64,000 nt of DNA from Ornithodoros turicata (Eukaryota; Arthropoda; Arachnida; Ixodida; Argasidae). Position 1 is the first letter of the stretch; the number at the start of each line of letters is the position of its first letter. This document shows, piece by piece, positions 1-64,000 of this stretch. The DNA lies in the NCBI RefSeq assembly GCF_037126465.1, contig NC_088204.1, forward strand, positions 23,070,804 to 23,134,803, in the 5' to 3' direction. A model generated the notes under the pieces. The model worked only from the letters and a program-made list of their open reading frames with translations, was not told the DNA's origin and searched no databases. The position numbers were made by a program, and so were the translations under genes.

Positions 1-493
1 TATAATGAATGACTGATGCGGACCACTGGTGAATTACACCAGCTTCCAGCCTCTCAGTGTGCTTGACAAATCCTTTCAGGAGTCAAACTTAAAAAAAAGA
101 GGACATCATCTCTATGAATTTCAGCACATTCACGGGGTGTGCAATCCATCTGCATTGATACCTGAAATGTAGAGTATACAGGGTCTTGTCAAGCGCTCTG
201 GTGTTCACGCCTTGGCCTCACCCTACACCTTGAGTGTCAGAGAAATTAAGCATACGTATTTACATCTAATTTAATTGACACAATGCCACTCAGTATCTTT
301 CAAATCCCTTTCAGAGAAACACCACGTAACGTTTTCTTATGCGTGCTGTATTATTACAGCAATTCATCCAGCCTTTGTCAATATCGGTTTAAGCAAACTT
401 TATTGTATTGTACACTTTTTCGGTTAGATGCCTCATCACGCAGTGACTCAGGTTCCTTTGTACCTTTGGTAGCCGCCTTCGTCATATCATACG
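1..493. other. No gene recognised
   Basis: I see no supportable gene. Open frames here are short and lack family motifs. The plus-strand frame at 283-543 has no recognisable domain and runs into a tandem duplication. Confidence 0.5.
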
Positions 494-637
494 CCCTTTA
501 TGTCTATCAACGTAGATATGTTGGTTGGCATAAGATATGCTAGTGAACACGCACACAACAGCACACCCTTTATGTCTATCAACACAGCTATGTTGGTTGG
601 CATAAGATATGCTAGTGAACATGCACACAAGAGCATT
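494..637. repeat. Two-copy tandem duplication, 72-bp unit
   Basis: A 72-bp unit starting CCCTTTATGTCTATCAAC is present twice in a row (494-565 and 566-637). The copies differ at only a few positions, so the duplication is recent. It holds no recognisable gene. About 150 bp without a gene follow before the SINE. Confidence 0.85.
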
Positions 638-789
638 GCACCCTCATCTTAAGGTACCGCGCTTCGTCATTCACGGGGGCTAACCTCTTAGACCAAAATT
701 TTGAGGCTTTGTATGTATTTGTCCCTTCTATGTTGTTCCAGCCTCAGAACATCCGTTCTTTCATGTTCATCAGTTGCCGCCTGCGTCGA

Positions 790-1045
790 TCCCGTCGTAT
801 GAACGTGTGTGTGAGTGAGCAAAAATGTAAGAGTGAAAGGAGGATGAGTGAGACAGAGTGGCTGGTTTGTCTCTTCAGATGACGCACCCTGGAAGTCGGT
901 GAGAAGGCGTGTTAGCTTAGCTCAATTGGTAAAGCCCTGGACCGGCAATCCAGAAGATGTGGGTTGGAGTCCTACAGCTGGCTAACCTTTTCAGTGACTT
1001 TCTCTTTCATCGTTAAATTCTCTTGTGCATTCTTTTAATGCCACG
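790..1045 (+). mobile_element. tRNA-derived SINE (Ruka-like)
   Basis: The core at 911-986 folds as a tRNA. A 7-bp acceptor stem pairs GTTAGCT with GGCTAAC. The A-box-like stretch is TAGCTCAATTGGTAAAGC. A 5-bp anticodon stem CTGGA/TCCAG closes a 7-nt loop, and the B-box is GGGTTGGAGTCC. A GTGAGTGAG-rich leader and a TCTCTTCAGATGACGCACCC block precede it, as I remember for tick Ruka SINEs. C at the position before the anticodon, the imperfect D stem and the altered B-box argue against a working tRNA gene. SINEs of this kind are copied by LINE machinery from RNA polymerase III transcripts. The outer limits are approximate. Confidence 0.7.
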
Positions 1046-1256
1046 GTGTGGCTGCACCTTTCGAGAACTTTTTCCTCCTGTCCTTGCCCCCTCAGGGAAA
1101 CCAGAGAAACGGGGCCGTACCCTTCTTATTGAAAAGGATGCACCTATTGTTTCATCGGTTTCCCCACAAAGGGAGCAGTGTGTGTCGGTCCTCGGTGAAT
1201 CTAAGTCGTCAGTTTTTTTCCTGCCGTTGTCGCAACTTGGCCCACCATTCCCTCGT

Positions 1257-2003
1257 TCAGAGGACTTCCGCGCGTGCCTCAAACACGAGTCTACTTGATG
1301 TTGAATTATCGTAGAGTGCCTTCTCCGCCTTTATTACCTCTTTCTCAGTTGCGTAAATTCGAAGTGCTGATTTTAGGTTTACTTGTTTGCGCCATAGGGT
1401 CGTTTCCCAAAAACAAACGTGGTTCCGAATGGTACCGCGATTTACATGGTCCTCGTCAGACAACGTCTTTTCACTTAGCTCCACGGTTTTCAGATAGGAC
1501 CGTGGTTTTTTCCGCCAACCAGTGTAGTGATCCTTATATATCATTTTTCTATATATCTTGTTCAGAATCCACGTCTCTGGCATTGTCCTGCTCCTTTCCT
1601 CGTACGTAATTTTTGCTTTTACTTCCCTCACACCAAAGCTAGACCAGCCCAAGCCCCCTTGTATAGCTGCATTGGGCGCTGATCTGTGGGTATTAAGTGC
1701 TATATGGCCGTCTTCTCTTTGTTTTCCCTCGAGGGGTCCGGTTGTGGCCGACGAAAAGTATAATACTGCGTTCCCAGAGGTGAGCCCGGGAACTGCTGCT
1801 GCCTTCCATAACTCCCTTGTCACCTCAAAACGATTGAATGACCGCAGTGTTCGCGCCCGTAGCATCCCGACATATTTCGTCGCTTTCTTTCGCGTCTGGT
1901 CTTCATGTTCCTTTAGGTATTTTTCGTCTGTCGAGATGGTCACTCCGAGGTACTTGATTTTCCATTGAGATTCCATTGCACTTACTATCATACATACATA
2001 CAT
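1257..2003 (-). pseudogene. Non-LTR retrotransposon reverse transcriptase, C-terminal part
   Basis: One open frame of 248 codons carries the KYLGV motif near its start, typical of the end of the palm/thumb region in LINE reverse transcriptases. The basic C-terminal stretch of jockey/CR1-like elements follows. The catalytic FADD-type motif and the endonuclease would lie upstream and are absent, so this is a 5'-truncated copy. It begins next to a CATA microsatellite. The unbroken frame suggests a fairly recent insertion. The exact clade is uncertain. Confidence 0.7.
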
Positions 2004-2012
2004 ACATACATA
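1989..2012. repeat. CATA microsatellite
   Basis: About six tandem copies of the tetranucleotide CATA lie between the truncated LINE and the left end of a DIRS-like element. Confidence 0.9.
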
Positions 2013-2618
2013 GGCACTTACTATCAGGGCTGGACAACTGCATTTCCCTCTTCTGACAAGCTCATGTCAAATTTAGAGCAAAAGTTATGATTTCCGACTC
2101 CAGAGCGCGCCGGCTCCCCTTATTCCTTGCACCGGATGCAGAACCCATACTTCCGAGTAGAAGGGCCCCGTCAGTCCACCGTATGAGTTGTAGCTATCTT
2201 CTCCTGCCCATTCGCCTACCAGAGGAAATGCACACTCCACGCGAAGATGGCTTCGGAGAATACAGCCTACAACTCTGGGATGAAATAATGAGATGAGATA
2301 GAATCCCTGTCTGCACTACTGCCAGTGAAACCAAGGGGCATCTAGTTCAACAACAACAACACATTTATTCACATACCGTGACAACAGGCTAGTACTGCGC
2401 GTCTGCTCCCCAAACAGTCAACCGAACCGCTCCCAGACGATGGTAGAAAGAAGCCCCCGCTGCTGCTTTTATTACCCGTTATACGCCCCCAAAGTGTGTT
2501 GCAGACACACGTACACCTGATAAGTCGTCGCGACCTCGTTGATAGCCACATAACCAAAGATAAGATACAAATGGAAACTCTTGTTCCCACAGAGTAATGA
2601 CAACTACAAAGGAGTAGG

Positions 2619-3152
2619 GTGAGCACGCAATGGGGTTTATTTTCTCAAAGGCAAAGTAGGTGGTGGACCCCCCAGTCTCTTGGTCACCCTCCGTTGATCC
2701 TCGCCTCCCGGCACCCTCCCGAGCCGGGGCCCGCATCTCGGGGGATGAGCCCCGGCACTGTGAAGAGTGGGAGCTTCCGTCGTGGGAAGTCCGCCAGGGC
2801 CTTCCGGCAGCGCTCCTGGCAGCCTTCGGCGCCCCAGTGGCTTCGGATGAATTCCATGAGCACAGGTGGAGTTTCCCGGGGCCCCACACATGACAATCCT
2901 GTCAGCCAATCATTGGTTGCGGGGTCAGCGTCCTTGAGCTCTAGCATGGAAAGGGGAGGTGGTGGTAAGCTGCAAGGGGTCCCCGGTGCTGAGATTCTCG
3001 TCATTGTGCTCCCCAGCAACTGATTCGGTCTCGATGGCTACCTCCTCCACCTGGAGTGGCGGCAGCCGTTGCACCAGGGACGCCACCTTGGACGCCAGCG
3101 ACTCAACTGTGGCAGGTCTGGGTCCTATTTTGGGGGAGTCGTCATGGTGGTC
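2619..3152 (-). pseudogene. gag: DIRS-like Gag, N-terminal part (copy A)
   Basis: Reading leftward from an ATG near 3152, the product has a short helix rich in V-E-S-L-A and L-P-P-L, also found in the Gag of copy B at 22250. It then has a block with W-L-x-G-L and VGPRE, and an RCRKAL segment. These three blocks recur in the same order in the copies at 21-22 kb and 59 kb, which is why I assign it to that family. Frames are broken between the blocks. It lies just downstream of a degenerate 20-bp repeat tract that also precedes the Gag of copy B. Confidence 0.55.
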
Positions 3153-3254
3153 ATGCCTGCACGAAAGAAGACAGTCGTCAAAAGGAAGCTACAAAAACGA
3201 GTTGGTTTGAGTTTGTTAGTGGCAGACCAGCTGAAAGGAGGTAATGTGATGCAA

Positions 3255-3390
3255 TTAAGGCATTTTGGCCTTTAAAAGTGACTATCCGGCCCAGAGGTGG
3301 TCATCCAACCTAAGCAGGACACCTCGGCCTGCAGAAGTGGCAATCCAGCCCAAATGTGGGCTGGCTAACAAAATTCGTTATCCGACCCAG
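3255..3390. repeat. Degenerate ~20-bp tandem repeat in DIRS-like 5' region
   Basis: Units like AGTGGCCATCCGGCCCA repeat imperfectly five to six times. A similar tract with different wording occupies 22395-22510 at the equivalent place in copy B. The position upstream of Gag in both copies suggests it belongs to the element's leader. Confidence 0.6.
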
Positions 3391-3391
3391 C

Positions 3392-3645
3392 AATTGAACC
3401 TCTGTATGCAATAAGGGGATAAGCCAATTTATCCCCTTTTCGCTGTTTTTGCTGCAATGACATCTACATACCAGTATGTACCTGCCAAAGAAAATTTAGG
3501 ACCCTATTGCAATTTATTGGCCCGCTACAGGAGGGTAAGAAATGGGAAATGCATGTATGTCAATGGGACGCACAATCAGATCAGGCCCCTTTTCTCGGTT
3601 TGGGATTTTTCGACTTATCCCCTTATTGCATACAGAGGTTCAATT
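3392..3645. mobile_element. MITE with perfect 32-bp terminal inverted repeats
   Basis: The arms 3392-3423 and 3614-3645 are exact reverse complements over 32 bp, starting AATTGAACCTCTGTATGC. The 190-bp centre has no gene. The outermost AATT is palindromic, so it could be either part of the arms or a 4-bp target duplication. No transposase of this family was seen in the window, so its superfamily is open. Confidence 0.8.
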
Positions 3646-3945
3646 ATTCTTGAAAAACAATGGCTAGGGTTGCCAAAATGAAAGGAGCGTCGCGTACGAT
3701 GTTACGAAGGGGGCTTCCGAGCAAAGCCTTCGTAAGAAGAAACCCGACGGGTGCCCAGGAATGTACTTATCTACGGAGAAAAAAGAAAGGGAAACAGAAA
3801 TGTGTAAGTGAAACTGCGAAGAAATTGTAGACTGTCTGAGTGATAAAACTTGACAGGGGCCTGTCAAAGAGGAAAGACGGGCTCTGCATCCGGTGCAAGG
3901 AATATATACCGCCTGGCATTGATACATAAACAACTGCTAGCATTT

Positions 3946-4340
3946 CTGGTCAAGGAGTAGCTAGAACTTACTTCAACCTCATTTCACAACAATCGTATCC
4001 CTTGTGTTTACCCTTCTGCCTCTGAACAATATTACAAATATGATATGCATGTGCGGCACGTACACATGTATGTACGTATGTTGCACACTACTCAGCACAA
4101 AGGACGGATGTGTTATTACCCTTTTGCAACATGCCATGTGCCAAAGCGATGTTTCACCGAAGGGTGGGTCTGCTTCATGAAAGACTTCACTTCGTTGTGT
4201 CTGTCGGTGACAAGCATACCCACTGTCATTCCCTGCAAACATACTCTAGTGACCTTTGGAGGCCCTCCTTTTCCATGCGATTACTGGAATCAACCTCAGT
4301 GGACTAGAAGAATGAGAATCTTGCATTACAATTTGATCAC
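3946..4340. other. No gene recognised
   Basis: Between the DIRS-like copy and the THAP remnant I see only short frames without motifs. Confidence 0.5.
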
Positions 4341-4617
4341 ACTGTATTAACTAATACATTTCATGCCTTCATGCTCATGGTACCAATTTACCTTTACTAT
4401 TTCCACATGTATAATGTGGTTGACCCCAGTTTCCAAGAGTGAGTATGTGCCAAAATCAGCAGAATGGCCAGGGGAATCCGCTCTACCGTCACCAGCAATG
4501 CAGAGCTCTTGGCCCCGTAGCTTGTCTAGCAGCATAGACTGCTCAGATTGCCACACATGTGCATGCATAGAAGATTCACATTTAATGAGCATTCAATCCG
4601 ATTGCTTGCAACCAACC

Positions 4618-5357
4618 TCAGTTAATGCTGGCAGCATGAAGAACCGCTGGTACTCGAAGTACTGAGTCTTTCGGAGGCTTTGAACACCCATGAACTGAAG
4701 CATGGGAAGGGCTGCTGCCCGAAAACAAAATACCACAGCACAACAGGATGTTCCCCAGGGCTTTGCTGTGGTGCATTGGCTGACTTGACTGCAGTGTAAC
4801 ATGTCGTTTCCAACAAGTCACTGTCGCCTTGACCATTGTAACAAAGCTTTTGAGGGTCACCACGCAGCCTGGTGTGCCACACTGCAGACATCTCTGGAGC
4901 AGTTGCCTGAGACACGATTCAAGTATCATATATTTTGTATCATCCGCAGTCCCAGTGGCAGGTTCCTCCATGAACATTACTCAACTGAATCAACAAAAGA
5001 AAACACAACAGATATCAAAACACCACAATCAACCCACAATGTTTCCACAGAACACCTGTGGCACTCACCAGTCCCGTTCGCTGCTTCGTCGTTGTTATCG
5101 AAGAGCATAGGCACGGCATCCTTCTTCAGTGCCTTTCGCGTCTGGAGTCCGAATACTGCCATCAGGTGAAAATCCTCGTAACACTCCATGCCAAAATGTT
5201 TCGAGCACACTCGACTGTTCTTCCGCGGTGTCCAGTTTTCGAAGTTCATCGCACGCAACTACTGGTTCTGTACGACAGAATCCACAAAGAGTCTGTTGTA
5301 CGAAACCTGTTTGTTGTCTTCACACTTGTTGGTACACCGAGGTGCACAGCACTTCAT
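4618..5357 (-). pseudogene. THAP zinc-finger, transposase-derived protein, broken
   Basis: From the ATG at 5357 the frame gives a THAP-type C2CH finger. MKCCAPRC supplies the first two cysteines and VCSKHF the distal Cys and His. The THAP tail FGLQTRKALKKDAVP follows. An in-frame TAG sits at 5259-5261 between the two halves. Further left a second open frame (4977-4618) has CLRQLLQRCLQC, two more cysteines and SQPMHHSKALGNILL. I associate this with THAP-fused DNA-transposon proteins (Kolobok- or ISL2EU-like). THAP domains bind DNA in transposon ends or promoters. No DDE domain remains recognisable, so this is a truncated relic. Confidence 0.65.
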
Positions 5358-5725
5358 TTCGCACAACTTGTGCTGGCGTGTATGCACTGACAAGCTGTGA
5401 GAACAGTGACAACCGATGCCTAGCGAAATAGACCTATCAAAGGCAAAGCCGTACTCGTTCGCTGTGACTCGTACGCGCGACTCTTGGTTTTGATTCCCGT
5501 GTGTCCAAGATTATCACGAAGTAACGAGGCCTATGAAGAAGGCGAAAGCCAGCAGGAGCAGGATAGGAAGCAGCCTGCCGATTGCTGCCAATTGCGAAAC
5601 TGCGAGCAAGTAAGCAAGCCAAGAAGAGCCAAAGCTGACCGTGACGTCAGTGGTTTGTGCGGACGATAGGGCGGCGAAGCAAAAAATCGATTTCTCCGTA
5701 AATACAGTGTATTTGGCAAAACTAT

Positions 5726-7121
5726 TTAGGAGGTACACTCAGGAGGCACCAACCTTTGTGCCTGCTCGTTTTTGTTGTGATCTGTCACACCGAATTTTCC
5801 CCGGAGCTGACCTTTAATATGGTGCATGTCCCTCCACTGAGCTTCACAGGAAGACGCGTCCTTGTCAGGAAGAAATTGGGATGCTAGCTCAGTAATGGGC
5901 TCCTGTACCCTCTTCAACGCATTATCCACAGAAGGAACCAACACCTTTTGCAGCTGCTGAATATTTTCACGCAGTCATTGGTAGAGTTGATTGAAAAGTT
6001 CAAAAATGAAGCGTCGGCCCCGGAGGCAAAGATCCTTCACATTTTCCACTGATAAATGTGCACTCTCCACTGCTGTTTCGAACTGGTATCCAAAGTAAGG
6101 ACTGGGGTCCTGGTGCTCTTTTGATGTTCACGGTGAAGATGTCGTGTTATGTTGGCAGCAATGCCCTGACGCCATTGACCTTACGAGACCCACCAAATCT
6201 CTGAAGTTTAGTTGGATCCTGTTGTTCTGCTTGATAGGACATGTTGACCCGATGCGCTTCAGCCTATACCCACTCAAGCAGTGACAGGTACCACCTGTTA
6301 GTTGAGTCTTTGAACATCTCCGCAAGCACCAATGCTGTATAGCAGTTCTTATCTGTCTGTGCCTTATGGAAGACCTGTCCCACTGGGCAAGAATCACTGC
6401 TGTATAAATGGGCAACCAGCGGGTGTCACAAGCTTGAAGTATTGTTAGCGGAGTCTCGCCGTCGTTCAGTTCACCATACAAATCTCTGTACTCCGTCTTG
6501 CCGCGGAATGCGAGAACCACCGATACGTTTCTCGAACAAGAAATTCAACGTTTCGGGGCAGGCAGGAGGAGGCATCAGAAACGGCGAGCTACACCGAGTG
6601 GCATACACACCGCACCATAATGAGACGAGGGCGATCTCGTCGAAGCCTGACGTAGATGCCGCTGTTTACCCTTGTCATGACACTTGCGTTGTTCACACCG
6701 ACGCCAAAAGGTTCACGTGGTTTAACGCCTTAGCTCGAAGTCCATCAATGAGCGCTGATGCGATGCCTTCGGCATTACATTGCTTTAACTGTTGCAGGGC
6801 TAGAAATGTCGATACAATCCCGGAGTTTGACGAGGAAAAATATCTTGTTACAACTCCCAGCACTATGACCACACTGATGTCGGTGGACTCTTCTATTAGC
6901 ACGCTGTATTTCTGCTCACCAATATCGTTACGCAACGACGACGCAAAGTGTGGTCCAAGGACATTCTTGATTACATTGGTGCATTTTCTGCGATGCATCC
7001 AGATTTTCGAAGCGACTTTGTTGACGTCAAAGACCCCTCTGCATGCCTCCCCCAAGTGGTGCACACTATTCATAGCACAGTGTAGCCTGACATCGAAAGG
7101 GTCCCCTGACATCGGCATCAA
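5726..7121 (-). pseudogene. hAT-superfamily transposase remnant
   Basis: Three successive minus-strand frames read as one decayed protein. The first (7121-6693) has HRRKCTNVIKNVLGP and LIEESTDIS, the first catalytic Asp region of hAT transposases of the ZMYM/SCAND3-like branch. The second (6520-6128) has TILQACDTRWLPIYTAV, another conserved block. The third (5944-5726) has a QFLPDKD segment. The BED finger and the C-terminal dimerisation domain are missing, and the frames shift at least twice. The 300 bp to its left (5400-5720) hold no recognisable gene. Confidence 0.7.
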
Positions 7122-7454
7122 CCACGGCTTGTACTTATCTTCTTATCTTCCTTATGCCGGGAATCCCTGAAGGTCTGTTTGTATGTCTTTTTTTTTGTCT
7201 GCCATAGTTCAGGGCCAGTCACGTTTACAAACCATTTATTTTCGATTCTGAAATTCTGTTGCAACTATGCTAAGCATAGTTCACTGGCAAGGAACAAGAA
7301 CAAGTCCAAAGAAGATGCTCGGTAACGAAAATGAGAAGGTGGAAGGGGCAATTCAAACAGCGGCGCCAGTTGTGCAGATGGATCAGATTGGTTACGGTCG
7401 AGAAGCGGAAAGGACGAACAGCAAACGGTCTTAGCGGACACACTTGCCCTCCAG

Positions 7455-7712
7455 TCCCGGAGCAGCTCAGTCGGTAACATGCTGGCTTGCTGAGCTCAAA
7501 ATTACAGGTTCAATCTCGGCCGAAGACGGCAGCAATGTGGGAGAGGCAAACATTGCTTCCAGTACCGTGCGTCGGAGGTTTCCGGCGCTCATCAAAAGAA
7601 CCCCAGGTGATCGAAATTATTCGCAGTCCTAACCTGCGGCACTTGCAGCATGTCGCCACACTAAGCAGACAAACCTTACGTGTAGCATCACGGCACCATT
7701 ATTATTATTATA
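7455..7712 (+). mobile_element. tRNA-derived SINE, second family
   Basis: An A-box-like AGCTCAGTCGGTAACATGC is followed by a B-box GGTTCAATCTC at 7507-7517. A conserved body then contains CGTGCGTCGGAGGTTTCCGG and AACCCCAGGTGATCGAAATT. It ends in an ATT trinucleotide tail at 7699-7711, the usual priming tail. I recall similar sequences in tick genomes but cannot verify the family name. Confidence 0.7.
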
Positions 7713-9012
7713 GTGGACACACGAACTCACTTGGAGGAAGAATCTCTCTCAAGGAGAGAGCTTTGCTTCTGCGATGGGGAGGGCAACGCCCCCTTTCCTC
7801 CATTTTTCCCATTCACGTCATTTTTGCCGTCTCGCAGGTTTGGCACGCAGTGCGCCCTGCACCTTGCGCACGTATACTTCCTCCATTGCCACCAGATGAT
7901 GACAGGTGTGTCCAAACCGAAACCAGCGTGAATACTTCTGCCTGCTAACGACGATGAAGCCCTGATTTGACGTGCCTCCACAAAATCATTCTCAAAGCCC
8001 GTAAAAGTAGCTAAATTGCAGAAAAATAGCTACATTTTGAGCTAGATACTGAGAAAAGAGCCAAGTTGGCTACTTGGAACTGGATGCAAATTTTTGTAGC
8101 TGCTTGCCTCCAAAAGTAGCTAAATTGGCAACACTAAACCGGTTGTGTGGTTTAACTTTTCACCACGGGATCGTGACCATAGTGGGGGCATTGCGCCTGC
8201 GCGTCGTCAACCTCCGCGCCATCTGTGGCAATTGTTCCCGATTCTAACTCGCACCTTTTATTTTCAAGAAAAACAAAAACGAACAAAAGGTATGTGTTAG
8301 ATTCGAGTAAATGTGTACTACTTCAATGATCTGCTCCATAGAGATAAGAATAGGAAGTTTAGTAATAGAACAATGAAAGCTTCGGTCCTTGAAGACATGA
8401 ACCGGGAAGTCATGAACCGCAGCCATCATCGACAGCACTGAGATGGAGGCTGAGGCAGAGGACTGCGACAGGTGCTCGAAGCCTTAACTACGGCTAAGCT
8501 GGCAGTCCTACGTTACCTTACCGCAACACTAGATGAAGCGCCGCCAGCAACAACTACTCAGGGATCTGCTGAACGAGTTACCCTCTACAGACCTGAGACA
8601 TCAGTTTATTATATGTTGAAGCATCACCTGAATTTTCTTGCTCTTTGGTGGTATAGAAATGTAAAAAAAAAAAAAAAAAAAAATTCAGGTACACTGGCCC
8701 TTGAGCAAGCAGTGTGTACTCAAATGGCAACATCTGTTGCCATTGGGTCTCTATGCACAAAAAATTCGATACACAGGCACATCTGTACACAGACTTGAAC
8801 CATAAATCACAAGCATAAAATTTTTTCTGGCACTCCTTACAACTGTACAACAAACTCCAAGTGGGCAGACACGTTATGCAAAAGGATTAGAAGAGTGAAA
8901 TTCGGCAAAACACTGCCTGTCAGCTGCGACACACAAGAAATGTTACGTTTAGAATGCCATATACGGCTTCATTTTTTCACAATTCTTGTTTCTGCAGCGT
9001 GCAGAACTTGTT
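7713..9012. other. No gene recognised; repeat traces
   Basis: I see no gene. GTAGCTAAATT recurs near 7998-8025 and 8112-8126, beside a GGCAACACT end typical of DNA-transposon tips. A poly-A run at 8661-8681 sits between ACCTGAATTTT and AAATTCAGGT, which are inverted copies of each other. These are probably small non-autonomous repeats. Confidence 0.4.
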
Positions 9013-9204
9013 GCAATTCTCGTGTGAGTCAGTTCAGGGCCCGGTCCAATTGTAGAAGAATGTTTATTCTACATAGCGTGGACAAACAAAAGGCGCGAGG
9101 TCCCACAGTATCTCGCTTATATACAGAAGAACAAGAAAAACACAAAGATACAATTCATAGTTTATGTCCTCCCGTTTAAGCATGTTCAAGCAATTCTCGT
9201 GTGA
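9013..9204 (-). mobile_element. Short LTR-like segment flanked by 15-bp direct repeats
   Basis: GCAATTCTCGTGTGA occurs at 9013-9027 and 9190-9204. The 162 bp between, read on the minus strand, contain a TATA box (TGTATATAAGC) and then an AATAAA (AGAATAAACATTC). That is the order expected in a compact LTR (promoter, then polyadenylation signal). It lies at the 3' side of a Gypsy gag relic on the same strand. A 15-bp duplication is too long for an ordinary LTR element, so either the repeat belongs to the element or a target-primed process made it. Confidence 0.4.
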
Positions 9205-9229
9205 ACTCCGGCCTCATCCTGTTCATCAC

Positions 9230-12200
9230 TCAAGTTGTACGATTCCACCCCGAGCCGATGAGGTTATGCTGGCTGTGTCTGGGTGGCATTGCGAGGAAAG
9301 AGGCCCAATCGTAACAAGCTGTGCAGAGGCACAAATTCTGGCATACGATTGGCCTTGGCTTTTCTGCATACAACCGGTGGCGAGGGCACAACCCGTTTCT
9401 TGGGCGGGGGCTAGTCTTCAAATGCTACTGTCACCATGCTGTTCCCGCAGCTAGTTCGTGGGAAGATATGCAACTTCACGCTGTTGGCGAAGTGCAGGCA
9501 GAACAGTGTCTTGACAACATAGGGGTGCCGAGAGGTGCGATACCGCAGAAGCGAGACGGTGGATTTCATCCCGCAAAGCGTGACAGTTGGAACAACTGAC
9601 AGAAGTGGTAGACGAGGGTGCAAGGATGTGCAGCGAAGCAACCGGAGGGGCATTAACGAAAGGACGAGTGGCTTCCATAATTCTGTCCCCTAGTTCCGAT
9701 TGTTCTCCGACTGGAACAGTAGCTGACGCGGAGAGGATCATGCGGGGGGGGGGGGGGGGGGGGAATTTGATAAATGTTAAAGAGGAAGGAGTAAATGAAT
9801 GATAGTAAAGTGTTTAGAGGAAATAAGAAAGTAGATCAATCCCTGTTCCACAAAGTATTACAGGGAATTGATAAAAAAAAAAAAAAGGGTGAGTGTGTCC
9901 TGTTCGCCATCAGCCAAACCACAGCAAGGGAACGTACAAGGCCTACAGCGGATTTATTGGTCACTTGAAACTTTCAAGGACATAAATTGTATATAAAAAG
10001 GTTATAACATATCAGCTATTATATAATCTTAGCTGTTTGTTGTTCGTACATTTCCAGTATGATACTGGCTGAGTATATAATTTTAGCTGTTTGGTTGTTT
10101 ACTTGCAGTCTTGGTCTTCATTGTCGTTTTCTCTTTCTTGTTGTTGTTTCCATGTTCTTTTCTGCTTCCAGCTTCTTGCCTTGCACGCATCCTGCTTGGT
10201 TTTTGATTTTCTGTAAAGCTTAAACATTTATTAATATTGATAGTCGTCTTGGTGTTGAATTTTTTTTTTCTTTTTCTTTTTTCTTCATTTTGGTTTCTTT
10301 TCCTTTTCTTTCTTTTTCCCTCCCATTTTATTTTTTCTTTTGTGTGTTGGATAGAATCAATTTTATTTATATGTATCTATATTTTTTTTTTCGTCTGTTC
10401 ATCCTTTGATTCCAAAAATCTTATTTCTCTTCTTTTTCTTTCTTATTATTATTCTTGTCTTTTTTTTTTTTTTTATAAACTCACACACCGTTTTCTGGAT
10501 GTTTTCTTTGTATTTTTTTTGTTTTGTTTCTATTTCATTACTTTCTTATTTTTATATTATATATATATATATTTTTTTTCCTTAATTGTATTTTCTGATT
10601 TCTTTTCACACAGTCTTCCCATGATCTCTGTTCAAATCGCAGTCTTTTAACTATTTTTTACTTATTTTGTATGCCCTGTTTTCAAGTTCAGGTGGGATAT
10701 TTTGCTGCTCGCTAAAGATGTGATGTCTTGGGTATTGTTTTCTGCCTTGACGTAGCTGGAGTATCTACCATCCCTGGGGGGAAGGGGATGGATGTTTTAG
10801 ACAGAATTTGCTTCCTGTCTGTAGCTGTCTTTGAACTTTCCAATTTCTTAATTTCCAGTAGGCAGTGTATCCTGGCCTTGTTAACAATCGGAGCCCTCGG
10901 CCTTTCCCCCATAGGTCCGAGCCGATTGAGGCCGCAGCGTCGATTCTTCACCTGTATACGTCACCAAGATAAATCATAATTTCTTGTAACACGGTCATCG
11001 TGTTCTGGTTTTGTAGGATATTTGGAAGGTATTCAGTGGTCAGTTGTTTCTTTATGATGTCTTGTATTTTTTCTTTGTATTTCTTCGTTTCAGGGCAGTT
11101 TAATAGGTAATCATGCGGACTGTCGGAGGGAGACGTTGAAGGAAAAGTTCCCGGAGAATGGATTCGTCCAGTGCCGACAATTTACCTCCGAGTAATTGAT
11201 ACATACGCTGCTGAGCAGGTTAACGAAGAATGATCTTTTACATTACGCTTTCGCTGACCTTGAGACGCTGTGGACAACGGACAGGTAGGACAAGGAGAAA
11301 TCGGAACGGTTTGGAGGCCACCCGTTTCGTTCGTATTAGTAAACTCACACAGTTCAAAGCGACGCTCAGCATTCTGGGATTTTCTGAACTCGTCTATTGC
11401 ATTGGCGTGCGATCTCCGATTTCTTCGGTCGTGAGCAATTGCCGCAGACGCTGTTGTTGTGACTCTGAAAGGTGCTTGATGAGTTGGTCCTTCAAGAAGT
11501 CATAAGGGTTTCCGGCTGGGTGGATGACAGTATTGATACGGGCAGCACAGCGTGGCGATGGCAATGATTTAATTAACAGAATGAGAATGCATGAGACATG
11601 AGTCGCGTGGCATGAGTCCTCGTTATCGTCGTCACAATCCCCCCCCCCCTCCCGAAGTCGTGACCTCCTGGGCACGATGGTCAGTGTTGATGAGCGATGA
11701 GGGAGATGATGAGTTCCGGATTGTTCGTGGAGGTAGATGTGGATGTCAGTGGACGAAAGATGAGGTGACGCTGTGCTGCTCGCAGTAGCCCGGTGCCTCC
11801 GGTCCGCTTGCCATGCTGTTGTCGTGGATGTCGTTTATCTAAGGGGCTGGGGATCGTCTGGTCTCGTCTCATCGTTGTCTGGTCTGTCGCGTCATCTGGG
11901 CGGGCTGGGGCGTCGACGACCATCACAGCAGCGTTGGGGCCAGAGGCGTAGCAATAGTACACGAAGGTCTTGTAGATGGTCTTGTAGGGGTGTCTGAGGG
12001 GAAGCAAGCCCGGACCTCCACCAAAATGACGCGAGTAGACTGACTGGCGCTAAGACTGTGTCTTTAATGTCCAGAGAGAAACCCAGTGGAACAGAGAGCG
12101 AGCCGAAGGGACGGTGGCACGCGCTCAGGAAAAACATCCACTCGTCTTCATGTAACGATATCACGAACTTGAGCCATGACTTTTGAGGACAGAGATGTGA
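9230..12200 (-). mobile_element. Gypsy-type LTR retrotransposon relic, split by a LINE
   Basis: The Gag is read right to left. A primer-binding-site-like TGGTGGAGGTCCGGG lies near 12025-12010, after a putative LTR end. Gag pieces follow at 11510-11394 (NPYDFLKDQLIKHL, QRLRQLLTTEE) and 11230-11119 (SILRELFLQRLPPTVRM). After a 1.36-kb interruption, Gag resumes at 9741-9451 (ILSASATVPV, DRIMEATRPFV). The blocks match the intact-looking Gag at 42604-41840 in order. No protease, reverse transcriptase or integrase is recognisable. Several frameshifts make it a pseudogene. Confidence 0.65.
9746..11109 (-). mobile_element. 5'-truncated LINE inserted in Gypsy gag, 9-bp target duplication
   Basis: The insert is bounded by ATCATGCGG at 9737-9745 and 11110-11118. 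Removing the insert and one copy joins the Gag frame exactly (PPTVRM to ILSASA). On the minus strand the insert opens with a cysteine-containing YLLNCPETKKYKEKIQ stretch, like the tail of jockey-type ORF2. A long A-rich 3' region follows (T-rich on the plus strand, 10250-10620). Oddly, the 3' junction carries a run of about 18 C on the minus strand instead of poly-A. Confidence 0.75.
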
Positions 12201-12224
12201 GGACATGGTATAGTACTTAGTCTG

Positions 12225-12645
12225 TTGACTTGTGATGTGTCGTTTTGTGAACTCAGCTTCAACAAGGACAAACCAAATAGAGAGGAATCGTTAAGCCAGA
12301 AACCAGGAAGCTTCAAGTCAGTGCTGTGGACCTGTGTGGTGTGCCGGCGTGGAGTGGGCCTGAAGAGGAGGAGTTGGTTGTTCGGGGTGGTTGAGCACGG
12401 TATGCAGCAAACTGGGGGATCACGTTCAGGTCACGAATTGTGGAGCTAAATAACAAGCGACCACAATGGTTGGTGAACTGCGAGAGAATGTTTTTTGCGA
12501 GACCCGTGCAGGTGAAAGAAGATTCCTCTTCTTCACCTTGTTGTGTCTGCCACACAGTGCTGGTAGATAGCAATGAGTGTGCAATTTTGAACTTGAAATC
12601 TATGTACTCAGTTATTTTTCGTCTGGGTCATGCCATCCAGTAGCG
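12225..12645. other. Unassigned stretch beside piggyBac remnant
   Basis: No independent gene is seen. On the minus strand scattered cysteines suggest the decayed C-terminal cysteine-rich end of the neighbouring piggyBac-like transposase, but no clean frame survives. Confidence 0.3.
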
Positions 12646-13909
12646 CTTGAATTTTGTACTGGAGCCACGAATTAACACGTGCCAGATCCAAGAGGTGCAT
12701 TAGCACTTGCAGTGTCCACCTTTTTGATTTGCTCTCGCCGCATAGTACGAGGGCATTCTGTCGCACAAGTCAACCCTTCCCATATTAGCGTTATGGTCAC
12801 AAAGTACAAATGGCCTCTCGACGTCAATGTGCTCCCTTTCTTTTTTTGACCAACGCTTACACAGATCCACTGGATGGATACCAGATGATGCTGATACAAG
12901 GAGGACCGGCTTGTTGTCACACCAGCTTACTAGAGCCATTTTCTCATCACTCCTTACGAACTGCTGCATTGCGTTGCATTGCTTTTGTAGCTCTTTGTCG
13001 CTGCACAAATGGACGTTCTTCGGAAGTATTGATTTTATAGTCGTTCTTGTGCCAAAAATATTTCTCGGCAGAAGTGCTTGGAGAAAGGGGACGAATGTAA
13101 ATCACCTGTGAAAGTATATCTTGGACACCCTTGGCACTGTACGACAGGGGTCCACCACAGAATTCCTAGGCACACCTAGTCCATGGTCGTGGAAGGTGTC
13201 CTTTCCTAAATTGAGGATAAAATCGTACATGACATCATCTGGTTCAGCCAACTGGATTCTGCTCGTCACTGCAGGATACTCTGAAACGTGGTATGCTATG
13301 ACATGTTTCTGTTGTCATGATGACAGTACGGTACCACCACTACTTGTCCTTCTTTTTGTCTTCATCACTCACCTGGTCTTCGTCGACCAAGGTAACACTG
13401 TCCCTCATGGAGAAGTATCTCTCTCTCTGCTGATGTTGTCCCGAATGATAGGGACAGCGGTGCCCCGCTTCCAGAAGTACCTGATGTGAGGGTATCCAAG
13501 ACGGAGTGGAAGCCCCAGTAAACTTCATTTCAGTGGGCGTGAAACTTTTCGTTTGAGCACGCGAATATTTGCCTTCTCTGCCATGACTTCAAAGGCGTCG
13601 TTCATTTACTGCGAAAAGTAGTCCATGGTCTTCTTCTTCCTGAAAATGCCTCACTTGGTTCATTCCCTGTATCCGTTCCAGGAATGAAGACCTCAAATCT
13701 CGAAGTAGTAGAGTGACAAGGAGATTAGCTGCATCCCGCGAAATAGGTGGATAGATTCGACCATCGCTACCCTCCTCGTCTGATATCGGAGGATATTTGG
13801 AGCAGGATACTTTCCGCCCAAAGAGGAGCGCGAGCCAAGACCGCCCCGCACGTTTCGCGGCCGCGCGTAGAGAGGGGTTTCCTTCTAGGGTTTGAACATG
13901 CATGAACAT
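12646..13909 (-). pseudogene. piggyBac-family transposase remnant
   Basis: Minus-strand frames in order give YPPISDEEGSDGRIYPP (13.79 kb), then a GLPLRLGYPHIRYFW-like block (13.50 kb). Next come MYDFILNLGKDTF (13.23 kb), LLPRNIFGT (13.07 kb) and ALVSWCDNKPVLLVS with RWSKKEREHI and NMGRVDLCD (12.92-12.76 kb). That order matches the piggyBac DDD transposase, whose last catalytic Asp lies in the NMGGVD-type motif, here NMGRVD. Frames change at least three times and stops interrupt it. No terminal repeats flanked by TTAA were located with confidence. Confidence 0.75.
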
Positions 13910-14049
13910 GCAAAATACATCTTATTCCCTTTCCACATCTTTTAATACATCCCCGAGCGGGGAGTTCTCCTACCGCACATAACATAGCATACTTTCCTCC
14001 TGAAGACATGCAAGCAATAGACATACACATTTGTACAAGTGAAAAATAT

Positions 14050-14200
14050 TTTATTAATGCCAATTAAAGCCAATGGTGCTGGGGATTGCCATTTGTGTTG
14101 CCAATCTGCGTGAAGGAGAAAACCCCAGCGGAAAAACCTTCACACCTGAAACAGAAGAAACATACAAGACAGTACACATTTTCTACAACAGAAAATATTT
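14050..14200 (-). promoter_or_regulatory. 3' UTR and polyadenylation signal of the micro-exon gene
   Basis: Downstream of the TAA at 14203-14201 the minus strand runs about 150 nt to AATAAA at 14055-14050. Most of this tract, including GGTTTTTCCGCTGG and the AATAAA context, is conserved at 59375-59520 beside a decayed paralogous exon. Confidence 0.6.
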
Positions 14201-15694
14201 TTATTGCATATTTAGTAAATCAATTAATGATTGCAATAAACTTTCTTGAATAGCGCCCCTAATGGCGTCCGGATCTGAAAGATAACATATAATCAGCATT
14301 CGCCACATTGCTTACCCAACCAGATGACTCACTGCAGCAGTAGCAGCAATGATCTGAAAGAGAACCTAAATATTAAGAACAACATCCACACTTCCATTCA
14401 CTTATACATACACTGCATAGGGGGGCCAGGGTAATCTGAAAAACAAATACAACAACCATTAATATCGTCTACATAAAATGATATGCCATTGGAACTCTAT
14501 ATCCTGAAAGAGAACATTCACATATACGTACCATGTATAGGGGGGCCAGGGTAATCTGAAAAACAAATACAACAACTATTAATATTGGCTACATAAAAAC
14601 GATATGACACTGGAACTCTATATCCTGAAAGAGAACATTCACATATACGTACGATGCATAGGGGGGCCAGGGTAATCTGAAAACAAATACAACAACTATT
14701 AATATCGGCTACATAAAAACGATATGCCACTGGAACTCTATATCCTGAAAGAGAGCATTCACTTATACATACGCTGCATAGGGGGGCCAGGATAATCTGA
14801 AAAAACAAATACAACAACTATTAATATCATCATCTACATAAAATGATATGTCATTGGAACACTATATCCTCAAAGAGAATGTTCACTAATACATACACTG
14901 CATAGGGGGGCCAGGGTAGTCTGAAAACAAAGACAACAACTATGAATATCATCATCTACATAAAATGATATGCCATTGGAACACTATATCCTGAAAGAGA
15001 ATGTTCACTAGTACATACACTGCATAGGGGGGCCCGGGTAGTCTGAAAACAAAGACAACAACTATTAATATCAAGCATGGTAACAAGACCTATAACTATA
15101 CTCACTGTCTGGTGGTGGTACCCGGTGATCGTCTAAAAGATATTTGCAATTAAGATCAAACATGGAAACAGGATCTATAACTATACTCACTGTCTGGTGG
15201 TGGTACCCTGTGATTATCTAAAAAGATATTTGCTATTAAGATCAACTAATCAAAGTCATATGCTGGTACATACTTTCATTCACTACCACACAAACTGATT
15301 CATCTGAAATGAAACTCATATATTAACATGAAATCTATGAAATGTCGCTAATACATACAGCTTGGTGGTGGCGACTCAGGCGCTGAAAAGAATGGAACTT
15401 TAGATACTTCTCGCTTTCCATATTCACCATTTCCTTACAGTAAAGTAAGGTAAGGTAAGTAAGTAAGGTTCCTTAAGGTACAGTAAGTAAGGTTCCTTAA
15501 AGTAAAACACAGGGCTCGATGTGAATACTGAGAAAGATAATATTCTTAAGAAAATGAACTTAATGAGAAAAACCACCAAAACTCACCACTATCATCATCA
15601 TCTTCAAAACTCGAGAAAACTGAGAAAGACAACTTTCATAAGAAACCTAACTTTAAGGTAAAAACCATCAAAACTTACCACCATCGTTGGACAT
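14201..15694 (-). CDS. Micro-exon gene: acidic, Tyr/Pro/Gly-repeat, Cys-rich small protein
   Basis: Exons by splice sites: 15694-15679 (ATG), 15619-15587, 15527-15439, 15382-15359, 15303-15274, 15217-15191, 15132-15106, 15042-15019, 14920-14897, 14796-14773, 14676-14653, 14555-14532, 14435-14412, 14353-14333, and 14274-14201 ending in TAA. Donors are GTAAGT, GTGAGT, GTAAGG, GTATGT or GTACGT; acceptors are pyrimidine tracts plus CAG or TAG. Introns are 55-63 nt, but about 97 nt inside the array. Internal exons are phase 1-1. Order of parts: MSNDG, FEDDDDS, a PESPPPS exon, two HRVPPPD exons, six YPGPPM exons, YHCCYCC, and a leucine-rich tail of about 24 residues. No signal peptide is seen. The YPGPPM repeats followed by clustered cysteines recall membrane-associated Pro/Tyr-rich proteins, but I do not recognise the family. 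Exon 3 (89 nt, low complexity) leaves the frame off by one, so this copy carries an indel or sequence error there, or uses another junction. Confidence 0.65.
14412..15042 (-). repeat. Tandem array of six ~121-bp units, each with one 24-nt exon
   Basis: The unit lengths are 120-124 bp. Each contains CCCCCCTATGCA-type exon sequence followed by a GTATGT or GTACGT donor. A second CTTTCAG and the block GATATAGAGTTCC follow, then TTTGTTTTTCAG at the next exon. The CTTTCAG lies only about 28 nt after each donor, too short for an intron. The GATATAG block is therefore probably intronic. Confidence 0.85.
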
Positions 15695-15952
15695 GTTGCT
15701 TCGAAGTGTGATGCTCTAGGAACCAAATCTTCGTTTTTTAAAGCTGACGCATCCTCATTATCATATCACATCCTCTCCTACTTTGTATAAACGACTTTTA
15801 GCAACAAGATGGTGGGCTGGAGAAATCCACATGTAGCAAAAAGTCTTTGTAGTAAACAACCAATTGCAAACTAAGGAAAAACGCAACCAATAGGGAAAGT
15901 ATGCACATCCTCTCCATCGGATTCCTTTTCAATATCCTCCTCACAGTCGACG
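15695..15952. promoter_or_regulatory. Divergent intergenic region between two spliced genes
   Basis: The 258 bp separate the minus-strand ATG at 15694 from the plus-strand ATG at 15953. On the minus strand TTTATACAAAG lies about 100 nt before the micro-exon gene's ATG and could be a TATA box. On the plus-strand side AACCAATAGGG provides a CCAAT motif about 70 nt before the ATG. Placement as a shared promoter is an inference from geometry. Confidence 0.4.
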
Positions 15953-16246
15953 ATGGAAGCGCAGAAGTGCTACGCGGTCTCCGAGGACGATTGTATGTAT
16001 AGAAAGTTTTCCTGTTTTTCCCTCTCTAAAAATGTGATTCTTTGTTAAGATTCTGATTGTCTCCTGACGGGGGATCTTCCTCTTGTGAAGACATTGAAGC
16101 CACCACCCAGAACTTTCTTTATACAATATGATGAGCATCTGCGACGCTGTCGTTGTGGTGGATTGTGGTCATCGAATCCATCTCATTGGCTAGACAATAA
16201 CATCCGACCTTATCTCGGTTGCCATCCAAGCTCGGATCAACCATGA
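15953..16246 (+). CDS. Two-exon small ORF overlapping the next gene by ATGA
   Basis: Exon 1 (15953-15992) encodes 13 residues starting MEAQKCYAVSEDD. A GTATGT donor opens a 57-nt intron (15993-16049) ending TTCTTTGTTAAG. Exon 2 (16050-16246) stays open for 64 more codons, with a KPPPRTFF stretch and CRCGG. It ends at TGA 16244-16246, overlapping the ATG at 16243. The unspliced frame is closed by TAA at 16047-16049, right at the acceptor, which fits splicing. The intron size matches those of the divergent micro-exon gene. No family is recognised. If unspliced, the downstream ORF may simply have a longer leader. Confidence 0.4.
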
Positions 16247-16629
16247 AGCCCAGTGAACAATTTGCTTTGACGGTACAATGGCTGATGTACAAGGATTTGA
16301 TGAAATTAAACTCCTATCTGAACTGCAACGGGCCAGAGGCTGATTTTCGTCTCATTATGCAAATTCTCCCGTTTCCGATGCGGACGAAACGAGGAAAGGT
16401 TAGTCGGAGGCTCCAACGCTTCGTCGCCATCAAGTGTGACTTGTTGCGACGGTATGGTCAGGGTGACAATATCTCTCCAACCATACTTAATGCTGGACTC
16501 AAGCGACCAATAATTCTAAACTTTTACATCCAACACTCGGAATACATCGTGCGTCGCAAGAAAGATGGTTGTCGCAAGGTGTCGAGTCTGGAGGACTACC
16601 TTAAAGAGGTCTGTACATTGAAGAAATAA
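16243..16629 (+). CDS. Small basic protein next to virus-like genes, 128 residues
   Basis: The ATG at 16243 begins a clean frame whose TAA is embedded in GAAATAAAATG, so stop codon and polyadenylation signal coincide, a compact arrangement. The product is basic (RTKRGKVSRRLQR, RRKKDGCRKV) and has no signal peptide or membrane segment. It converges on the minus-strand protease gene 17 bp away. I do not recognise the family. Position beside capsid and protease genes suggests a Polinton/Maverick accessory protein. The intact frame is notable beside disabled neighbours. Confidence 0.5.
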   Translation: MKPSEQFALTVQWLMYKDLMKLNSYLNCNGPEADFRLIMQILPFPMRTKRGKVSRRLQRFVAIKCDLLRRYGQGDNISPTILNAGLKRPIILNFYIQHSEYIVRRKKDGCRKVSSLEDYLKEVCTLKK

Positions 16630-16645
16630 AATGAGACATTTTTCT

Positions 16646-17076
16646 TCAAATGAGGTATTCCTCTTCAATCATTTTTATTATCTTGAGGTCATTGTGTACA
16701 AGGTTATTGTCAAATAAGGACACAATGCTCTTGAGTTGGTAATTCTTACAAAGGCGGGAAGCAAAGAAACAAAAAGTCCACAGTGTGAGCTGTAAATGCT
16801 TTGAATGCATTTCTCGCAATACTGATCAACAGGTAGATATAGCAGCTCTTCTTCAATCGGTGGTAGACCAAAGCTGTCCACATAGATGTACTTGTCATTC
16901 CTGTCTCTCATGTACAATAGCCAGTGTTCTCCGGGACCGTCGTGGGGGTGTGTATTGATAACTATAAACCCTTCTGTCGTTAAACTTGGTACTATATCAA
17001 TTGCGAAGGTCCCGCGATACATATTCAAAGTTTCATGGTTCAGAGAAAACAATAATTCTAGATTAAACACATTCAT
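16646..17076 (-). pseudogene. PRO: Adenain-like cysteine protease of Polinton/Maverick type, one frameshift
   Basis: The fold's catalytic triad can be placed: His in PGEHWLLYM, Asp/Glu position in DSFGLPP, and Cys in SSHCGLF. This family (adenovirus protease-like, C5) matures capsid proteins in Polintons and adenoviruses. Right after CGLF the published frame drifts. The conserved tail (QLKSIVSLFDNN and beyond, to TGA at 16646) lies in another frame, explained by one extra T in a T5 run near 16770. The ATG follows the capsid gene's stop by two bases, implying one transcript. ATAATAAAAATG near the end provides a polyadenylation signal. Confidence 0.75.
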
Positions 17077-17078
17077 AC

Positions 17079-18387
17079 TTAGTCCACTCGAACAACAAGA
17101 TCACCATCAACTGATAAAATCTTGGGTGGTTCACTAATAAGTATAACCGACACTGCACAAGGTAATGGCTTAGCAAACTTCATTTCAATCCTGCAATTGC
17201 CCTTGCGCAATGGATTAAAGTAGGAACCAAAACTTTCGTCAGCACTCAAGTTCCAATGCATGATAAAGGAATTTTTTTTATATTTTTCGTAACTCAACTC
17301 GACATGTTTTTCATTCAGTTGATACAAGAATTCGTAGTAGCTTGCTCTAGCCAGATCATTTTCCCAGTCATAGGATAGTTGCCTCCTGTGTCCATCAACT
17401 GATAGTGTTACAGAACTAACATTAAAATGTTCGAAACAAAAGGGGCTCGATTTGTAATCACCCTGATAAGCCTCGGTGCGAACTAGACATACAGTAAGTT
17501 GATCAGGAATTCTATCAGGGAATAAGTTTTCAAAGATTGCACCATGAAGGCCCGGCGAAAGCGAGCGGACTTTGCTTTCTAGTCCACGCATGATGTAACA
17601 TGCCGGGGATGATCTAAGGGCTTTCTGGTGTGCAACAAAACTTGAGTTGCTAACTTTGACTTTGCGTGCTACAAGTGCCGCGCTGTGGATTTTCAATTGA
17701 TGCTTATGAGTTTCATTGGTGCCAGTTAGCAATCTAAAGCTATCCGTATTATGTAGAGCAGTCACTCGAACCCCCACACCAGGTAACAAAAGCCTCCCTT
17801 GGTTTGTGAGGTCGGTATTAACTTTCATGACAATTTCAAATAGTTTCCCTCCACTTGTCCTAGCTACGCGCAACTTTGCATCCCGTGCGACTGGATCATT
17901 TGCTGCATGCTCTCCTGTGTCATATGTATACATTGCACAATCATCTAAAGTCTTCTGCAGATGAGTATTCGTATGAAGTAGGGTATCAATCATACATCGA
18001 TAGGAGTTCAAACAGTTGCTGCTTGTAAGACGTTGATTCAAGTGAATGGTTATATATTTAAATAAAGCGGCACCCAAGTTGTTGACTGGGAATACAGTGT
18101 CCTCAGTGATACCGTCTGCTCTTCAGGTAATTGGTTCACTCCCGTCCGACCTCAATATCTGCATAGTTATATTAAAATACAGAGATGATAAATCGAGATA
18201 CAAGTCTGAGAGATTTGTTATGTTCCATTCGATCGTCGATTCTCCTCCGCTGATTGTAGAAACAGGATAATAAACTTGCGCCTCGCATGATTCTATTGAA
18301 ACTTGGGTAGGAGGTATGTTGAATAACTCACACTCACCCTTCAAAGCCAGCTGGGACCTGTGCGTGTACAACGTTGACCTGCGACAT
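17079..18387 (-). pseudogene. MCP: Polinton/Maverick major capsid protein, nearly full length
   Basis: The ATG at 18387 starts MSQVNVVHAQ, resembling the second copy's INVVH start at 32520. A frameshift near 18337 moves to the frame with ELFNIPPTQVSIE and YLDLSSLYFNI. A TGA at 18125-18123 interrupts it. The remainder (to 17079) is open, with NNLGAALFKYITIHLNQ and the C-terminal ISEPPKILSVDGD. I associate the whole with the double-jelly-roll capsid often annotated as F54H12.2-like in animals. The protein builds icosahedral shells. About 435 codons fit the family only on the short side. Only one frameshift and one stop suggest a fairly young insertion. Confidence 0.7.
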
Positions 18388-18469
18388 CTTTGCAAATGAA
18401 AAGGTACAATGCTTTCCTCATAGCTTTATTTGTTAGCATCTTACCCGAGCAAAAAGACACTTTTTTTCT
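18388..18469. other. Capsid gene leader
   Basis: Short region upstream of the capsid ATG; no TATA box is obvious. Confidence 0.3.
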
Positions 18470-18920
18470 TCCAATCCCCCTTTACCTTTTGACATCGCCC
18501 TCACAACCCAACCCTACCTGGGCCACCTGTATTTCGGAATGCGATGGTCGATTCGAAGCATTGTCCACCACACTTTCTACAAGTGAAAGGCGACCCATTG
18601 TTCGACTTCTAACCAGCTTGGATGCTGATGCACACTTTTAACCCCCCACTGACCACATTTTTTGGAATGCGATCCCGTTCACGATTGGAAACATTGTCCT
18701 CCAGTCCCCTTACCCTTTTGACATTGTCCGCAGGCGAGCATGGTCCGTTTTTGCTAACCACCAGCCGTTCCACTCCTCTAACCCCCCGCTGACCAGCTGT
18801 TTTCAGAATGCGAACCCGCTTCGAAGCATTGTCCGCCACACTTTCTACATGTGAATGGGGGCGACCCATTGTCCCGACTTCTAGCCCCTCTTGGGCGCCA
18901 TTTTCGGAGTGCGACCCTTT
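18470..18920 (-). repeat. Imperfect repeats encoding cysteine-rich units, broken
   Basis: Two related blocks (18531-18620 and 18801-18893) are about 270 bp apart and share TTCGAAGCATTGTCC and CACACTTTCTACA. Shorter related units lie between. In one minus-strand frame the blocks read FTCRKCGGQCFEAGSHSE, a zinc-binding-like pattern. Frames do not stay open across the whole tract. It sits directly upstream of the capsid gene, so it could be a decayed zinc-finger gene of the same element or an unrelated repeat. Confidence 0.4.
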
Positions 18921-18941
18921 TCCATAGAAAAACCTTTTTCT

Positions 18942-19277
18942 TTATAAAGAAGCAACATCAATGTGTTTGACAGCACCGTTTACAGTTTCAGACTTTACCT
19001 TTTCCGGTATCGCGACAGCTGTCTCCTTCTTCGGTAGAAACTGGATGATGCTTTCCTTGTCCGTCGAGCACGTGTGCTTCAAAAACTTGGAGGTATCATG
19101 CGTCCTTCCATGGTACTGCTGCACCGACTTACAATGTCTGCAAGCCAAATAGCCAGCGGTTTCCTTGCCTGCAGAGTCAACGATGTGGCAGAACCTTTCC
19201 CACATCGGCGAGCGTAGTTTCGTTTCGCTTTTGAGGGCGTACTCACCACTCTTCACTTTGCTTTCGACTACATCCAT
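18942..19277 (-). pseudogene. BED zinc-finger exon of a hAT-type transposase
   Basis: The ATG at 19277 opens a frame with RSPMWERFCHIVD, an aromatic start of BED fingers. CRHCKSVQQY and HDTSKFLKHTC supply the C-x2-C and H-x5-C zinc ligands. BED fingers anchor hAT transposases to subterminal repeats. The frame ends at a stop at 18942 without any catalytic domain, so only the DNA-binding end is left. Subterminal repeats of the same presumed element flank it to the right. Confidence 0.65.
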
Positions 19278-19396
19278 TTTGTCGATGCACAAACAGGCAG
19301 ATGCAAAGTCGCATGTACGGTCGCGTTCAGTTATGCACGCCACAGCATGAAATGATTTACTTTCCGTTCGAGAGCCGCTTTTACAACGCGTCACCT

Positions 19397-20066
19397 TCCT
19401 AAAGGGCAACCTCCATGGAGCGAATGTACAGCGAAAAAGCTGCGAACTTCGCTTAGCGTCGGACGCCCTGGGCGACGCGTCAAAAATGTGAGCGTCCGCC
19501 GCCGATCTGCCCATGCCAGATATTTTCGCCCAGCGTCCGCGATTCCGGAAGCGTCAACTGCAGATGAACCAATCAAAGTGCTCTTCCGCTACGAATCTAC
19601 GCCAGATCGCCTGCACGTGGTCGTCTGCTCTCGTGAATCCTCGTCATCGTCCTCTTCTTGCAACTGGATGCTGTCGTCTGCTCGCTGTTTCGCCAACTGC
19701 ATCGTTAGAACGTGAGGCATTCTCAGCCAAGAAACATGTTTTCCTTTCGCAGTAGTGAATATGCCTTTCGGTACGTTACTGCGCGCATCTTTTCAGACAG
19801 TTGTTGGATTTAGTTGCAAAATTTGTGATATTAAATGCACTTTTTCGAGCAACTGATTTCACTAAGCTTTCACCTTATATCCTGGCAACGGTGACATTAC
19901 AGCATGACTTCCCGACGCCGTCCGCTGGTTTTTCGCTCCATGGAGCCGGTGCCGGCGAACAACTGGCGACGAAACGCGCGTGGCAGTCTGCCGCGCGAAC
20001 TTCGTTGCAAAAATTCGCTCCATGGAGGTTGCCCTTAACGCAACAGACGCTCTGGCGACTGGTGAC
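19397..20066. repeat. Inverted subterminal repeats of a hAT-like element
   Basis: AGGGCAACCTCCATGGAGCG at about 19399-19420 recurs inverted at about 20014-20038. A third partial copy, CGCTCCATGGAGCC, lies near 19933. The right tip reads inward CAGTCGCCAGAGCG, a CAG-type hAT end. The BED-finger ORF reads away from the left copy. hAT ends commonly carry such motifs as transposase binding sites. Confidence 0.55.
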
Positions 20067-20244
20067 ATAGTTGCCAGCTTACTAACACGGAGCGCGGCAA
20101 ACGTATCGAAGATTAAGCTTAAAACGCAATACCAGTGAATGATAAAGCTGTCATCATATCACACGCCATGGAAGACCTGGACATTGGAGTAAAGCGAAGA
20201 ACGTATTGGCAAAGTATTTTGTGTCAAATATGAATCAGATCGTG

Positions 20245-20425
20245 CACGAAAAGCCGACGGGCTGGCTTTGCGCCTGCGGGTACTGCGGGTATACCCCCGT
20301 AATCCGCGGAGGGAGTGCGGGTCTACCCGCGCCTTACTCGCAATCCGCGATACACGGTAATGTGTACCCGCAAACAACAAACTTGTGCGGGTACCCGCGG
20401 GTATACCCGCACCCATCTATACTTA
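20245..20425. repeat. GC-rich degenerate repeat of CGGGTA/TACCCG
   Basis: Units such as GCGGGTACCCGCGGGTATA recur in both orientations, making the tract strongly self-complementary. No gene overlaps it. The flanking bases at 20066-20244 hold nothing recognisable. Confidence 0.7.
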
Positions 20426-20775
20426 TCAGCACTGTTTACCGGTGTTACCGTGCATGAAGAAATAATGCACGATCCAGTTACTGTCATGTTTTTTGCGCAA
20501 AATTCTAAATTACCAAGTTTCACCGATCAAATACGATAGTTGTCCGGCGTCCTCACACCCTCAACAGCAACCCTGTTCTAGTATTTCGAACCCGACGGCA
20601 ACATGTGTCGCCACTGTGCAAAAACGCACGATTGACGCGTTACAAACGGTCGTTTATTCTCAGTCTGCCAATACAAATGATCCTAAGAGAGAGAAATCAC
20701 TTTTAAGAACAAAAGGATCTGAGAGAAATGCGATAGGTATAAAATATTTCCACTTACTTTGTCTCCTCCCGCAGG

Positions 20776-20870
20776 GGGGTCGGACTCGCTCAAAAGAGCG
20801 TGACCACGCGGGAGCTGCCATCCGTTGGTCATGGAAGGCGTTGCCTTCCGTTGGCTGCTTCATTCCGCTA
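20776..20870 (+). repeat. Dispersed repeat, copy 1
   Basis: GAGCGTGACC followed by CATCCGTTGGTCATGG matches, in inverse orientation, the segment at about 23683-23730. Both may be ends of one non-autonomous DNA element family, or one structure now interrupted by the DIRS-like insertion between them. Confidence 0.45.
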
Positions 20871-20985
20871 AACTTGACTTGCTCAATTTCCTAAATCCAT
20901 AACTTGCTATCTAAATCCGGCGTACTATATGCGTATCTCATACGTATTCGTTAAACAAATAAGCAGTGAATATTTTCCCACTACA

Positions 20986-21366
20986 TCACTTGCTTGTGTG
21001 CTGCCGTTCGTCCGTCACTTCTCCTTTGCATAGCAACTCCTCTAGAACGAGCCTCCCGGCTGGTGTGGGTAACTGAGCGTGACAGCGCAAGGTCTCAACC
21101 TGCCGCGGGGGAGTGCGCGCGAATTCGAGGTTGTACCCTGCTACAGCTTTGAGAACCCAAGCATCCCGTGTGAGATTTAGCCAAGCCCTCCAGCAGGAAC
21201 CTAGCCTGCCGGCTGGCAAGGGTGAAAGTGGATGACTTACCTCTGGGGCCTCGTGGAGCCTGTGGTCCACCAGAGAAGGACCTCCATGAAAAGGGCTGGT
21301 GGGGCGGCGGGACGTGCCAGGTGCAGACTGAGCCCGTCGACTGCGTTTTGTGGCTGGTTTCCCCAA
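20986..21366 (-). pseudogene. DIRS-like reverse transcriptase, N-terminal region
   Basis: The open frame includes GRLGSCWRAWLNLTRDAWVL and GYNLEFARTPP. These correspond to the RL-F-AW-LT-DPWVL and G-LEF-PP blocks that precede the catalytic palm in DIRS reverse transcriptases. LPTPAGRLVLEELLCKGEV follows, the helix before the palm. Sequence ends before the catalytic aspartates. Copy E at 63.4-63.9 kb supplies the next portion of the same protein type. Confidence 0.65.
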
Positions 21367-22250
21367 GGACGTTTGGAGGTGGACTGCCGTGCTTCGCGGA
21401 AGACTCTTACTGCTTTGTTGCGGGTCCTTAGCTGCTCTAGCAGACCTTGTCCAAACATCAGGGTGGAGCCCTCTTCCTGGAGATCTGAGGACACCAGTGG
21501 GCGGAGCTCAGGAACAACGCGGCTGAGGAAGCCCTCCCTGCGTTCCACGACCAGACGGGAGAACAGCCTACCAAGGTGAGAAATGGTAGCTGCCAAGTGG
21601 TTGGCGACCGTCCTCCTGTCTGGGCCCTGCTGTTGGTTCAGGAAAGCCTCCCCTGGCACCCCGGTCTGGTCTGGTCCAGTGGCAGAGCAAACCTCCAAAA
21701 GAGCCACTAAGGGGCCCAATGCTGGCACCAAGGCTGTTTGTGCATCCCTCAGGGATTGGTCTCGGCTTGTAATGGACCCGTGGTAACTGGTAAGCTCACG
21801 GGCTAGTGCCTTCAGTTCAGGGTTCATGTCCGGCACCACGAGCCAGGGGAGCCTGAGGCGAGGGAAGTCAGATAAAGCCTTGCGGCAACGCTCAACCCTT
21901 CCCTCAGGTCCCCAAAGGGCCTGTACAAACTGAGAGGTTGCAGGAGACAGGCCCTGTGGACCTGAGCCAGCCAGGCCAGCTAGCTAGTCGGCTGGATGCG
22001 ATTCCCACTCCTGCATGTAGTCCTTATCCTGTTCGTTTCCGAGCTGCTGGGGGGGAATGCTAGCCTGAGCTGGCGCCACTCCTGGGACAGATGCGGGAGG
22101 GTCTGTGCCTGGGACAACCGGCACAACAAATTCTTGAGCTGGCAGAGGTGGAAGTCGTGCTTCCAGGGACGCGACCATTGCTGCGAGCGACTCGACCACG
22201 GCACGTAGGTCAGGCTCGCGGCGGGAACTTTGCGGGGAAGGAGACGACAT
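21237..22250 (-). pseudogene. gag: DIRS-like Gag (copy B), one in-frame stop
   Basis: From the ATG at 22250 (MSSPSPQSS) the frame passes VVESLAAMVASL and ARLPPLP and meets a TAG at 21986-21984. It then continues in the same frame through LAGLAGSGPQ, RCRKALSDFPRLRLPWLVV and STLMFGQGLLEQLRTRN to a stop at 21237. Gag of this kind packages the element's RNA. The single stop makes this the best-preserved Gag of the family in the window. Confidence 0.6.
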
Positions 22251-22394
22251 CGCACCTGCGAAAAGACAAGAGCGGGATAAGTGGCCCCGAAAGATTAAGC
22301 GCAAGAGCTGCTGATCGATGCTGTGTACCGCCCTAAGGACAGTGGAACAAATCACTCATTCAGACAATGCTCCCGCTGCAAGCACGTCACATTT

Positions 22395-22510
22395 CAACCA
22401 CGTAAATTGGTCTTCCAACCCCGAGATTGGCCTTCTGGCCCCGTAATTGGTCTTCCGACCCAGAAGTCGAGCCTTTCGGCCTCGAAGTGGCCTTCCCGCC
22501 CTGAAAAATG
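22395..22510. repeat. Degenerate ~20-bp repeat in DIRS-like leader
   Basis: Units such as GTAATTGGTCTTCCGACCC recur about six times upstream of the Gag ATG, as in copy A at 3255-3390. Confidence 0.6.
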
Positions 22511-22923
22511 ATATTCCGACCCCGAGAGAGGGTCCTTTCAGCTCTAAGACAGGTCAATGTAAGTTGTGATCCCGTGGAGAAAGCAACCACAAACAATGAA
22601 CAAAAGCAAAACACAAACGGGAAGAAAATGGGGAACCTGTCACGGGTAGTTCAAGAACGTAGCACAACGGTTATGACCAAACTGTAGGTTGGGTTGGAGG
22701 AACCAGGGACACAGAACCAAACTTACCTTGTTAAGCTAACAAAGGACAAGGAACTTTCGAAAGTAAATCCGTAAATCGCGCGCAAGAGGCTAGCTGATAG
22801 TCAAACTGACTAGTCAAAGAGGAAAGACGAGTGGGGTAAAGGAGAGCGGGTTATATACGGAAGTCAGGGGGTAGCAGCGACACCTGACATTTTGTTTTGG
22901 AACTTGGCTTTAAATTTGCGATC

Positions 22924-23023
22924 NNNNNNNNNNNNNNNNNNNNNNNNNNNNNNNNNNNNNNNNNNNNNNNNNNNNNNNNNNNNNNNNNNNNNNNNNNNNN
23001 NNNNNNNNNNNNNNNNNNNNNNN
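22924..23023. other. Assembly gap of 100 N
   Basis: Exactly 100 N; the true length is probably unknown. It lies in the 5' leader of DIRS-like copy B. Confidence 0.99.
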
Positions 23024-23145
23024 GACTAGCGGAAAGGAGGAAAAAGCGTTTGTAAACCCTGATAGTAAGTGTCTCCCTATACATCGTGTAATTCCAGCTC
23101 TAACTTCAGGTAAGTACCGTTCGTTAGAACTGATAATTATCACGA

Positions 23146-25086
23146 AACTCGACAGACCAGAGCATGGAATGGCGGGTGGTTTCGTTTTTGCGATTTCCGG
23201 TTCCTGTTGGTTCGCAGAACAGCATGAAAATGGCGGTTTACTGTGTGTATTTATCTTCGGAATTCTGTTGCCTTCCGAAATACATGCCTACATTTGTTAC
23301 GATAGATAACAATTTATTGATTTCGCTCGCAAAGCATATAAACGCCACTTCAACCTCACGCCATGGACGGTAAACATCTTCATCCGTGTCGGTGGAAACC
23401 AAAGGGTTGGCGGTGTCGCAGATAATCTCACAGATAAGATATGAATCACGTTTGATATGGCAACCTTGTGATTCCGATAGCACTACTCAATTCTGCACGT
23501 ATCCCAAAGATTCGTGCGCACTCAACGCAATTACACGGCTGGCCTCGCTTCCTACGGTGGATGCCGTTGCCTCCATCGGCTCGTTTCCCGTTTGTCATGG
23601 ATGTCATCCCACGTGACTGTACATGGTTGTCAACAAACGTAGCAGCTCCGCTGTAGTTAGGGGGCTGAAATTCGTTCACTAACACTGCCCATGACCAACG
23701 GATGACTGCGCCTGGGCGGTCACGCTCGGGGATAGGAGAGTCCCATTGACGGCGCGCCAAGTACGTTCTCTAGAGTCTTCCTATATTAACTCTATGTCCT
23801 CCCGTAGAAAGACGACGCATCGAACATCACCACGATGAAATGATGTTGCTTGCCACAGTTCAGTGGTTTGTTTTGCTGCAAGTACGCTAGGTGGCAGCGT
23901 GCACCTTGTACGCGTCACGGCCTGCTAGATTATAATGCCCATGTCATAATCGGCAACACATATGAGGAGCCCCTCCACACGATCCGCTAGGGGCCATCTC
24001 ATCGGCCCGCAATATCTTCACCAAGAGTGGACAATGAAAATTTGAATTTTGAATGTCCAGAACCGGATGTACGACTACTGTAGCAGACGACAGCAACAGT
24101 TCCTGTGAAAACGTGTAGAATGATGATGATAACCAACTTCAGAATGAAACATCTTCCATGGTACATCCACTGGTAGTACAAAAAAACTACGGTGGGCTAA
24201 AGTACAAAGTACTATAGAAGTTGAGGAAGCAATAACCGGGCCGATGAGTAGCGCGACCGCAGGCTTCCGAATGCTGTGCTGGAAAGGGATGCCCATGACA
24301 TGGTCATTATAACCTAGTATGCCGTAGTCCGCATCTGTTGCCGCGCGGATCGAGCCTCTGTACCGATCTAAGCCAAAGAAACAAACGGGGACGTGAAGAG
24401 GGTCACATCTAGTGAATTTACCAAAACTATCTATAGAAGCCATCAACGGCGTCTTGTCCGCCTTGCGGTTCATCTGGGACCATTAGCAGATGCTGTCCAC
24501 AGCAGCCTACGTCGTCAAATGTCATACGATTCCAGTAGTTATGTTCTGTAGTCAAGGGCAAGGCTGAATTGCTCATCAAAGGTCTCAATCCTACCTACCA
24601 ACAGAAACTGTCCGGCAGCAGTAGAGATCATGAAGAAGCAGTTTGAAAATAGGAAACGATTACTCTCGGATCACCTCTGTCAGTCGATGGAGTTCCCATC
24701 GATCAAGTAGCTGAAGCTGATTCTCAGGAGCTTAGCTTGTTACTGGCATTCCGCACCATTCGCTTCCCATTTACCCGCATTCCTTGTTACTCGCCCGAGA
24801 GAAATTGAGAGGGCGCTCGTTGGGACGATCTGGGAAGGACACTGCACAACTGCAAGAATCTTCGGTACAAGCACCTTCCACAGTCGCTCTGCCTGCCAGC
24901 TCTGAAGTAAGAACATTCACCTGTGTACTCTGTGGTTCTAGCAGCATTCAATGAATGCATGCACTGTCGTTTTATCACCTTCTGGGAAGATTGTAAAACA
25001 GGAAGAAGTCAGGTTGCTGCTTCCGTTACTGAAAGAAATATTATGTAGCGAAAATGTGCCGACCGTCCTCCAGCTAACTTGCGGAG
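23146..25086. other. No gene recognised; one dispersed repeat
   Basis: The segment 23560-23740 contains CATGACCAACGGATG, the inverse of the repeat at 20776-20870. A minus-strand frame at 24473-24075 (132 codons) has no motif I know. The rest shows only short frames. Confidence 0.45.
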
Positions 25087-25496
25087 TACGAGGCGTGTTT
25101 TTCAAGGAAGTGCCGTTTTGAAAAAAGAAAAGAGAAAAGAATAAGCATACTTTTCTTAACAATTTTATTTTTACATGAAAGCGTGTACCTTAATCTACTT
25201 CTCTATGTAATTGCCATTACTATTACAGCACTTATCATATTGTACAATCAGCTTTTCAATACCATCCTCATAGAAGTCTGCCTCCTGATTTGACAACCAA
25301 TGTAACACTGTCGTTTTGACTGCATCGTCATCGTCGTGACGCTGACCACCTGGATGCATCTTCAAATGCAGGAACAGGTGGTAGTCACCGAGAGCTAGAT
25401 CGGGGCTGTACTGAGGGTGATGCAAATGCCGACCGCAGCTCTGCATGTACAAATTACAATTTCAAAGCAATACTTACTTAAAAAACACTCCTCATA
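25087..25496 (-). mobile_element. Internally deleted mariner element with TIRs
   Basis: The left end GAGGCGTGTTTTTCAAGGAAG and the right end, read inward, GAGGAGTGTTTTTTAAGTAAG, match at about 17 of 21 positions. Each is bordered by TA. Between them the minus strand (25452-25195) encodes the transposase C-terminus with YSPDLALGDYHLF, which carries the third catalytic Asp of mariner enzymes, and FYEDGIEKLI. The first two catalytic aspartates and the DNA-binding domain are gone, so the copy cannot make an enzyme. It could only move if another copy supplied one. Confidence 0.8.
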
Positions 25497-25756
25497 TGCT
25501 GGGGAAGCACCATACTACTCTATAAGCTGCAAGGTTTCTGTGTTAGCAGATGTTTCAGCGACCCCGTATAAAGAAGGACCACATGGGCACACTGCTAATG
25601 GGATGGTGGAACTCGGAGCTCCTAAAGTCATTCAGCTTTCTCCTGAGACCCTCCTAGTATCTGCTGCGGTACAGGGGACCACCAGCAAAGGGCTCATCGT
25701 AGAACACCGAAGCGATGTAACATGGGCAGCTTGGTCATAACTCTCTGCTCCCAGAC

Positions 25757-26285
25757 TGGGTGATCGGAACTTTAAAATGGCTTGATGTAAAGAACGGCTA
25801 CGGATTCATCAACCAGAAAGACACCCATGAGGACGTCTTCGTTCATCAGACAGCTGTCACCCACTGCAACCCCAACGGTATTGCGCAGAGTTAGCAATGG
25901 AGAGGTGGTCTAGTTTGACGTCGTCATTGGAGAAAAAGGTCACGACGCGGCCAACGTGACTGGGCCCGGTGGTGAAGGAGTTTGTACGCCGCAGACTGCC
26001 ATCGCTTTCGTGGATGCTGGTTGCCCAGCCAGTGTCGCTCTATATCCCACAGGGCGTCACCAACACAGGGGACATGAGACTTTTCCGACATCCAGCATAC
26101 CCCACCACAGCGTCGAGGACCCGTACCGAAATCTTTCAACCAAATCCTGTAGAACACTCTTCGAGATGATTTTTGCAGGACATACGACTACGAAGAGTAT
26201 GACGACGTCAGAGGCATACAACTAGTAAAAGAGAGACGACCAAGAAGGTACACCGGAAAGTACTTCATCCGTCGTCGCAGAAGCT
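25757..26285 (+). pseudogene. Y-box (cold-shock domain) protein processed pseudogene
   Basis: The plus strand reads IGTLKWLDVKNGYGFINQKD and EDVFVHQTA, containing the RNP1 and RNP2 nucleic-acid-binding motifs of the cold-shock domain. A stop and a frameshift follow (NPNGIAQ then TAG). FDVVIGEKGHDAANVTGPGG and YAADCHRFRG then show the linker of Y-box proteins. Arg-rich RRYTGKYFIRRRRS lies at the end. Y-box proteins bind mRNA. The absence of introns and the multiple disablements fit a retrocopy of the host gene. No poly-A tail is evident, as a hairpin follows directly. Confidence 0.8.
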
Positions 26286-26294
26286 CAAGGGGGC

Positions 26295-26336
26295 TCCCTA
26301 TAGCACTCAACATAACTACGTTGAGTGCTATAGGGA
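26295..26336. repeat. Perfect 17-bp hairpin, 8-nt loop
   Basis: TCCCTATAGCACTCAAC (26295-26311) pairs without mismatch with GTTGAGTGCTATAGGGA (26320-26336) around ATAACTAC. It lies just after the Y-box retrocopy. It could be the tip of a foldback element or a small RNA hairpin; nothing else supports either reading. Confidence 0.75.
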
Positions 26337-26639
26337 TGGCGAATCGCATGTACGAGATATGACGGCGGGCTCCTTGGGGAGGCCATCATTTAAGCGTTTT
26401 GGGTCAGCATAAAATGCAGCACGGCGCCACCTTCCTCAGACCCGGGGGCAAAATACTTCACTGTTATGTTTAATTTCTTGAGGATAACATCACACTACAA
26501 AATAGAAACACGAAAACATAACACAATAATAAAAAACACAATGCGTAACATGTTGCACGTTTGGGTCTGAGTTGTGCGTTCTTGTCCACAATCAGGAACT
26601 CTGACGCGAGTAGTATAGAAATGTGTCCTATAGCCAGGA

Positions 26640-27030
26640 GTTTTCTCTAATCCAATTCTAATCCAGTTCTAATCTAACACAAGCCAATTCTAAGCCATCT
26701 GATTGGCCACCATTAGCTCCGCCCACTTCATGTTGATTGGCCCATGCTAAGCCTACTGATCTTTGTTTGGTTGACCATAGCTCCGCCCCTTCATGCTAAT
26801 TACTTGGCTCCGTGCACTTCACGCTGATTGGTGCATGCGGATTGCTGAGCACAGCTCCGCTCCTATATGCTAATTAACCGGCTCCCCTGATTGGTCCATT
26901 CTAAGCCTACTGATCACTCCCACATTTTCCAGACTTTCTAAGCCCTCTGATTGGCCGTCCCCAATGTAAGCATACTGATTGGCCCGTTCTAAGCCCACTG
27001 ATTGGCTGATTAAGCCCGCTGAACATAGCC
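26640..27030. repeat. Degenerate ~20-bp repeat tract rich in CTGATTGGCC
   Basis: CTGATTGG or close variants occur about ten times, interspersed with TTCTAAGCC and AGCTCCGCCC. ATTGG is the complement of the CCAAT box and CCGCCC resembles an Sp1 site, so the tract is a dense array of promoter-like motifs. It begins about 40 bp beyond the 3' end of the small secreted-protein gene. Confidence 0.7.
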
Positions 27031-27072
27031 TTCGTTAGTGCCCGCCCACTCAGCAGCGACCCCGCTGCGGCT

Positions 27073-27525
27073 TTATCTCAGACAGACAGGGGAAAAAATA
27101 CATTTCAACGTTAATATATTGAGTACATGTTTGAGAAAAAGCATGGCAGTCTTGGAGAGATTGATTCCTTTGATGCTGGGCGTGGTTCCGCGGAAATGAC
27201 GGATCATGCAGATGTCTCCGAGAGAGCAGCTGAGAAAAATTTCGTCCTCCGTGAGTTGACACTTCCATGTGCACTGGATATCTTCGTAGCTGTCGCTCAC
27301 TTCCAGCGAGTGAAGGCACGTGCGCAGCGATGCAGTAGCGTTCCTCTCCAGGTTAATGCCGGACCGCATAGGTAGCACGTGCCACTCTCTGATGGCCAAG
27401 ATGTCGCCCGGGCATTCGCGCACGCACGTGTGCTTATCCTTCTCCAGCTTGACGCTCGCCGTACAGTTGCTGGCATCCAGCGCCAGCGCGCACCAGACGA
27501 GCGAGAAGAGAATGAGGTACCACAT
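27073..27525 (-). CDS. Small secreted cysteine-rich protein, 150 residues, intact
   Basis: The ATG at 27525 starts MWYLILFSLVWCALALD, a clear signal peptide with cleavage likely near the final ALA. The mature part has ten cysteines (pairs as HTCVREC, IQCTWKC, SCSLGDIC), two possible N-glycosylation sites (NCT, NAT) and no membrane helix. Such proteins are typical of tick salivary or haemolymph secretions, but I cannot name a family. It lies 90 bp downstream of, and on the same strand as, the disabled Polinton DNA polymerase, yet its own frame is unbroken. It may be element cargo or a host gene. A GCGCAG acceptor-like site precedes the ATG, so an upstream exon is possible. Confidence 0.55.
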   Translation of the reverse strand: MWYLILFSLVWCALALDASNCTASVKLEKDKHTCVRECPGDILAIREWHVLPMRSGINLERNATASLRTCLHSLEVSDSYEDIQCTWKCQLTEDEIFLSCSLGDICMIRHFRGTTPSIKGINLSKTAMLFLKHVLNILTLKCIFSPVCLR

Positions 27526-27616
27526 CCTTCCAGTGACGCAGTTCAAATGACGCTACTCCTTCTCATCCACTGCATTATCTGCGCGGGGAAAAGAATGCCA
27601 GGTGAAATCCTGCTCT

Positions 27617-30600
27617 CTACGTGATCCGCTCAAGCTTACCATATTCGCAGCTTCCGTATGGGTAGGAGTCCACGTCATTGTAGAGGTATTGTTTGTCGTC
27701 ATACTCCATCAGACTTCTTTTCACATTTCTGATGGTGTACGTGCACTGTTTCTTTTCCACTATTGACACGTATTCGTGCGATACACTAGCGTGCTGGAAT
27801 AGGGTATCGTGATACGTATCATGGAGGAGGTGTTTGCTCACAATGTTCTTTTTGACCCCTTTAGCTCTTGCTACCTGTTTTCCCCCGGCTAACTTGATGG
27901 AATACATTTTGGCTTTCAAGCATACTACTTCCTCTATGGGTACGCTACCCATTTCACGTTTGAACGCGCCAAGCCTACCGCGATTCGCTGTACAGCGGAT
28001 GATCCTGATCGAAGGAAGACAAGTTTAATGTTCGTCGGCGATCGCTCGTAACTCATCTTCGTAGTCTTTACAGAATAGGCCGAGGATCAGAGAATCCGTG
28101 TCAGAGTAGCAGATAATCACCGGACAAGTGAGCTTACTCAGCAGGGTTTCATAGTAGAACGAGTACATGGTTAACTCACTCAGTTTTAAAATCGTGTAGC
28201 CAGTCTGCAGGGGGAAATCGCATCACACTTTTCTTTTGCGCATTTTGTAAATGACGCAATCTGGGGACAAAATTTCCATCCGTACACATTCCGCCCGACT
28301 CCCGAGGCAAATCACCATCTCCTCATCGCAGGCTACTCGAATATCCCGCATATTAAATTTATTTAGTAGCGTTCTCCCGAAGACTGCATTATTTGAGATT
28401 TTATAGAAATTTTTCTCGAACGTCGTGCTCGAGGCGGCGCGTCTGGCAACATTCTCCTCGATGTAGGGACTCGGGAATGGTGCCTGATGAAATTTTAGAA
28501 TTCTGTGAATTTTCGTCACCCTCATGCCCAGTCTACAATAGAGCGCGATTAGCGTGTAATGAACGACATACTCGGTCTTATCCTTGCACGTGAGCAGCAG
28601 CTTTTTGCTGTTTGCTGGCTCATACGTTAACTCTTCGAGGAGCCCTCGCTAGAATGGTGAGAGCCATTCCTTCGGGACGACCGCCTTCTTGGGAGCCAGG
28701 GGGAAGTACCGCGTCAGCGCGTGGATAAATTTTGGATACTCCAAGTCGCACACGTACACGTATCCCACATCCGAATCCATGGGATGACGCATAAAATTCA
28801 CCGAGCCAAAATCCTCGACCCATTTAAAATCGCTGACGAGGAGGTGCTTTATCATACTGAATCCGTAAAGATTGTTGCAATCTATGTACGATATGTACAC
28901 CTCCTCTTTATCGGGATCGTAGCCACTGCACAGCGGGTTGTTAGCCCATAAATGATGCCTGCTCGCCTGACACCTAATGCCTCTAACACCCGATTCAATG
29001 GTCCGGTGCATGTCCTCGTCGATGATCAGTTCCAATTTTGCCTGCGTGTAATTTAGAGCGCATTGCCACGAATAGGACGCCAGAGAAACGCACTGAAGCA
29101 ATTCCAAACCGCGTGAGTCGTAGCACAGGTGTCGGAGTGCTGCATTACGTCAGCATGTAACAGGGCATCCATTTTCAGGTACAGTGCATTATAGTCCCTC
29201 GGACTGAAGCATCCAAAACGTTCAAATACGTGCTGCGCGTACTGATAGCCTTCGTCGCTTATATCATCCCCCGTCAGATCGTTTGGAAATGCGGATTTTT
29301 AGCGGCAGAGCAAATTCGCTGTAGACAGCGAACAAGGTAACGTGGCTGTACGGGAATACACCTTTCCGGAGCAAAATTTCGTAGTCTGCTCCAAATACCT
29401 GCTTCAGGCATTGGAACACCTCTGCGCCCCCCATGGATTTGATGGTTTTCACGAGCTCTCCCAGCGACGAATTTAGGTACTGCATGTTATCTCTGAATAG
29501 GGAGGTGCCAATTTCGAACGATCGGATTTTTTCCATGGAAGTGGCCACGATGAAGGGAACTCGCTTCCACCCGAGGAGGTGAAATTCCCGCAGCAGTCCG
29601 GCCAAATCTTTGTTGTGCCAAATTGTGCACAATGATGGGCAGTTTTTCCCGCGTCGTGCACGCCACATTGCAGGAGTTGCACAGCGTCGTGATGTAATTT
29701 CTTTTGCCGGCAGTACAGCGCCTGGAATGGTTGCGATGCCGGACACGGGGTAGATCTTGCGCGACCTCCCGCCTACATTACGCGCAGTGGGTGGCAGTTC
29801 TGTGCTGGTCCCGTTGCTTATCATTCAGCACCATTACGGCGGAGCAGGCGTTCAGGATTATCATCTCGTCCAGCATTTCCATTAAAAATTTGACGCACTG
29901 CCACGCGGAATCTTCACCATGGTGCATCCTGACGCGCATCACCTTCGAGTCGTGGCTGCGCGCGAGCACGGCGTAGAAGCTCGAGGTGACGTGACGCTGC
30001 ATGGCAACACCACTGGGCGCTAGAACGCTCTCCGTCTCTAACGTGACAACATAGTTATACTGCTGCTTGTACTGTATTTTAGTAAATTCTACAAAGTTTT
30101 TGCCCGGTTCGCAAAATTCCAATATGATTTCGTTTACGTCCGCACACAGGTGACAATGTTTGACCATGCTTGTCTTTCCTGATCAGTAACCACTCGAGGG
30201 ACTTGATTCCAAAAAAATACTGATCTGTAGCCAATAAGTGAATTTTCTTTTCAAACTCGAGTATTGGGGGTCGCGACACGTGCACTCCCTGATTGATGTA
30301 CTCATACATGTACACGAATATCTTGTTTTTGTCTTCGAATTCGTCCAGATCAGCGTAGGAAACGGGGAAGCGACTAGGCCATCAATACTCCGACACATAA
30401 TTTTCATTTTTTTTTACCATGTATTCCAACCCTGTGGATGCAGGATAGCGAGCGTATTGTGTTTAAAACACTCATCCTCCTTACGTGCTCGTCAATGAAT
30501 ATTCGTTAGCATGTTCCTGCGTTTAGCCAAATGATCGGGAAGCACCCCATTGCATCCGAATGTTTTAGTTTTCACGGCGGAAATGCACATTTGAACGTTT

Positions 30601-31159
30601 TGGACGTCGTTGGACACGAACCCACTCCCTTCCCGCTGATAATTTTCAACGCGCCCCGTGGACTCTTGAATCACGTCCATCGGGTATTCGCGATGGCTCC
30701 ATCGCTGTGGACTTAGTGAGAAAATGCCATAGAGTGGACGATGTGCGCGGTTATCTCCCCACGAGGTTCCTTTATCATTAAAACATCAGAACGAATGCAA
30801 AGCCTAAAGGGTATAGCGACCTCAATCGCGTATCTCAATATAGCGACCATATCGTGAAAGTGGCTCATTAAATATTGTCGCAAATCCTCTACTCCCTGCT
30901 CGTGAACGGATGCCAATAGCACGTACCTTTTGACAACACCTCTAAATGCACTGTCAGTCTGGAAGAAGGGCAGGAAGGATATATCCACGTTGGGGTGCGA
31001 TCGCATCACATAAGCGCACAGGGTAGGAAGAGCGCCGTCCCGAGAATCGTCTTCCGATTCATCCTCGATATCGTGAGGGTCAAAAAAGCAGAATACACAC
31101 CTAGGCACGGAAAGTAAAAGGAGCCGTAAGAAACGTGCAACAAGTGAGGCGAATAACAT
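27617..31159 (-). pseudogene. POLB: Polinton/Maverick protein-primed DNA polymerase B, multiply broken
   Basis: Read leftward from ATGTTATTC at 31159. N-terminal region (31159-30492) is followed by the exonuclease-side segment with YNYVVTLETES and SFYAVLARSHDSKVMRV (30.0 kb). HLLGWKRVPFIVATSMEKI and YLNSSLGELVKTI come next (29.5 kb). The palm starts with SYSWQCAL and DCNNLYGFSM (motif A, catalytic Asp; 28.9 kb). KISNNAVFGRT is motif B (28.4 kb), YSDTDSL is motif C with the second catalytic Asp pair (28.1 kb). A thumb region with VCLKAKMYS ends at 27617. Length near 1180 codons fits the family. At least six frame changes or stops make it non-functional. It replicates these elements from a terminal protein primer. 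Confidence 0.85.
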
Positions 31160-31210
31160 ATTTTTGAAGTGAGTCGAAGCAGACTGTTCCCCCCTGAGGC
31201 GCTCTCGCAG

Positions 31211-31218
31211 CTTATAAA
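31211..31218 (-). promoter_or_regulatory. TATA box upstream of the DNA polymerase gene
   Basis: TTTATAAG on the minus strand lies about 55 bases before the polymerase ATG at 31159, the expected distance for a short leader. Confidence 0.45.
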
Positions 31219-31232
31219 CTAGTAGCCACGCT

Positions 31233-31430
31233 GCATGTCAGAACACGTTGGGGCATCTGTTTTATATCGGAGCTCGCGTACTCCCATGCTTCGGGGGTCG
31301 TAAATCATGTTTGTCATGAAACGAGGTCATGGAGCCTCGGCCGCCGTGGTGCATGTCTCAACACGTTGGGCCATCTGTTTTATATCAGAGCTCACAGTTT
31401 GAAGATCGTAAATCATGTTCTTCGAGAAAT
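31233..31430. repeat. Two ~118-bp-spaced direct repeats in the element's non-coding gap
   Basis: GCATGTCAGAACACGTTGGG begins a block at 31233 whose relative starts at 31351. Both run through CATCTGTTTTATATC and GTAAATCATGTT. They sit between polymerase and protease genes and may be promoter or enhancer repeats. The next 250 bp (31440-31690) hold no recognisable gene. Confidence 0.65.
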
Positions 31431-31689
31431 TAAGTCATCTACGTTCAGCGGTCACACTGCGAGGCCGCGTGTATTAAAAAAGTAAACTGTTCTTCCTGAT
31501 AAGACAAGTCTATCTTATGAAAAAAGATCCCTACGAGCCCACGTCAAAGCAGACTGCCTGTCATAGTCTTCTCATTTCCACATGCAAAAAACAAGCTTTC
31601 TGTAACCAAAAACAAAGGGTGCGCTTATGCACTTTGGTTTCCAAGAAGTTCCAAATGTCCTTCGCAGCTAACGTGCACGCTCGCCATAT

Positions 31690-32096
31690 ATCACGGGCAT
31701 ATATCATTAGCGGCGAGATTATCAGAAAACAGGGATAAAATGCTCTTCAGTGATTTCCCTTTCGCCAACAATGTCGCCACGATACAACAGTACACACCAC
31801 ACATTGGAGAATACATAGCTTTGAATATGGACATCACTATATTCATCGACTGCAAGGCGTTTCAGCTCGGGTTCGATGGGCGGCAATCCGAAGGAATCAA
31901 AGTAGATGAAGTCATCCTTCATTTTCGTGTAGAGAATCCAGTGCTCCCCAGCTTGCTGTCACCGATCGGTGTTGACCACGATTATTCCTGGTTTATCCAG
32001 CGCATGCAGACAATCTTCTCGCGTGTATACACCACGGAAGAGTGCCGAAGTATAATCGTTGTACTTCAGGAGTCTCTCGATATCTTGCTCGAACAT
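31690..32096 (-). pseudogene. PRO: Adenain-like cysteine protease, second Polinton copy
   Basis: From the ATG at 32096 the frame gives NDYTSALFRGVYTREDCLHA, then an in-frame TGA near 31932. GEHWILYTK (catalytic His) and DSFGLPPIEPEL follow. The catalytic Cys (CGVYCCIV) lies in another frame after a frameshift near 31785. The same His-Asp-Cys layout occurs at 17076-16646, and both follow a capsid gene on the same strand. Two disablements make it a pseudogene. Confidence 0.7.
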
Positions 32097-32123
32097 CGCT
32101 AATCCAGTGTGACGTTCCTGTTC

Positions 32124-32520
32124 TTATCCATCCAGGTAGCTTCTATAGCTATACAAGTTATTATTGGTAATCATGGTCTCATTCAAGAAGACGGCTACGT
32201 TCTTGAAAAGCGAGCTGGCGAACGCGTTGACGGAGTAGACCTCGTCGTAGGTCGTCCGATCGCCAGAGTGTGTTTCCGGTAGCGAACCATCGTCACGTAC
32301 AATGCGGACTTTCGTCACTATATACGCGGCGTTCAAATCGAGATACTGGTGCCCCAAATTCAAATGCTGGAACTCTATGCCGGAGGATATGGAAGTGACC
32401 GGGCAGAATACCTCGTATTCCCCCTTCAGTATATGCCTGCGTTCGCGGCACGGAAAATAAGTGTGTTTCTGATTTATCCAACAAAGGAGTGTCGGGGTGT
32501 ACGACGTTAATCGTGTCCAT
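32124..32520 (-). pseudogene. MCP: Polinton/Maverick major capsid protein, N-terminal third only
   Basis: ATG at 32520 (MDTINVVHPDTPLL) starts the protein. After a frameshift the open part shows LGHQYLDLNAAYIVTKVRI and NAFASSLFKNVAVFLNETMI, ending in NNNLYSYRSYLDG. These match the family's first jelly roll. Compared with 18387-17079, the C-terminal two thirds are deleted and the protease follows directly. Confidence 0.7.
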
Positions 32521-32527
32521 CTCGTAA

Positions 32528-32752
32528 CTAAATTGTGGCCGCGCAACCGCCGTAATTTATGCTGTCCAAGACGTCCGGTTTTCTCCTCTTTCTCCGCCCG
32601 GCCCCTCCCAGGTCTCGGAGAATTTCGTGGCCCGTATCTTTCGCCGATCTTTTAAGTGCACTTCGGAAATAGTCTCCCTGACTCACGCTCGCACGATACG
32701 CCGCGCTAGTATAACAATGATAAACAACTTCTGTGCACCACACAAGAGACAA
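32528..32752 (-). pseudogene. Small basic virion-like protein of the Polinton element
   Basis: The frame has GDYFRSALKRSAKDTGHEIL and GGAGRRKRRKPD. Adintovirus/Polinton elements and adenoviruses encode short basic core-type proteins with such a Gly-Arg-Lys patch next to the capsid gene. It is first in the series core-like protein, capsid, protease, polymerase on the minus strand. Its 5' end abuts the truncated Tigger element, so the start is uncertain. Confidence 0.5.
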
Positions 32753-32780
32753 CGCAGTCTATTGCTATCTATATACAAGC

Positions 32781-34067
32781 TTATTCACTATCACTGCCGA
32801 TGGAGTCATTTGAGTCGGATTGCGAGCTGCCCTCTGTGTCGTCGGCGTCCCACAGGATGTCGTCCTCGGTTCCATCCAAGGCATTGCTGATGGCACATTT
32901 CTTGAATGATCTCACCACAATTTCTGGCTGTACTGCCTTCCAAGCATTTGACACCCACTGCGCTATTGCCGCCGCGGACGCCTTCCTTATTTTTCTGGTT
33001 GGTGTCACTTCCCGGTTGTTGGCCCGGATCCAGTCCTCGTACTTCGCACGGAGGTTTGCCTTGAACGGCTTACGAACAGAAACATCAAGAGGCTGCAACA
33101 CTGACGTGAGGCTTCCAGGGATGATGACCAAGTCTGTGTTCCGTCCTTTACGCGTTGCCTTGACTTCATCTGTCAAATGGCCACGGAAAGCGTCCAACAC
33201 TAACATCGATGGCGTACGGAAAAGTGCGCCGGGCCGCCGCTGCCACACAGTCCTCACCCAGTCAACCATCAGGTCAGACGTCATCCAGTCCTGTTGCTGG
33301 CAACGCACGATAACAACCTTTGGGAACACCTCGTTTTTAGGTAGAATTTTCCTCTTCAGGATGATATATGGCGGCAGTTTCCTTCCGTCAGCTGTTACAT
33401 CACCGTTGTTACACCGTTACATCACCGTGACGCGAAGCTTCTCGTCGCCTGTTGTGCGTACTGTTACTTGCTTCGCTCAGATCTCGTTGACCGTCGTTGC
33501 CCGTGGCATATCAAGGTATACAGCAGTTTCGTCAGCATTACCAATCTGTCCCATAACGTATTCGTTGCTCTTTCGTAGCTCGGTGACATACCGCTGGAAG
33601 GCCGTGATCTTGTCCTCCATGTCTCGTGGCAGCTTCTGACAGATTGTGGTCCTTCGTCGAACGGAAAACCCTTGGCGTCGCATGAAGCGTTCAACCCATC
33701 CACGGCTGGCTCTGAACACGTGGCGTGGAATATCCAACGTCTTCGCGATTTCCCTGGCTTTCTCACGAATGCCGTCGGCGGTCACAGCAAAGTCGTCTCT
33801 CCTTTCTTTTCTCACGTGCTCCGCAACTTTGGCTTCCAGCTCTGGATGCCTGCCTTCCTTTGGTCCCGAGAACTTCTTCCTCGTCGACGTGCAGCTGAAG
33901 ATGGCGTCCCACTGCTGGCGCCAGCGAATAACGCATGTCCTTCCCAAGCTGAATTCCTCTGCTGCCTGATGACTACTATGCGATTCCGCGTACAAAATCA
34001 CCTTGTGCTTGAACTGGGCAGAGTATGATGCCGTCTTCGAACTCATCATGCGTGGGTAGCTGAGCAA
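32781..34067 (-). pseudogene. Tigger/pogo transposase, one frameshift region
   Basis: Starting at 34067: helix-turn-helix segment with ASYSAQFKHKVILYAESH, second DNA-binding helix region with GWVERFMRRQGFSVRRRT, then NADETAVYLDMP (first catalytic Asp). After a frameshift around 33350-33475, LVLDAFRGHLTDEVKATRK gives the second Asp and LQPLDVSVRKPFK the third, completing a DDD triad of the pogo branch of Tc1/mariner. An acidic tail ends at 32781. About 430 codons is normal length. A small tandem duplication of TTACATCACCG near 33395-33430 probably caused the frameshift. The right TIR ends ATACGGTA at about 34354. Confidence 0.85.
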
Positions 34068-34355
34068 ACCGGAAAATGGATACTGACCCTCCGGATAACT
34101 TTAGACACCGAGTGTGCGGTGGGAAAGAGAGAAAGGAGGCCAAGTCAAGGCCAATGAGGTCGCTCGTGGTCATGTGGATGAGCACGTGATGGAATGACTC
34201 AGGGACACGGCTGCTACAGAGGAGTAGGGTGAAGGTGGGGTCCTTATATTCGCGGGCAAACTTTTTTTCAAAACTAGGTTGCCCAAACTCGGGGGGGGGG
34301 GGGGGGGGGGGGGTCCTTAATATCGGGGGTCCTTAAATTTGCGAAAATACGGTAT

Positions 34356-34900
34356 GCGCAGGCAAAATCCTTGTGCTCACATAACAATTCATTCATTGTT
34401 CTTTGAAACGTTGCCACTGAGTTTTTGAGGCCATATGCCATCACTCGCTTTGCTTATAATCCAAGCAGGGTCTGAAACGCAGTGTATTTCTGTGAGTTTG
34501 GGTCTACCAGGATTTGCCAGTACCTAGCTCCGTGTCATGTCAATCACTGATATGTATTTGGCTTTAGCTACAGTGTACGCAAGTTCTGACATGTTGTGCA
34601 TAGGAAAGCTATCTGTCTCCGACACGGCATTTAACTGGCGGTAGTCTATACAAATTCGGACAGATCCATCTCCCTTTGCAACACAGACAATGGGATGAGC
34701 CAAGTTGCTTTCTACGGGCGACAGGGACACGGTAGCTATGCGGTTTGGCCTCCTTATGGCCCTCCATAATGCGAATTTTGTGTGATCCTAGTTCTCATTA
34801 TCCCGGTTTGTCGGTAAACGTCTCACTGAATGATCTCAAAACTCTCTTTAGTTCTTCCTTCTCTTTTAACTCGAGGGAATCACAACCTTTGATCATTTCG
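34356..34900 (-). pseudogene. pol: Gypsy-type reverse transcriptase fragment, interrupted by Tigger
   Basis: ETFTDKPG, then HPIVCVAKGDGSVRICIDYR and LNAVSETDSFPMHN give the start of the palm, and YISVIDMTRS holds the first catalytic Asp. Further left the frame shifts through RYWQILVDPNSQKYTAFQT and LKNSVATFQRTMNELL. It stops at FACA just before the expected Y-x-D-D box, exactly where the Tigger TIR begins. So Tigger landed at a TA in this gene, and the rest of pol is not to be found on the other side. Confidence 0.75.
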
Positions 34901-35054
34901 GATATACATATCTGGCTTGGTCTGCGTGGCTAGCTCTACATTTCTCCGAATTCAGAGTCAGTTTCAAAGATAATGCCTAAAGCGTCCACCCTTGATACAT
35001 AGGGTCTTAATCCATTCGCACGAACCCATCTTGGCCGTTCACCATTCACTCTTA

Positions 35055-35240
35055 TTAAAAATCTAGTAGGTACTACTAGAAAGAAGGTAGTAAGTGTTTG
35101 TCACAAAGTTTACTAGAATCTTAGTAAGGGACACCTAGTAAGTGACAGGCTGTAGTAATAACTGCCCCATCAGGATAGCAGATATTACTAATTTGGTGTT
35201 TTAGTAATAGTTATTAGCTCCGATGTTCTAGCAATATGTA
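35055..35240. repeat. Degenerate repeat of CTAGTA/TTACTA motifs
   Basis: Short words such as TAGTAAG, ACTAGAA and ATTACTA recur in both orientations, making a self-complementary tract of about 190 bp. No gene overlaps it. Confidence 0.55.
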
Positions 35241-35455
35241 CTAGCTTGACCCTCAAGTAATGTAAACGGATTACAAGTCCCACTAGTCTCATTTTCTTTC
35301 AAAGCCTTCAGCACATTTGCAGCTGTTGGGGACGCTGGCAAGGTTGGATGAATGCCAAACATTTCTTCAAATACCGATAACGTGTTCTTCTTCCTTGGTG
35401 AATACTGGACGTTGACTGTCCAGTAGGTTGCGAACAGGAGTGTGATGCCGTCCAC
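35241..35455 (-). pseudogene. Conserved unknown protein fragment
   Basis: The frame carries DGITLLFATYWTVNVQYSPR and FEEMFGIHPTLP. I recall this wording from multi-copy uncharacterised animal proteins with an N-terminal region like the fragment at 43322-43663. Its function is unknown to me. No start or end domain is present. Confidence 0.35.
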
Positions 35456-36820
35456 AATGTCTAAGGCTTGTACAGCAATTCCTCGAACTTTACCATAACC
35501 TCAGTGGCTTCATGAAGTGGCTCACCCTCAATGACTAGAGCGGGTAAGCATCCTGTAAAGAAAATTGCAAGCTTAATTACGACGTATAAAATACTGCCAC
35601 AATGCATACATGTTGCAAACCAACCCATGAGAGGAAAAAAATATCACACTGCACAACTGAATATATTCGCTTAACGTGACAAAACGCACATGGAAATTTG
35701 TGCATAACACTCGAATGTACAACAGAGGGAAGAACAAGCGAGCGATTGTGCGCTTTCTTTGAAAGAAGAAGATCACGGGAGATGACGCTTACAGGGCCCC
35801 TGAGAAAATAGGGTTGTTCCTTCATAAGTCTAGGCAGAATAGACCTCTACCTGTTTGTAAACAAATAACGTCATAGTGTTCGACAGCGCCACGTGTTTGG
35901 TAGAGTCCAACTACATTCAAAGCTAGTGGCGAGCAAGGTCGCGCCTGAAAGCCGCGGTCTTGAGGGGATTACGATGGTCTCTGAAAGGGACGCGGCCTTC
36001 GGCCCTACTTTTCTTTCAGCGAACAACTGCCCATACCTGGAAACCAGCTCTCCCTTTCCGATCTGTTTCAGTTTCGGTCTGTCTACCAACGTCATGATGA
36101 CGTTTGTCGGGTAGAGGTTTATTGTCGTGACTCCAATGGCGAAGCAATCTAATGAGAGAAAAAAAGGAAAATCCAACATTTCTAAGCTTGGCTTGAAGAA
36201 TAATTTTTGAAATCAATTTTCAAAATGCCACACACATTTCACAAGCACATGAATATGAAAACTTGTTTGAGTTGTGCAAATCTCGATCGAACTATCACGT
36301 ATACTTTTTGACACCACCATCCAGTGTAGAAAGTTAGGCCTCCGTGGTCATGATTGCATCCCTGGGACTCTTACGCTTGTGAGCCATATGGAAGCAGTTT
36401 TCCCTATACTGGTTGATAAACGTTAGCACTGCCTTCTCAGCAGCTACGGCAGTTATTCTGGTAAATTCATTGTGCAGCTCTAACGAGTTCATGCATGTTA
36501 GCATCATGTGAACCATTCTTTCTCAGAAGGTCAGCTCTACAGATTTCCCAGTGTGCCGAAAGGTGTTGACATTCTCAACGCCTGCATCGAACTCTCTCCG
36601 AAACCTTCCCCAGAAGTGCATTGTATTCCATAAATTGATCAACCCAACCGCAAACATACTTGGATGTGAACATTTTTATGACATAGACCTCTACATACGT
36701 TTTGAGCATGACGTCGATTCATACTTCTCGTACTTCCCAGTGAATCACGGCTACAGCTTCCCCAGAATCTCGTGGAGACACTTATCATTCCATTCCTTCG
36801 TACAGAGTAAACTTTTTTTA
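35456..36820. other. No gene recognised
   Basis: Frames on both strands are short and without motifs, including the 125-codon plus frame at 36551-36928. Confidence 0.45.
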
Positions 36821-36824
36821 CACT

Positions 36825-37040
36825 GTTTTGGTGTAAATGTAAATGGGTTTAAAAAATGTAAATGGCTTGTCCCATGGCGCACACCTTTTTGGTGTTGCCT
36901 TTACACTCAAATGATGGGTGTTTTCTAATACACCCTCTACTTATGTGTATTCCTAATAAAACACAGTTATAATGGGCGTTTAAAAACAAGAACACCCTTA
37001 AAAGGGGAGTATTCTATTGAAAACACCTTTTATGGTGGAA
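36825..37040. repeat. Degenerate repeat of GGTGT/ACACC motifs
   Basis: TTTGGTGTAAA, ACACCTTTTTGGTGTT, ACACCC and GGGTGTTTTCTAATACACCC alternate as short inverted copies across about 215 bp, ending AACACCTTTTATGGTGG. The pattern is similar in style, not in sequence, to the tracts at 35055 and 50810. Confidence 0.6.
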
Positions 37041-37302
37041 TCGCTTGCTGGCAAGTATTCTCTCGCAAATAGCTAGTGTAATAGAAGCTTCTGCGGCAAC
37101 ATGCCAAGACATACAGTTCGATGTTCTTGCTTCTATGGCAAGCACGACCCTGAACACGACAGACTTCCAGCCGTGGTTCCATCGTAGAACCACTTGGTAA
37201 CACTGTGGGACGAACGTGAGTGCCGAGGCTTGAAGAGGCCTAGGGCACCCTCAGTTGCCTATATTGGAGTGTCGGATGGATCATATACTGAAATACAATT
37301 TG

Positions 37303-38663
37303 TTAAGGCACGTTCCTTACATGTGGTAGTGCGGAAACCTTTGTAAGGTTGACGGGAAAAAAGGTCCGGACCATCTCAATGTCTATATCGTCCACCCCAA
37401 CCGCTGAATTCCAGTTCAATTTCCCTAAGACATGGTTAAATTCAACCTCTGTAAAACCTGTATCTGTTGCGGCTTCAGACGTGTAATTACCGCCCAAACC
37501 CTGTCCCCGTGGGGAACATCCGTGGACCTATATCTGCCGAACAAGTGCGTCAGTATTACCTCACAACTCTCGGAGTAGGTGCCAGTGATGGTCCCATCCG
37601 GCTTTCGCACAGGCAGAAGCACCTCCTTCACTTGCTGCTTCCCCGACTAGCCTATAAGGGGCACCAAACGGGTTGCTGACCGAAATCTCCTCAATCGTAC
37701 CTGCCCACTAGTCCTCTTTGGCCTTAATGATCATATTTTTATACTCCTTAAAATACCTATAATATGTCCCCTTAAAATTCTCTCTGTCCTGAATTCTAGC
37801 TCTCTGATACCTTGTTTCTGATAACCTTGTTTCTAAAGCTGGTTAGCTCAGCACTCCACCACCTCACTAGCCGTTTCCTCGGCACAAACTTCCTCAACTC
37901 TCTTACTCTGTAAATGTGCAGCCTGTGGTGCATAACCGCCACCAGGGCGTCCAGGTCATTGTCGGATACTATTGAGCCCTTCCTTACGAATTTGAGCCAG
38001 GCGTCCCCCCGTATACTATTATTCATCTTCTCACGTCCTCTCCGAGTAAGCATACACAGTGACTCCTAACACTAACCGAAAAACACGTAAAAGTGATGCA
38101 GCGGTGATCGGAATAAGAAGGCAGGTCACGAACCTCCCAATGGGCCACCAAATCTAAACAATTCTCTGACACCAGTGTCAAATCGATCCATGAATCGCCT
38201 CTTCCCCCATTAAATGTGGAAAGAGAATTCCAATCATTTGCAACAGACAGGTTGCAACCCATAAGAAAGTCCAGGGCCTCCTCCCCGCTCTCATCACAAC
38301 CACCGCCCCATAACACGTTCTTAGCGTTAAAATCACCGACTACGACCACCATTTTATTTCCAAGAAACTCAAGGTATCTGTTATATCCCTTGAAACCTCC
38401 TCAATCTTCACAGTCGGACTAATGTAAACGTTAACCAGAAGAAATTCCATAGTCGCTGACGAGAGAACCACCGCCATCATAGTCTCCGTCACCCTCACTG
38501 GAAAGACGTCATACTCTCGGGTATCCACTATGGTTACAACCTTTGCACCCTCCTCCGAAGCAATCACCTCCCTGCCCACAAAGTGTCCAAGAACCCTACC
38601 ACACAACAAATAAGGCTCCTGCCAGCACTGCACATGAACATTCCGTTCCGACCCAAATACCAA
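37303..38663 (-). pseudogene. R1-like LINE ORF2: endonuclease and reverse transcriptase start
   Basis: The AP-like endonuclease is clear: QEPYLLCGR with the metal-binding Glu, VVVVGDFNAKNVLWGG with the catalytic Asp-Asn, and DSWIDLTLVS and SYSDHRCI with the final His. A linker with RRWWSAEL-type wording follows. The reverse transcriptase opens with FTEVEFNHVLGKLNWNSAVGVDDI, then the sequence stops near 37303, so the catalytic palm is missing. Frames change at least three times. Confidence 0.7.
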
Positions 38664-38886
38664 AGCTGCCTCGGTTGTCTCACGATCGCGCCCCAGATGA
38701 ATTTGTAAAAAAAATAGTAATTATATAAAACAGAGTCTAATAAAGATACTAATGCCGAATCACCGCACTTTCACCCTTCTTGCCTGCCTAGCCATTTCTC
38801 TCCTAAACTGTGGACAGTATGTGGTGTTAAAGGTGTGGCGAATGTCGTATCACTCACCCCTTAAGGTCACAGCCTCTTGACATGCC

Positions 38887-40392
38887 CTACAGATGTCCTG
38901 TCCTTTTCCTGCTACACTGCTTCGCCAGATGGCGAAGTTCGCCGCAGCGGAGACACCTCAGTTTCCTCTCCTTGCAAGCCCGAGTGCTGTGCTCATAACA
39001 GAGACAGAAATTACATGCACGAACAAACAGAACCTCCTCAACCGTACAAGTGGCCCAACCCGTGTACAGGGACCTGAGCTGCAACAATGTACCAGCCACC
39101 TCCAGAGTCACCTCCACAATGTATCCCACCGTACGACCAGACTGAAACCTGCTTATAACTTTGCACTGGTCCTGTGTGACGGCCACATGATTCTTATAGT
39201 TGACTATCGACAAGAGGATGCCCTTGGTGATAGGCTTGGTGGTAGGCTCCACGCCCCTAATTCGCAACCTTGGGTTGAATCTCCTAGGCAGAGCCACCCT
39301 GAGCACCGAGCCCACCACCTTGTGCTCTTTGATTGCCTGTGCAACCTTCTCTAGTCCACTTTTATGCCTAGACTTGATTAAAATGCCACCCTTCCTCATT
39401 GGAACCATCACAGTGTCTGGGACGCCAAGCTCGTCCGTTTTAAACCTCCCTCTCAGCAGGTCCCTAATCTGATCATTAGTGGCCTCTGCCTTAGGGTGCA
39501 CAAAGAGGACCTAATTTTCGTCCTCTGATACCTTCGGGACCACAGGTGTCTGCCGCGCTGCCACAGCCGCATAGGGCGCAGGGGGAGCACTAATCCCTTT
39601 CTCAAGCTGCAAAATTCTGTCCTTGGCTTCTGCCAACGCTACCTCGGTCCTTTCTGCTCTGTCCTGGAGCACCCCCACTTTAACCTCGAGGCTAGTGTTC
39701 TTAAGTGTGACCTCCTCCAAGGTTTCTTTAGCATCAAAAAACAGGGTGTCATTAATGCTTTTATTTTCTTCTGCCGCGCCCAATTCCCCACGCAATTCAC
39801 TTATTTCCCTGTTTAATTGCCGAACCTCCTCGGCGGCCTCCTCCTTAGCCTGTAGTGCTACATTGCCCCTAGTCTGAAGCTCAACATTTTTCATAAGGAA
39901 TTCACTAATCAAGATTTCATACTCCAACCATATCGCTGCAAACCCCGCACGTTTATCTTTAGTCAAGGATCCCTCATAGTTTAGGTGACCAGCACATAGT
40001 TCCTTTAACCTAATCGCCAAGGCCCCTCTATCCTCAGTCAGGTCGACCTCCGGCGTAAGTGAGCCTTGACCGGGTAAACTAGGTAATGGCAGTGTTTCAA
40101 AACCTTTACTCAATTTCGTCTTAATTTTAAGTCCCTTGTCTTTCGTCAACTCCTTCTCGTCTGCCCCTACTACAGCGTCATTTTCACCCCCAGAGGTTAG
40201 GCTCTCCCATGACATACGCATGTCCACGGGTGGGCATTCCAATATCTCTTCACCATCCTGTCCATCATTCCAATGGGTCCCAGTACCTGGTGTGGCAATG
40301 CCCAGGGGGCTATGCATCAATGCCTTTTTCCGAAATGGGTCGTGGCCCGTTGAACTCATTCTTACTGGATATGCACTTGAAAACCCATACAC
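38887..40392 (-). pseudogene. R1-like LINE ORF1 (Gag-like), one in-frame stop
   Basis: The frame from 40392 encodes a Gly/Ser-rich start, then a long heptad-type helix (LQAKEEAAEEVRQLNREISE and on; likely coiled coil). A TAG separates it from the second half near 39510. The latter has an RRM-like region and two CCHC zinc knuckles (CNFCLCYEHSTRAC and CLRCGELRHLAKQC). ORF1 proteins of R1/jockey LINEs bind their RNA with such knuckles. Otherwise intact, so the copy is not old. Confidence 0.7.
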
Positions 40393-40824
40393 ATTATTGT
40401 TATTGGAGAATTAATAAATAAATTTAAAAAAATACCCTCTAGCGGCCTCGAACCTATACACGCCAACCCCCCAAAGCTAATAAGCTGATATCCTTATTCC
40501 GAAGAACAACTAAACAGATTTGTAATATACTACAACTATCCCACTTACACCCACAAATTTAATAAAAGGGGAGAGAGGAGAGAAAAAAAAACTAGTCTAA
40601 CTGGACTCGAACCCCTACTACTACCGCCTTCCCAGTCGTAAACACATACGGGAACACACCCCCATCAAAGTAGTTTGGAGAAAAACCTATAAAGACCGCA
40701 TCCAACCACGGAAATCTTTATCCCTGTATATGCTAGCAATATAGACACAGCTCCCACTCCAAAACCACGATGGCAGAGGCAGTGAAACTACCAACAGCGT
40801 ACCAGGGAAACGACATAGTTAGGC
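40393..40824. other. LINE upstream flank with B-box-like motifs
   Basis: No coding gene. On the minus strand GGGGTTCGAGTCC (near 40612) and GGTTCGAGGCC (near 40452) resemble the B-box of tRNA promoters. No complete cloverleaf could be built. They may be tRNA pseudogenes, SINE pieces or chance matches. Confidence 0.3.
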
Positions 40825-41640
40825 CTAGCGTGTCACGCTAACTTCAACTTTAATTAAATTTTCCAGGAAGTGGGTCCTTTTCGATAGGAAATTCGACGTC
40901 CAGAACGGCCAGGCAGTCTCCAGAAACCCGGAGTGACTGTCCCGTCTGTCTGTCTTTCTGTCCCCACCGTGCAATGCAGCCAGGGAGGGACAGTGTAGGG
41001 CGTTGAAAACAGGCTGGAGAAAGTCCAGGATAACGAAAGGGCGCGGGGTGCCAGTAGATCTGTCGCACCATAGTCTCGCCGTCGAACCGGGGAGCGAGAT
41101 TTCGCGAAAAGTGGTGGATGAGGAGGGGGATGAACGAAGTTCGGCGAGCCCTTGATCAGCCTGTTGTGCTTGGGTGATGCCGTCCAAATCGACCGCGGAT
41201 GGAGAGCATTAACGTCTGGCCGCGAGAACGCGTCGGCAGCTGCATTGTCTTCGCCTGCGACGTGGCGTACATCCGTCGTGAATTCCAAGATGTAGCACAT
41301 GTAACGGGTTTCACGGGGCGAGTGGTTGCCTGACGCCGATCGCAGGTCGAACATTAGAGGCTTGTGGTTTGTATACGTGGTGTGGTAATGGCGGTAGTGT
41401 CTGCATGCCAGATAGGCTGCGAGGAGCTCACGTCCGAAGGTGCTGTAGCGTGTTTCTGCTGGCGAGAGGCGCTGGGAAAAGAAACCGAGAGGTTCCAGTG
41501 GCCATCCTGACGCTGCTGCAAGACTGCACCTGCAGCAGGAGTGGAGGCGTCGACGAACAACGCCGTCTCGGCGTCAGGACGAGGATGGTGGAGCAATACA
41601 GCATCTGCATGAGGGTGACGGAACGTTGGCCGTAAGTTGA
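40825..41640 (-). pseudogene. pol: Gypsy RNase H and integrase start
   Basis: ALFVDASTPAAGAVLQQ carries the first catalytic Asp of RNase H. Frame-shifted pieces include RQQKHATA, TRYMCYILEFTTDVRHVAG and DNAAADAFSRPDVNAL (end of RNase H). The region after MDGITQAQQADQGLAEL opens the integrase but loses frame before the zinc-binding His/Cys and the DDE core. It follows protease almost directly, with the whole reverse transcriptase missing. Confidence 0.7.
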
Positions 41641-41646
41641 TAAGCT

Positions 41647-42604
41647 CTACTTGTTGACGGCCTGCAAAGCCGAGTAGACGCCGGTGGCGTTTCTCTGCGG
41701 GGTAGGTGGAACAACGCTGACGTCAGCCCCGGTATCCACTAGGAAGCGACAGCCGGACACGGGGTCCGTGATCCAGAAGAGCCGGCTGTTGTCGCCCCCA
41801 GCCATGCCAGCCGTTAATGGTTGGGGGAGCGCTTCCCGCTCACGAGCAAGGGGCCTGGCAGTTTCTTGCGGCGTCGCCGAATTTACGATGGTACCAGCAG
41901 AACTGGTGCTGAGAGGGCGAAGGAGACCGGTAACGGGATGGTGAGCAGCGACGGCAAAAGGAGTGCCGCAGGGAACGCGGTCGCTGGGCGGGAATGGCGG
42001 CCACCCCGTTCGCCAGGACCACCACAGTCTGCAGTTGCTGGAGTGACGTGCTGATGGCATTGATGGCAATGTCCACAGGTGGAGGGGAGCTGCGGGGAAC
42101 AAGAGCGGCAACGGCGCCTGCCGGTGGGAGGCCAGCGAAATCCAGAATTCGGTCCGCCATCTTCGCCATGTCATCCAGGCGGGAATATTCGCCGGCTGCC
42201 AAGATCATGCGTACATTGTGGGGTAAACGTTGTAAGAAAAGTTCGCGTAGTATTGAATCGTCCGTGGTAGGGTTGCCAGCGAGGTCGCGCATACGGCGTA
42301 GTAGCTGTGTGGACCGCCGATCGCCGAGCTCTTCACTGTTGAGAAGCTGCTGCAAACGACGCTCCTCAGAAGCAGACGTACGGCGAATCAACTTGTCCCT
42401 TAAGGTGTCATAGGGCAACTCCGCATGAGGATGGATGATTAGATGGCGGACTTCCGCCGCAGCTTCGGGAGGAAGGTTTGCGATGGCGTAGCCAAACCTT
42501 GATGTCTGAGATGTGATGTGACGTCCGTTGAAGAGAACCTCCGCCTGCGCGAACCACAGCTGAGGGTCTGAGATGGAGAAAGGCTGCAGGCGGAGCGGTG
42601 CCAC
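41647..42604 (-). pseudogene. gag: Gypsy Gag and protease
   Basis: From MAPLRLQPFSISDPQLWFAQ at 42604 the Gag reads LPPEAAAEVRHLI, PYDTLRDKLIRRTSASEERRLQQLL, GDRRSTQLLRRMRDL and SILRELFLQRLPHNVRMILA. This is the DUF7041-like Gag of arthropod Gypsy elements. A knuckle-like CWYHRKFGDAARNCQAPC closes it. A frameshift leads into the protease with FLVDTGADVSVVP, the Asp-Thr-Gly active site. Gag itself is open over 250 codons. The decayed Gag at 9-11 kb belongs to the same family. Confidence 0.8.
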
Positions 42605-42714
42605 AGAAGCTTCAAGCGGTGGAAGTGGCGGTGGCCGGTTGGGAGGCGAAGGGATGGTGGAGTGTGGTCACCGTTCATGATGGTGGAACGTTGGAACGCT
42701 CGTCTGGGTCACCA

Positions 42715-42935
42715 GTTGTAGAGCGAGAAAAGAGGCGACCAGGCTGTACTGAGGTTGATGGGTTTATTGGGTGTAATTTAAAACGAAAGCTCGGGTCGCG
42801 CGCAACCGATGGTGATGCTGGTGATGACGCTGGTGCTACACCTCGTATCTTTGGATGCTTTGGTCAGAGAAGCAAAGACAAGATCCAAACACAGTGTTTG
42901 CAGATGACTACACAGGACATTGATGACATTTAAAA
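42715..42935 (-). mobile_element. 5' LTR and primer-binding site of the Gypsy element
   Basis: On the minus strand AATAAACCCATC (polyadenylation-type signal) is followed about 50 bases later by a CTACA end and TGGTGACCC, a frequent Gypsy primer-binding site, just before the Gag start region. The upstream LTR limit is a guess because no 3' LTR was found for comparison. Confidence 0.5.
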
Positions 42936-43321
42936 AAATACTAGGGGCTGTCGGGTGTAATATTTCTCACGCACAATGAGTGTTCCCTGACGAACATACA
43001 TTGTGATTGCCATTGAATTTTATGACACTCGAAAATCGGTAGAGCTGAGCTCTAAAGGAGCATGGAAGTGACGTTTAACATGGCTCAAAACCCTGCTTCA
43101 TCTGCGAAGCTGTCCACCAGAAGTCAACATGCAAAATATTTTCACTCTGCGGCGTATTGTCACTGCGCAATAAAATTTACAAAAGACAGTCGGAAAAAGC
43201 AGTCGCGGACGAGAGACACGAGCCCCGCGTGACATAGAAACTGCTCAGTGCCTTTTTTATTTGTTTTTCTTCTCGGATCACGCGCCACTTAATTATACAT
43301 GCAGAGCTGTGTCGTTGGACG
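42936..43321. other. No gene recognised
   Basis: Nothing recognisable on either strand. Confidence 0.4.
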
Positions 43322-43663
43322 TTACTGGTCACGTGCCGGAGCCCGTGATACGTCACGACGTCTTCTCGTTCGCCGATGCGCTCTTTGCATGTGGAGAGGG
43401 TTTTTAAAAGATGTGCGGAACAGAGCCCTGCGCGTGCTCTGTAGGTCACCTACGCTCGTCGTTCTTTCGCAGGAGCTCATTTTATTCGTTGCAGAAGACG
43501 TCGCAGTGAAAAACAAAAAAATATTTCGGTGGTCACTTCCATGCTGCTTTAAGATGCATACCACATATGCACGGTTCAAGGCAGGGTACTCCATGAGGAC
43601 ATCCCGCAGTGATGGTGATGCGTCCCTTATCCACTGCCGTCGTTGCCCAAATGTGCTTCTCAT
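43322..43663 (-). pseudogene. Conserved unknown protein fragment
   Basis: RRQWIRDASPSLRDVLMEYP followed by ALNRAYVVCILKQ resembles a block I recall from multi-copy uncharacterised arthropod and fish proteins, possibly the same family as 35241-35455. Only this block is recognisable. Confidence 0.3.
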
Positions 43664-43800
43664 CAGCTGCTCAATATTGGGCTCCGCTACACTGCTGAGA
43701 GTGCATTTCGTTGCTGGATGTTTTCCCGCCGGATCAGGCAGGGTGGTCCGGTCGACCTCTCCACTTTTTTTCTTTCAAACATATATTAAAGCGCTCGTCC

Positions 43801-44991
43801 CTAGGAGGCATATTGACACTGAAAGTAGTTGAAAATGATGCTTTTCATGGCCGTCAAATTGTCTGGGTTGCTTCGTATAGCAATGCCGTAGTAGTTCTGA
43901 AGCCTGTCGATGATGGAGTCTGTTAGCTTCCCTTTTCCTCCTAGTCCAGACATTGTTTTCTTCAATTTACGAAGTCTCGTTCCAACCCTCTTCTGAACGC
44001 GGCCAATGCACTCCAGCTTCTTCACAGTGTCCTAAATGCCCTTTACCTTTAGGAAACTCTTTGAATCCCCATCCCCGTATAGTATTCACTGTACAGCAGT
44101 CCTCGATTCTGAACTGACCGTTCAAATATTCAGTACACACCTTCGGGTTCCATGTTTGGTGCAGAACCTTTATAGTTGGATGAGCACGCATGATCTTTCA
44201 GCACTAGGTAGTCCACTGAGTTTCTGCATTTTTTCCATCTTTTGGTACACCTTGCAGAATAATGACACGGCCTCAACATCCAGCACCTTTCCTGTTTCAA
44301 TTGATATGACACTAACACAGCCATTCAGTGAACTGTAGCCTCTCTTCTGTGAAGTTCCGTCAACACAGACACCACGTTTTGCTACACTGTCCTCCTCAAC
44401 CTCCCTCATAGATTTCACAGCTTCACAAGCCGTCATCATGTATTCTTCCGCTACCTGTATTGCTGCGGCTTTCAGCTTCTTCGCATGTGATGCGTATGAC
44501 TTTTTCCTCAGCGGTGGTGGCATGTTCATAGTTGCGCAAAAGCGCCTTGCCCCACTTCTGCCCTTACCGATATGCCCTTACCATTGTATAGACAAATCGC
44601 GTGTTGACGTCAGCAGCCTTTCCACTTTTTGTAGATGTCATAAAAGTGGTTTCCTCGGCACAGTGCCTACATGTGAGGCACATTTTCGAGGACAGTCCTT
44701 CCATATTGGCTTCGGTAAGTTCAAGACCAATTCCACTGCAACTCGCACATGCCAACGCTTGAAATACATTCTCCAAAAGCGTGACATCAAGCAAGCGGAA
44801 CCTACTTTTGGCTTCAATGGCTTCCGTGTGGTGAAGATCCTGGATTCAGGCCCGTAGCTCGCAGCCTTGTACAGAGCCAGCTTACTCGACGCACTCCTCC
44901 GTTGACAATCGTCGTACTGGTCACCGGTTCTGGACCTCCTTCGGTGAACCTTGCAGACCGCTGCTCTAAGATTTGCTGCAACCCACCTCAA
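43801..44991 (-). pseudogene. Mutator-like (Kolobok-type) transposase relic
   Basis: Minus-strand order: SYGPESRIFTTRKPLKPKVG, then CASCSGIGLELTEANMEGLS and CLTCRHC (zinc-like), then DVNTRFVYTMV. Next come NMPPPLRKKSYASHAKKLK and CVDGTSQKRGYSSLNGCVSV with the first catalytic Asp. Later pieces are GSAPNMEPEGVY, LECIGRVQKRVGTRLRKLKK and LQNYYGIAIRSN. This series is the Mutator-like transposase domain common in arthropods. Frames change at least four times. It may pair with the THAP remnant at 4.6-5.4 kb as the same superfamily, which is an inference. Confidence 0.7.
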
Positions 44992-44999
44992 CGCTTTGA

Positions 45000-46629
45000 T
45001 GAGATAAGGTTGAGTGACTCATTGCAGTCCCTACTTGCAGACTCGCACCACTGTCCAACGTTGCTCCGAGCTAGTCAACGACGAACATCCTGTCGACTGC
45101 GCCAGTAGATTTTCACCCCAGCCGATGGTATTTACCGGGAAGATATGTTCGGTGTTCGTCCTTGCCTTTGACGGCGGTGCAGGGAGCAGACGTGAACTAA
45201 AGGTACACTATATACAAGTTTTATTTACACCTAGGAGACCAGTCTCCATTTCGAGTGGCAAATCCTGAGGGCCCGACCGGTCCAGTTTTCTTTTTCGCGA
45301 CACACCGGTTCGAGGTCACGTTACAGACCCCTCCCACACAACCACAGGATCCCCCGCTGTTACCAGCCGACCCATTTCGGGGAATAAGCCTCCCCCCCCT
45401 TTTATTTCTTTTTCTACGAAGGTGACACAGAGAGTTTTTTCTTCTGCCCCATTGTTCCAAGGGTAACCTATCACCAGGCCAGAAACAACACAGATGTTCG
45501 TGAGTTATCGAGCAGTGGGAATGGCGACAACCTAACAGCCACCTTTTCCCACTGCTCGCGAACGAGAGTGGCGTTGAGTCGCCGCTAAAACAGACCACTC
45601 CAAGATTCGTCAGAAGTCCACAATGTTTGTTGGAGGCGATGACTTCACAGATACCCTGCTTTGAGTAGTTTATCTACTTCACATTGGAAGCTGATTTCCA
45701 TCTGGGCAGGCTCTCGGGAGAGATATCTCGAGCAGTGGTTCTTGCTTCACTAGAGTAGAAGAGGTCCTTGGCGTCACAACAGAGTTTCCGCATACTGCAT
45801 GATAGGAACTCTGCGGTGTTTCTAATGTGTATTAATAATTACTGAAAGCTACATTGCTAGCAAGCATGCATAGCTAGAATGTCAACTTCGGTAGGAGGCA
45901 GTGACTAGTCATAAAAGGCAGATATTCAGTTTATCTTTATTTCTCTGGACTGCATTGATGAGAGAGCGTTCTTTATTTGGACGGAACCTTTGTCAAATTT
46001 AGAACACACGTATCCTTAAAAAGAAAAGCAGAAGCCACACATGTAACAACTCAATTTCAGTCAGTAAATGGGACGAGGATTATTACTGAAAATCGTTATT
46101 ATTTGGAATACAGAGGCTGACAGATATTTCGGAGACCTATTTCTGGACGTCGATATTTCATGCTCGCTTTGTCAGGATTAGCTTATTTTTTGCAACATCC
46201 TGCGAGTAATCCCCTTTTTGGCCGCTCTGAATGTTGTCGATAAAGGCTGTTTTTAAAGTATATTTTTCCTACTGACTAACAATTGCGACAGATTCGTTGC
46301 CTGTGGAAGACTAAAGCGCAAAACTCTGACATGCAAAAATGGCAGTTATTAAATCCCTTACCGATAACTGGTTTAGTGTTTAGTACTTCGTGGCACAAGG
46401 GGATACGTGTCAGGTTGGGCTGAACAAAAGTCTAATGCCGTCTGCCCCGTGACACGAAACATACGCAAAGAATACGACTAGCAGAGGTGGCACGATCTAT
46501 GAAAATTCTGTTTAAGAACTGTGCCTGAGAACAGGCTTTCTAGCAGTGGCATCAACACAGTGCATGTGCCCCAGGTAAAAAAATTATGTGCTGTATTTAC
46601 ATCTTAACTCGATCACAGATCAGCGGCAG
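45000..46629. other. No gene recognised
   Basis: A minus-strand frame at 45598-45221 is long but low in motif content and rich in Gly/Arg/Cys, so I do not call it. The rest is AT-rich with short frames. Confidence 0.45.
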
Positions 46630-46917
46630 TTAACATATACCTATGATAGCATTCACACTGGTCGGATCCGGTGCTTCCTTAGCTCGAATGTCCTTCCGCT
46701 CATTGCTGCCTCTTCCAAAGAGGGATCCCCTGCGAGGCTCATCCAGTATGAAGAGGAGCATCAGCATGTTCTGTGCAAACGTTGCTGGTGCCCCACGACA
46801 GCGTGCATGAAGTCGGTCTAGTGTTGCGTTTTCCACAACAACTCTTTCACCGATGTTTACTGCATGCACATTTAGTGGTAGGAAGTTGGCACAAGAGGAA
46901 TCTCGTGAAAGAAACAA
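46630..46917 (-). pseudogene. BEN-domain fragment
   Basis: The frame reads VNIGERVVVENATLDRL, then CRGAPATFAQNMLMLLFILD and SLFGRGSN, KEAPDPTSVNAIIG. Its spacing follows the BEN domain, a DNA-binding module of chromatin proteins that also occurs in viral and transposon proteins. About 85 residues cover almost the whole domain. No neighbouring exon or splice site was placed with confidence, so it could be a single exon of a host gene or a fragment in a mobile element. Confidence 0.6.
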
Positions 46918-48415
46918 ACGCAGAGGAAGGAAGCCGATGGTTCGAACAGAAGCTGTTCCACTCTCGTCATCAGGATTGTATTTAAAAAGGCTGGTAGACG
47001 ATGCGGTAGAAAAGCAGTGTGCACATGGAAACAGCCGAAGCAGGAGCGGACAAGCTCAGATCCTGAGAAGACTTTGGTGAGTAAAAGGATGGTAGCAGTG
47101 TGCGAGAAGGAGTTCACAAAGAGGTGACTCGAAGGACATCTGAGATTAAAGGTGCATATTGATAGAGGTCATGTCGTGCAAAAGTTTGAAAGCATGGACG
47201 TCGACAAACTGCATGAAACATGTGTTCGCTTTCGATCCTTCTCTTTCGTCAGCAGTAGGCACTTGCACACACTGTTTTTGCAGTGTCTGAGAAATTAGGA
47301 ACAAAAACATCGACGTGCAATATCTTGCCCGCAGAGGCTCAGGAGGCACAACACGTTTTACTATAGGCGAATTGTTGTAGCTGCCTTGGTCGTCATCTAC
47401 AGTGTGGATGTGAAATTGCACCAACGAAGGTCCTTCACCTTGTTTCAGTAACATTCTAAAACTCCCCGAAAACTATTGAACGCCAGCGAACTAGCTGTTC
47501 GAATACTGTTCGAGCAGCATTACCTATTGGATACAAATACAAAGGTTAGAACATTCACATAGCTAAGGCGTGGCATTGAAATCGGGCTAATAATGGCTGC
47601 AGTAAAAAATTCAGCAGGGACATTAGAGGTTGCCTTTCATCGCCTTGCAAATCAAATTATTATACTTAATTTCATGTATGATGCTGTCAGACTGACTGAC
47701 TTCACGAAAACTGCATTTTGTGAGAACCATCTGGATGACTACAGTGAGAGCTATGATCACACTACGGTGTAATCATAGCTCTGATTGATAGACCCGCAAA
47801 ACACGCATCTGTGTTTTCTAGAGATGTATACTGTTCATCTGTACATAATAATCGTAACCATTATTGGAATGAAATGAACAGACTTCAGACACAACCGTGT
47901 CGGCTAACTATTTTTACTTCACTTCAGGCTTTTTCGTGTATACATGCCGTATTCAGCTTTCGTCACTAATCATTACCACCACACGCTGGCCGAACATATT
48001 TAAGAAAGCAATATAATCAGGCAAATAGGAAGAAGGTGGAACTCCACACATGCGGAACGATGTTCAACTATGTGTAACAGAGATAAATACGTCACAGGAT
48101 TCGATCCCTTTCAAAACAGTTGGGTAGATCGAAGAGATAGCAAGTCTCCCCCAGGTCGAAAAACACGCACACACAACCAAAAGAGTCCAGCGCAGTCAAC
48201 AAGGGCTCAACACACTCAGCAGACAATCAGCAACCACTCAAGCACCCAACCACTCAACCAATCGGCATTCACATCTCATCACTGGAACCCGCCCGGATCG
48301 CAGCACTCTTGTTCCCGCTTCTGTTGCATCAACAGCCACAAGCACAAGCCGTATGCCCACCCGTCCACCATTTAGAGCTGTCATCATTCTCCTCTTCGTG
48401 GTATCGACGCGAACC
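46918..48415. other. No gene recognised
   Basis: A 102-codon minus frame at 47454-47146 has no motif. The rest has short frames and a hairpin at 47747-47782. Confidence 0.4.
47747..47782. repeat. Hairpin with TACG tetraloop
   Basis: AGAGCTATGAT (47747-47757) pairs with ATCATAGCTCT (47772-47782). After one mismatch ACAC pairs with GTGT around TACG. The closing C(TACG)G matches the very stable UNCG class of RNA tetraloops, though the same shape can arise by chance in DNA. Confidence 0.55.
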
Positions 48416-48479
48416 TCAACCGCATGCACCGCTCCGCGTCTGAGGGGGGGAGTGATGGGGCGGCCCGTGGACGACGATG

Positions 48480-48910
48480 ACGACGTGCCTCTGCTGCCAC
48501 GCGCTATACGGCACCATCCTAGCTTGAGGCCACGACCATCTGCCCTCTATCAGCTGGTTTCCTGGTTCAAAACAGGCGTGGTAATTTGTAACACTGATGG
48601 CTGTTCGTGGTATTCTTTCTCGGCCGAAATCACGGGAGCATAGCTGACGAGGGGGAAATGCATCCTCGGATAAGGCGTCAGGCTGGTTTGGAATTCTGAT
48701 AGGTCTACATTGTCGTCCCCCTTGAACCGCAGGAACGAAGTGATCGAAGAGAGAACCAGTCCAAGAGAGCCTGTTCAGATTGGTGTAGCCGAGACAGTTG
48801 ATGTCCAAGTTGTTTTTGGATATGCCGTAGATAGCGTCGTTGTCCACCATGAATGTGCTGTCAAAGTTCGCCAGAGTTGCGTGGGTGGTGAGGACAGGAC
48901 TTTCCATCAT
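48480..48910 (-). pseudogene. Alpha-tubulin processed pseudogene fragment
   Basis: The frame gives VLTTHATLANFDSTFMVDN, DAIYGISKNNLDI, YTNLNRL and later [10 protein letters not shown]. These match residues about 190-300 of alpha-tubulin (hallmark TNLNRL and NACFEP-NQ). Sequence between drifts in frame (LFDHFVPAV, then scrambled), and both ends are cut. No intron interrupts it, as expected for a retrocopy. Confidence 0.75.
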
Positions 48911-49299
48911 CGCCGATCAGAAAGGGCATCGATTGCTTTGTTGATAATTCTGCAAACAGACAACGTAGGATCGTATCTAAAGCCAAGTACAATTTGTAGG
49001 CGCTGATTTGCTCCTGGGCTTCAGCTACTTCGGCTCTTGCTTGTGAGTTCAAACTCTGCTACTGTGCACAAGCAGCTCAATTCTTGGAACATACTGACAT
49101 ACAGTAAAGTCTAAACAGCAAGGTAGGGTTGCATCAACATGAAACGTCTTACGGTATGATTCTTGTATCCAAAAGCGAGAGACCACACAAAGTTCACAAA
49201 TAATAACAGACAGACACACAATTGTATATGCGGAGTTGTTCATTCTGTTTCTATGTTCTTTTGTGGCAGACGAAAGCGCCGGTACACTCTTGTGGGTGG

Positions 49300-49906
49300 T
49301 CTGTTGTCTTATTCTCTTCATGGTGCATCCTAGCACGGGCTTTTTGTTGTACTTACTGAGGTGTTGCCATACCCATAACAAAAACTGGCGGTAAGAGGTG
49401 AAGCGGTACTGCCTGTAAGGGGGTGGGGGCAAAAATATATTGGAATCATCAATGGAAATCTGCACTAGACAGGAGGGGGAAGCCTTTAAAATGCACCATA
49501 CTGCGATACTGACGACAACAAAAAATAAATAAATAAATAAAATAAAGGTGTCCATGTGGTTTCTAAATACAATAAACTCCAAATTCCAAATAGGCGGGAA
49601 CGGTATCGGTACCCTGCACATAACAAATAAGTAACTGGATCAGCAATGAGATGTGAACTTTATTATTATTCTTAGTAGTAGTAGTAGTAATATTGCAAAC
49701 CACGCTTCCAAGGGTTGTTGAATGTTGTATGTTCCCGCTCTCCCGGTCTTCACTTTATGCTGACGCAGGTCCCGATTGGCGACTCCTAACGTTACCTCGT
49801 TGGGGCAAACGCTTTCGAATTCGTGATGAACCGTTATGGATCTGTTGCCATTTTCTTCTATCATTTCCGCTATTCCTGAGTACTCCACGCAGCACGCGGA
49901 CTCCAT
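49300..49906 (-). pseudogene. P2X7-like ballast-domain fragment, split
   Basis: ITVHHEFESVCPNEVTLGVA (49.83 kb) and RQYRFTSYRQFLLWVWQHLS (49.41 kb) resemble two blocks of the P2X7 C-terminal zinc-binding domain, which is widespread in arthropod proteins. Between them about 300 bp with no match are inserted, including TAG and AAT simple repeats. A VLGCTMKRIRQ segment ends the second block. No channel domain is seen. Confidence 0.45.
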
Positions 49907-49909
49907 TGA

Positions 49910-50800
49910 CGCCCATGTCTATAGATCATCCGCATTGGCACCCAAATTTATTCTGATCATTATGACGCAAGTTCTACGACAGAACATGACTTCAGTAGAA
50001 AGAGCATCGCTCGTTGTAGAAATTTGGAAAGCGTCACTTACCAATCTGTGTTGTCTACACTGTCCGCATGGTCCACTCTGTCATTCACTGAATTCCACGT
50101 TGATTCGGTGTTTATGGCAGAGTTGTTCTTTTTTTTTTTTTTTTTAGATGGCGCAAGTGCTCTTTAAGATGCTCAACTCGACGTTGGTGAATGCCATGAG
50201 AGGCGACATGTCAGCGAGGGAGATACCGAAATCACGCTAGACGATAATGAGACAGGGTCTCGCCGTGTCAGAAACAAATGGAGCACTCCGTGCCACAGCT
50301 GATCGCAACAGTGCCACCTAATTGGCCGAGAGGCCCAAACGTCACCGCGCGACAGGTGCTGAATCGAAGCTCCGATGCGTCGTCAGGGCTCTACGTAACG
50401 AAATGACGTGCGGGAGGAATGGTAACGCCTAGAGTTGCTTGATGGGCTTGTTGGGACATGACTTGTTGTCCCTGTTTAGACTGCTCCTTGTTCTCCGAGA
50501 GAATGGTAGCGCGCCTTACTCAAGATTGATTGCGTTATTTGTCAGTCTGTGAGCGAGTTGGGGTTTAATCAGTTGGATATTGAGATACTGTGAGCTCTCT
50601 ATTTTCATGGGGTTTCATGGGCAATGGGGTAGAGTATCGCCCCTTGCGATGAAACTCCCCATTTATCACCTCACAATCAAGTTGTTGTTGTCGGGGTGCT
50701 GTCGGTAGCTATTATTGGGCGAGCTGTTTAATGCCCTTTTAAAGACGACAGTACCTCCACCTCTATCCACAGGTCCAGTTATGATATTACACTCTAAAAT
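49910..50800. other. No gene recognised
   Basis: A T-run at 50128-50146. GGGGTTTCATGGGCA at about 50609 and TTGCGATGAAACTCCCC at about 50656 form an imperfect hairpin. No gene. Confidence 0.4.
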
Positions 50801-50809
50801 CTGTACCTC

Positions 50810-51120
50810 TTAAAACCCCCTTTTATGAGCTGCATTTTTGCAAAAACGTACCCTTTATTTTATGCGGTACAAAAGCGTCTAAAAGGTGCGTCTACAGCAC
50901 CTTTAAGGTACTGCTGTCTAACAGGTACCTCCGTATAAAGGCTACAGCCGTCTAGCAGGTACACCCGTATAAGAGGTACAGCCGTGTAAGAGGTACTGCC
51001 GTCTAACAAGTACAGCCATTTTAAAGGTACCGTCGTCTAAAGGGTAAAACCGTCTAAAAGGTACAGCCGTCTAACAGGTACGCCAGTCTAACAGATACGC
51101 CCGTGTAAAAGGTACAGTTG
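50810..51120. repeat. Degenerate ~17-bp minisatellite GTACAGCCGTCTAAxAG
   Basis: About fifteen units such as GGTACAGCCGTCTAACA follow each other with drift; some units begin GGTACGCCAGTCTAACA. GGTACC-type ends make the units partly palindromic. Confidence 0.8.
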
Positions 51121-51379
51121 TCCAAGAAGTATACAGTCCATGCACAACGGAGAGGAACATGTTTGTGGTGACATAATCCGTACGTGTATGTACGTGTACG
51201 TGACATACTCCGTGCGTATCGCACGCACAGCAAAATGCACGACGTGCATCATGTATTGTGCGTTTACGCTTTGGTATCGGTAGTGGTAATACACACTCGC
51301 CGAAGTGTGCATCTGTAACATACGCGAAGGTGACCAACGTGTTGCAAGCACAAGCCGGACAACAACAAAAGGCGATCTA

Positions 51380-51916
51380 AATACTGAACCGCTCTTTATT
51401 TGACCTTCAGCGATTTCAGCAGCTGCGAAAGCCGTGGCTTTCTGTACGGCTTCGATAATTCGTTGTCGCCCACGACATATATTTGCAGCAGGCCTAACAA
51501 ACTGGCCAAAAGCAGCAGGGTATGTCACGTTTTTTACGTAGTAAACTGTCAAGCAGCAGAGCAGCGCAAACTCAAGCATGCACGACGGTTCCAGCTGCAC
51601 AGCCTCTGTGTCGCTACACCAAACAAGGCTCTCCTGTCCAAAAAAAAGTTTCGTTCCCGGAGAGACTACCTCTTGGGGGCGATCTGGCGAGGAGCGCCAC
51701 AATTAATTCGTGTTTGCGCCTTCCAAAAGGATTGTCTCATACAAAGGAAGCAGTCCACCTGCCGTTGATATCAGACCATACTTCGAATTTTTTGGACGTA
51801 AGAATACGTCCACATCGACGAACGTCGGCGATTCTTTTTCCTTCATGACTGAAAAAAAGCCTCCAGGATGTTGGTCATCTCCACCATTGCTTGATCAAAG
51901 CTTTTGCCGAATCTGA
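51380..51916 (-). other. Candidate exons of an unidentified gene
   Basis: A possible exon begins at 51935 after TTTGTTTCTCAG and reads ILEFDIRFGKSFDQAMVE. Downstream, in a second frame, MKEKESPTFVDVDVFLRP and STAGGLLPLYETILLEGA look protein-like. An AATAAA (51399-51394) ends the region. Frames do not connect by obvious splice sites, so this is either a gene with an intron I cannot place or a decayed copy. I do not recognise it. Confidence 0.3.
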
Positions 51917-51935
51917 TGTCGAATTCCAGTATCGC

Positions 51936-52305
51936 TGAGAAACAAATGAAGTTTAGATATTAGAGACAAAACTACACTGTCGGCTTGAGCAGTAACAGCA
52001 CAGCAAAGCCGATCACTTCGCTTGATTTATTTCGATCGTATGAATAATCAGTGTTCACATACTACATTACAAACATGACAAACTACATTGCTACGCCGTT
52101 AAGTGAAGACGTCATTCTGACCCATGGGTGCTTTGCCGACTGGCTACTCTTGGTGCCTGGCTTTCCAGCAAAGCAATGTATCAGATTTCGCTCCAGTATA
52201 GAATTATAATTTTATTCCTTACCCGGAGAGCTGGATTCGAAAGAATCCATTGGAGGTGGCCATGCCATGGGCTAGTTGTGTTCGTTAATTGGCTCACGGG
52301 AGGTA
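51936..52305. other. No gene recognised
   Basis: Only short frames between the candidate exons and the foldback element. Confidence 0.4.
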
Positions 52306-52565
52306 CAGTGGCGCGCAGACTTGTCTTAACCAGCGGAGCGCGTGTCATTGAGCGCTGATAGGCAGCTGGCAACGAGGTTGGGATGATCCACTATTCCCTT
52401 GAAGGGAGGGTCGCGCTCAGCAGATGAGTTCGCGTTTCGACATCTCCGTTGTGCGTGTAGACCATCCCTTCCACGGGATAGTGAATAATCCCCATCTCGT
52501 TTCCAGCTGTCTATCAGCGCCCGATGACACGCGCTCCGCTCGTTAAGGCAAGTGTAGCGCCACTG
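52306..52565. mobile_element. Foldback MITE with ~115-bp arms
   Basis: CAGTGGCGC starts at 52306 and GCGCCACTG ends at 52565. The arms stay related inward for about 115 bp (AGCGGAGCGCGTGTCAT, GCGCTGATAG, CACTAT), leaving a short centre near 52425-52450. Nearly the whole element is an inverted repeat, so its RNA would be a long hairpin. TACAGTGGCG-type tips recall Tc1-like elements with TA targets, but the flanks do not show a clean duplication. Confidence 0.8.
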
Positions 52566-53578
52566 CATGTACATCGAAAAATATTTCAGCGCTACAACTT
52601 GGACGATAACCTTCAGCACTAGACAAGCCTGAAATAATACACTGACGTGGAACGCTTCGAGGCTGTTACAACCCTCAATACAATCGCATACGTACTCTGG
52701 CAAGCTACCGTTCACTACGTTCACCCTACATATGCAAATTTTGGGAAACGGCATGCACGTAGTTGTAGCGGAAATGAACAACGTTAAAGAACAGTTACCA
52801 TGAGCAGGTACACCTTCCCGGCCTTTCCATGTCCCTTAGCCGGTCAACTTAACCGTGCGAAGACGGCGGCTTCCTGATCACAAATAACCTTCACATGCGG
52901 ACGCGGCTTCACTTATAACGCATGTTTCTTCCGTAGGTATCAAAGGTTCGATTCGGTAGATATGAGGCAAGATAAACAAAAATTAAGAAACTGACCCGCC
53001 TGACCTCATGAAACCACTGGAAGGTGTGGCTTATCGGTTCGACGACAGCTTATCTGTTCCGGAATGTTCTTTCTTTTAGTTTTCATGTTTGCCAAAAGAA
53101 AAACTGCCTCCTTCACGAACACACTGAGAGAGTTCAATCTCTTTCTATTTTATCAATATAAATACCCAATAAGCAATAAACATCACATATACGGAACGAC
53201 ATTTTCCTTTCTCGCTGTCTAGCCTGTGTTCGCAATATACTTGAAACAAACGCAGACAATTTAAACAGAAGTACCACGGTTGAGCCTCAGTCGTTGAGGC
53301 TCTTCAGCTGACGACATAGGCAGGAAACGTTTTATCATCTGCCGTGAATGAAACAATCATAGTTGTAAATGAACAGCTAATCTTTATCTTATTATTAAGT
53401 ATTATCTTAATAGATAAGTATTAAAAAGCTATAGTTAAAAAGCTATACCTCAGCTCAGATTCACTGAAGAGGGCATTCTGCAGGTCATAATTCGTTTTCA
53501 TAAATTAACCCTGTGGGATAATTGAAATGTTTAAAGTAACAGAACGCGACTCTTGGCAGCGCGTTGTTTAGGTTCTGA
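52566..53578. other. No gene recognised
   Basis: AT-rich, short frames only; nothing supportable. Confidence 0.4.
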
Positions 53579-54280
53579 CTATGCCTCTGGTCGCAGCGCT
53601 GAAGAAAGATCGGTTCCTGTGTCTTGATGTCGATCGGCGCAATACATGTGGTGTGTGCTAACTTCCACCTTTGGTCCTTCGCTGATTGCATGTATGTTTC
53701 GTAGTTTTACACTTTGATTTGACATATAGCCGAGCCATCTGACATATCCCCCATTCTGACAATATATCGCTCGTCGTGGATATCTCGTGAGATATTCCAT
53801 GGTGTTTCGGGACTGCTCTTCGGAAAGATCCCGGAAGAAGGGGCTCAACCTTTGGCGTTTGTTGAGGATCGTGTTCCGCAACACTGAACATCTACAGTTC
53901 ATTCTACAGTATCTATTCGCGTACGGACAGATGTGCACAATGTGGAAATGTGATCGTCCCTGGACATCTGGACATTGAGCTTTTTCGTTCCTTCGATTGC
54001 TCTCTCGATTGCTGCTTCTCTGTCTTGGAAGTGCTCGGACTCCTCCAAAGATCCTCTTTATGGTACCAAAGGCGGCATTTTTGCAGTTTGGTCCGTTCCA
54101 AATCAGCATCCTTCTACCAGCGCAGTCCTGTAGCGGAAAGTCCGTGTAGCGGCTGAAGTTTCTGATGGTCCCCCTGTTGAGAATAAACGGAATCAATGCG
54201 TCGAAGAAAAGTTTTTTCCCAGCACTGAGAGGCGACACAGATTCCAAGCAATTCTTCTTTGGTATGCGTCTGTCAAGCAA
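53579..54280 (-). pseudogene. Endogenous densovirus-like NS1 helicase fragment
   Basis: A 233-codon frame shows the C-terminal half of a parvovirus superfamily-3 helicase. There is an altered Walker A (SAGKKLFF), a central block with FSRYTDFPLQDCAGRR, and a Walker-B-type RRMLIWNGPN. The motif C/arginine-finger part continues in shifted frames. NS1 nicks and unwinds the viral genome. The N-terminal nickase domain is absent, cut at the border with the DIRS-like copy at 54291. Changed Walker A and broken frames show it is inert. Endogenous densovirus pieces are known from arthropod genomes. No coat-protein gene was found. Confidence 0.6.
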
Positions 54281-54290
54281 GTTTTAGAGA

Positions 54291-55340
54291 TTATTTAAAG
54301 TAAGGTATCTTTCTGGTGCTGCCGGCATAGGGAGCGGGTTGCAGGGACAGCTGACTCCTGAACGGCAGCCTCAGGCACTTAGGGATCATCTGGGGAGTGT
54401 TACCTGCTGGTTTCTTCAGGCCTGCCTCAACTGCAGTTTCCAGTAAGCGTAGTAATTGTGCGTTTTCCTGCAGAAGGATTAGGAATTGCCGGCTGAACAA
54501 GCGGCCAACGTTCTCTACGCTGGTTCTGGGATTCCCGGAACGAGGCCCTTCATTGAGTCTGGGAACGTGGCAAGGGTCCACTCCCGTCTTTCGCGGATTA
54601 GTAGAGCCTTGGCTTGTGCCACCAGCGCACCAACGCCCTCTCCACCGCGGTTGCCACTGCTGCCTTTGAGGGGGGGTCCGTCCACTGTGGCTGTGAGGGG
54701 CAAGGCTAGAGGTTCCAGGGCCTCCGTGATGACCTCCTGTATGTGTTGGAGCTTTCTGTCACATGAAAGGTTCACTGAGAAACAGCGACTGGCTCCAAAT
54801 GTTTGTATCTTGCGGTCCAGGAGTAGGGTCTGGAGGCAGGGCAGTTTAAGAGTAGGTGCGCCCTTTGTTTACTTGGACCTCTCCGATCTGCCCTCCAGAT
54901 TTCATGTCCTAACATCGCCAGAGACATGGTCTAACCGAGAAGTCTGCCACCTCCGCGGGGTAGGAGGTGGAGGAATCCTCGGGCTGGGGGAGCAACCATG
55001 CTGTCCCTGGCTGCTCCCGTGGGTCATCTGATTGTTGGTTATCTGCAGGTGGCTCCGCATGCTACTGAAGAGGGGCAACACCGACTTGCTCCGGGTGCCC
55101 ATGGTCCTGTCCAAGTTGGTCCTGTGAATCGCATGTTTTCCGACGTTCCACGTCATTGTTCACTTGAGGCTCCTCTTCGTGGCCCTCAATGATCACGTCC
55201 TGGTTGGTCAGGAGGTTATGTAGAAGGGCAGTGATGCCCGTCAATTCGTGCTGCAGTGCAGCCATTCCCTGTTGCATCGAGGACATCCCTTTCTCCACAG
55301 AGTCCAGGCGCGATTTGTCATGCTTCTTGTGAGGAGTCAT
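54291..55340 (-). pseudogene. gag: DIRS-like Gag (copy C), broken
   Basis: MQQGMAALQHELTGITALLH forms an N-terminal helix. LQHIQEVITEALEPL and AQAKALLIRERREWTLATFP lie in the middle, and SVENVGRLFSRQFLILL near the end. The last block matches copies B (MFGQGLLEQL) and D (LFGKSFLDQI). At least three frame changes occur. Confidence 0.5.
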
Positions 55341-55679
55341 GTCATGTGAGAAAAATTAAAAAGGCGGAAGCTGTAAGCTCCAATAAACCTGGGTCCTGTT
55401 TACTCTGAGTGGGCCCCTCTCCTTGCTTAATATCACAGGAATAACATTGGGGAAATCAGTCGTGTGGGGAGCAGTGCTCTCCTTGGTCAATGGAAAGACT
55501 TTGGTTTTTAATTGCTATTTCCCCTGTGCCAGCAAGTCTGTACGCCGTACGTACTTAGTTGAGCTGCAGTGAGAATATCATACACAGTGCAAGGGTACTG
55601 CTTGAATCATGCACTCTGCTTAATACTCAGTAGCTATCGCACAATGCGATGCAAGGCAGCTCCGCATTGCAAGCACTGC

Positions 55680-56150
55680 TCCTTACACGCAGTGGTGCAA
55701 GGATGCTAGGCAGCTCGCTCCTTAAGAGAGCGGCCTTTCTCACAAGGCAATGCAAAGCAAATATAGAGCAAAATTCGTAACTCACGGAGACAGGCTGTCG
55801 CATGACGCGAGGTAAATATGATTGACCGCTCGCTCAAGGCAAGGGAAGCTGGAAGACAGCTCGTCCCTTACAGGGACGGCCTCTCGCGTAAAGCGTGACA
55901 AATGAGGCAGTTTGACTTTGCAGAGGCAAGACAAAGGATGAAGAGAGGCGCGTTGCAATAGGAAACGGTTTCTCGCACATAACGAAGTAAGGCAGCTCCT
56001 CCCTTGGGGGACGGTCTCTCGCACCCGGCAAGGCAGATACGGTTACTTTGTTCGTTCGGCCCAGGAGAACGGCCTCGCACACGAAGCAAGACAAAGTTTG
56101 AAGAGCAACGTGCTCCTTACGGGAGCGGCCTCTCGCACTACGCGAGGCAG
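55680..56150. repeat. ~100-bp imperfect tandem repeats in copy C leader
   Basis: GGGACGGCCTCTCGCG, GGGACGGTCTCTCGCAC and GGGAGCGGCCTCTCGCAC recur roughly every 100-130 bp, each followed by a GCGAGGTAA- or GGCAAGGCAG-like word. A palindrome around GAAACCACGTGGTGGTTTC lies just to the right (about 56249-56267). Confidence 0.65.
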
Positions 56151-56675
56151 AGAACCACAAGTAGGGCCACAGCGAGTACCTAAACCCGCACCAAACTCTA
56201 AAATCCCTTCTGGTCTAATATCCCCAACATGAAGTACCGGGTTTCGGAAACCACGTGGTGGTTTCGAAAGTACAGACTGCGACACACAGAAGTCAACTCG
56301 GGTAGTCTAAACTGCTGACGAGAGGGATATCATGCTAAAAATGTGTGCTGAGGGCTGAAGATGTGTGGTAGCCCAGAAAAACGTTATACCGGAGGTTTTA
56401 CGTCGTGGACGAAGTAGGAAGGATGCCTTACCTGTCCGGAGAAGAAACCATTCGGGAGTTGATGCAAAGAAAACAATGGAGGAACGGGAGAGACAAGAGA
56501 CCCTGACTCTGACAAACGTCAGGAAAGAAAGGCGGGCAGAGATTAGGGTAGCAGCATTATAGAGACAGAGTAGCGCCATCTACAGCTTCCGCACGCAAGT
56601 TTTTTATTGACTTTGAGCTTGACTCTGAAGCGCGAAAAGGAAAAAGCTGTTGTAAACCCTGGTAGTGAGTTACGA

Positions 56676-57121
56676 CAAGTACAGAAGTATAATTTGACAT
56701 GACGTGGGCGTCCCTCATGTCTCGCCACTGAGAGACGGACACTTGACCTTTTCGACCTGAATGCATACGAACCACGTGAAAGCTTATTGTCCACCTTCAC
56801 TTCGGCAGGCAAGTCCTTCTTGTTGTTACGGAATGTGCTTCGAGCAGAACACACCCCGTTCCCCCAGATCAGTTAAGAGCTGAGTCGAACTGAAAATTTA
56901 TCGAATAACACTTGATAGTAAGTGTCTCCCTGTACATCGTATAATTCCTGCTCTAACTTCAGGTAAGTAGCATTCGCTAGAACTGGTAATTATATACTTC
57001 TGTATATGTCGCCACTTACTGTCAGGGTTTACAACTGCTGGTTCAAAGCTTAGTGCACACCCGCGACAGTACTTGCACTACGAAACTTGCATTTCAGCAT
57101 GAGTCACGGCTGTAAAAACGA
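56676..57121. other. Junction of two DIRS-like copies
   Basis: TTGATAGTAAGTGTCTCCCT at about 56911 and its continuation to 56988 match 23062-23142. ACTTACTGTCAGGGTTTACAAC at 57012-57033 is the inverse of the same end. Copy C's right end and copy D's left end therefore meet here. Confidence 0.55.
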
Positions 57122-57559
57122 TTAAACGTGGTGTCTGACGACCTTCCGGACTTCCGTAATGGAAACCCCCTCATCCCGTGCTTTGGAAGTCGCAGCCCCT
57201 CTAGTGGAATGTGCTATGAACACTGAAGTGTCGATGTCTGCTGATCCTAGCCCATGCCGCACCCAATTTGCTATAATAGCGCGAGAAGCTGGCCTGAAGG
57301 GTTTCTGAGTTATCAAGCGGATCTGTGAACAATCCGTTGAACAACGAATTGTAGCTCTGTGATCACGCTCGGGAGGGTGTGAGAGTGACCGGTGGTCTGA
57401 CTGAACTTGCGGTGCAAATTTTGCTGTGGTGTCTGGAGAAATTCGAGCTGATACCCTACAATTATCTACAGAACCCATGGGTCCTGGGAAAGCTGAGCCC
57501 AGACATGAAGAGAATGATGTATTCTGCCGGCTGGCGAGAGCGACCAGACTGTGGGACAT
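57122..57559 (-). pseudogene. DIRS tyrosine recombinase, C-terminal part
   Basis: TQKPFRPASRAIIANWVRH, then FIAHSTRGAATSKARDEGVS with the catalytic H-x-x-R of tyrosine recombinases, and ITEVRKVV. The enzyme inserts DIRS circles. The final catalytic Tyr region is missing after RHHV, so it is truncated. It follows Gag directly, with the reverse transcriptase and RNase H deleted. Confidence 0.75.
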
Positions 57560-59340
57560 TATCTCTAGTATTCCCCCTGGAAAGGCCTTCCTTGAAAGGG
57601 CTGGGCTGGACGAAGGGAGATGGTGGATTTGAGTGTGGCCAGCCGGCTGCGCTTGACTGCAGGCTCCTCTAGGGTACTACGAGAGGTCCCCTGGTGTGCC
57701 TCACGGAGGGCTTGAAAGGTGGCATTCCGAATATTTATCTGGTCGAGAAAAGATTTCCCAAAGAGCTGGTCTGCCTCTGAACCGGGGTGCCCATGGATCG
57801 CAGATCCGGAAAAGGACGCTCTCCCGACGCTTATTTCCCAGGAAAGGGAATAGGAAGGGCTTGAGCTTCTGCCCGTCCGCCGTGCAACACAACATCGCAG
57901 TGATCGTGCTCTTTTCATTTCCGGACGAAAGGAGCCGCACTTGCTTTGCACCTTTTGTGTCCACACTGTAGTTCGACGGCATGTAAAAAAATATTGGCGT
58001 TTGGTCAGCGTTTCCAATGTGATCCGGCATGTAGTCGTTTGCCCTGCGAAGTCGAATAACAAACTGCTGGAACGCACTCATCTTTTCCTCGTATTCCTCG
58101 GGAAGCCTTTGGCAGATGCTCGTTCTTCGCCTCAGCGAAAAGCCAGCTCTGGCTGGCCGAGCCAGCTCCGGCTGGCTCGAAAGCAAGATGGCGGAACCTC
58201 GAGGAGCGAGCCAGTTGGAGAGTCTTCAATTTTATGATCTCCGTGGAGACGGGACGTTGACCTAGCCGCAATTCCTTGATGTTATCCGCAAGAGCGTCTT
58301 GTCTAGGCCAATTAAAGCCTTTCCTCGTAGATGTGCAGGTGAAAATCCTGTCCTTCTGTTTCCTCCACCTACGGACGCACGTTTCAGGAACGTTGAAGAG
58401 ACGCGAAGCTGCTCGATTTCCATCCTCTTGTGCTGACTGGATTATCTTTCGCTTGAAACAAGCTTGACAATGACGGCGTTGCTGTGGCATCGTGGAGCAC
58501 GTTGCCACTAGTTGTCACACGTCCGAAACCACGTGTAACAGATTTCCGATATCAACAAACGAGCCATTATGTGACCAGGTCGTTGCGCCGATGACGATGG
58601 GCCAGCCGTCCTTCACCGAGTACTCGTTAGCATTTGACATAGCCGCCAGTTCTTGGCACCTGATTGTAAATCGCACCTGGTTTTGAGTACCAATTTTCCC
58701 GAAAAAAAGTGCGCGCTAGAATCGTGCAAATACGGTAGTTGTCCCAGATGGGAGAAGGGGGCTGCTAGATGGTACCCCACCATATGTCTCTCGACACGAC
58801 CGTCCGAGTCTGTGAGGGTGCCTGTGGCTGTTCATGACAACCCTTGATTGGCACATCTTTCGAGCAGGGCCACTAGGGGGACTCACTGCTGATGCGATGG
58901 CAGCTTGTGCAACCCGGAGGGCCTGGTCCCACTGGCACACACCTGAGTCCACGTCGGCCTCAGTGCCGGTGCGCCTCTGGTCCCTTGTCGCCTCCCGCAC
59001 CAAAGACTACATTTCCACGTTGAGATCGAGAACAATGAAGAAGGGAAGTCTCAGGGGCCTCACGGCAGCGGCCATGCCTTCCCTCTAGGCCTCAATGTAA
59101 GCGTGCAAAATCAACAATGACCGAAGTTGCCTCACGAGGCCCAACTCCGGCCAGGCCTGCGAACCAGTTGTCTATCCCTGAGGGTGGCTCAGAATTCTCC
59201 TTTTCCTCATCTGGGCCCGTACGTGTTGGAGGGCGCGAAGAGTCTGGGTGAGATGTTGCATCGTACTCCAAGAAGTAGGTAGTTACATCAACCTCCTGAT
59301 CTGGGAGTGGTGATAATCGACTGGTCGAAGTTACGGCCAG
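57560..59340 (-). pseudogene. gag: DIRS-like Gag (copy D), interrupted by Tigger
   Basis: The right part includes NWFAGLAGVGPREA (about 59160-59120) and an upstream acidic region to 59340. It runs left to the Tigger end near 58737. The left part resumes at about 57840 with SEADQLFGKSFLDQI and EPAVKRSRLATLKS. Both parts match blocks of copies A and B in order. Confidence 0.6.
57840..58737 (-). mobile_element. Tigger/pogo element inside DIRS-like Gag, one end lost
   Basis: The right tip ends CGTGCAAATACGGTA at 58737, like the tip at 34354. The minus strand encodes CFKRKIIQSAQEDGNRAAS and CVRRWRKQK (DNA binding), then frame-shifted GFSLRRRTSICQRLP, NADQTPIFFYMP (first catalytic Asp) and MLCCTADGQKLKPFLF. 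There the sequence switches to DIRS Gag without a left TIR, so the second and third catalytic aspartates are gone. Confidence 0.75.
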
Positions 59341-59369
59341 GTGCCATATATTTATATAGGCCAGTTATA

Positions 59370-59690
59370 TTTATTAATGCCAATTGTAAATATATTTATT
59401 AATGCCAATTGTAAAGCTAATAGTGCTGGGAATCGGGCCAATTGCGATGCCAATCAGGTGAAGGAGAAAACCCAGCGGAAAAACCTTCATGACCTGTAAC
59501 AGAAGAAATACAAGACAGTACATGTAAAGAATATACACATTTATTAACCTCCAAATATTTCGTTATCTGCAATAACATTTTTAATTAATTTTTCATTTCA
59601 GACCTTGAAAGAAAACATAAAATTAACATCGTCACATTGCTTACCACATGATAACTCACGTTGGGCACAACAGTGACCTGAAAAAGTGGT
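59370..59690 (-). pseudogene. Decayed paralogue of the micro-exon gene's 3' end
   Basis: An 18-nt exon (59677-59660) between TTTTTCAG and GTGAGT encodes HCC in phase 1, parallel to YHCCYCC at 14353-14333. The next acceptor is altered to CTTTCAAG, and a stop follows soon. Farther left the 3' UTR (GGTTTTTCCGCTGGG) and an AATAAA match 14050-14160. No upstream exons are found here, so only the 3' end was copied or survives. A 23-bp duplication (TATTTATTAATGCCAATTG twice) marks its edge. Confidence 0.65.
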
Positions 59691-61864
59691 CATGCCCCTT
59701 CCTCCAATCTGTAGAACCTGACATAACCTATCCTCACTAAAGTGAGGTGATTTAGCCCATTTCAATGACCCTACCTTTCACAAGACGGCAAGTTTCGAAT
59801 CCGTTAGGCTTAGCATACCCATGTTTCTCCTGCGCTAAAAGTGAATCAGATGGGGTTGTTGAAATGCATATAAAGGAACTTCTAGTCCACAGAATTTTGT
59901 AATTCTTACATTTCTAGATTCAGTATATGAACTCTTTCCACTTCTATGCAATTTTTACCTTCCTAACCCTTTCACTAATTTTTAAAAACGAGTGGTCCCG
60001 ATACGGAACTACACCCGGTGATTTCAAGGCGATAGCTCTGATTCAAAATGGTGCCATTGGCCTTGGCGCCGCCTATCGTGTGACGTCAAATGACGCGGTT
60101 TGGTAGACGCTCCTCTCAATGGCAAAACTCTCCTAATAAACGGCTCTCTGGGAAGAACTCCGAGGGCGCCATCTGTCACGGATCTCCTCGCGCGAAAATG
60201 GGACCAAAGCTGTCGAAGAGTTTTCCCCGTGAAAACAAGACCTCAGTCAACTTACTGCGCTAATAAACATCAGGGGTTGCCGTAGTTTGCGTTAGAACTG
60301 CTCTTTGCTTGCAGAAGGTAAAGGACCGTACACAGAGAGGCAGAACTGTGAATTGATACATATACACATTTAGCGGAGAAGTTACAATACACATGGGTCG
60401 CCAGGCAAACCTTTGATAATGAATGGAGCTACTGTTACATATTTTGTTCCGTGCTGGGCACTGCAAAGCTAGTTCATTGTGATGGTGTTCGAAGCAAGTC
60501 ACGTTTTGTTCTGCGTCCATTTTATTACTGTAAGCCTCTACATTCACTTGAATGTGAAGAGACCATGTGATGTGGAAAAGTTGTTCATGTACACAGTGTG
60601 ACTCATTTGAAAGGTGACACAGAGGAGCAGAAAACTCGTTTAAGAACAACAAAAAGTGGTGCCTTTCACTTGATTTTTAGCACAAGGACCGACGCAGCAC
60701 AACCTATAAAGAAAAAAAAAGAGACTTGGTTTGTCGTAGTGAAAGCAAACCATAAAACACACGTAAACCAGAATCCAGCTCCGAAGTGTGTCTACAAGCT
60801 GCACTGTCTTCCCCTGAAAGTGTGGACAATTGAGTCTTCCCTTCACAAGGGATCATGGGAAAAGTGCAGCTTTTGATGCCTTCTGCTGAAGCAGGATTTC
60901 TTTCATGAAACTGTGATAAAAGTAATCAGAAGGCCCAGGTTCTAATAATGGCCTTAGCACCTCTTTCCTGAGTTGTTTGGCTTTATTAATCCTTGTTGCC
61001 TCACTGCAAGTGACCCTTGGAGGAATTGTCATATCTGAGGTCCGTATACAGGCATCCACATTCAACCTGGTTTTGCGTGATGCTCACTGCACCACAGTTG
61101 TTCCCTTGTAGGCATTATGGAGGGTTCACTGACACACTGTTCTCTACTAGTCTGTGTCATCCAGAAAGCTTCGAACAATTCACTCTGTATCTTACCCTTG
61201 AAGGAGCATGGAAAGTGTATTCAAGCTGTCTAAAAACCACACGTATTTCGTGAGATGGCCCATGAAAAGCATAAACGAAAAATAGTTTGGCTCAAAGAGG
61301 TCTCACTACAACACAAGTTAATTGTAAAAAATGCTTACGCGGCGGGAGGTATCCGGACTCCATCTTCAGGCCACTCCCTCAGTCTTGTAACGTCGCACCG
61401 GCAGTGCGCCTCATTGGCTACAAAAAATTCATCTGCTCTCGACGTTTTGAACATTGTATCCGTTTACCGATGGCACACTGCGGTGGTTCTTTTATTATTC
61501 TTTTATCATGATCGGTGTGCGTCTACGAATAGGGAGTACGTACCATTCGTACGTCGAAATCGCCGTCTCATATGTGGAGGTGTACAATGTGGCTCCTTGT
61601 GGTTTGATGCGTCTCTCGTTTGCGTTCCATTCTGATCGAGACAGAGCCTGTATAATTGCCCGTACTCGTGTGTTACACAAGTGTGTGCTTTATTCAGGAG
61701 GCCTACTGTGATGTCGTGTGGAGTTCGAGGTTGCGCAAATGAAAAAAAAATAAATAAATTACGCGCGGTTTTCCCATCCATCACGTTCCTGCAATGCAAT
61801 GACCCTACTGGAAAATTCTGGTATGATTCTGCCAGTATAAGTTCATATCGTAATCTGAAACCAG
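59691..61864. other. No gene recognised
   Basis: A 70-codon minus frame at 61065-60853 (KAKQLRKEVLRPLLEPG) looks protein-like but has no known motif. A plus frame at 61711 (MSCGVRGC) could be a THAP start but lacks the rest. Nothing else stands out. Confidence 0.35.
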
Positions 61865-61965
61865 GTATGGTACACACCAGCATACCTGCCATGGGAGCAT
61901 GTCTGCCATACCGGCATGTCTGCCTTACAGGCAAGCCTGCTTTTTCGGCATACAAGTAATTCAGG
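61865..61965. repeat. Degenerate repeat of GGCATGTCTGCC
   Basis: GGAGCATGTCTGCCATACC, GGCATGTCTGCCTTACA and variants recur about five times; the units are partly self-complementary. Confidence 0.6.
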
Positions 61966-62045
61966 CGTACCTGCTGTAAAGAAATACCTGCTACTCTCGC
62001 CCATGCACAAGAATAGAACAAAACCAACGTCACGTTTTCCAGTGT

Positions 62046-62280
62046 TTATTTCTTGCGGTTTATGTCGGAGAGCAGGTTTCTCAAGTGCCGTGTCAGGTGC
62101 TGGTACCTTTCCTCATTGGAGACGTGTGGGTCTGGCTTGCGCTTGATGTACTCCCAGTAGGCATCGGAAACATAGAGTGGATTGGTAACGTGTTGACAAA
62201 TGAAGGTATGACAATAGTCACAGGAAAAACAGCAGCACAAGGTGAATGCAGCATGCACAATGGCCATATCCCTATGGTTA
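62046..62280 (-). CDS. Terminal exon of an unidentified gene
   Basis: After ACTATATTCTCAG the exon stays open in phase 2: a cysteine-rich hydrophobic start (LCCCFSCDYCHTF), then NPLYVSDAYWEYIKRKPDP and RYQHLTRHLRNLLSDINRKK. Its TAA is part of GAAATAAACAC, a polyadenylation signal. The composition and tidy end look like a genuine conserved C-terminus. No upstream exon was placed, and I do not recognise the protein. Confidence 0.4.
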
Positions 62281-63409
62281 CTGAGAATATAGTCAGGTAT
62301 GAATAGCAGAGCTTGTCAATCATATACACACATTCTGATCACCCAGCTACTTTCCATGATGTCATATTATGAGTGTAGTCCCTCCCAGCCATGCAAAATT
62401 GGTCAAGAAAACAGACGATTTTGCACCACTGCGTAATTTGTGCAATCATATTTTGACTCAGAAAATGCCAATAAAATAAAGAATTGCATAATTTGTCTAC
62501 TCCCATTTTTGCATGGGGATATCTGTCCCATACACCTCAGCAACTGCTGCGATTGTTTTTAGGTTACCATGAGGTTTTCACAACAATGTCAGTTATTAGT
62601 GCTGTGACCAGGGTGCGGCGGAACGAGGAGGGAACCAGTACGAGGTACGCTCCCGACAAGCCATTGTGGTGCCGCCATCTATTTCGTCGTTTTTATAATT
62701 TTAAACCGATTTTCGCATTGTTGTGCGGTTTTCCTGGCTCCAAGCACACGTTCGATGTCACACGACATGGCTGCCCACAGCGCTTTTATTTTCTTATTTT
62801 TGAATGACTTCATTGGGCCAACTTGCTTCAAGTATAGGCTTCATATCGGTCCTATAGCAGCATCATTTCCCCTTCGCACCATACGCTTTGATTGAGAGAT
62901 TGAGCATCGCCGCTGCCGATCTGGATTGGAGGGGTACCATCACTTTGACCACCCGCAAGTCTGTAAATGACTAGTATAAAGTCGTAGTAGTCATTATTGC
63001 AGTTATGTTCTATCAGCTTTGTGCATTGTTGTATTTAATGTTCTTTGTGTATTGCGTCAGTCCAAACGAAATCCATAACAAATAGTAATAATAAAAAATA
63101 AAGCTGAAGGAAGTGCACAGGAAACATTGGCAACTCTTCAATCGTATCCGAGCACCATTCACATAGCATTGTATCCCTTAACTGCACTTACTTTCTATAA
63201 CTCCTCGCAACGTGGCATTTATTCAGAATGTGTCTTAAGTCCTGACAGGGACATTGCATGTGCAAACACACTCAGCACCTTAAAGGGGCAATAAACAGGT
63301 ATACGAGGCGCACTTTTTTTAAATGCATTGTGATACGTTGCTGACGGTGAACGTCTCCAGAAAATTATTGTCGCAAAAAAGGAAATAATGTCTCCAAACC
63401 GACTGATTA
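62281..63409. other. No gene recognised
   Basis: If 62046-62280 is a terminal exon, the adjoining bases are its intron. Otherwise short frames only. Confidence 0.35.
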
Positions 63410-64000
63410 TTCACTGCACTCTTTTGCCCTCATGCCCCGCCCCGCGATATCCTGGCCTCCTGTGCCTGTGATTTCGTTGAGTGGGAACTGAGAGATATGC
63501 GTCTTGGAGGTCGATGCGAGCCAGGTAGTCCCTATCGAGGGTAAGGGGCTGTAACGTATGCCAGCCCTCCATCTAGAAGTGTTCATACCGCAGGAACGGT
63601 GTTTAGCGGTCGTAGATTGAGGATTGGACGGAACCCCCCGTCCTTCTTAATCACCAGAAAGAGGGACGAAACGAACTGATCTTTGGAGGGATCGATTTGT
63701 ACAATGGCCCCCTTGGAGGGAAGGGAATCAACCTCCAGACTGACAAGTTACCTTTGACTGCTGAAAAGATTGGGCAACGTGATAGGTTGGGTTGGTAAGG
63801 AGTTGCAACTATAAGTCGAGGAAGTAGCTCTGGACAGATTGCAGGATTCAGGTGTCGTCTGTTAGTGATTGCTAAGTCTCTGTGCATTCATATATTGTCC
63901 CGCTCGTTTGTGTGCTATTGAATTATGTGGCATGGGACTTACCTCTGCCCCTGTAGAAGTTGCCTCGCCCCCAGGGTCCACTGGCCAGGGTGATGCTGGG
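63410..64000 (-). pseudogene. DIRS-like Gag end and reverse transcriptase start (copy E)
   Basis: At the window edge the minus strand reads a Gly-Arg end (GRGNFYRGRGKS), as in DIRS Gag. After a gap come LPSKGAIVQIDPSKDQFVSS, LFLVIKKDGGFRPILNLRPL and, after a frameshift, YLARIDLQDAYLSVP with the first catalytic Asp of DIRS reverse transcriptases. Sequence to the left diverges, so it is truncated before the YVDD-type box. It covers the part missing from copy B. Confidence 0.75.

Follow-up and report, generated by a model that had tools for sequence, protein, structure and literature searches.

Micro-exon genes have so far passed for an oddity found in a handful of parasite lineages. According to one review (PMC8293314), the MEGs of schistosomes are defined by exons that are mostly symmetric and no longer than 36 nt, and they seem to be restricted to schistosomes. 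The bicycle genes of aphids have ~17 exons on average, the small internal ones starting at codon position 2 (PMC9168663). Ginger DNA transposons have their own gene interrupted by 1–4 mostly canonical GT-AG introns, and the accessible portion of the paper that describes them does not mention micro-exons (PMC2836005). As for Polintons and their kin, the available passages report 134 intact vertebrate Mavericks as intronless (PMC8097293) and, for polinton-like viruses, only self-splicing group I introns (PMC12220804). Endogenous viral elements of hard ticks are the subject of one study that reports adintovirus integrases in Ixodes; its main text contains neither 'splic-' nor 'intron' nor 'Ornithodoros' (PMC10675110). 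In the open-access literature searched, we found no description of a Polinton with a micro-exon gene.

The locus described here lies in a stretch of 64,000 nt from the tick Ornithodoros turicata (the 'window', meaning the whole of the DNA analysed). It contains what we read, with a probability of roughly 85%, as a decayed copy of a micro-exon gene of the Polinton/Maverick family, one that, judging from the DNA, would be spliced in working copies. The carrier resembles Polintons/Mavericks (Orthopolintovirales, adintoviruses) in its integrase with a chromodomain, its terminal inverted repeats and its 6-bp target duplication, and perhaps also in its capsid-like gene, its weakly matched adenovirus-type protease and its ATPase-like ORF; it differs from them in carrying a gene of 10–43 micro-exons. 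The gene itself resembles schistosome MEGs in that short exons (36 nt or less), most of them symmetric, make up the bulk of its coding sequence. It differs from them in being borne by a mobile element, in having no signal peptide evident by eye, and in having tandem, near-identical exons. With the aphid bicycle genes it shares exon phase and a Cys-Tyr-Cys in exon 14, but those genes are described as secreted gall effectors, whereas the tick product is proline-rich and, by eye, has no signal-peptide-like start. Bicycle proteins carry two Cys-Tyr-Cys motifs; the spliced tick proteins carry one. Protein searches revealed no sequence relation to bicycle genes and no homology to schistosome MEGs, a search of 5.77 billion proteins for shared short exact words returning only the O. 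turicata protein P0001. Like Ginger, the element has a gene of its own with predicted GT-AG introns, but the Ginger introns are few and interrupt the transposase, not an accessory gene. We have classed the carrier as a Polinton; the gene we regard as micro-exon-like, a member of neither micro-exon family.

The micro-exon chain and its copies

The chain occupies the minus strand, from an ATG at 15694 to a stop codon ending at 14201. It comprises fifteen short segments, with AG/GT at each internal boundary. Exon 1 (15679–15694, 16 nt) provides the ATG and is followed by a GTAAGT donor; exon 2 (15587–15619, 33 nt) encodes an acidic stretch; exon 3 (15439–15527) is 89 nt long here; exon 4 (15359–15382, 24 nt) encodes PESPPPS in open copies; and exon 5 (15274–15303, 30 nt) encodes YESVCVV..NE. 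Exons 6 (15191–15217, within an 85-nt tandem unit) and 7 (15106–15132) are 27 nt each and of the HRVPPPD type. The next six, 24 nt each and beginning with exon 8 of the YPGPPMQ type, are the array exons 1–6: exons 8 (15019–15042), 9 (14897–14920), 10 (14773–14796), 11 (14653–14676), 12 (14532–14555) and 13 (14412–14435). Together they form one tandem repeat of period 120 bp, at 14395–15071. Exon 14 (14333–14353, 21 nt) encodes HCCYCC in open copies, and the terminal exon 15 (14201–14274) ends in a TAA stop that is overlapped by an AATAAA.

The first-pass annotation, made from the letters of the window alone, had placed the start, the end and the ATG of this chain correctly, as it had the exon sizes and the consistent donors and acceptors. 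It had also described the introns as uniformly 55–63 nt, and in this it was mistaken: by their coordinates only nine of the fourteen fall in that range, and the five inside the tandem array are 96–100 nt. Its statement that nearly all the exons are of phase 1-1 holds for open copies but not for exon 3 of the window. Among the 29 copies that have both gene ends, 26 have an exon 3 of 36 nt, symmetric (1-1); in the window a low-complexity insertion throws the chain out of phase and translation runs into stops, so the window copy is dead. The evidence favors a genuine micro-exon gene with symmetric exons, as the annotation had proposed, but this copy of it no longer works. The earlier observation is partly confirmed, then, and the earlier interpretation partly supported.

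Across the assembly (1.07 Gb, 379 contigs), DNA of the array gave at least 154 matches at no fewer than about 38 dispersed places, with 39 of 100 candidates scored. The set used for comparison holds 38 sequences: 20 long loci (9.9 kb), 17 shorter loci and the window. The 5' part of the gene is present in 34, the 3' part in 32 and both in 29; counts of open frames exclude the other nine. Over the 34 5' parts and 32 3' parts, and leaving aside array exons and exons under half length, 257 of 265 acceptors are AG and 265 of 267 donors are GT, which gives 522 of 532 sites in all. Array exons, collected from 21 sequences by a pattern that included the donor, are preceded by AG in 116 of 122 cases and followed by GT in 120 of 122. 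A second exon in each array repeat, with its acceptor before GATATAG, was considered and rejected: by eye, an in-phase join would create a stop in those units that were read, and several units lack a GT donor for it.

Twenty of the 29 copies, among them L020, L022, L027, L029 and L032, have a spliced frame that stays open from ATG to stop; these have 12–19 exons and encode 119–174 residues. Taking all copies, open or not, exon number ranges from 10 to 43, with one to four 27-nt exons of the HRVPPPD type and two to 35 24-nt exons of the YPGPPMQ type. The nine copies in which the frame fails include the window copy and L051, the one with 35 array exons. Among open copies, the lengths of exons 1–7 differ by multiples of three; exon 2, for example, is 39 nt in L045, and exon 7 is 24 nt in the alignment of L041 and absent from L045. 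L044 was counted as open and has a non-GT donor 1. In several open copies the largest gap between recognized exons exceeds 150 nt (3413 in L044, 420 in L052 and 181–238 in others), so exons may have been missed there, or DNA inserted. Because each exon-plus-intron unit is symmetric, the number of repeats can change by tandem duplication or loss without breaking the frame. The variation in exon number is variation between genomic copies, not between transcripts.

An open frame is weak evidence in this setting, given how closely the copies are related and how short the stretch is. When the mask is shifted by multiples of three, from -18 to +9, 27–30 of 34 copies are open; with the true mask, 30 are. 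The comparison was dropped as the main proof because it does not discriminate.

The carrier element

The first-pass annotation took the chain for a single tick gene. It appears to be a gene of a Polinton instead. A plain tick gene was discarded as an explanation because the array recurs at dozens of places and because, in 17 of the 20 long loci, it lies beside genes of the element, homology to the window reaching the protease/capsid stretch in each of these 17. In many loci this homology spans the window from 13748–13759 to about 18966. The three other long loci contain less: L023 reaches only as far as ORF142, L034 has the gene and the terminus only, and L017 the gene sequence only.

In the window, the element's terminus, AGTAGTAG, is at 13704, and the terminal inverted repeat region extends to 13950, an approximate inner limit taken from the 273-bp repeat of another copy. 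On the far side of the micro-exon gene, and transcribed away from it, is ORF142 (16201–16629, plus strand), a conserved, unnamed gene of the element with no Pfam hit. There follow, on the minus strand, the remains of an adenovirus/Ulp1-type cysteine protease gene (16678–17100), which has relatives in other copies and no Pfam hit for the window piece, and part of a capsid-like gene (17079–18122), beyond which homology to other copies ends near 18966.

ORFs were read in five copies (L018, L020, L028, L030 and L035), and gene content differs between them. Across the five there are an integrase with a chromodomain, structural-type proteins of 441 and 445 aa, a weakly recognized adenovirus/Ulp1-type protease, and a 142-aa ORF on the opposite strand; an ATPase-like ORF with a Walker A motif was identified by eye. 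In L020, Pfam recognizes an rve integrase (3.4e-9) and a chromodomain (Chromo, 1.7e-9) upstream of the micro-exon gene in the same locus. The protease of L020 matches Peptidase_C48 at 0.0015 and C5 at 0.0044, both below the Pfam cut-off. Its 445-aa capsid-like protein, which we take to be the capsid from its position, has five relatives at 27–70% identity, no Pfam hit, and no relatives in the viral contigs searched.

One element, formed by L028 and the adjoining L053, is seen at both ends. It spans ~8.9 kb between 273-bp inverted repeats of 98.5% identity, with termini AGTAGTAG...CTACTACT and a 6-bp duplication, TATATA, on both sides. The micro-exon gene is inside the repeats, its stop ~250 bp from the inner edge of one of them. 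ATPase-like, structural and protease genes are present in this element, too. No integrase ORF was seen in its 8.9 kb, and no polymerase-like ORF such as would represent a protein-primed type B DNA polymerase; perhaps it is a non-autonomous derivative. We call the carrier a Polinton/Maverick on account of its inverted repeats, target duplication, integrase and element genes.

Two copies, L027 and L029, are 99.8% identical over 8.15 kb and differ in their right flanks, which indicates that the family moved recently. The window copy (13704–18966) and L035, 0.7 Mb apart on the same contig, share an insertion site and flanks, and apparently stem from a segmental duplication; the gene is open in L035 and not in the window.

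Other features of the window can be mentioned here. A second, different and degraded Polinton-like region occupies 27073–33416. Its polymerase-B-like ORFs (28223–29824) and capsid-like ORF (32124–32651) were named by eye, the pieces tested having no Pfam hit, and it is interrupted by a DDE_1 transposase (32781–33416; Pfam 1.6e-28). Beside the element that carries the micro-exon gene is a transposase fragment, DDE_Tnp_1_7 (12700–13101; 4.1e-7), presumably of the piggyBac type. An ORF with DUF7041 (41840–42667; 1e-25) is, we assume, a gag-like piece of a retroelement, and a 17-bp tandem repeat of 12.5 copies lies at 50906–51117.

Variation within and around the exons

If the spliced frame is used while the element is active, variants shared between copies should favor synonymous changes, and rare variants, most of which will have arisen after insertion, should look neutral. 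The comparison concerns exons 1–5, which lie outside the array and the 27-nt units. Variants present in three or more copies were nonsynonymous to synonymous (N:S) 3:10, an omega-like ratio of 0.10 (p 1.4e-4), and at a looser threshold 10:13, a ratio of 0.26 (p 0.0014), values of p that are optimistic because the copies are related and the variants not fully independent events. Rare variants, on the other hand, were 31:10 and 38:13, with ratios of 1.05 and 0.99 (p 1.0). The test spans four predicted junctions and so needs the exons to be joined in the stated phase; it is this that makes the chain more than chance. In all probability, then, selection acted on the spliced frame during the element's active period. 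Exons 14 and 15 are without clear purifying selection, with omega-like ratios for shared variants of 0.96 and 0.76. In the first 20 loci, private variants of exons 1–7 were 9:12 and did not look neutral, a result superseded by the larger set.

Pairwise diversity is 0.031–0.057 in introns 1–6 and 0.043 in intron 14; the sequence upstream of the ATG gives 0.049, that downstream of the stop 0.031, and a short aligned piece of intron 7 gives 0.09. It is raised in exon 3 (0.085), exon 5 (0.072) and exon 15 (0.14), and not in exons 1, 2, 4 and 14 (0.018–0.046). The values for exons 6 and 7, 0.123 and 0.155, come from columns that mix paralogous units, there being one to four per copy, and an earlier reading of them as fast evolution was withdrawn for that reason. 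Exon 15 holds 25 variants found in three or more copies in its 74 nt, against 3 in the 117 nt directly after it, so that the pattern changes at the predicted boundary.

Synonymous sites of exons 1–5 vary, too: they have 0.284 shared variants per site compared to 0.042 in the interiors of introns 1–4 (p 6e-5). At the looser threshold these become 0.369 and 0.109 (p 4e-4), and other genes of the element have 0.025–0.089 and spacer 0.079, figures drawn from only 11–16 copies and hence not strictly comparable. The interiors of introns 1 and 2 are 70% alike, and exons 1, 2 and 3 have no mutual likeness; exons 5, 6 and 7 resemble one another, as do introns 5 and 6. Where exons vary more than introns, either the introns may be constrained, consistent with very short introns being recognized as units, or the exons may be exchanged or driven to diversify.

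The predicted product and competing explanations

In most open copies the predicted protein starts MANDGVFSSFEDDDDSVFTSSPVFYFEDAPESPPPSYESV, followed by repeats of HRVPPPDN and YPGPPMQ, then by HCCYCC and a tail rich in leucine; PPPSY is among its motifs. The first-pass annotation had likened it to the secreted proteins of schistosomes, an analogy that finds no support in the N-terminus, MANDGVFSSFEDDDDS, which does not, by eye, resemble the start of a signal peptide. Pfam gave a single sub-threshold hit to the product, DUF3432 (E 0.031). No homologues beyond O. turicata came from a profile search or from the short-exact-word search of 5.77 billion proteins, and a 65-residue piece had no relatives in phage records. 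The sole relative, P0001 (LOC135388778), is an independent NCBI gene model at a site outside the loci compared here. Like our model, it joins exons 3, 4 and 5 to the 27-nt exons, a single array-like exon and exon 14, but at either end two dozen residues differ, and by eye these read through introns 2 and 14; departing at both ends in this way, it shows that the annotation pipeline did not recover the full chain. P0001 is support for a part of the chain and at odds with the remainder.

Could the working gene be the tick's own, captured by Polintons or hitch-hiking with them, its product secreted in saliva, for example, and the dispersed copies mere by-products? Symmetric micro-exons are known in effectors of hosts, in schistosome MEGs (PMC8293314) and aphid bicycle genes (PMC9168663), and introns are unusual for Polintons (PMC8097293). 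Yet the gene lies inside inverted repeats along with capsid and protease genes in the one element with both ends examined, and the same element neighborhood recurs in 17 of the 20 long loci, the 17 shorter ones including too little flank. Protein searches reveal no host relative, moreover, and the N-terminus by eye has no look of secretion; we consider a host gene improbable. The notion that there is no gene at all, only a non-coding tandem repeat near the end of an element with exons conjured from chance AG...GT spacings in a minisatellite, draws on the 120-bp tandem array at the center and on the ease with which shifted masks stay open. It is very hard to square with the synonymous excess among shared variants, set against neutral rare ones, in exons that lie outside the array; with the 522 of 532 splice sites that have been kept; and with the change in variant pattern at the edge of exon 15. 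It was discarded following the codon test.

A gene of the Polinton, presumably spliced in working copies, remains our preferred reading, and the question becomes where the diversity of its products might originate. Skipping of symmetric exons could generate many proteins from one copy, as proposed for schistosome MEGs, and in open copies the internal exons are indeed symmetric such that any skip would keep the frame. But purifying selection on exons 1–5 is equally expected if all the exons are included, and variation is already made in the DNA by unit number; a generator of isoforms seems to us rather unlikely.

Under the Polinton reading, host spliceosomes would join the 12–19 exons of working copies, the internal ones nearly all 21–39 nt and of phase 1-1, across introns of mostly 55–63 or roughly 95–120 nt. 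Duplication or loss of an 85- or ~120-nt unit would change the number of repeats and keep the frame, and since the cassettes are symmetric, the array could grow without penalty. The product would be a proline-rich, probably disordered protein of 119–174 residues. It may serve as an accessory protein, its proline repeats and PPxY motif—PPPSY, we presume, fits this type of WW-domain ligand—binding WW-domain or trafficking proteins of the host; in this contact with ubiquitin-ligase or trafficking machinery, the number of repeats and the tail would be what varies. HCCYCC and the variable C-terminal segment might act at membranes or on host partners. The role as a host-trafficking adaptor, like splicing in vivo, we infer, the former from motifs. 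Gene structure, membership in the element, synonymous excess in the spliced frame and variation in repeat number between copies are matters of observation.

Taken further, and at a little under even odds in our estimation, a virus-like element of animals may have evolved a micro-exon gene of its own, in which cassettes expand and contract in frame and from which the spliceosome would make variable repeat proteins for the host interface, several exons having diverged faster than introns as they do in the effector genes of arms races. At least one copy of the gene is already listed as an uncharacterized tick protein (LOC135388778). That a Polinton has a gene of 10–43 micro-exons suggests that one gene of a virus-like element can be dependent on the spliceosome of the host. 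It would represent a second path to repeat proteins that vary in frame, and with dozens of natural copies to compare, one can trace how symmetric exons arise and disappear.
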